DNA of 64,000 nucleotides from Owenia fusiformis. Taxonomy: Eukaryota; Annelida; Polychaeta; Sabellida; Oweniidae. The stretch is taken from the NCBI GenBank assembly GCA_903813345.2, contig CAIIXF020000001.1, positions 10,763,598-10,827,597 on the forward strand. Direction: 5' to 3'. Of this stretch, positions 1 through 64,000 are shown piece by piece (position 1 is the first letter of the stretch; each line of letters begins with the position of its first letter). A model generated the notes under the pieces. That model had not been told where the DNA came from, ran no database searches, and saw only the letters and a list, made by a program, of their open reading frames with translations. A program made the position numbers and the translations under genes.

Positions 1-389
1 CAAGAACACATTCCAATAAAAACATAATTTGTGGGAGAATGTTCACTCTCTGTATTGTCATAATTATGATGAATTCCATTTTTTATTAAATTATCAACAT
101 GTATGTAGGTGATCATGTTTTTATTTTTGAGTTATTTCTTTAAATCATCCCTAAAAAGTAAAAAATAGGATTTTCTTGGAATGTGTACATTCTCCAATCC
201 TTAAAACCCAAAAGGCAATGCTTATGTATGAAATATGGGAAGTTGCCTACCCTTCTAGTTGAAAGCCCATGGTTGACTCAAAGAAGGCAGGCAATTTAAC
301 AGGATTTCAATAAAATTAACATATTTTTCTGGAGAAATGTTTATCTAAATGAATTCAAATTGTGTTGACTATCTTTGAAGCTGACCTAC
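1..389. other. NAGLU intron, left edge
   Basis: This is intron sequence following the donor at 388-389 (minus strand). I looked for the next NAGLU exon, which should continue after the WGGFKDQYC motif, and did not find it here. No repeat is obvious. Confidence 0.6.
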
Positions 390-3300
390 CAGCAGTATTG
401 GTCCTTGAATCCTCCCCAGTCACTGAGGCGAGTTATACTGGAATTTGGGAACAGCCTGGAATTCAGCAACATCACATACCAGTATAAGTGTTAACCATGG
501 AGAAAACAATTTACAACTTATAGGCGAGTGCCTCTCATGGTGATATACATTTCAGTATAAGAGGACATTACAAACAAAATTTTCTCAAGTTAAATCATCT
601 CTCTTTCTATAGCAATAAACTTGACTACAAAGAAGAAATATATATATTATGAACTGATAATGTAAATGAAAACAGAGAGGTGATCAAATATATCTATAGC
701 TCATATATATATGTGTACAGGCATTACCTCGTTAGGCCCTTTGGCACATGTCCAGCAAAGGCTGGGAGAACAGGTGTCATTCCAAACACTGCCATTCTCT
801 CGAGAATCTTGTGTTGGAGGGCCAGTTGTTGTTGGTGCCAGTTGTCAGAGAGGGGACCACCCCATCCTCGAATGTTACCCATCCTGGCCCTGAAGATTTA
901 AAACAGTAAATGCAGTCCCCTGAGTGTTATGTTAAAATAGAGAGTTATAAGCAAGTGGTATGTTTGTGGAGACGACTGTGTTTAATTCATCTTTTTAACT
1001 TATTGCCTTTTGTCATGGGCGTAGCGCCTGTTACGCACAGAATGCCCGTGTGTACCAATTGTTTCAAGATTTTTCAAAAACTAGGCCTTTAAAAGCGTAT
1101 TTATTTATGATTGTTAATATTGTGTAAATAGGCAATTCTTCAGATAGCCAGATAATTTCTATATTTTGTAATCTTCAATTAATACAGTTTGTCCAAGCAT
1201 ATCCATCGATATCGTTTTGTTTTTCTGGTCCTTTAAAATCAATGTTTCAAGATAGATTCGACGCACTGTGCTTATTTCATGTCCACATGGACGATTTTGT
1301 AATCAACAGAGAAAGTGTCTTAGATATATGGGCCAGAAGGAAGCCAAGGAGGCTTGCTTTAGCCTTGAACTGAGCTTTTGCCAGTTTACCATGGACATTA
1401 CATTTGACCTGAGACCCTTGGTGAAGACTGCAAATGAATTGGAAAAAATAAAATTTGCTAAAATGCATCAATTTATTTGCACATTTTCTGATAACTCCGT
1501 ATTTTTAACGATTTTGTTTTGTCAGAATTGAATTATCTAAAGTTAAAAAAACACTCAGATTGTATCAAATAACGTCTCTGAAAAAAATTTGGCGGGGGAA
1601 CATGCCCCCGACCCCCAATATGCGCGGCCGTTGGCCACGCAGTCAGGCATCAGCGAGTGCGTACCAACTCAAAAAATAGCCCTACGCCCATGACAGTAAA
1701 CAGATATTTATGATATTCCATTTTAACAAATGATTCAAATGAAAACAAATATATGTACGAGGGGTGATCAGGAATTTCTGGACCGTTGGTTCTATTTTTG
1801 CCATTTTCTATCCTTTCTTTGTGATTTGTTCACACAATATATATAGGATCACACCCTGAAGATTTCATTGTTCTATGACATCATTATCCTATTATTTTTG
1901 TTACCATGGTAAGCGGTGATGCAACAAAGTGGAGCTCAGAAAAAATACCAAAGAAAAATCAACAGTAATTTTATATGATGTTTGGACACTGTATTCATTG
2001 CTGAATATTTGACTGTATTATAGGTTGTATTATTTCATTTAGTATTTTCATTAATGTTCATAGTAGCTGTCATTATTCTTCCATTAATTCTAATCCTTCA
2101 AAGAAGTTGCCAGCATTTTGTAAGCATTTGTTATGCCTTTTCACCTAGTCCCAAAAGATGTGATACAGGCCATCCTTGACTACTTTGTAACATGGTGTGT
2201 GAATTCTCGAATGATCTCATTACTGTCCTCAAAGTTCACTGTTCCACAACTGGATGACTCTAACTGCAGTTAGCTTCATTCAAGATGGTGGACAAAATTC
2301 GTTCGTTTTCGATAAATCTCCAATTACAGCCAAACCAAGCTGAATCTTGATCCCAAAAGTTTCGCCATGCAAACTAATAAAGATATGATTGTAAACAACC
2401 ACAAATAAAGGCTCACGCACCCGCGATATTAGAGAAATTGAAAGAAAACGGCTTCACTTAGAATGACTCTAACTGAAGTTAGTGATGACGTAGGAATGAA
2501 GCTAACTGAAACGGGGAATGAAGCTAACTCAATGGGATGAATATATGGACGGCCCTGTCTGTTGTTATAAGATATCTAAATGTTATTGACTGTTGTTATT
2601 GGTTGTAGCCATTTGTATTTTGACATGGAGTGAGTTTCTATTCAATCCCATGGCCGGTGATCGTAGAAATTGGACGGAGGGGGAGCAGACAAATTCTGGT
2701 AGAAATTTCAACAAATCTAGAAAATTTACTTTTTCAAGACAAAATTTAGTTTACGATTGAATGGCCAAATGAATAGGCTTACGGTATGGTAAAATATTGT
2801 AAGTATTCTAGGATTAAAGAATATGATGTAAAAGGCGAAATGCCGCAAACGTCCGAAAGTCAATGTTTTGCTAGTCAAGCAAGAATGGTCTACACGACCT
2901 GTAATTAAAAAACGCCACCATGGAACATTGCAGTATTCTTATTTTAGGTTTACTGAAGACAGATACAGAGACCAGACTCCAACGGATAGGAACAACCAAA
3001 CTAAAACCCCAACACAGAGAGATCACACAACACAACCGAACACAACCAAATAAACTCACCCGACTAGGCACAACCGACCACCTATCTTAACATAATCGGG
3101 CACAACCCGCTACCACCCCTAATTTAACGATCAGGCACAACCAACCACATAACACAATCGGACTCAACCAGATACCTAACCTGACTGGGCACAACCTGCC
3201 CCCCGACCAGCATAACAAAATCACAACATAACACAACGCATTTTAAAATTAACATAACACAATAAGGCACAACTCGAAACCAGGCTAAATAAACAACCAG

Positions 3301-6300
3301 ACACAACCCAACTACAAGCCAACAACACAATACGACACAACCCAATACTACAACCTTAGTTTAACCTCCGAAAACACAACCAATTGTCAAATATACGCAA
3401 CACAATTTGGCACAACCAAATAATAAAACAACAAAACCAAAACACAACCCATAATGGACAAAGAACTACACAATTTTACACAAAACAATCAAAACACAAT
3501 CAGGCACAACCGAACTGGAACACAAAAACACCCAACCAACACTCTCTGAAAACAACACCAATCACGCAACACAATCTGACACAACCACATACTTCATCCT
3601 ACTGGGCACAACCCGCTACCGACCAGCACAACACAATTACAACATAACACAACCACTTTGAAATTAACATAACTTAATGAGACACAACCCGATACCAAAC
3701 TTACACAACACATCCAGGCTCAACCAGACAAACAACCACCAAAACACAATCGACTATCAAACTAACACAATGGAACACAACCAAACAACAAACCAACACA
3801 ATACAACATAGCCAACGAGACCGAATTCAAATCAACCCATTGTTGAATCATTACAACACAACCTGACACCAACCACAGTAACAGAGTCAGTCACAACCCA
3901 ATACTAAATCAATTAAATTACACTATTAAATACAATCAGGCACAATCTACAAACACAACCAAACTATGATACCAATTTACTTAGCACCCAACTAACTGTC
4001 TCCAACTGGAGACAATCCCAAAACAAAACCTAACCCAGCAAAACAACATTCTCTAGAAACCAATAACAATCCCGCGAAACGCGTAACCTGAACAGGAAAA
4101 AGTAGCCCTCACTATATTCTTAACCTTTTTTCTTTGGCCGCTGATGAGAAACATATCATGGAATACCCCCATGAGTTCGAAACATCTTGGGCCCTTATTA
4201 TGACCAACATATAAGGGAGAGGATCCGCAACAGGATCGAGATGTCCGGCCGCTCTACATTAATGACAATAGGAGATGTCACCACTAATGGCATCATCCTA
4301 GGATCAACTAAATATACTCTACCTGTCACATAAGAACTGACAATGGTTTGGGGAAACTTAGATACTAGACCATATCTCCCAGGTCCAATCAACGAGACCT
4401 CTAACCAATTACTCAGATGCGAGTAGTTAGTTACCAGTTTCGCCACCAGGTGGCTGAGTCGGGGGAAATAACATGGCAGGGTATTACAAAATTCCCTTAA
4501 ACTTGAATATTCATCAGTTTTAGTGGTTCATTTTTCATACTACCCTTATGTATCTGATAGTTATACAAATTAAAATATGTCCAGTAAACTGGTAAAGGAA
4601 AATATTATCTGCTCAACACAAGAAAAGATATTTAACTTTTTGTGATTTTACAACATGGGCTCTATGGGGAATCCCCCCGACCTAGAATTCACATTTTCAA
4701 AGAAAACTAAATTTTCAAAGTTGATAAACTCTTTTCAAAACCACATTTCTAGATGTAATTCTAGGCTACATGTAGATTCCAAATATGACATCAGTTTGAC
4801 TGAATTTTGAATTTTTGATGACGTAAATCAAGATTATTTCTACTCGCATCTAGTCTATTGACACAGATTGCATGACCATGCGTGTCCATAAAAGGTAATG
4901 TCTCAAGACATGGTCTAAGCCACCACTCCCAACACTATACACCACACCAACTACTTAATATTTACACAGAACAATTAACCACCAGTACCATGGGAAGGCA
5001 TCATCTGTGGTCACGTGGTTACATAACAAGACAAAGCCCAGTGCGTATGGCAAAACACAGTCTCTCACAAATAATCTAATTAATTAAGGAAATGTGTTCG
5101 AAGTTTAAAAAAGGGATAATAAGAAGGTGAATTCTGTCATAAGCAATAATTTAGTAAACCGTATACACTTATATTATTTTGATAATGCACTGACTGAACA
5201 AATAAAAATGAACATTGCCTTTAACTGCATGTCTTCAATATTCAGGTTGCTACATCATTGTATACAATATTGTTGCTTCACGATAAAAGAAACCCTTTTT
5301 ATCCATCATTCGCTTACAATTTAGAATGATAATATTCTCCGGTGCTATTTGAATCGGGGGGGGGGGTGCTTTTTGATAGTTTTGTTTAGAAAATCGTGCG
5401 AAAAGTGCTCAGAGTGGTGAAAACCTGCGGGAATTAATTTCTGGCCAGGGAGGGGGAAACTACCGAACCTCCAGCTTCCCCTGGTTACGGAACTGCTTAT
5501 TGGTAATTTGTATAGCCCATTATAAATCTCCATTCAGTTAGAGTCATCAATGGTGAAATCTGTGTTGGAGTTAGCTTCTTATCAACCTCAGTTAGAGTCA
5601 TTCTAAGTGAAGCCGTTTTCTTTCAATTTCTCTAATATCGCGGGTGCTTGAGCCTTGATTTGTGGTTGTTTACAATTATATATTTTTTAGTTTGCATGGC
5701 GAAACTTTTGGGATCAAGATTCAGCTTGGTTTGGCTGTAATTGGAGATTTATCGAAAACGAACGAATTTTGTCCACCATCTTGAATGAAGCTAACTGCAG
5801 TTAGAGTCATCCAGTTGTGGAACAGTGAAAGTTGATACCTCGTAATTTGTTTTTCACTGTGGGGAAAAGATAGAAATCATAGCCAGCTAAGTCTGGAGAA
5901 TACAGTGTGTGTGGTACACGGCCACAACCGATGAAATCAATCACATTTTGTAGGATAAGAGGGTCTGTATCACGTCTTTCAGAACTGGGTGAAAAGGCAT
6001 AACAAATACTTACAAAATAATGCTAACTACTTTGAAGGATTAGAATTGACGAATAATGACAGCTACTATGAACATTAATGAAAATACTTAATGAAATAAT
6101 ACAACCTACTACAGTACATGTATGTCACATATTCAGCAATGAATACAGTGTCCAAACATCATATGAAATTACTGTTGATTTTTCAAACTCTAGTATTTTT
6201 CCTGAGCTCCACCTTGGTGCGTTACAGATTACCATGGTAACGAAAATAACAGGATAATGATGTCATAGAACAGTGAAATACTCATGGTGTGATCCTATAT

Positions 6301-9300
6301 ATTTGGGTTATATTGTGTGAAAAAATCACTAAGAAAGGATAAAAATGGCAAAAATAGAGCCAACGGTCCAGAAATTCCTGATCACCCCTCGTACAAATAG
6401 AAAACTAATATATTTACCAAGCAAAAAATGCAGGACCACCAAAATGTTCATCAACCTCTGCTCTTGTTAGGCCTAACTTCATATAAACCTACATTGAAAT
6501 CAACACTAAAATACTCTACATTATCAAAATCATTTAAAGTTTTTAATTTATGTTTAGAAGCATCTTTGGTTCTCTCTATTTGCAGCTGTTAAATGGGTGA
6601 ATATGGTCGAGAGAAGTTATACATCTTTTAATAGGAAGACAGTGGTTTATTTTGCATGTAGCATGCTTATAAGGAAAAGTTGATACTTCATGCATTAGTG
6701 AGTGCTTTACATGACATTGAATATTTGTTAAAATTAGTTTGTGATGTTGTGTTTTTCATGTTTATAAAACCAAAGCTAAGCATTTTTAATTTACCACTAT
6801 CAGATATTAGTGGTATATGTATTAAATGAATTAACAATGTATGAGATATCATACCTTTTGCCATATGGCTTCCTGCCCATTGAAAGCAAGTGGTAGGTTA
6901 ATACCACTGAGAGCCATCCAATCAATCTCTTCCTCCCATCTTGCCCAGTCCCACCAAGCGAATGAGTAACTCACTGTACACACATTCTGATAGTAACGGA
7001 ACCTGGTGAAAAATCAGATTTTGCATTTGGAAAGAATTTAATAAGAATGCACAAGACATCATATTGTATTAGAGTCATGACATGGAAACTAAACAAAAGA
7101 TGCTAAATCAGTCGATCTGAACCAACATTCATATTTAAATATGTGTGAGAATGCCATAAAAGATATGATTAGACACTAATGTAAATGTAAACTTTGATTT
7201 TTTTGTCAGAACAAAATTAAATAAAATTGTTCCTAAGTAGATGTACTCAATTCAAAGAAATGAAAGGAATAAGCATTGTATCTAAGAACCTATCATTTGA
7301 TGTCTTCTTCACTCCAGGGTATGGTACTCGAGGCATGGGGGTGGGAATATTGAGCTGTCTCCCTCCCCAGGATATGTGGCACCCACAATAATACTTAAGG
7401 TAATAATGCAAGCCCCAGGCAGCAGCTACTCCACTAGTGCCCTGGATTTGTAGCTGGCCACTCATAGTTGAGATCTGCATGGAGATAGAAAACTCTTTAA
7501 CTGTTTTAATTTAATAATGATTATTCATCCTAAACTACAATAAAGTACAATAATAAAGTAAACTTTTAAAGGTCTAGTCTAGGTTGAATACATAAGTGTG
7601 ATGACAGGCACATGTATACAATTAAAAAATATATATTTCAATAGAAATCATGCTGAAATGGATTTGATCTCAAACCTGGAAGGTGTCTTTATTGACAGGT
7701 CCTAACTTTTTATCCACTGACACATAAAAACTGTTGGTGAGGTTGGGAAGTAGTCGACCAATCATATCCATGACAGCCTTTGCCTGTTGCTGTTCTGGGG
7801 TATCTGTCACCAAGTGGTCAAGAGTTGGGAATTCTAAAATGAAGGCATAATTTTCTTAAATGTCGGGTTCCTAGAATTAGATCTAGCATAAGCAACCTCT
7901 ACAAAAAAACGACCTAAGCCAGAACATAAAGTGTTACATGTTAATGATTCATAGAGACTGTATGTAATTCCTAGAGTGCAATTTCCAGGTGAATTCAATA
8001 GGGAAATAATCAAATTGTGTCTTCAGATTAACTTTGCTCTCTTTTCAGAGGAATTTGAGAAAATGTGCTGAGTAAGCCACTCCTGCTAAGTAAAACAAAA
8101 ATATTATAAATATTTTATGATGCTGCATGTATGCCTAATATTGATATCACAAAATCATATACTGTTAACTGTAGTGACATTTGGTTGGCAAAACATTTAT
8201 CTTTTCATTCACATTGCTTCTAGTTTCCAGGTTCAGTGCAATATACAGATTTGCAAAATTGCAAGCTTTATTGACAGCTGCAGAAATAATATCCATGGTT
8301 TTATTCTTTCAGATAAGTAATAATTTTAAAGCTTTATTGATTTAATTTTGTCAAGTAAAGTTTCTTTATGAAATGAGCTGATTTGCAAAGAAATTGAATT
8401 TTATTCATGCATTCAGATTTAATTAATTGGGCTGCCATGTGTTAGCTCACTTCTCATTATTTCATGATTTATATGGCAACATGCAATGGGTTTCAAATGA
8501 GTCTGGGTCCTTTAACAGTACATATATGAATTACCTCCGTCACATATGCTATTTGGTATTATTTCCATGCCCAATAGCAATTCTATGGCTACAGTAGAGA
8601 TTCTATGGTCAGGAGATACATTAGCAGTCACATTTGGTATATGGAGAAATCAAATTAAAAATTTATTTTAATAAAAGATAATCAAAACGTTGTTCCAGGG
8701 CTTCCTCAATATCATTATGTGCAATTTTTTCAAAGTATCTCTTAATAAGAATGTTTCCATGTAAAGTTGAAGTTTGTGCTAGTACTTTTCCAAAACCTGA
8801 CAGTCCTTCGTAGTGCTTACATAGAATGTACATTTTGTAGCAATCATGTTTGTCAAGCCTATTTGAAAAGGTGTTTCCAGTCTGAATGTATACATCAACA
8901 CTACATTAGAATCATGATGTAATGATTTTGTATTTTTCCATTTTGCTTATGACTGTATATTTGTATATAAAACACATTTAAATAACTGTATAGTGACCCA
9001 CGTGTCGGAGAGACTGACATATATAAGAGTCAATAAAAGAATATATATATATATATATACATGGATTGTTTATACATCATGTACATGTACATGCATTTCC
9101 TCTATTCAAAATGACAGTGTGGCTCTCAACAAGTATACAAATCACTTACCTCTGCATGAGACATTGTCACCACATAGAATTATGAGCAGCCCAGAAAGGC
9201 ATATGGCAACCTGAAAATTGAAAAATGATTCCCAGATGTACATGTAGATATCCTTTACATGCTACATGTACTCTTTCTGGGCATTAATCAAACATAAAAA

Positions 9301-11055
9301 TAAGCAATCATAGGATCCCAAAATTACGAGAGGCCCCAGGGTTGCTGCACAATTAAAACTATTTTTTCCGAAATACTCAAATATTTTGCATCTAAGGTAT
9401 CAATGTATTTTTCCAAATAGTATTGTATTATGGTCCTTTGATTGCCTATTTCTATGGTTTGATTCATGGACTTAGAAAAAGACAGGAAACTCCAATTAAT
9501 TTAACAACTGTCTCAACCTCAAAAACAGCATTACATAAAAGTCTGCCCTATAAAGATATCCTGAAGTACAAAAGGTATCTTTGCACAAATGGTCTCATTT
9601 GAAACCATGATAAGGTTAAAGTGGGAACAATTTCCGCTCAAGTTGTATTCAATGATCCCGGCATGTTGAAAAAATACTTTGAATAACGTTACAAGACTTC
9701 AGAAACTGTCTATTTATTATTTTTGCAACTAAAACTTGTCCACACACATCTTTTGATAGGTAACAGGGAGAGAAAATTCACCAATTTCATCGTCTTCTTC
9801 ACATATGCCATTTCTCACTATGAATACTGGGAAATTATGAAAAAACTTGTGAAAGTGCTTGTGCGGTCCAGCGAGTTAAGCGCTGATATCGATAGATGGC
9901 GTATGTAAATAAAAAGTTGTTAATGATGGTGTCAGTCGAAAAGACAAGCCAAGTCTACTGTACATAAAAATAATAGTCAAACATATAGGTGAAGATAAAC
10001 GCAGATAATGTTACATGTACATGTATGTTATGAATTCAACGTTGGAATGTACCCCTAATCGCTCCTTCAGTCAAAATGTAAAAATTGTGAATTAGGAATT
10101 TCAAAAATTTGTCAGTTCTACTGGTTGATAAATATGGCCACATCCATACATTTTAATAAAATAAGAATAAGGAAGAATAGATGTTAAACCAAACATCAAC
10201 CTGTTAGCTCAGAAAAAGGTAAAATTTGTTCATTTTTTCTAGATGGGCTTTGTTGAACCTTTAAATTGGTAACTTTATGTATATTCAATGTACAGCGAGT
10301 ATACTGAGTATACATTTTAATAGATACTGTTTCAATTGCAAAGAACAATTCCTTAAACCATTCTTGGAAATATTTTGAATAATGCTTTTTTAACCAAGTT
10401 TCTTTAGTATAATCTAGGCTGAACTTCAGTCCATTTCAATGAATTGGACAATGGTTTGTGTGTCAATAAAACTTCAAAAATGATGGGGCCCAATAATTGC
10501 GATCAAAAGACCAAAGTGCTGTTTCATATGGGGAAATATTTATACATTCATATAAGCAAAACATTAGTTTATTCCAGAAAAATTAGTTTAATGTGCCTCT
10601 TGTAAATTAGGAAGTTTCAGCCATATTAATTTTTTGAAAATTACTTGTCACAGAGAAGCATCAAAATACAAGAGGCCACATTTTTATAGGCCAATCCACA
10701 AGCAATCAAGGATGTACAAATGTGTTTCACATAAAATACGAATGCATTTTTCTCCTGATACTGCATAGTGGTCTTTTGGTTGATAATTTTTTAAGGTTTT
10801 ACTTTTAGATGCATATGACCCAAATTGCCCAAATTGGGCAAAATGAAAAATAGAAAAAAAATTATCAGCAACACAGAACCTCATTTTATAGTCATACTCG
10901 ACAATGCATAGGTATCAAAAATATGTTACAAGTTTTGAGGATGATTAGAAGAAGCCAATTGTGCATTTTGATACATAATGTTTGCTCGAACAAGTATCAT
11001 AATTAACAGAAGAATAATTTAAACAAATATTTACCTGAAAAGACATTGACGCCAT
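390..11055 (-). CDS. NAGLU: alpha-N-acetylglucosaminidase, 5' eight coding exons (partial at left edge)
   Basis: Lysosomal glycoside hydrolase that removes terminal alpha-N-acetylglucosamine from heparan sulfate. Coding exons in transcript order are 11035-11055, 9150-9210, 7676-7833, 7290-7474, 6855-7002, 6418-6488, 728-889 and 390-455. All have GT/AG borders and their phases agree, giving 872 nt or about 291 codons; the human enzyme has 743 residues, so roughly the last 60 percent lies off the left edge. The protein begins MASMSFQ and a hydrophobic stretch ([13 protein letters not shown]), a clear signal peptide split by the first intron. Family motifs in order: [79 protein letters not shown] and [15 protein letters not shown]. 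The catalytic glutamates known in human NAGLU lie downstream and are not in this window. Start chosen because it is the first ATG before the signal sequence. A 5.5 kb intron (890-6417) is almost filled by one large repeat element. Confidence 0.95.
1011..1695. mobile_element. Nonautonomous DNA transposon with 14-bp inverted ends
   Basis: The ends are exact inverted copies: TGTCATGGGCGTAG at 1011 and CTACGCCCATGACA ending at 1695. Near the right end is a GC-rich segment (GGGGGAACATGCCCCCGAC), unlike the AT-rich surroundings. An 87-codon open frame inside (1268-1531) is not recognisable. No clear target duplication was found, so the superfamily is unassigned. It lies in a NAGLU intron. Confidence 0.6.
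2950..4090. repeat. G-poor CACAACC-type degenerate satellite block
   Basis: About 1.1 kb consists almost only of A, C and T on the plus strand, dominated by variants of GGCACAACC and ACACAACC. Longer units recur: the block near 3183-3290 (CTGGGCACAACC, GACCAGCATAACA, ATTAACATAAC) returns near 3600-3705, about 415 bp later, and the block at 3366 returns at about 3544. Open frames on both strands (for example 3384-3647 plus, 3124-3345 minus) follow from the composition and are not genes. Confidence 0.75.
4100..5560. other. Unrecognised core of the 4.6-kb element
   Basis: This segment lies between the G-poor block and the right inverted arm. It has a minus-strand 82-codon frame (4198-4446), a plus-strand 65-codon frame (4882-5079) and a G-run at about 5357. 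Neither frame matches a family I know, and no transposase motif was seen. Confidence 0.4.
9211..11034. other. NAGLU first intron
   Basis: This intron separates the two halves of the signal peptide. It holds one foldback repeat copy (10592-10680). Otherwise I see only AT-rich unique-looking sequence. Open frames at 9723-9908 (+) and 10684-10884 (-) carry no recognisable domain. Confidence 0.6.
10592..10680. repeat. Short foldback repeat, copy 1
   Basis: About 89 bp, beginning TGTGCCTCTTGTAAATTAGG and ending CAAGAGGCCACA; the ends are imperfect inverted copies. A second copy lies at 12019-12104. Shared interior text includes AGTTTCAGCCAT and GAGAAGCATCAAAATA. No coding capacity. Confidence 0.7.
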
Positions 11056-11256
11056 TTTGGACAGTCATGTGATGGAATAGTCTCAGACCAAAATCGAATC
11101 ATTAACATCAACAAATATATTACGTATTGATATATCTGGAGGCAATGTAATAAAAAGATTATCATTATTTATTCAATGAAAATGTAAATCACATATATGT
11201 TTTATTTCGAATGGCTTTATTTACAAATATTAAGGAATCTTACATTTTCGGTCGTC

Positions 11257-11328
11257 GGGGATGTAGCTCAGCGGTAGAGCGCTTGCTTCGCATGTAAGAG
11301 GCCCCGGGTTCAAATCCCGGCATCTCCA
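11257..11328 (+). tRNA. tRNA-Ala (anticodon CGC)
   Basis: This 72-nt sequence folds as a cloverleaf. The acceptor GGGGATG pairs with CATCTCC, with discriminator A at 11328. The D arm is GCTC-AGCGGTA-GAGC. The anticodon stem CTTGC pairs with GTAAG around the loop TTCGCAT, placing anticodon CGC at 11289-11291. The T arm is CCGGG-TTCAAAT-CCCGG. A-box and B-box promoter sequences are intact, and a TTTT run at 11334-11337 can terminate RNA polymerase III. It is divergent from NAGLU, about 200 bp upstream of its ATG. No intron; CCA is not encoded, as expected for a eukaryote. Confidence 0.97.
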
Positions 11329-12018
11329 TACTGTTTTGAAAAATTCAATATTGTTCTGACAATCACAATCCCCAGACTATCACAATCGCTGGCAATCACA
11401 GGGAGAAACGGGAAATTGAAAAAAACTACTTCAGATTTTAGAAACTCAAAAGCTTTCATTGGTGTCTTTCACTCATCTCAAACTAGAAAGGAAACCACAT
11501 TCTGTTTTGTAAGATACATTAGAAACGTGTCTTCTAGAAGGCCATGATTTCCTATGAAACTCTTGATCATGCCATTTTTCAATAAATCGTTGAGAAAGAT
11601 TTATTGATTATTATTCTCATTCCATTGAGCATTGATTGAAATGGAAAACAAGTAGTCATACAAGAGCCATGGACTGATTACAGTAAACTTTTAAATGTTT
11701 GGAAAAAATATTGGGCCAAAAAAGGCCCCAAAAAGTGGGCCTTTTTGGTCATTTCTGGGCCTTTAAAAGCCTTATTTTTTAATTTCAGGCCAAATTTTGA
11801 AGAAAATGGGCCTCAAAATTTCAAAATTTGGGCCCACTTTTGGGTTTTAGTTTTTTTCTCTGATCTGAAATTTGCCCCCCCCCCCCCGTTTGTTGGTTCC
11901 CAGATCCGCCCCTGCAAAATAAGCAATCAAATGACTATATTGCAACAGTATATGAAAAAATAGAAACATATGTACAAGTCCTATATTTCAGATAGTTATG
12001 TATAATGTGCAGCAAATC
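11329..12018. other. Intergenic stretch after tRNA-Ala
   Basis: No gene is seen. A segment at about 11705-11920 is rich in GGGCC/AAAA text and ends with a run of 13-14 C followed by CCCAGATCCGCCCCTGC, which looks like a decayed repeat end. A similar GGGCCC/AATTTTG text occurs near 33020-33120. Confidence 0.4.
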
Positions 12019-12104
12019 TGTGGCCTTTTGTAATTTAGGGAGTTTCAGCCATCTTAATTTCGAAAATAACATGGCAGAGAAGCATCAAAATATAAGAGGC
12101 CACA
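12019..12104. repeat. Short foldback repeat, copy 2
   Basis: This is the second copy of the family at 10592-10680. It begins TGTGGCCTTTTGTAATTTAG and ends ATAAGAGGCCACA, with better matching inverted ends than copy 1. Confidence 0.7.
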
Positions 12105-12584
12105 GATATGATAGCTAAACTACAAAACAAACTAAAATATACAAACGTTAGGACATGTTTCTACTTTTACATATTCTGTTTCAATATGGTGCTTTAATTG
12201 CTTACTTTTTAAGATTCAAAGTACAGTAAAACCTGTATATCTGAACACCTGGCTAATCCGAACACCTTCCAATTTGAATACTTTTTTCGGTCCCATTTTT
12301 TCCTCCCATTGACTCCCATGTTAAATGAACCTTGAAATCTGAACACCTCCTAATCTGAACAGTGAACAACCAGATATGAAAAAGTGACCTGTCTAATCTG
12401 AACATTTTTATCAGAAATCAAATGTCTGGACATTTCAATAATAGCCACATATTGAGTCAATGTTATTGTTGTTATTTATCTTTACATATACATGTACAAT
12501 GTAATCAAAGAACCAATAAAAAGGCCTTTGACAGTACATGGATACGAGGCCTGTTCCATAAGTTATATAATTGTGGTATAAATG

Positions 12585-13356
12585 CACGGGGTACCATCGA
12601 ATAATTTTGGCAACGTACCGGAGAACGACATTTTACTAAGAAATGGCAATAATTTAGCACAACATATTTTTTAACTAGAGTTCTATTTTGATTTTGACAA
12701 AAGTAAGTATTCCATGCAATAACTATTTCATTCATGAGTTTGTAGGAATTCTGTTGGAACCCAGTTCTGATCAAGTACGAAGTTATTGAAATCGGCGCAG
12801 ACGGACTTTACTCCGAAAGATGGTTTTTCGATTATAACTTAAAAACATACGGGATTGTTCGAATGCGTATTTATTAATATACATGCTTTAAATCATATAT
12901 TTCATTTTTTTAAATTATATAATTCAACTGATCTGCTCCGGTTACGTTCCCAGCTCCGGTTACGTTCCTAAGTAATATTTTTAAAACTTTTTTTTTAATT
13001 AAACAAATCAGAGTCGTGTGAATCGGAAATAACAGAATTATTCAATAGTATAAGGACTATTCTGTACTTTTTTCAAAAGTCTATACTTAAATGTTGTAAA
13101 AAGTTATAATCGAAAAACCATCTTTCGGAGTAAAGTCCGACTGCGCCGATTTCAATAACTTCGTACTTGATCAGAACTGGGTTCCAACAGAATTCCTACA
13201 AACTCAGGATTGAAATAGCCATTGCATGGAATACTTACTTTTGTCAAAATCAAAGTAGAACTCTAGTTAAAAAATATATTGTGCTAAATTATTGCCATTT
13301 CTTAGTAAAATGTCGTTCTCCGGTACGTTGCCAAAATTAATCGATGGTACCCCGTG
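12585..13356. mobile_element. Foldback element with 256-bp arms, CAC ends and 5-bp target duplication
   Basis: The left arm 12585-12840 and right arm 13101-13356 are near-perfect inverted copies around a 260-bp loop. The ends read CACGGGGTACCATCGA. The flanks carry the duplication AAATG (12580-12584 and 13357-13361). Removing the element plus one AAATG copy rejoins the host LINE frame exactly. CAC ends with a 5-bp duplication are known for Transib elements; this assignment is tentative. No transposase lies in the loop. Confidence 0.85.
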
Positions 13357-13378
13357 AAATGGTTTATGTTGGAGGCTC

Positions 13379-14812
13379 TTGTATCAATCATATAACAAGT
13401 ATAAATGTAAGGTTTTTGTAGATGGTATTTTATCGGATACTTTTCCTGTTAATAGAGGTGTTCACCAGGGCGGGATATGTTCTATGTTTCTCTACCAGTT
13501 CTTTATAGCAGACCTTTTGCAACAACTGGTAGATTCGGCAAAAGGAGTAAGAATTGGTGAAACGTCTGTAGCATGTCCAGCATACGCTGATGATATTGCC
13601 TTAATTGCAAACAATCCAGAAAATCTAAATGCTCTGTTGAGCATTGCTGACATGTATAGTAAAAGGTGGAGGTTTGAGTTTCATCCAGGAAAATGTGTAG
13701 TGCTTAAGTTTGGTACAAACAAAAATGCTTTTTGTGAATGCAAATTAGGAGAGAATATTCTAAAAGTAGAAAAATCTGCTATACATGTTGGCATACCTTT
13801 AGGCAAAAGCTCAGAGCATGTATCAAATTTGATTTCACGCAGTAAAAGAAAATTCTTTTCTCTGCTTGGTTTAGGAGCAAATGTAGGTAGCTTAAATCCT
13901 CTGCTAGCTTCCAAGTTATACTGGAGTTTTTGCTTCCCAACAATGACGTATGGCAGCTCTGTAACGCAATATTCAATAACCGAAATTGAGTCTATGGAGG
14001 ATGCACATAGATCCATTGGCAAGAGAATACAAAGCTTCCTGGTAAATACCCCTGACCCGATGGCGATAAAACCACTCGGATGGCTTTCAGTTCAAGCGCG
14101 AATCGATGTAGATCGCCTTATGTTCATCTGGTTCGTCTTATCGTTACCGGTACAATGTATTTATAAAATTGTATGCATTTATCGACTGTTGAGTATAATC
14201 CACATTGGAACCTATCGCTCAAGTAAATCTCCATTGGTCTCAATGTGGGAAACAACAATGAAATACGACCTACATGGGGACGTTTTGAATATGATAACTA
14301 CTGCTAAGACACCACTCAAATGTGTCTGGAAGAGAAAAGTCATGAACGTTGTCCAGTCGTTTGAGATGAGACGCTTTTTCGTTCTTAGCTCCTTATATCC
14401 AACACTGAGACCAATTTTGAGATGTTTCACTGTTTTAAAACCATTTTTATGGTGGGAAGTTGCCAGGCGTTTTCCAAGACGCTTACCACAATGTAAAGTT
14501 ATAATGAAAATGATATCAGGAACATACAGGATATTTAATTACGGACAACCAATGTCTGAACGAGTATGCTTACTATGCAATTTAAATGTCACTGAAGACG
14601 TACAGCATTTTTTACTATTGTGCCCAGCGTATATAGATATAAGATACAATCTATTTAGTGAATTATATAAACTAGGAGTCAACAACTTTTGTGAATTCAT
14701 ATGTTTCATTTTCGGTGGAGGGAGCGAATATGATCCTGAAATAATGCTTCCATTGCTGGACACGATATATGAAATGCACAAAAGAAGGGATTACCTTCTT
14801 AAATCCTTGTAA
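13379..14812 (+). CDS. LINE reverse transcriptase, C-terminal two-thirds
   Basis: This uninterrupted frame carries reverse transcriptase motifs: PVNRGVHQGGICSMFLYQFF (finger/palm segment), then CPAYADDIALIANN with the catalytic YADD, then FHPGKCVVLKFG. The C-terminal part has a CCHC-like finger (CLLCNLNVTEDVQHFLLLCP) common at the ends of LINE ORF2 proteins. It ends with a normal stop shortly before the 3' tail. It lacks an endonuclease and the upstream palm motifs, so it cannot be an autonomous copy. The nominal start at 13379 is only the first codon after the insertion point; the true frame begins upstream of the foldback element. Confidence 0.88.
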   Translation: MYQSYNKYKCKVFVDGILSDTFPVNRGVHQGGICSMFLYQFFIADLLQQLVDSAKGVRIGETSVACPAYADDIALIANNPENLNALLSIADMYSKRWRFEFHPGKCVVLKFGTNKNAFCECKLGENILKVEKSAIHVGIPLGKSSEHVSNLISRSKRKFFSLLGLGANVGSLNPLLASKLYWSFCFPTMTYGSSVTQYSITEIESMEDAHRSIGKRIQSFLVNTPDPMAIKPLGWLSVQARIDVDRLMFIWFVLSLPVQCIYKIVCIYRLLSIIHIGTYRSSKSPLVSMWETTMKYDLHGDVLNMITTAKTPLKCVWKRKVMNVVQSFEMRRFFVLSSLYPTLRPILRCFTVLKPFLWWEVARRFPRRLPQCKVIMKMISGTYRIFNYGQPMSERVCLLCNLNVTEDVQHFLLLCPAYIDIRYNLFSELYKLGVNNFCEFICFIFGGGSEYDPEIMLPLLDTIYEMHKRRDYLLKSL

Positions 14813-15034
14813 ATAATAGCATTCTCTGACATATGAGCATATTAATTTTGCTCATCTAACATACATATAACTTGTAGTATTTTTCGTATATTTATTTTTG
14901 TAACATATTTATGTATATGTACTCATCTTGTAGATGGTAAATAAAATAACATAACATAACATAACATAATACTGTCCTAATTGACTTATTTAGTCTCAGT
15001 GACATCCTTAACATCCTTATTTGTGGAAAACAAC

Positions 15035-15285
15035 AGGATGATTTGAAAAGGTGTGAATACACGAGTTAATTGGTTTATCATATTAGAAAAGAACTGAATG
15101 TTTTATGTTTGGATTAAGAGAAAGGTGTGAATCAAGAAGATAAATGATTTATCATTATTGGAAATTACCTGGATGTTTTTGATTTGGATTAAGAGAAAGG
15201 TGAGAATCTGGGAGATAATTGGTTTATCCTTATTGTAAATTAACTGGATGTTTTTGATTTGGATTATGAACAGGTCTTAGATGTT
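15035..15285. repeat. About 80-bp minisatellite, roughly three units
   Basis: Units share GATTAAGAGAAAGGTG, GATAATTGGTTTATC and CTGGATGTTTTTGATTTGG, repeated near 15050, 15110 and 15190. It lies inside the pogo-like element, between the LINE tail and the transposase remnant. Confidence 0.65.
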
Positions 15286-15330
15286 TTATATCCCATGGGT
15301 CTGTTATGATAGCCAAGATTCAATCAGTAA

Positions 15331-15576
15331 ATGTTTTATAATCATAAAGACAACACAGACACAATTGCAGACAAGATTTCACGAGAAAGAGAAAAAATTC
15401 AGCTTCGTATTATCCTATCACTAAAATGCCTCCTAAAAAGGGAGGATTATACATCGTCTCGAATGAACACTCATGAAAAATTCTTTTTACTTGAAAAGGA
15501 TATCTACTCAAATATTGTTAATGCTAAAAGTGCCAAAAAACAAACAACAATGAAGGACTTTTTCAAGCAAACGTAA
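15331..15576 (+). pseudogene. pogo-like transposase C-terminal remnant
   Basis: The 81-codon frame ends SAKKQTTMKDFFKQT. A terminal QTTMKDFF fits the PCNA-interacting consensus (Q-x-x-hydrophobic-x-x-aromatic-aromatic), and pogo transposase is known to carry a PCNA-binding motif near its C-terminus. Position inside TA-flanked pogo-like ends agrees. The DNA-binding and DDE catalytic parts were not found, so this is a remnant. The upstream residues are basic and Lys-rich but not otherwise diagnostic. Confidence 0.5.
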
Positions 15577-15791
15577 AGCAGTGCTATATAACCATAATAT
15601 GGGATAAGTCATTTGAGAAGCATAAGATTTCGTAGGAGACTATCATATACTTATACTGTCAGTGTATTACAAATTTTTTGCCAAAATATAAGTTATTTTT
15701 ACTAAAATAATGAAATTGTTCAAAATGTAAATAAAAATAGCATATAGGCTATAGGCCTATTGTAGAATAAACAGCATGTATTGTTTTCTTA

Positions 15792-16203
15792 GGAGAGGCA
15801 TCAAAAGATCAATGTCTGATAGAAAACTAAATAAATCTAGTTTGGGGGGGGAGGGGGTCAAAGCTATTTCAGTTTGCTATCCGACAAATTTCAACATTTA
15901 AATTTTTCGCAATTTCGACTCAAAATGCCTTGGAATGGTTTAAAAATAAAGACTTTACCAGATGCCTTCTTCACCAAGATGCATGCAACATGGAATATTA
16001 TGCCTATTGTTGTTGGCACATGTTTTAAGAATCATAAATAAGTTATAGTACTGGCCCCATGAAAGTCCAAATTGAGTCGCTAAAACATGTGAAAAGTCCG
16101 CGATCAACTTTCATTGTATTTAGTTTTGAGGGGGAGGGGGGGTCCAACTCAAAACTAGATTTATTTAGTTTCCTATCAGACATTGAACTTTTGATGCCTC
16201 CCC
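15792..16203. mobile_element. PIF/Harbinger-like MITE
   Basis: The ends GGAGAGGCATCAAAAG (15792) and CTTTTGATGCCTCCCC (to 16203) are inverted, and the inverted match extends about 60 bp (ATGTCTGATAG, AAATCTAGTTT). TTA flanks both sides (15789-15791, 16204-16206), the three-base target duplication of PIF/Harbinger. G-runs lie at both inner edges. Noncoding. Confidence 0.75.
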
Positions 16204-16699
16204 TTACTTAATATTAAGTGTTCAATATATAGTGGACTGAACAATGAAAACATCCTTGGCCCAAGAGTAATTCATTGCATTACATTATATGATATGAAAG
16301 CAGTGAAGGACCGATCTTGAAGGATGAATGAAAATGCCCCCGACCAACAAAATCCTGGAAATTTGAACACCTGCCAATTTGAACGCTTTTGGCTGGTCCC
16401 ATGGGTGTTCGGATTAGACAGGTTTTACTGTAGCTCCAAATATTTAAAATTTTACTGAAGGCGTTGTTTCAAACTTTGCAAGAGAAGTGTAACATCGAGT
16501 GCTACCGAGCCGAGTTAAGGAAACAACACCTGAGTGGAATGAATCAGTCAAAATACATTAAAAGAATATGTATTTAAGGAACTTTTTGCAAGGGTCAATC
16601 CATCCAACACTTGTCCTACATAAGCACTTGGCTTGTTATTCCCTATGATACTATTTATAGATTTTTACTCGATCAACTGTGACATTAATCAGCTTATCG

Positions 16700-17366
16700 T
16701 GTGCAGTATGGCAAGTGATTTTAGACAGTCATATCTTTCACCATGTGTACTTTCTGGCCATAAATACAGTGTTTTTTATTAAAACAATATGTTTTCTTTC
16801 AAGTCGAAGTCCCCATAATAGTAAAATATCAATCTAACTCTATGATAAATTATGGATTAGGGCCCAACCTTGGCGCTTTTTAAAAAATATATCGAAAAAC
16901 ATTACAAAAACATATCGAAAGTCTCCTCTACACTATATTAACAATTTCTGAAAAGGGATCGATGGGTATTGAAATGCGTTAAGTTAAAAACCACATATCC
17001 CATGTTATTTTCCCATAGGGAAAACTCGTATGTCTATTGTTTTCAGCAATTGATATCTTCAAAACTAAACTTTCAATACCATTCTAATTTTGAAGATGTT
17101 TTAGAGCCCTTGTTGAATAATCTTTTGATGCAATAAAAATCAGAAAAAGAAGATCCTCTTTTGTTTAAATAGGCTCAATACTGTGAAAAAATGTTGACAT
17201 GGGGTCCCCATTCATAATTTTTCGAATTGTTCGATTGATCTTTTTATCATCATGGGTACTTCACTTGAAAGAAAACATATTGTTTTAATAAAAAACACTG
17301 TTTTTATGCCCAAAAAGTACTCATGGTGAAAGATATGACCGTCTAAAATTACTTGCCATACTGCAC
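16700..17366. mobile_element. Foldback element with about 140-bp arms
   Basis: Text at about 16700-16840 (TGTGCAGTATGGCAAGT, AAACAATATGTTTTCTTTCAA) returns inverted at about 17230-17366 (TTGAAAGAAAACATATTGTTT, ACTTGCCATACTGCACA). The central 390 bp is unrecognised. No clear target duplication. Confidence 0.7.
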
Positions 17367-18070
17367 ATGGTCTTTTAGAACCTCTCTGGTGCAGTCTGAA
17401 CATATCTCAGCACAACATCCCCAATAATAAAAACAAGAAAATTGTGCTTTTATGAAAATAGCTTGACTTTGACTAAAAAACGTTGACTAAAATTTTACTA
17501 AAATATACATTTCACACTTATTCTTCAAAGAATATTTCCGAAATAAAATATAGTTTATTTATGTGTCGCAAGCAATAAATAATACATTTGAATGTTTTTT
17601 AATAAAATTAAAAACATTGCTTGATGTAGACTAGATAATGACATAGTATCATTTCTGTCATTATTACATTTTGGCTTTACTTAGCTCTCAAGAGCTTTCA
17701 ATTTTAGGATCGGTTTTAAATCTAAAAAATTCTGGGAAAAGGGGGGGGGGGTCGCCCCAACGGCCTTCCCAGGCCCTTTTGACGGCCCGAGGTTGCGCCT
17801 GAGAAATCCAAGCCATATGCACCAATGCCACCACAGATGGCAGAGTTTTTCTTAGGAAATTCATCCTAAATAAATAGTAAATGGAGTATTTCTTTATGTA
17901 TTTCCTAAGCAAAATTCTGTCATCTTTGTGAATGCCACATTCAGTGTATCCTATTTCTTGAAAATTGAAGAGTGCTAAAATTGCGAACACAACACAAAAT
18001 TACTAACGTTTGCTTTTTAACGGAACAAGTTCGAAGTCTGTGGGGTCAAAGTTCACAAAGAAAAGAAAAC
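17367..18070. other. Upstream region of the thioesterase gene
   Basis: AT-rich, with a G-run at about 17741 and no recognisable gene. The promoter and 5' UTR of the thioesterase-like gene should lie here, but no clear TATA box or initiator can be assigned by eye. The 100-codon minus-strand frame (17688-17990) is not convincing. Confidence 0.4.
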
Positions 18071-19245
18071 ATGCCAGGTGAAGAAAGATTGTCTACTAAA
18101 AACCCTCTTGCAAGGTACGTAAGACTTGATTTATAAATGTACGTTGTGTTGGCGTTAAAATGATACGTGCTTTTTTTACTACATGCCATTGATTTAAGCA
18201 AGTTCAGCGTTGTAGATATGAATATTGAAAATATTTGGCTGCAAAGTTCAACAAAAATTTTGATATTTTCTTCAAATCAAAAGTTCACGTTAATTTCATC
18301 AAATATTCTCTTATGTAATGAGACATAGTCAAAGTTAGTTTTATAACTTTGACGGTCTTTATGTATTATGATCCAGTGTCAGCCTAGAATGATAAATGCA
18401 TGGGAGGCCATCGTGTGTAAGTCACCCCTCCCTATTATCCCGTGCCAGGACTATAGTCCTGAACCGAGCGCAATCTTTTGCCTTTACGATTACAACTTGG
18501 GAGAATTATCTACGCCCCTTACACTTAAGATACCTATCTTAATGTATTATAGAACTCAAAATATAACTTCTAATATATTGGAACCGCCGATTGTCTGGGT
18601 ATATCGGCAGAACGGGAACATTTTTCTTTTTCATCGAGATTCCATCACTTTTCAAGATGGCTGTTGGATTTAAAAGGGGATTCCCAGAAGTGGCTAGGAA
18701 GTACCAATAAATGGAGGAATTTGACGGTTGAAATAAGTTAAATATTACACGCAAACATTGCGATCAAAAATGAAATTTCTTCGTTCTGCCGATAAACCCA
18801 GACAACTACACGAAATGCATGCTAAAATACCAAGGAATCTATTGAAGTAGGTATCTTAAGTTTAAGGGGCATGGATAATTCTCCCAAGTTGTAATCTTAC
18901 AGGCCTATAGACCTATATTAGCCTATGCAAAAAATATTAGAGGGGGGGGGGGGGGGTGGGTGGTGCAAATATTTGCAAATATCTGCATGCTTAAGCTCCA
19001 CTTAATGTCCTGTACTTGGCAATATTCAAAGTCATTCTTTAAGAAAATATATTTACATATCAGATATATACAAAAGGTTTGTATCAAGGAGAAATGAACA
19101 TACCAGTATGATGCATAAAAGAAAGATTATTAGGAAAAATTGTATGCTTTTAGGAGGTTCAACTTGCAAGTGAAAATGAATCCTGAGAAAACCAGGGCAG
19201 AAGTCATTCTACCAGGTCTTTCCTACGATGACTTTGACAGAACAG
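18071..19245 (+). CDS. Common 5' exons of the thioesterase gene
   Basis: Exon 1 (18071-18114) runs from ATG to a GTACGT donor. Exon 2 (19157-19245) follows an acceptor at 19155-19156. The upstream AG at 19152-19153 would give an early stop, so the second AG is preferred. The joined text reads ARFNLQVKMNPEKTRAEVI then LPGLSYDDFDRTG. The intron after exon 2 cuts the hot-dog signature just before its Asn/His-Val position, so the shared part supplies the first strand and the exchangeable part supplies the rest. Confidence 0.75.
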
Positions 19246-22200
19246 GTAATGGCACAAGGAATTTTAAGAAAAACATTTTCAACATTTTATGAAAAATGAT
19301 CCTAATATTCACACATAGCTAGGCAAGGTGTGTCAGATTCCAGACAATCCAAACAGAGTATTCACATAATGAACAATGTGTGAAATATCAACAACACATG
19401 CAAGGTCACTAGTTAAACAGTTGTCATGGGGATGGATGGATTTTTCACATTGGATTTGATGACTTACCAACTTGACTCTTGCAAAAAATTTAATTAAAAT
19501 GTGTTCTTATTTTGGGCTTAAATCCTTAAATATTTTGAAAAATCACATTTAGCTGGACATGCACTTTCTGACCAATGAGAACAATGTTTAACCATGTGTA
19601 ATATGAAATGATAGTCAGTGTGTATGGCTTTTTTTTGCTTTACAATATATGTGGGTGTGACAACTAACATTTTATTTTACAAAAAGCTCAACATTTGAAA
19701 TTAAGTTGAAAAGTTTCGCAGAGCTCATTTTGATTTGGCCTTGGGTGTATTAGAGAAGTATATTGCAATGCAGTTATATGAAAAAGCATGTTCTGATTGG
19801 CTGAAGTTTGACACACCTTGCCTAGGTACATGCAAATAGGTTATTTCTGATCAGACATAAGGGATAGTATTCAGATGGTGACAGTTGTGGAAAACAAAGG
19901 TAAGATAATAATTAACCCCTCCCACTCCCTTTTGATATTGATTTGCCTTTCACTTCATTTTTTCAAAATTCAAAATTTCCAAAAATCATAATTTACCACT
20001 TCCCTTTAAAATGATTGACCCTGCTACTTGACCAATGTTGATATCTGGACAGCATTCCTAACTGAGGGGTTTCACTAGAATTTCTCACAACAGGCTAAAT
20101 AAATAAAAACAACACGCAAAATTAATGGAAATCATAAATTTAACATGGAAAAGTTCCTAAAAACAACAGGCGATTTTGTGAAAACAACCAATGAAAATCG
20201 CCTGTTGCCAGCTGCTAATGAAACCCCTGCTAACTGTGCATAAATTGGCTTCCAGGTAATGTGAGTATATGGAAGATCTCAAAGCTGTTTGAAAGTGCAA
20301 GGCTCCTCGTCTCATTGTCTGGCAATTACCTTGACTTTCATAAATTGATGGCAAATGATGGAACAATGTTTATCCGGTCTGGACATTACATAATATCTGA
20401 TGTATTATACCAATCAGCAGCTATCAACTGGCCCCTCAAGGCTACGACCAGTCTATCGTTCATTGGACGCACATCCACTAACCTCACAATTGAAATACGG
20501 GAACAGTTGACCAATCAACATGTCGGAAGTCTCGAGTTCCAGTATGTTTATGTGAATCGCACAAATCGTAAATCGCAAGCTTTTCCTGATTGGTTCATCC
20601 AGAAGTACAGGCCACTTACAACTCTGGAAACAAGGCCTGATACGATGGCACCGTTATCACTACCAAGCAAAACATTTTCTTATGATGTCACTGTTCAATA
20701 TAGCGACACTGACCGAAATGGGCATACAAACCAATCATCTTACTTAAAATATGGAATGGACGCAGCAACGAGTGCCTCCTTAGGGGGTGAATTCCATAAC
20801 TTCAAACAAGACATGTGTATGTACCATGTCCAAGACTTCCAAGCTCTATATACAGGGGAAAGTCTGGTTAAAGATCAACTTGTTATACATACATGGGAAG
20901 ATGGAACAAGAAAAGATTTACTGTTCTTTCAAATTCACAAAAATAACCGAGCAATATTTCACTGTAGGCTTACTCTTTGTAATCCAGCTTCAGCAAAGTT
21001 ATAATTTGAATGACCAACTTCAAAAGTCATTGAGATGTGACTATTTCGTAAATTTATAAGAACATTCCAACAATTTCTATTTATAATTAAATAAATCAGA
21101 GGACAGGCAGTCTGAACACTGTAACTTATTTGTGGAAATGCATTTCTTGCATTATTGCAAGCCAAACAAGTCGAACAAACATACAGTTTGGACCATAAAT
21201 AAATGAGTAGTCGATTTTCTTTCACAATTTAATTTCCAAACCATGGTCATTTTAAAGCCCATAGTTTCCAATATTGTCTAAATACATATCCCCTAAAATT
21301 TATATATTTTACAATTTGTATACTCTCATTCACTGATGTATGGCTTCTATTTTTAACATGAGAAATCTACAGCAAATCCATGACTCATTTATTCATGCTC
21401 CAGACTGTATATGTAATATTGCAATTGAGGAATCAAAATGTGGGTCTTTCAAAGGAGATTTGAATGGGCAAGTAGTGCTGACTGTAATTTGTTTAATGTT
21501 GAGGATTTAACAGTTAGAAGAATCTAGTTACATTACATACAGGAATTAAATTGTTATTTTGTTCGTGAAAATATAGTTTTTAACTGAAGTTCAAGTTGAT
21601 GGCTTATCACCATTTTCTAATTCTGATAATATGGGGAGAAGGGAACTTTGTTTTTACTATTGTCAACACTTGAACATCATCCCTTACAGGTCCATACTAG
21701 CACATAAAGTTAGATCTAATCACATTGCTGGTCCAATCTTCATACAGCAAACTATACTTTATAAACTACACATGGGTGTCAGAAAATATAACTTGAATTG
21801 GTCAATATACAATGTACCGATATATTGCCATTGCCACTAGACCCACATTTTGATTTATTTGACATTGTTGAGATAAGTAGCTCAGAATAATTTATCTTTC
21901 TTGTCTAAGTTATCAGTAATTTTGACATAGCCTACACAACATATATAGAATATATACAGAGTTTTTCAAACTGTACAATGTTTTCTGAAACAAAGTCCAT
22001 GTGTTCAACTTTTCACACCTTTGCATGTTTTACTGTCTGTCACTTTGAACAAAACTTAAAATACATTCCACATGTTATAGTAATTAATAATGTACATTGT
22101 ATACATTATTTGTAAATATTAATGGAGTCATATTCCATATGTGCCAAAGCATTTGTTGTTTTAATAAATTCAGTCAAGTACTAGTTGATAAAATTATGTT

Positions 22201-25200
22201 AATTTTACATGCGGATAATTACATGCACATACTAATGCTATCTAGAAGCATCAATAATCAGAATGATTTTGCAGGATGTAATTACCTAGAATGATGTGCA
22301 GGATATATCACTCAGAATGATTGTGCAGGATGTATCATTTAGAATAATTGTGCAGACTGTATCATTAAGAATGATTGTGCAACATGTATCACTTAGAATG
22401 ATTGTTCATCATGTATCACTTAGAATGATTGTGCAACATGTATCACTTAGATTTGTGCAGTATTTATCTCTTGGAATGATTGTACAGTTTGCTTCACTCA
22501 GAATAATCGTGCAGCATAAATCACTCAAAATGATTATACAGCATCTTTCAGAATGATTGTGTAACAGGCATCACCCAGAAAGATTGTGCAGCATGTATGG
22601 TTTACAATAATTGTGCTGCATGCAACACTCAAACTGATTATGCAGCAAGTACGATAGATTACTTCAAAAAATAGTTTGTAATTTTAGGATGAAAATTATC
22701 TGTTTTTATACAGCACCTTTAACATTGAACAGGTTTTTCTATACTTTCAACTGGTAAATCATGTGTTTACATTACATATATACCATTACAGTAACATCAG
22801 TTAACAACTTGTCTTCTTCCAGGAAATGTTAGTCTAACTAAGCTACTAGCAAGAATTTCTTCAACTCAAATGCTGTTTGAGCTTGGCAATGAGCACAGTG
22901 ATTTCTGGATGCTAATCAACTCATCGCCAGCTCTGTTTTTTGTGAGGTCGATGAAATACAGGATAAACGAGGAATTGTATTCCATGAAAAAACATGGTCC
23001 AGATCATACATTTGTGTGTATATGGCAAGCTATATCCACTGGCATTTCCTCCAGATATCTTCGATATGACCTCACTTTAAATGGAAAGGAAATGGTTACT
23101 CTATTCGGCCAGGATGTTTATGTTTCTAAGGAAACCAAACGCCCCACCCGATTGCCCGAGTGGTATAGAAACAAGGTGAAAACAGCAAATGGAACTGCGA
23201 AAAGGAATATGGCCCAGTTGATTAGGCCCATTCAAGCTTTCCAGTACAACATGGTTGTGACTCCTTCAGATATTGATATGTATAATCACGTAACAAATTC
23301 AGCATATATTAGGTATTGTCTTGATGCTGGCTATCAAGCAGGAATATCAGGATTTTATAGAAATCTCCCCGGAGATATTGCCCAATACCGCTGCAAGGAG
23401 ATTGAACAACTTTATGATGGGGAGAGTAACCTTGGGGAGGAACTATGTGTTTATACATGGGACACTGAAGAAGAAAAGGATACATTGTATTTCCAAATAG
23501 CCAATGAGAAAGGACGTCCAATTCATCATTGCATTTTAAGATTTTATCAAGGAAGAGCTTCAAGTAAACTCTGAAACAAACTAGGTCAGTTTCACTCCCT
23601 TTTCAAAGTATGTATGTGAAAGATGCAGAGTACCAAGATTAACTTTTTATGACTGATCAAAGTACAGGGTGGTCCAAAAAAAGTGAACCCCTGCAACAAG
23701 CTATATTTTTCTTAATACATGCATGAAAACACATTTCATATTATCACATGTTGAAGAGAAAGGTCTAAAATTTGGTTGATGCCATAATCTATTCTCAGTC
23801 TTAAATTTTGAAGAAATTACAAAAGTGTAACAAACATGCCTGAAAATTAGATATTGTACAAAATTTTACAAATGTGATTCTTGGAAATTTTTGAAACACA
23901 TTGGATGATCTTAAACAGCTTTCAGTTAGAGATACAAGTTTAAAACCCTACCATTTGACAAAAGGGACACTATTTAAGCAGAAAACACATTTCACACTTT
24001 CATTGATCATTTTGAAGCAGTTTTAACTGTTTAACAGTTCAGGGGTATGTTACCGACACCAACAGTTAGAGGGGGGGGGGGGGGCTCTTATCTTATGGAA
24101 GGAATTTGCCCCCTGTGACCAGGAATCTGATAATCCCTTCATCAAATATCTTTAAAAAATCAAAAGAAAATCCAATTTCTAATGTTTTGAGCCATACTTA
24201 ATTAGAATTGGTCCATGATTTATGAAGATATTGACATTTCAAGATCATATAGGGGTATGCTCGCGATTTCACAGGAAAATGTTTTCATCTGTGGAAGCTT
24301 GGCACATTTCTTTGGATCACAATAACTTTGCAACAAACAAAGGTAGGATGCTAGTTTTAAGCCATAATGTGCAGGATTTAAAATTGAACAAAGTCAGAAA
24401 ATATTAGTTCTTTAAGACTGCAGCTTAAAAAATTCTCATGGGAAAGGTGTTGAAGGGTTGAAGAATCGCGGATATTGAAAATCACATTTTATCCATTTTC
24501 AGTAATATTTGGTTAGGGCTTATAATTTCTGCAAATTTTAAGACTAAGAAAAATGTATGGAACCAACATAAATTTTAGACCTTCCTCTACAACATAGGAA
24601 AATAAAAAAGAATTCCTGCAAGTAATCAGGGAAATATGGCCCGTTGCAGGGGTTCACTTTTTTTGGACCACCCTGTATACAACATAATCCCTCTAGTTAG
24701 TTCACAGTTACAATGAGTGATCATGTGACTTTTATGATGAATATGGTCCCAAGAAAACATGAAGTTAAATGCATTCGTTTTGATTATCTCCACAACAAAA
24801 TGACGATTGATGATTGTATTTAGTGCAGAGGAAGAAATACTGAGCTGTAGAGTATGTAAAACTTAGTGAACAGCAAAAAAGATTATCTGCAGTATTTTTT
24901 CTAGATTTTTTGGATATGTGCTAATTGGAATCTCCTAATAGCTTTCCCTTTTAGAGAGAATATGGTATTCAAAATATATACCAATAACATTTTTTATTAA
25001 TTACTTTTGTACATTCTTAACTTGATGTCTTTCATGAAAACTCTCTATTCCATGATCAGATTGTTTGTGCAGGTCAGTGGTCTTTGACATATTTCTATAC
25101 ACATATTTTAATGAATGCTTAAGCCTTGGTCACATTTACTCTATAGTGGGCATGGAGTGGCAGCTTCACAAAATTGATATTGAAAACCCACATTATACTG

Positions 25201-26131
25201 CTTATCCCTATATTTTATGCTGCATATTTTCTCAATTTTTGGAAGCTATGGTTGCCATACCATATGGTTGCTGTAGATCAGATGTTACTGAGACATTGGT
25301 TGATTTATGTTAACTTGATAATTATTTTTAAATTATTTTGTTAATTTCTCATGTTCTTCAGGTGGACTGAACATCTTCAACATAGCGAAAAAATTCAGCA
25401 ATGCACGTTCTTCGAGTTTTTACTCTGACATATCATCTTTGTTGACACTTACCTCAAGGGGAACTCATGTCACGTTTGAGCGGGCATCTAATTACAGAAT
25501 CAGCGAAAAGTTCTTTGAATTGCATAATCCACAATTTAGTGGTGAACTTGGTGGATATCTTAGCTTTGAAAAAATCAAAGATCGTCAAATATATGTGGAA
25601 GACAAGCTGGTGTCAGTGGGAAACTCTTCAATATGTCTCGCCTCATCGATAATACACAATGGGGAGGCGATTGCCACTTTTGAGAGTCAGGTAGTGCACG
25701 TTGATTGGAATTCACGCAAAGCTGTCCCACTTCCTGTTTGGTTCACTGAAAAATATCGGGAATTCATGAAAATTTCAAAGATAAAATTTACAACAAATAT
25801 GAACAAACCAAACAGCTCTTATTCATACAGTATCAAAGTGTCCGCAAGTGATTTGGACATGAATAATCATGTGAACATGGCTATTTACCTCCGGTATTGC
25901 TTAGATGCAGGGTATATGGCATGTAAAGATGGCGCTTATGAGGGTTTTGAGGGAGATCTTTTGACATATAAAGTGCAGAAATCGTCATGTCTGTTCTTTG
26001 GTGAAAGTGTACTTGAGGCATTGCTGTCTGTGTATACATGGGAAGATAGTACACAGAAAAATTTAATACATTTCCAAATTGAAAATAGTGATGAGAAATT
26101 AGTATATTTCTGTTCTATGTGGTTTCATTAA
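18071..26131 (+). CDS. Tandem hot-dog thioesterase-like gene with three alternative terminal exons
   Basis: Predicted to hydrolyse acyl-thioesters; substrate unknown. Two common exons, 18071-18114 and 19157-19245, encode MPGEERLSTKNPLARFNL and the rest of a 44-residue start, ending in LPGLSYDDFDRTG, the opening of a first hot-dog fold. The donor follows the first base of the Gly codon (phase 1). Three downstream exons (20256-21004, 22823-23574, 25362-26131) each begin with an AG acceptor in the matching phase and restore Gly. Each completes the first hot-dog domain, adds a second one with a YbgC-like Asp/His/Asn motif, and ends in its own stop. Summed CDS lengths are 882, 885 and 903 nt (293, 294 and 300 aa), all multiples of three. 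I found no private 5' exon before the second or third copy. Use of alternative last exons is inferred. No signal peptide is evident, so a cytosolic product is likely. Confidence 0.8.
18488..18896. mobile_element. Foldback MITE in thioesterase intron 1
   Basis: GATTACAACTTGGGAGAATT at 18488 returns inverted at 18896, with a further inverted match through ACTTAAGATACCTA. A second, inner inverted pair (GTCTGGGTATATCGGCAGAA against TTCTGCCGATAAACCCAGAC) makes most of the 409 bp palindromic. The short frames on both strands are shadows of this structure. Confidence 0.75.
19322..19822. mobile_element. MITE with TA target duplication in thioesterase intron 2
   Basis: GGCAAGGTGTGTCA at 19322 matches inverted TGACACACCTTGCC ending at 19822, flanked by TA on both sides. 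The 500-bp interior is AT-rich and noncoding. Confidence 0.7.
20065..20228. repeat. Dispersed short repeat (AGGGGTTTCA ends), copy 1
   Basis: It is bounded by AGGGGTTTCA and inverted TGAAACCCCT. The interior contains TTTCTCACAACAGGCTA, GGAAATCATAAATTTAACAT and GAAAACAACCA. An inverted copy of the same text lies at about 57291-57425. It abuts the acceptor region of terminal exon A. Confidence 0.7.
20256..21004 (+). CDS. Thioesterase terminal exon A
   Basis: Follows acceptor AG at 20254-20255 and completes Gly from the common exon. It continues the first hot-dog domain with NVSIWKISKLFESARLLVSL, the helix after the signature. The second hot-dog domain starts near FSYDVTVQYSDTDRNGHTN, a complete Asp-x-Asp...Gly-His-x-Asn active-site motif, followed by YLKYGMDAA. 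The body has 248 codons to the stop TAA at 21002-21004. An AATAAA at 21090-21095 is a plausible poly(A) signal. Its helix after the signature (KLFESAR) is closest to ordinary bacterial-type 4HBT proteins, so it may be the ancestral copy (inference). Confidence 0.85.
21090..21095 (+). terminator. Putative poly(A) signal for exon A
   Basis: AATAAA lies 86 bases after the exon A stop codon. Hexamer and position fit animal polyadenylation; use is inferred. Confidence 0.5.
21100..22255. other. Intron between terminal exons A and B
   Basis: AT-rich sequence without a recognised exon or repeat. I searched it for a private 5' exon like the common exon (SYDDFDRTG-type text followed by a donor) and found none. 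The frame at 21631-21840 is unconvincing. Confidence 0.5.
22256..22648. repeat. 27-bp minisatellite upstream of terminal exon B
   Basis: About 14 degenerate units of the form TTGTGCAGCATGTATCACTTAGAATGA, losing register toward the right. The plus-strand open frame at 22296-22556 with a nine-residue period (SLRMIVQHV) is only the repeat translated. It ends about 175 bp before the exon B acceptor. Confidence 0.85.
22823..23574 (+). CDS. Thioesterase terminal exon B
   Basis: Acceptor AG at 22821-22822; same phase as exon A. It begins (G)NVSLTKLLARISSTQMLFEL. The second hot-dog domain carries VTPSDIDMYNHVTNSAYIRY, keeping Asp, His and Asn but lacking the Gly of exon A, and then CLDAGYQAG. It has 249 codons and stops with TGA. 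The nearest canonical AATAAA downstream (24601-24606) lies inside a mariner-like element. Sequence is clearly related to exon C (both have RYCLDAGY), so B and C probably separated after their common ancestor split from A. Confidence 0.85.
23665..24675. mobile_element. Tc1/mariner-like nonautonomous element between exons B and C
   Basis: CAGGGTGGTCCAAAAAAAGT at 23665 returns inverted, ending ACTTTTTTTGGACCACCCTG at 24675. The inverted match extends to GAACCCCTGCAAC, about 33 bp. TA flanks both sides. The 1011-bp element has a G-run at about 24070 and no transposase frame. Confidence 0.85.
24601..24606 (+). terminator. Candidate poly(A) signal for exon B inside a transposon
   Basis: AATAAA is the first canonical signal I see after the exon B stop, about 1 kb downstream and within the mariner-like element. 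Use is speculative; a noncanonical signal nearer the stop may be used instead. Confidence 0.25.
25362..26131 (+). CDS. Thioesterase terminal exon C
   Basis: Acceptor AG at 25360-25361; same phase as A and B. It restores Gly and continues GLNIFNIAKKFSNARSSSFY. The second hot-dog domain carries VSASDLDMNNHVNMAIYLRY and CLDAGYMAC. Following text resembles exon B at equivalent places (GESVLEALLSVYTWED). It has 255 codons and ends MWFH before TAA. A poly(A) signal AATAAA lies at 26270-26275. The first residue after Gly is another Gly rather than Asn, so the first hot-dog signature differs from A and B. Confidence 0.85.
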
Positions 26132-26269
26132 TTAGAACATACAAGGTGGGCCCAAAATGCAATCCAAATTAGCAATAGTGTACAATCAGAATGGGTAACA
26201 TTTTTTCCCACCCTGTGTAACCATAAGTTTTAAATTCCTCTAAAGCATTTCTTGTTTAGAATATTTTTG

Positions 26270-26275
26270 AATAAA
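26270..26275 (+). terminator. Putative poly(A) signal for exon C
   Basis: AATAAA, 139 bases after the exon C stop codon. Position fits the end of the transcription unit; use is inferred. Confidence 0.5.
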
Positions 26276-26310
26276 AAGAAAAGTCCAACAATTCTCAAAA
26301 AGTTGTGTCC

Positions 26311-26765
26311 TGAGGGAAATATGGATATCTTACTGAGGGCCCAGAGGGTCCTAGGTAAGATAACATATTTTCCGAGGGATATACTATCCTATAATTCAAA
26401 ACAAAACATCACATAACTAATTTATCCTATGGCAAGTGAGGTTTCACAAGTGAAGTTTTCAGGACACCCAAATCCAAATTCCCCTGGAAAACATTGCTGT
26501 TCAGTATAGACACAGTCAATTTGTTAGAATTTCTTGCTTCTGTCAAAATAGATGCAGCAGATGGTAGAACTTTTCTAGACCAAAATGTTGATGGATTTCT
26601 CAAAAATAATGAGAACACTTCAATGGTGTCCTGAAAACCTCATTTGTGAAACCTTACTTGTCATAGGTTAAATTAGTTATGTGATGCTCTGCTTTGAATA
26701 TGGGGTATATCCCTCTGGAAATATGACATCCTCTGTAAAATATCTATATTTCCCTCAAGATATAC
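26311..26765. mobile_element. Foldback repeat downstream of the thioesterase gene
   Basis: Text at 26311-26468 (GAGGGAAATATGGATATCTTAC, CATCACATAACTAATTTA, GTTTTCAGGACACC) returns inverted at about 26623-26765. The 155-bp loop is unrecognised. A further partial copy of the GGGAAATAT/CTGAGGG text lies near 26990-27060. Confidence 0.65.
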
Positions 26766-27512
26766 CCTATATCGGAAACCTCCCATAACATAACCCTGGT
26801 GTTTCCCCACGATATATACTTATTTATATTATATTCAAATTACCATGTACTGCTTACTGTAGTTCTATTTAAATAAATATACAATAACTGTATCTTTTGA
26901 CAATCATGAATAATTGATTTTTTGTTCATTTTTAAGTTCTTATGCAAAATAATAAGCATTGTCTATAAATAGAGGTTAACTTCTGGGAAATATTGAGAAA
27001 TGTCTCCATACTGAGGGCCAACATGATATTTTCTGAGGGACCAAACAATTATATTCCCTGTACTGGTGTTATTCACCAGAAAGTAATAGTATCATGGTAT
27101 TTCATATTATTTGCTGCATTGACTTGATATTAAGCTTAAAATAATTGATAGTTGGGAAAATTGTGTACATGAGTCAAGGATTATAAATAACTGAAATAAA
27201 GAAAGTAGTCTCTTGTTATAGAGAAAATTATTTCCATTTATTCAATATTCTGGTTTACAGAAATAACAAACAGCAATTATAATGCAGACAACATAATTTT
27301 TAATAGCAGTGTACATTCTTAAAAAGGTTTGCAGATGAATCATTGTATATTTACATGTCATGGCTATTTGACCACAATTAAGTTCCTGCTTTTTTGCTTC
27401 TTTAAGTTTGGGGGGGGGGGTTCAATCAATCAATCAAGAAGCAATGAGCATTAAATTGAAATGGCTTGCCAGAGGGTGTGGGTGAAAAATCAGAATGAAT
27501 GTTTTCAAAGTA

Positions 27513-27945
27513 CAGTGTAAACTGTTAACCTCTTGAATCCCAGGCTCTAAAATTGGTGTGAAACCAGAGAATTTTTCATTTTTGCCAGCTTTTGACATCT
27601 CAATACATGCATATACAATAGATTATGCTCAATTTAGTAGCAATAGTTGGCAGATATCATTTCTACATATTTTTCAGTTATTTTGTGTAAAATGGATGAA
27701 ATTTGTTCAAATTAGAGTAATTTTAATGAAAAAATTTTGAGACAGATTATCTCGTCACTCTGGGTTTGAAAAATCTCGTCACTCTGGGTAATCAAGAGGT
27801 TAAAGTGGAACACCTCTGTAGAACACTTCTTTCAGAGTCCCAAGACCAACTGACTTAATATAAATTTAAAGTGATACATGAACCTCTATAAATGGTGCTA
27901 CACTTTAGAGGTACCAAAGGTGCTCCACTTTGACAGGTTTTACTG
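27513..27945. mobile_element. pogo-like MITE
   Basis: The ends CAGTGTAAACTG and inverted CAGGTTTTACTG are flanked by TA (27511-27512, 27946-27947). The right part contains the GTGCTCCACTTTGACAGG text typical of this family. It was entered by a piggyBac-like MITE at 27529-27799. Confidence 0.6.
27529..27799. mobile_element. piggyBac-like MITE, copy 1
   Basis: The ends CCTCTTGAATCCCAG and inverted CTGGGTAATCAAGAGG are flanked by TTAA at both sides (27525-27528 and 27800-27803). A second copy lies in opposite orientation at 49742-50009, sharing AGGCTCTAAAATTGGT and GAAACCAGAGAA text. Noncoding. Confidence 0.78.
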
Positions 27946-28453
27946 TACATGTATGAACTGCATTTACGAAAACAGTCATGAGGAGAGATAATACAAGCCA
28001 AAAAAAGATTCTTCAAAAGAGACAACAGTTGCTCTGTTTATTCTGATGAATATATATGTACTGTACTGACTACAGCTTCAAGCATAACACTGATCGGCCA
28101 ATACAACAATTTTTGATTGTACATTTTACTGGAATGCCTGCTTCCAGTGGGTAATATTTCTAGTCTACAGACAAACGGCATAAAAAGTGCTATCACTGTC
28201 ACTTACAGTCCCAGGTAGCCCAAACTTCTATTATAGGAGTGTTCAAAAGTGACATTATCTTTGCCAAGGGGCGTTACAGGTGACATGAATGTATACAATC
28301 CAAAATATTGTCTAAATAAATTTCTCCATGGTAATTATGTATTGTTGGATTTATTTATGGAATACATTTTATCCTAATCTCAGTACCATTCTAAGTTCAT
28401 ATGAATTCATTTCTCTTTTTGAAATTAGGAAGTGACACGGGGGTTCATTTTGG

Positions 28454-28657
28454 CAGGCCCGTAGCCAGGGGGGGTTCGCAGGGTTCAGACGAACCCCCCC
28501 CTGGCCAAAAATTCTTTCAAATCATGCAGTTTTTCACCATTTTGAGTTCTTCTCAAGTGATTTTAGCCATATTTTGGCTAAAATTGTCAAATGTGAACCC
28601 CCCCTGGAAATTTTTGAAAAATGAACCCCCCCTTGGCAAATCCTGGCTACGGGCCTG
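28454..28657. mobile_element. 204-bp MITE with CAGGCCCGTAGCCAGG ends
   Basis: CAGGCCCGTAGCCAGG at 28454 returns inverted as CCTGGCTACGGGCCTG ending at 28657. TTTTGG flanks both sides (28448-28453, 28658-28663), a six-base target duplication. Inside, GAACCCCCCC recurs three times. Superfamily not assigned; a 6-bp duplication is known for IS3EU-type elements. Confidence 0.75.
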
Positions 28658-28704
28658 TTTTGGTATGATTGTAAATTACGATTTTGAGAAAACCATGGTC
28701 TCCT

Positions 28705-28898
28705 TTTGATGAAAAATGATTTCCGACCAAATCGTAAGTTACGACGGTTCCAAAAACAGGACCCCAAAACAAAGCAAGACCCATGGGTATTTTGATTGAA
28801 TTTTGATGAAAAATGATTTGCGACCAAATCGTAAGTTAAGACGGTTCCAAAAACAGACCCCAAAACAAAGCAAGACCCATGGGTATTTTGTATACAAA
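28705..28898. repeat. Tandem duplication of about 97 bp
   Basis: The text GATGAAAAATGATTT through AAGACCCATGGGTATTTTG occurs twice back to back with a few differences. No gene is associated. Confidence 0.75.
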
Positions 28899-29497
28899 AG
28901 TCTATAGGAGCCTTGACCTAATAAAGTAAAGGGTGTGTAGGACTCTTAATATATCATCAATGTTTCATCTTAAATTTGCTTATTTTTTATTTTTAACTAT
29001 TATGATTCATATGCCATTTTCTGCTGCAACAAATTGAAAAACTCTAAATGAAATTCAGACAAATGATTTTGTGTTATTAACCCCTTTGGGGTCCATGGCT
29101 GACTAACAATGTAACTACGTATGTAACTACAAAGCACTATTAAGCTCACTCAACAAAGTATTCAAATATGATTCATATCTTTATAATGTAATGTTCCACT
29201 GATTCATGTATAATAACAATGCAGATTGGAGAATAAGAAAATAACAAATAAGTATAACAATCAGTCTTATGACACACCTGTCAGTTATTTTGAAACATAA
29301 TAGTAACAAAATACAGCAAAACTTGTATATGTTAACAATTGGAAATGCTGACATACGATACTTTACTGTCATACATGTCATACCTCATCATGTTGACAAT
29401 GAATATTGTTGAACCTTAATAATGCCTCAACATCAATCATGTCGATCCCTCATGTTTCAAAACATCCTACACGTTTACATTCATTGCCTCAACTATG

Positions 29498-29803
29498 TTA
29501 ACACAAACAGATCATCTCAAATGTTAACACATAAATAACATGTCAAACGGTAACATGAACATGTCAAATGTTAACACATACAGAACATGTCAATTGGCAA
29601 CATATACAGAATAAGTAAAATGTCAACACATACAGAACATGTCAATTGGCAACATATACAGAATAAGTAAAGTGTTAACACATACAGAACATGTCAAATG
29701 TTAACATATACAGAACATGCCAAATGTTAACATATACAAAACATGCCAAATGTTAACATATACAGAACATGTCAAATGTTAACATATACAGAACATGTCA
29801 AAT
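29498..29803. repeat. 26-bp minisatellite
   Basis: About eleven units of the type AACATGTCAAATGTTAACAC followed by ATACAG, with some shortened or substituted units. Units abut directly, with no conserved repeat and unique spacer pattern. Confidence 0.85.
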
Positions 29804-32180
29804 CTGATCACAAGAACATTCACATTGCACAAGTTTTACTGCACTTCAAGAATGGGCAACAATACTTTGAGTGCAAAGAATTGTATTGAATGAACCATCG
29901 AATTTAACAGTATACCATTTAACAAGAGGTATTTCTGGCTGGGTTCAACAATCAACAAACATGTATGCCAAGCTGCAAATAAATAAGCTCATATTTTGTT
30001 CAAACCATATACATCATAACAACAAAGGTCTATAATCACATGTCTCAACACACACACATACAAATGGAACTGACTGTGTATACATGGTACTATATGATAA
30101 ACCGATATTTATAACAGGGTGTGCCATAATTAGTGTACACACTGGCCCATCTCTACAGACCATGCAATAATTTCAGTGAATACATGAAATAACATGACAA
30201 TCGTTCTGGAATTCAAGTTTGCCAAGTATGAATGAAATCCTTATGATGCTGACCCTGAATATGAAGCTTAGTACAATTCTCAATGGCATCATGAAGATAT
30301 AGGCAAGCAGATAATGCACTTTAAGAGGCCAACATCTTCATAATGGCCCTTTCTTCACAATTCTGATTTAAAACATTAGAACAATTCAAAATTTTGGACT
30401 TCCGCTCTTTGTTATTACATTGATCAATCTTCTGTGAATCTGAGGTTCATGGTTGAAGGGTAAAGCTATGCATTTTGTTTATTTGTTCTTAAAATGCATT
30501 GTTGGTAATTAACCTTTGATATAGCATGGGTGTAGCAAGGTAGGAGGCCTCAAAATTTTACAGAAAATATTTTTGGATGTTTAGTCGACTAAAAGTACAA
30601 AAAAGTATGTCTCATATAAATATAATAATTTACACTGGCTTAAAATTTGCCTCACCTACTAAATTTGCCTCACCCTTGTAGAGGTCCACCATCCTGACTA
30701 AGCCCATATTAGGTATTTTCAATGACAAACGTGAGAAGCCTCATAAGTATTTATTTCTATTTGTATGCAAGCCTTTGTTTGCAGATGTACCAGTCAGTCT
30801 ATTATGTTGAATCAATTATTACACTGTACAGAACGTTTACATATTGCTGGAAAGTTGTGTAAATGATCTGGCCTTTTATAATTGCACATTATATCGAAGC
30901 AATAAGCATGCAAAATCTGGTGTTTATTGCAACTACATGTATTTATCACACTCTGTTATCCATAATATAACATAACCTCAGATTAAGTACAATTATTAAA
31001 GACAAATAAAATCAGCAATTCATTTAATTTATTAGCAAAGTCTCAAAGTTGACATACTCTGCACACTTCAGTGGAGCCACTTTGGACTATATATAAATAA
31101 ATATTTTCCATTGATGAAATCTAGGATAGGATTATTCAACTGTTTTTGATAATTGGACAAAACGGTGTGAAAGAAATCAACATGTAATAGGTCATGACCA
31201 AATCCAAAATTTAGTTGACCAAGTTCAAAACCTCAATTATTGCAACCATGAAGTATTGACTTAGTATTTTTTATTAGTTATTTTTCACATTTTAAAGGAT
31301 GTAATTTGTTTTACTATATTCTAAGTAGTAGTTATAACAGCACTTCTGGGCTCATTACCTTCCATTTCACTGTAGGCTTAGAATGTGTGCATTCAATTGA
31401 AAGGGGTTTCTAAAATAACACACCTGATGGTATAGTACTAGTTTGCTTCAAAAGATATGCAGAACAAATATGTTACTGCATGAATGGCTTCACAACCTAG
31501 TGTTATGTAGAAAGTGTGTTACATTTAAATTGATCCGCGGCCTAGCATGTAAATAATCAGTATGACACCTAGCATGTTAAACAGTGCATATATGTAGCAA
31601 TGCATGTTTACCTAGTATATTACACAATACACAGGCTAGCTTGTTTAAAAGTTTGAACTCTTGTTGCATGTTAAACCAATGCATTGCATGTTTTACCAGT
31701 CTAGCATATTACATAATGCACATGCTAGCATGTTCAAACAATTTGTAGCCTAGCATGTTAAGGAATGCACAGCACTGCATGTTTTTACCAGACTGAAGCC
31801 TGGCATTAGCTAAACCATTGCATAGCATTTTAACTATCTAGTTAGTAGCTTTGCATGTTAAACCACTGCCCAGCATAGTATTTTTTAATTGCCATGTAAC
31901 CTTTTCATATGTGTAGACTAATCTAATGCATCCAATGTTGCATATTTGAGCCGTTGTGTAGCCTATTATATTTAACTTACATAGGTTCTTGCATTAAAAC
32001 AGTCAATACTCAATACAGACAAGGGGTGCATATATGACCCAACATAATATACAACAATTCAATCCCACCAGAACACATATATCATAAACAAATAATAAAA
32101 AACAACACGCATAATACAAAAACAACTTGGTGATTCCTTTAAATAAAATAGTTAAAATTGCCTATAAAAATATCTTTGTT
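29804..32180. other. Intergenic region between convergent genes
   Basis: The 3' side of both the thioesterase gene and R3HDM. No gene is seen. At about 31530-31880 the words TAGCATGTTAAAC and GCATGTTTTACCAG recur in a degenerate array. The 3' UTR of R3HDM should start at 32180 and run left; I did not find a nearby canonical minus-strand AATAAA. Confidence 0.5.
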
Positions 32181-56672
<24,492 letters not shown>

Positions 56673-57290
56673 CTTTAGGTTTCCTAAAAAAATAAAAATT
56701 ACTTCAATGAGAATTGGTCACTGTTCAAATCACTTCTGTATATAACATCAATGTAATCTTTGGATGTCAAAATATAAACAAAATATACCACAAATTATTT
56801 AATGTATTAAACATGGATATTCTGATACCCAATGTAATACTAACACAACCTCGCTCTAGTCATGACTCTGTATTATATATATTCTTTCCATGCTTTTAAT
56901 GCTGTAATGGATCTGAGCTCATATCAAACCTCTCAAAGATGTGCCATAAATACCCCTGAACTAGGTGATTATTCTTGTATAAGAGAAAACTGAGAGCTGT
57001 TTTATAACCAAGTAAGATCTTCACTTATGTTGGCATGTTGTTCCCTTGATAACGCAGCCTGACCCTGAATGCCATACTTACCACCAAAAGGAAATATCAA
57101 TAAAATAGAGACATGGCAATGTAAGAGATGCTGCATTTGTTTTACAAAGACTCAGTAAAATACCAATCACAAAATGAATATATTTTACATCCTTAAACTT
57201 GAATATGAGTACCTGGGGAGTAGGATAAAACCAGGTGAATATGATTATTCTGATTGTTTTTTCATAGTAACACTTATATTCACTGGCATT
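56673..57290. other. Region upstream of the R3HDM start codon
   Basis: A probable acceptor (TTTTTTTAG then GAAACCTAAAG before the ATG, minus strand) suggests at least one further upstream noncoding exon. I could not locate it. No promoter can be assigned. Confidence 0.4.
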
Positions 57291-57425
57291 ATTCACTGGT
57301 TGTTTTCACAAAATTGCCTGTTATTTTTAGGGACTTTTCAATGTTAAATTTATGATTTCCATTAATTTCGCCTGTTGTTTTCATTTATCTAGCCTGTTGT
57401 GAGAAACTCTAGTGAAACCCCTAGT
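57291..57425. repeat. Dispersed short repeat (AGGGGTTTCA family), copy 2, inverted
   Basis: Reverse-complement match to 20065-20228, including TTAAATTTATGATTTCCATT and AGCCTGTTGTGAGAAA, ending TAGTGAAACCCCT. Confidence 0.7.
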
Positions 57426-57579
57426 TGAGCATGAAATAATTACTTCTACACCTGTTAACCTGAGAGTCTCATCTTCAGGTGACAGTATGAAAATAAGTTA
57501 ATGGAATCAACCTTACCACCTTGTACTGATATCACCTTTTGTAAGCCACTCCCTAATAACAGGAATCAAAGATCACGTA

Positions 57580-58371
57580 GTGAAACCTGTATATCCATTC
57601 ACCTCTCTACTCTAATATAATATGAAAATCTCTCAATCTGAACACTTTTAAGACCCATTTTTTAATTCATAGACTTCCATGTTAAACAAGGCACAGACGT
57701 GAACAATATCGTACCTAAAACACAGCAGTGTGACAGTGAAGAATTTAGGATGGAAAATCCAAAATTGCCACCTTAAAATTTACCCAGAATGCCCAAAAAC
57801 TAATCAGTTCTTAACTTTGATACGTAGAAACATCCCTGAAAATTTCAGATGAATCCATCAAATGGTTTGGCTGGAAACCTGTAGACAAGTCTTGAAAGTG
57901 AAGATTTTAGGACGGAAAATCCAAAATGGCCACCTTAAAATTTACCCAGAATGCCCAAAAACTAATCAGTTCTTAACTTTGATATGTAGAAACATTCCTG
58001 AAAATTTCAGATGAATCCGTCAAATGGTTTGGCTGGAAACCTGTAGACAAGTCTTGAAAGTGAAGATTTTAGGACGGAAAATCCAAAATGGCCACCTTAA
58101 AATTTACCCAGAATGCCCAAAAACTTAACAGTTCTTAACTTTGATACGTAGAAACATTCCTGAAAATTTCAGATGAATCTGTCAAATGGTTTGGCTGGAA
58201 ACCTGTAGACAAGCTGAAAAGTGAGACGCCGCCCGCCCGCCGCCCGCCCGTCAAGCTGATGACAATACCGTACCTTTATTAGGTACGATAAAAACTCAAA
58301 ATATGAACACCTCCTAATTTGAATACTTTTTGGCTGATCACAGTGGTGTTTGGATAAGACAAGTTTTACCA
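57580..58371. mobile_element. pogo-like MITE interrupted by a tandem-repeat element
   Basis: The left part has GTGAAACCTGTATATCC and CAATCTGAACACTTTT; the right part has ATGAACACCTCCTAATTTGA and ends AAGACAAGTTTTACC. These are decayed versions of the 12224-16430 element ends. The element at 57707-58290 is inserted within it. Confidence 0.55.
57707..58290. repeat. 162-bp tandem array with TATCGTACCTAA inverted ends and GC-rich tail
   Basis: Three units (57736, 57898 and 58060) share GGAAAATCCAAAATGGCCAC, CAGAATGCCCAAAAACTAA and GGTTTGGCTGGAAACCTGTA. They end at a (GCCC)n tract near 58225-58252. TATCGTACCTAA (57707) and TTAGGTACGATA (to 58290) are exact inverted termini. Confidence 0.8.
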
Positions 58372-58512
58372 TATTTTTATTATAGCACAAATCAACCAAG
58401 AATTATTTTTTGTTTCTCAATAAAAAAGTAAAATGTTACTAAGTATGCAATCTAATTTAAGCATTGCTACCATTTCAAGTTTAAAGTAGTATATACATAG
58501 CACAGTGATAAA

Positions 58513-59154
58513 TATCGCACTTTGAAGAGCAAACTGGCCACTATGCAATTTACCCAGCATGGCCAAAACCTAATCAGAAATTACTAGTCTGCTCTTGCAT
58601 CTAAAATCCAAAATATCAATTTAGAAAATCAACTTTTTTGACCTTTTCAAGGTCACTGAAGGTGAATGAAAGGTCAAATCTGAAATCTAAGGTCAGATTT
58701 GAACTTCTGAGAACTTGTAGATGTTTTTAAAAAAAAATCTGGTCAATTTGGAGCAAGTTGAAAAATTCAAAATGGCCGCCAAATTGAAAAATTCAAAATG
58801 GCCACCATGTAATTCAGCCAGCATACCCAAAACCTAATCAGATCTTGGCAATAGTCTGCTCTTGCATCTGTAAAAATTTCAAGTTGAACGGATAAGTGGT
58901 TTTCCTGGAATTTTGATGACAAGATTTGTTGAAAAATTCAAAATGGCCGCCACATAGTTTACCCAGCATGCCCTTAACCTAATCAGATCTTGGTACTAGT
59001 CTGCTCTTGCATCTGTAAAAATTTCAAGTTGAACAGGTAAGCAGTTATCCTGGAAATTTGATGACAAGATTTTGTTTATGTCCCGCCCGCCCGCACGCCC
59101 ACCCGCCCAACAGCACAAGACGACGACAATATAGCACTTTTTCAAAGTGCGATA
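58513..59154. repeat. Related element with TATCGCACTTTGAA inverted ends
   Basis: TATCGCACTTTGAA at 58513 and inverted TTCAAAGTGCGATA ending at 59154 enclose two or three diverged units (AAAATTCAAAATGGCCGCCA, CTGCTCTTGCATCTGTAAAA) and a (CCCG)n tract near 59082-59108. Same layout as 57707-58290 with different ends. Confidence 0.75.
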
Positions 59155-60188
59155 ATTTAATAATAATAAAAAGGGATCATTGATTTGGTGCTGATAAGAA
59201 TACATGGGATCAATGATCTAGTTTGATCCTGCCTCCTTAAAAGAGAGCTTCATCTCACTTTTTGAGTTTAAGATAATCTTTTGATTGTGCCTTGAATGAG
59301 AATATAGAGAAATATGTCTTTCAAATTGAATTTTATGCTTTCTATGCTTTCATAAGTATGTGGTATTTATATCATGTTCAAACTCCTATTAAAGGCTGTA
59401 ATAACTGCGTGGTGTCATTAAGATCTTAACAATATCAAAATTGTATATTTCTGTTCTATTCAGAGTTCAGTTAGTTCATGGCTCTGTACCCAAGATGCTC
59501 AGGGTAGCGATTAACTGAACGTGACTCGATAAAGGAATATAATGCAGAATTCAGTGTTCCAGATTCCACCCAAGTAGGAACCCCACATGCCTGACGTTGC
59601 AGCTGCATGCAACACATATCTTGTATCAATAACAGATATATGAAGGTTAGAGGTGGCTGAATTAAAAGCAAATTAACCAAGACAAAACCTCAGTTAAAGA
59701 TAGGGCTAGTAGGATCTCTATTGTGGCTTTGTGTATTATCATGGTATGTGAAATACTATCTACAGTATTCAGTTGGAATTATCAAGTTTCAATCTTATAT
59801 ATTTTTTTTAAATGAGTGGTTGTTAATGTTGATCAAAATGAGTTGTGAGGTTATTAAAACAGAGAGCTAAAATTAGAGTACTCATTTGAAAAAGTGGTGA
59901 TTTTCAATATGAGTGTTGCTTGTATGAAAGTGGTAGCATCACCACTCAGTACTGCAACACGGAGAACACTGTTATTGGTAAGTATAACTATAAAATGATG
60001 TGGAAGGTTACAAGAATCAATTTTCATTATCAATGGTTTCATGAAACTATGTTATGATGGGGTAATCAAAACAGCACATTTTGGCATTTTTGATACAAAA
60101 CATGGAAAAGTAGAAAAGGCAACTCTAGTTACAAATCCCAATAAACAAAATATATCCTCTTTATGGTTATTTCATACTTGACCTAGAG
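59155..60188. other. No gene seen
   Basis: AT-rich sequence with no recognised repeat. Minus-strand frames at 59471-59680 and 59854-60042 lack domain support. Confidence 0.45.
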
Positions 60189-60336
60189 AGTAAAACCTGA
60201 CCTGAACACCTCTTAATGTGAACACTTTCTCAATCTCATGTTGACTTACAAATGGAAAAACCTTGAAACATGAACACCTCCTAATCCAAACACTTTTGGC
60301 GGGTCCCAGTAGCATTTAGATAACACAGGTTTTACT
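60189..60336. mobile_element. Short pogo-like MITE
   Basis: TAAAACCTGACCTGAACACC at the left and ATAACACAGGTTTTACT at the right, with GAACACCTCCTAATCC inside. A 150-bp internal-deletion derivative of the family at 12224-16430. Confidence 0.6.
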
Positions 60337-60419
60337 CCACCTGCCATTTGTTACAGACAGTGACTGCTAAACACCAACTACAAAACACCAACCACCAAAC
60401 ACCATCCAATCAACTTAAA

Positions 60420-61480
60420 ACAGCAAAGTAACACTTTCCAATATTTATATTTTGAAGTAGGGAATCAAACATGGGACCAGTGTATCAACGGTAATTTGCT
60501 TTAGAGGACATTAAGGGCTATTGTCGGACACAGGGTATTGTTGGACGATCAAAAATATCTTTTGTTTTTTATGATTAATTAGACACATCATTTTATAGAT
60601 ACATTGATATATATTTTAAAGGGTCTAACAATGCCCCGGATTTTCACATGATACCAAGGGTTTTTCTGGGAATGCCCCGTGGCCGAGAATGTCCATAGTT
60701 TTGTCTACTACCGAGCTGCTTATGTAAACACTCTAGACTATATATAGGAGCTGAGTTTGACTATGTAATGGTTTTAACAACTGCACAAAGTTAATTTCTT
60801 ATTGAGATGATACACTTCCTTTGGTATTTAAATAATCTGAGACAAACTATAAACATGCTTTATAGGAAATCTGATAAGAGGAAACTACCATCCCAAGCAA
60901 AATTGAACGGATTAGAATTAGAAGGAATATCATGAGAACTAAAACATAACTACAGTGTACAATACTCATAGGAAAATAAGTGTATAATGAATCGAGCAAA
61001 CCTATAGATATTAAAAAGGTCATTAGAAATGTGCTTTCTGAGGAGGGGAATGTTGAGTCAAAATATTCTGAAATTGGTAATTATTTTTGAAAAAGTTTTC
61101 CTTCAATCTGAATCTACCTTAAGTGAGCCAGCTGTGCAAAACTTATGATTATTCTCAAAATGCTGCCATGTGAGCTGCTTGTTTGATTAAAGATTGAAAT
61201 CAAAACTCGACAGACTTAAATTTCCCTGAAATACTATTCTAATGAGACCTGTTAGGAAGTGGTATCTATATTTATACAAAACATATGTTAACTTACAGTT
61301 TGTTACTTCATATGCTTATTCAGACATAGGATTCTAATGAGATAAAATTAGTATGCCATCTGATTCAATGATTATATAATATAGATGGCACTTCCCATTT
61401 CCTATAAATTAATAGCTATGCCCATGTATGGCATATGAAGATTAGGACCAAATTCTAGAGCTGGTATTTACGTAGTTATC
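60420..61480. other. No gene seen
   Basis: AT-rich sequence, apparently unique. No repeat, RNA gene or convincing frame noted. Confidence 0.4.
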
Positions 61481-61489
61481 AAAAATTAT

Positions 61490-61829
61490 GGTGGATATTT
61501 TGAAATTCAGTAGCTCCTATGTCCTTAAAGCACCATATAAAAATTAGAACTAAATCTGTCAACTGGTACTTAAGTTATCAAGGTTTATATTTTTCCAAAA
61601 TGACAGCCATTTTGAATTGAGTGACCATATTGAAAATTCATTCTCAAGCAGAAGTCACATGCCCATAAAGCATCAGCCTATAAGATTTGAACCAATTTGT
61701 CAACCAGTGTTTAAGTTATCACCCAATAGACAAATGAATAGATAAATGGAAAGATGAACAAATGGACAAATGGATGGATGGACAGACAGATAGACAGCCT
61801 CTCTATATCCAAAGTTCAGTGGGATAATT
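61490..61829. repeat. Diverged copy of the 41229-42593 repeat
   Basis: It contains TGACAGCCATTTTGAATTGA, a GGAT/GACA-rich tetranucleotide tail (61735-61797) and the terminal text CTCTATATCC...GTGGGATAATTA that matches the right end of the 41229-42593 element. Confidence 0.6.
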
Positions 61830-62686
61830 AGATGCTGCTACAACAAGCCATGCAATATTCTGATACTTATCACCATCTTTCTGTTTCACTTTATTATAAA
61901 CAGATTTTAACTTCAGTTGGATAGAAACATCTGATTTTACAATATACCTAGTTTAAGACCCCTGCCATTATATATGCCCAACCCTATAGTATTTCTCCAA
62001 CCATCAGAAATAATTCCAGCCAGTCTATTATGGACTAATGAAATGGTAAGAATGTAAATAGTTCAGTAAATTGGCGAGAAATTGAACACCTAAGTTATTT
62101 CTGATCCACAGGTTAGAGGATAATGGATAAATGGCTTATTTATGAATGGTGTACGCAAACATAGTTGGCTCGATTGAGTTGGTGGCATTTAGAATTGTGT
62201 AAACCAATGACGTACATCCTTTATAATTTAGATTGTTCGTCTATTTTGATCTTATTGCTGTGTATATTTCCTTTATACCATAACAGAGCCACTATACAAC
62301 CAAAGATGGGCTTATTATCCTGGAGTATTGATCTTAGACAGGAAATCTTCATTAACATGATTCCCCATAGTTCATATTTTTAGAATTATAGATCGTTTGA
62401 GATAAAACTAGACAACTACAATGAAAGGGCTTAGAAAATACCATCCAACATCTAGTCATGGGACTATAAACACTAAAGTGACCACCATTTTGACACAAAT
62501 GGCTTTCTAACAGAACAGCCAGACCTTAAGGGCAAATATGCCAATAAAATTTGGCTGAAACTGTAACAACAGTATTTGAGTCAAGTAAATGGATTATTGG
62601 CTTCTTGATAGTTCGATTTGACATTTCCAAGGGAACCTAAGAAGGATGTTCTTTTTGGAGCAAAGGAAGTGTTTCATGTTGATACC
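61830..62686. other. No gene seen
   Basis: AT-rich, with a plus-strand frame at 62165-62383 that has no recognised domain. Confidence 0.4.
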
Positions 62687-62785
62687 TAGGAAACAATGCC
62701 ATTTGGGAACCATTGGAGACAATGGGATTTCGGGAATTTTGGAAACCATGGGATTTAGAAAACAATCAGAAACATTGGGATTTAA

Positions 62786-63469
62786 CCTTTAGCGTGCTGC
62801 CGGCGGACTCGTCCGCCGAGACTAAAATGTCTCTCACAACTGCTGGCGGACCCGTACGCCCGATTTCAAACTTTTAAAAACTTTACTTTTTCGCGCCATT
62901 CGTATTGTCCAATTAGATTGCCCGATTTATTCAGTGCCTAACATGACTTCCTGTTGACCTAGAAATGGCGATATTTCGAAAAATAATTCTCAATTCAACA
63001 ATTTAAACAGTGTTTTAGTCGTTTTTAGTGAACGAATCGTACAAAATGGTGGACAAATACGATCACAACGAAAATGTGGAGGAAATGGATTACGATTTCG
63101 AGCTCTTTAGGCTCTTGGAAGCCGATAACGGTCATCGAAAATAGAAATTAGAATATTTTCTGAATTGAAAAATTGAACATTCGATCGCTGCAAATTCAGA
63201 TTTGGATTCTGACCAGACGAAGAGGCGGAGCGGCGGATTCCGGAGGAGTATTCATGGTATATTTATGCCCAGTCGTGTTAATGTACGAAAAAATTCATGA
63301 GAACATTTTTTTCATGAGCCAGGCCACTGTATCTTCCCTCTGTGAAAATTTTATCCAGATTCATTCAGTAGTTATTGAGATATTAATTATTTAGTCCAGG
63401 CATATCATTTTTGAAAAATAAGTCAGATGCGTGGGATATATTTGCTGAAATAAGGCAGCATGGTAAAGG
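62786..63469. mobile_element. piggyBac-like element, internally reduced
   Basis: CCTTTAGCGTGCTGCC at 62786 matches inverted GGCAGCATGGTAAAGG ending at 63469. TTAA flanks both sides (62782-62785, 63470-63473), as in piggyBac. The subterminal region has GC-rich GGCGGACTCGTCCGCC and GGCGGACCCGTACGCC. It is inserted in the minisatellite and interrupts one unit. It holds a short acidic frame at 63046-63144. Confidence 0.8.
63046..63144 (+). pseudogene. Short acidic frame in the piggyBac-like element
   Basis: A 32-codon frame beginning MVDKYDHNENVEEMDYDFEL and ending HRK before a stop. Position after the left end and the acidic composition fit the N-terminus of a piggyBac transposase whose catalytic part has been lost. 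This is a weak inference. Confidence 0.3.
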
Positions 63470-64000
63470 TTAAGGAATCTTTAAAAGTATGACCTTTAGG
63501 GAACAATTGGAAACAATGGGATTCATAGAATCTTGAAAACCATGAAACTAAAGAAGCCAATAGAGACAATAGCATCTAAATGATATTGGAGCCCATGACA
63601 TTTAGGGAACCATTGGAAACAATGGAATTTGGGCAATCTTGAAAACCATTGTATTTAGGGAACTATTGGAAACAATGGGATTTGGGCATCCTTGAAAACC
63701 ATAGCATTTAGGGATCCATTGGATCGGAAACAATGGAGTTTGATCAATCTTGGAAACCATTGTATTGAGGGAACCATTGGAAACAATGGGATTTGGTCAA
63801 TCTTGGAAACCAATGCATTTAGGGAACTATTGGAAACAATGGGATTTGGTCAATCTTGGAAACCAATGCATTTAGGGAACTATTGGAAACAATGGGATTT
63901 GGTCAATCTTGGAAACCAATGCATTTAGGGAACCATTGGAACAATTTGGGCAACCTTGGAAACTATCACATTTTGGGAACCATTGGAGGGAGACAATGGG

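Follow-up and report, generated by a model that had tools for sequence, protein, structure and literature searches.

One 5′ end and three tandem terminal exons at a putative double hot-dog thioesterase locus of the annelid Owenia fusiformis

Three homologous terminal exons follow one pair of short coding exons in a 64,000-nucleotide (nt) stretch of the genome of the polychaete Owenia fusiformis (GenBank assembly GCA_903813345.2, contig CAIIXF020000001.1, positions 10,763,598 to 10,827,597; this whole stretch is hereafter referred to as the window). Does the locus represent a single gene whose last exon is chosen during splicing, or a row of tandem genes with 5′ exons of their own? Here we address this question by re-reading the exon boundaries, comparing them with the deposited gene model, collecting the relatives of the terminal exons throughout the genome and scanning the gaps between them for further 5′ exons. 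Taken as a whole, the evidence makes it probable that the locus is one gene, with a single 5′ end that encodes 45 residues and with three alternative last exons that arose by tandem duplication.

Architecture of the locus

At this locus, exons 1 and 2 precede three homologous terminal exons, each of which has its own stop codon (Table 1). The donor after position 19245 reads G/GTAATG (the slash marks the exon end), an AG acceptor stands before 20256, 22823 and 25362, and all three terminal exons in the window begin in the matching phase and restore the same Gly codon. These junctions, together with the exon lengths of 749, 752 and 770 nt, had been listed in a first-pass annotation, and all of them were reproduced when we read the sequence again. 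The joined products, which that annotation had described as multiples of three in length, comprise 294, 295 and 301 amino acids for copies 1, 2 and 3, and are free of internal stops. The shared part measures 136 nt, equivalent to 45 codons plus one nucleotide, and the earlier count of 44 shared residues is accordingly corrected to 45. The join between exons 1 and 2 is that of the public protein P0001, with an acceptor that yields Arg-Arg.

Table 1 Positions of the exons and repeats in the window, and of the related terminal exons and their 5′ exons elsewhere in the genome
Feature	Location	Strand	Details
Exon 1, coding part	18071..18114	+	ATG at 18071; donor GTACGT after 18114
Exon 2, common to all joins	19154..19245	+	Ends with ...LPGLSYDDFDRT and the first base of the Gly codon
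Terminal exon copy 1	20256..21004	+	749 nt, own stop; motif SDTDRNGHTN
27-bp minisatellite	22260..22651		In the gap before copy 2
Terminal exon copy 2	22823..23574	+	752 nt, own stop; motif SDIDMYNHVT
Dispersed repeat, about 1015 bp	23663..24677		Inverted ends; within the gap between copies 2 and 3
Terminal exon copy 3	25362..26131	+	770 nt, own stop; motif SDLDMNNHVN
Window array			Three terminal exons
Second array, d1 to d4	Contig C1, 32.42-32.45 Mb	+	
dM	Contig C1, beside the second array	−	
C1c	Contig C1, 21.49 Mb		Single copy
C9a	Contig C9, 13.41 Mb		Single copy
C9b	Contig C9, 23.88 Mb		Single copy
Exon 2 of C9a	588 nt upstream of terminal exon		Score 51.8
Exon 2 of C9b	300 nt upstream of terminal exon		Score 63.0
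Exon 2 of C1c	203 nt upstream of terminal exon		Score 31.6, outside the profile
Exon 2 of dM	1497 nt upstream of terminal exon		Score 35.0, outside the profile

The three copies in the window are mutually 28–30% identical. The open frame extends over 249 codons in copy 1 and 256 in copy 3, and the earliest Met of copy 3 is residue 136 of 256. Likewise, in a second array at another locus (described below), the terminal exon d2 has no Met earlier than residue 106 of 244. Copy 3 and d2 therefore need an upstream exon to provide a start codon for the full domain.

Deposited gene model

The product of exon 1, exon 2 and copy 2 is identical to the public O. fusiformis protein P0001, annotated as 'unnamed protein product': a protein search aligned the two at 100% identity over 295 residues, and the strings are equal. 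The deposited model runs from 18071 through exon 2 directly to copy 2, in which it ends, by a join from 19245 to 22823 that leaves out copy 1. According to the annotation section of PMC9977687, the Owenia gene set combines RNA-seq-guided with ab initio models (STAR/StringTie, Trinity, Portcullis, Mikado, Augustus and PASA), permits several transcripts per gene and has stated RNA-seq support for 31,678 of 31,903 annotated transcripts overall; the deposited Owenia RNA-seq data named in that paper are PRJEB38497. The copy-2 gene model could stem partly from ab initio prediction. Copies 1 and 3 were present in no public protein in searches with the joined products (best 3 of 382 and best 2 of 675 candidates), in which P0003 and P0005 are the window's own frames and carry no source. 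Outside support is confined to the copy-2 join, in the form of the deposited gene model; for copies 1 and 3 we infer an equivalent use.

Nature of the encoded proteins

The profile of the 4HBT_2 family (PF13279) matches all 13 members of our family alignment (A2) at E ≤ 0.001; relative to the curated cut-off, copies 1 and 3 score higher and copy 2 slightly lower (24.5 versus 25.5). The C-terminal hot-dog profile PF20791 matches nine of the 13 at the same threshold, and its scores for copies 2, 3 and 1 are 26.3, 25.0 and 19.3, against a cut-off of 21. The N-terminal hot-dog profile PF01643 remained under its cut-off of 23.7, with 13.0 and 16.6 bits for copies 1 and 3, computed without the 45 shared residues, and with copy 2 unlisted; the full-length copy-2 product P0001 has no PF01643 match at E ≤ 0.001. 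Weak hits to families of other kinds (Omp85, DUF5872 and a GLAA-B barrel domain), all under their cut-offs, were set aside.

The family profile also retrieves hot-dog thioesterases of solved structure, together with acyl-ACP thioesterases from plants and bacteria (5byu, 6.5e-10; 9mqf, 5.4e-09; 5x04, 2.1e-06), and in one of two alignments shown the segment DMDMNGHINN of 9mqf lies opposite the family motif SD-x-D-x-N-x-H. The Asn and His of D-x-N-x-H, a motif of the second hot-dog, are catalytic in FatB. The Asn slot is filled by Asn itself in copies 1 and 3, with Tyr in its place in copy 2; over the 11 terminal exons of the genome, the residue is Asn in five, Tyr in four and Leu in two. According to PMC5830452, the N-terminal hot-dog contains the acyl cavity, and one of the titles that it cites assigns catalytic residues to the C-terminal domain.

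Judged from these matches, the proteins appear to be double hot-dog proteins, and we describe them as acyl-ACP-thioesterase-like and not as members of that family because PF01643 scores below its cut-off. The first-pass annotation had spoken of at least three thioesterases, which goes further than these data: copies 1 and 3 occur in no public protein among the matches listed, and enzyme activity is suggested by family matches of weak to moderate strength.

A family of 11 terminal exons

Genome searches with three different queries (copy 2, copy 3 and a Biomphalaria protein) each retrieved an identical set of 11 terminal exons, which are distributed over six loci (Table 1): the window array, a second array of four exons (d1 to d4), the neighbouring dM on the opposite strand, and three single copies. 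In the second array, the donor of exon 2 lies at position 32422220 of C1, and the candidate junctions lead from it to 32432558, 32439159, 32440119 and 32444566. An AG acceptor is present at the same Gly codon in all 11, and all 11 have open frames, of 236–261 residues. The Gly codon of each exon was chosen by eye from the translations and its bases were checked afterwards; in the later alignment, the acceptor Gly forms an invariant column. Pairwise identity among the exons is 22–45%, and it is hard to explain how all 11 frames could be open at such divergence unless they are translated. Chance open frames are ruled out by the occurrence of 11 homologues with an acceptor at one place, and retrocopies of a spliced message by the lack of exon-2 sequence attached to copies 2 and 3, d2, d3 and d4.

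Search for separate 5′ exons

Every G/GT in the gaps between terminal exons was scored with a 15-column profile derived from five exon-2 peptides, four of them from Owenia. The profile gives a score of 64.6 to the window's own exon 2 and 62.0 to that of the second array, and a leave-one-out control recovered all four Owenia members (scores 45–61). At G/GT sites, neither the gap between copies 1 and 2 nor that between copies 2 and 3 contains an exon-2-like sequence: the highest scores are −1.2 and 6.0, the random 95% points being 9.4 and 10.8 (200 sequences each, with the base-neighbour frequencies of the gap). The gaps before d2, d3 and d4 yielded best scores of 3.0, −5.8 and −0.8 at G/GT sites, with random 95% points of 13.8 and 12.6 for the second-array gaps other than that between d2 and d3, for which none was made. 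When any GT or GC donor was admitted, the best scores were 1.2 and 6.0 in the two gaps of the window and 3.0, −5.6 and 0.4 before d2, d3 and d4; this wider scan was scored without a random control, as the random points apply to G/GT sites only. Over the 10.3 kb from the second array's exon 2 to d1, the best score was 4.2. In line with the first-pass statement that no separate 5′ exon was found before copies 2 and 3, the profile finds no exon-2 relative in either gap.

The isolated terminal exons present the opposite picture. When 4,000 nt upstream of each were scanned, all four (C9a, C9b, C1c and dM) were found to have an exon 2 of their own (Table 1), whereas none of the five later array members (copies 2 and 3, d2, d3 and d4) has an exon-2 relative in the preceding gap. 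The peptide encoded by exons 1 and 2 matched the genome at four exon-2 places, that of the window among them, and the local scans add two.

These observations bear on the view that copies 2 and/or 3 are separate tandem genes, with promoters of their own and with short 5′ exons that are unrelated to exon 2 and so invisible to a homology search. In its favour, genes often occur in tandem clusters, the sequence of short first exons changes quickly, and our profile recognizes only relatives of exon 2, so that an unrelated 5′ exon would escape it. However, the four isolated paralogues all keep a recognizable exon 2 even though their terminal exons are only 24–36% identical to those of the window, and in the public model copy 2 is spliced to exon 2. 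Space is also restricted: the 225 nt from the d2 stop to the d3 acceptor leave little room for a separate promoter and 5′ exons in addition to the 3′ end of d2, and the gap between copies 2 and 3 (1786 nt) shrinks to just 771 nt once the inserted repeat is subtracted, a dispersed element with 692 first-look candidates in the genome, 40 of which were scored. We therefore regard separate genes as unlikely.

It is more doubtful still that copy 2 is the sole working last exon, with copies 1 and 3 as unused relics, skipped or never reached by the transcript. Such a view would fit the presence of copy 2 alone among public proteins and the pyrimidine tract of copy 1, the poorest of the 11 acceptors (9/16, compared with 12/16 for copies 2 and 3), but stops and frameshifts would be expected in relics at this divergence, whereas copies 1 and 3 are open throughout, have kept correct acceptors and retain the SD-x-D...H motif with the Asn that is absent from copy 2. 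Acquisition of 5′ exons by copies 2 and 3 through trans-splicing or from a polycistronic transcript, and not through ordinary cis choice, would likewise account for terminal exons without 5′ exons and cannot be separated from it by DNA alone, but is highly improbable, as nothing in the analysis points there and the same-strand order downstream of exon 2 in both arrays is required by cis-splicing only.

Alternative last exons on one 5′ end, as already proposed in the first-pass annotation, thus remain the best-supported reading, given the deposited join from 19245 to 22823, the lack of an exon-2 relative upstream of copy 2 or copy 3, and the second locus that repeats the design. Against it count the absence of copies 1 and 3 from the public proteins listed, even though the annotation permits several transcripts per gene, and the distance from the stop of copy 2 to the first poly(A) hexamer (see below).

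Proposed mechanism

In the arrangement with alternative last exons, one pre-mRNA would be made, in which the donor at 19245 would be joined to one of three competing acceptors (before 20256, 22823 or 25362), and cleavage and polyadenylation downstream of the chosen exon would terminate the message. The shared exons would supply the start codon and, presumably, the initial strand of the first hot-dog together with its D-F-D-R-T-G turn, and the chosen last exon would supply the remainder, approximately 85% of the protein, including the second hot-dog. Since the last exon is predicted to exchange most of both hot-dogs, its choice should alter substrate range or activity; the copy-2 product, which has Tyr in the Asn slot, is predicted to differ most.

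Exon choice may depend on acceptor strength and on 3′-end processing. The weak pyrimidine tract of copy 1 fits the skipping of copy 1 in the deposited model, which is a single observation. The first AATAAA or ATTAAA after the stop is found at 82 nt in copy 1, 139 nt in copy 3 and 1027 nt in copy 2, where it falls inside the inserted repeat of about 1015 bp; these hexamers are uninformative here, their chance rate being estimated at about two per kb in such A+T-rich DNA. As a crude stand-in for the mechanism reported for PGRP-LC, the intron downstream of exon 2 was compared with the gaps for exactly complementary RNA words, and none was above random: the longest words, of 11 and 12 nt, were reached by 46 of 60 and 22 of 60 random pairs.

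History of the arrays

A tree of the 11 Owenia terminal exons and two mollusc proteins pairs copy 3 with d3 of the second array (support 99/98), dM, which carries its own exon 2, with d1 (98/94), and C9a with C9b (100/99). The other seven inner branches carry no star, four of the ten inner branches are drawn open, and several rows, including copy 2, d1 and d4, have long branches. A single clade for the window array was rejected (p-AU 0.0018), as was one for the second array (p-AU 0.0006), in each case with two trees compared and the group defined by position.

The simplest reading of the pairing of copy 3 with d3 would be that an array with a copy-3-type exon predates the separation of the two arrays, although the pairing could alternatively come from the movement of one exon between arrays. 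The grouping of copy 3 with d3 and the rejection of a single window clade make it probable that terminal exons lacking a 5′ exon already existed when the two arrays separated and have been kept since, which would make the design old. Terminal exons also seem to have moved between the array state and the single-gene state. More tentatively, the two old arrays, of three and four exons, may act as libraries of near-complete catalytic bodies on two 5′ ends, so that at least seven double hot-dog enzymes would be made from two genes, with exons older than the split of the arrays and with single exons leaving an array to become separate genes, or the reverse (d1 with dM, copy 3 with d3).

Significance and comparison with known systems

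The locus combines a known gene architecture with a protein family in which we found no earlier case, and a second, paralogous locus is present in the same genome. Provided that the joins are real, two products of this gene, those of copies 1 and 3, are missing from the public Owenia proteins, as are possibly further products of the second array, and the locus would be a clear lophotrochozoan case in which splicing selects nearly a whole enzyme and not a segment, from choices that are deeply diverged. It would also bear on the interconversion of tandem last-exon arrays and tandem genes, as both states occur in one family and one genome.

Among the matches listed in the openly licensed PMC literature, there was no alternative last exon in a hot-dog or thioesterase gene, and nothing relevant to animal acyl-ACP thioesterases as judged by title and the start of the abstract; the same literature held no paper on Owenia and thioesterase. 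The first-pass suggestion that such a system is undescribed for hot-dog enzymes is consistent with this limited literature, but the architecture itself has been described for other enzymes. In sequence, a comparison can be made with the plant and bacterial acyl-ACP thioesterases (FatA/FatB; PF20791, PF01643; PDB 9mqf, 5x04 and 2own), which the Owenia profile matches; the Owenia family differs from them in its PF01643 score, below cut-off, and in the Tyr or Leu that fills the Asn slot in six of 11 exons.

In Anopheles GSTD1, four alternative 3′ exons are used with a common N-terminal exon. In Anopheles gambiae GSTS1, alternative 3′ exons are joined to one common 5′ exon, and the mosquito products SOD3A and SOD3B have a common N terminus and different C termini, as stated in passages of PMC1797171. 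Similarly, a passage of PMC4195677 describes Drosophila GSTO2A/B as two products with a common exon 1 and separate 3′ untranslated regions, curated for D. yakuba. As far as these passages go, GSTS1 and GSTO2 differ from the Owenia gene in protein fold and in having two alternatives each. Alternative last exons of this sort are also reported for Drosophila pip and PGRP-LC in the relevant sections of PMC9013439, where pip is discussed under untranslated regions and the exon choice of PGRP-LC is reported to use competing RNA structures; the Owenia window differs from PGRP-LC, as portrayed there, in having no complementary words above random in our crude scan.

A close parallel is the alternative oxidase (AOX) gene of the oyster Crassostrea virginica, which encodes a lophotrochozoan enzyme and, like the Owenia gene, has a tandemly duplicated last exon. 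In the account given in the sections of PMC5589949 on this gene, one of the two versions of exon 10 is picked by 3′ alternative splicing, and one variant is altered around functional sites. On that account, the oyster gene offers two choices that affect the last of ten exons only, whereas the Owenia gene would offer three, each of which would determine about 85% of the protein.

A second terminal-exon array and its neighbour

The contig that carries the window (C1) also carries a second array, in which a single exon 2, with its donor after position 32422220, is accompanied by terminal exons d1 to d4. The first terminal exon lies 10.3 kb from exon 2, and two of the four are spaced by just 225 nt. 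The array is arranged head-to-head with dM, a single-copy relative, and in the terminal-exon tree d1 is the sister of the dM terminal exon (branch supports 98/94).

Repeats and other features of the window

The gaps between the window terminal exons contain a minisatellite and a dispersed repeat, for which a first look across the genome gave 692 candidates, the best among 40 scored being 92–93% identical. The tRNA gene predicted by ARAGORN is also matched in Rfam. Judged by eye from their sequences, the 484-residue open frame looks like a putative partial reverse transcriptase of a non-LTR retroelement, and the 481-residue frame resembles a putative carboxylesterase/cholinesterase-type enzyme. 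The 347-residue frame lies within the 2-kb bin of highest G+C content in the window (0.455).

Features of the window and of the second array on C1
Feature	Position	Strand	Description
tRNA-Ala	window 11257-11328	+	anticodon CGC
Open frame	window 13358-14812		484 aa
Minisatellite	window 22260-22651		27 bp, ~15 copies; gap preceding copy 2
Dispersed repeat	window 23663-24677		~1015 bp, long inverted ends
Open frame	window 33971-35416		481 aa
Open frame	window 38271-39314	-	347 aa, Gln/Pro-rich
dM	C1:32418379-32420835	-	own exon 2
Second array	C1:32422124-32445275	+	one exon 2, four terminal exons
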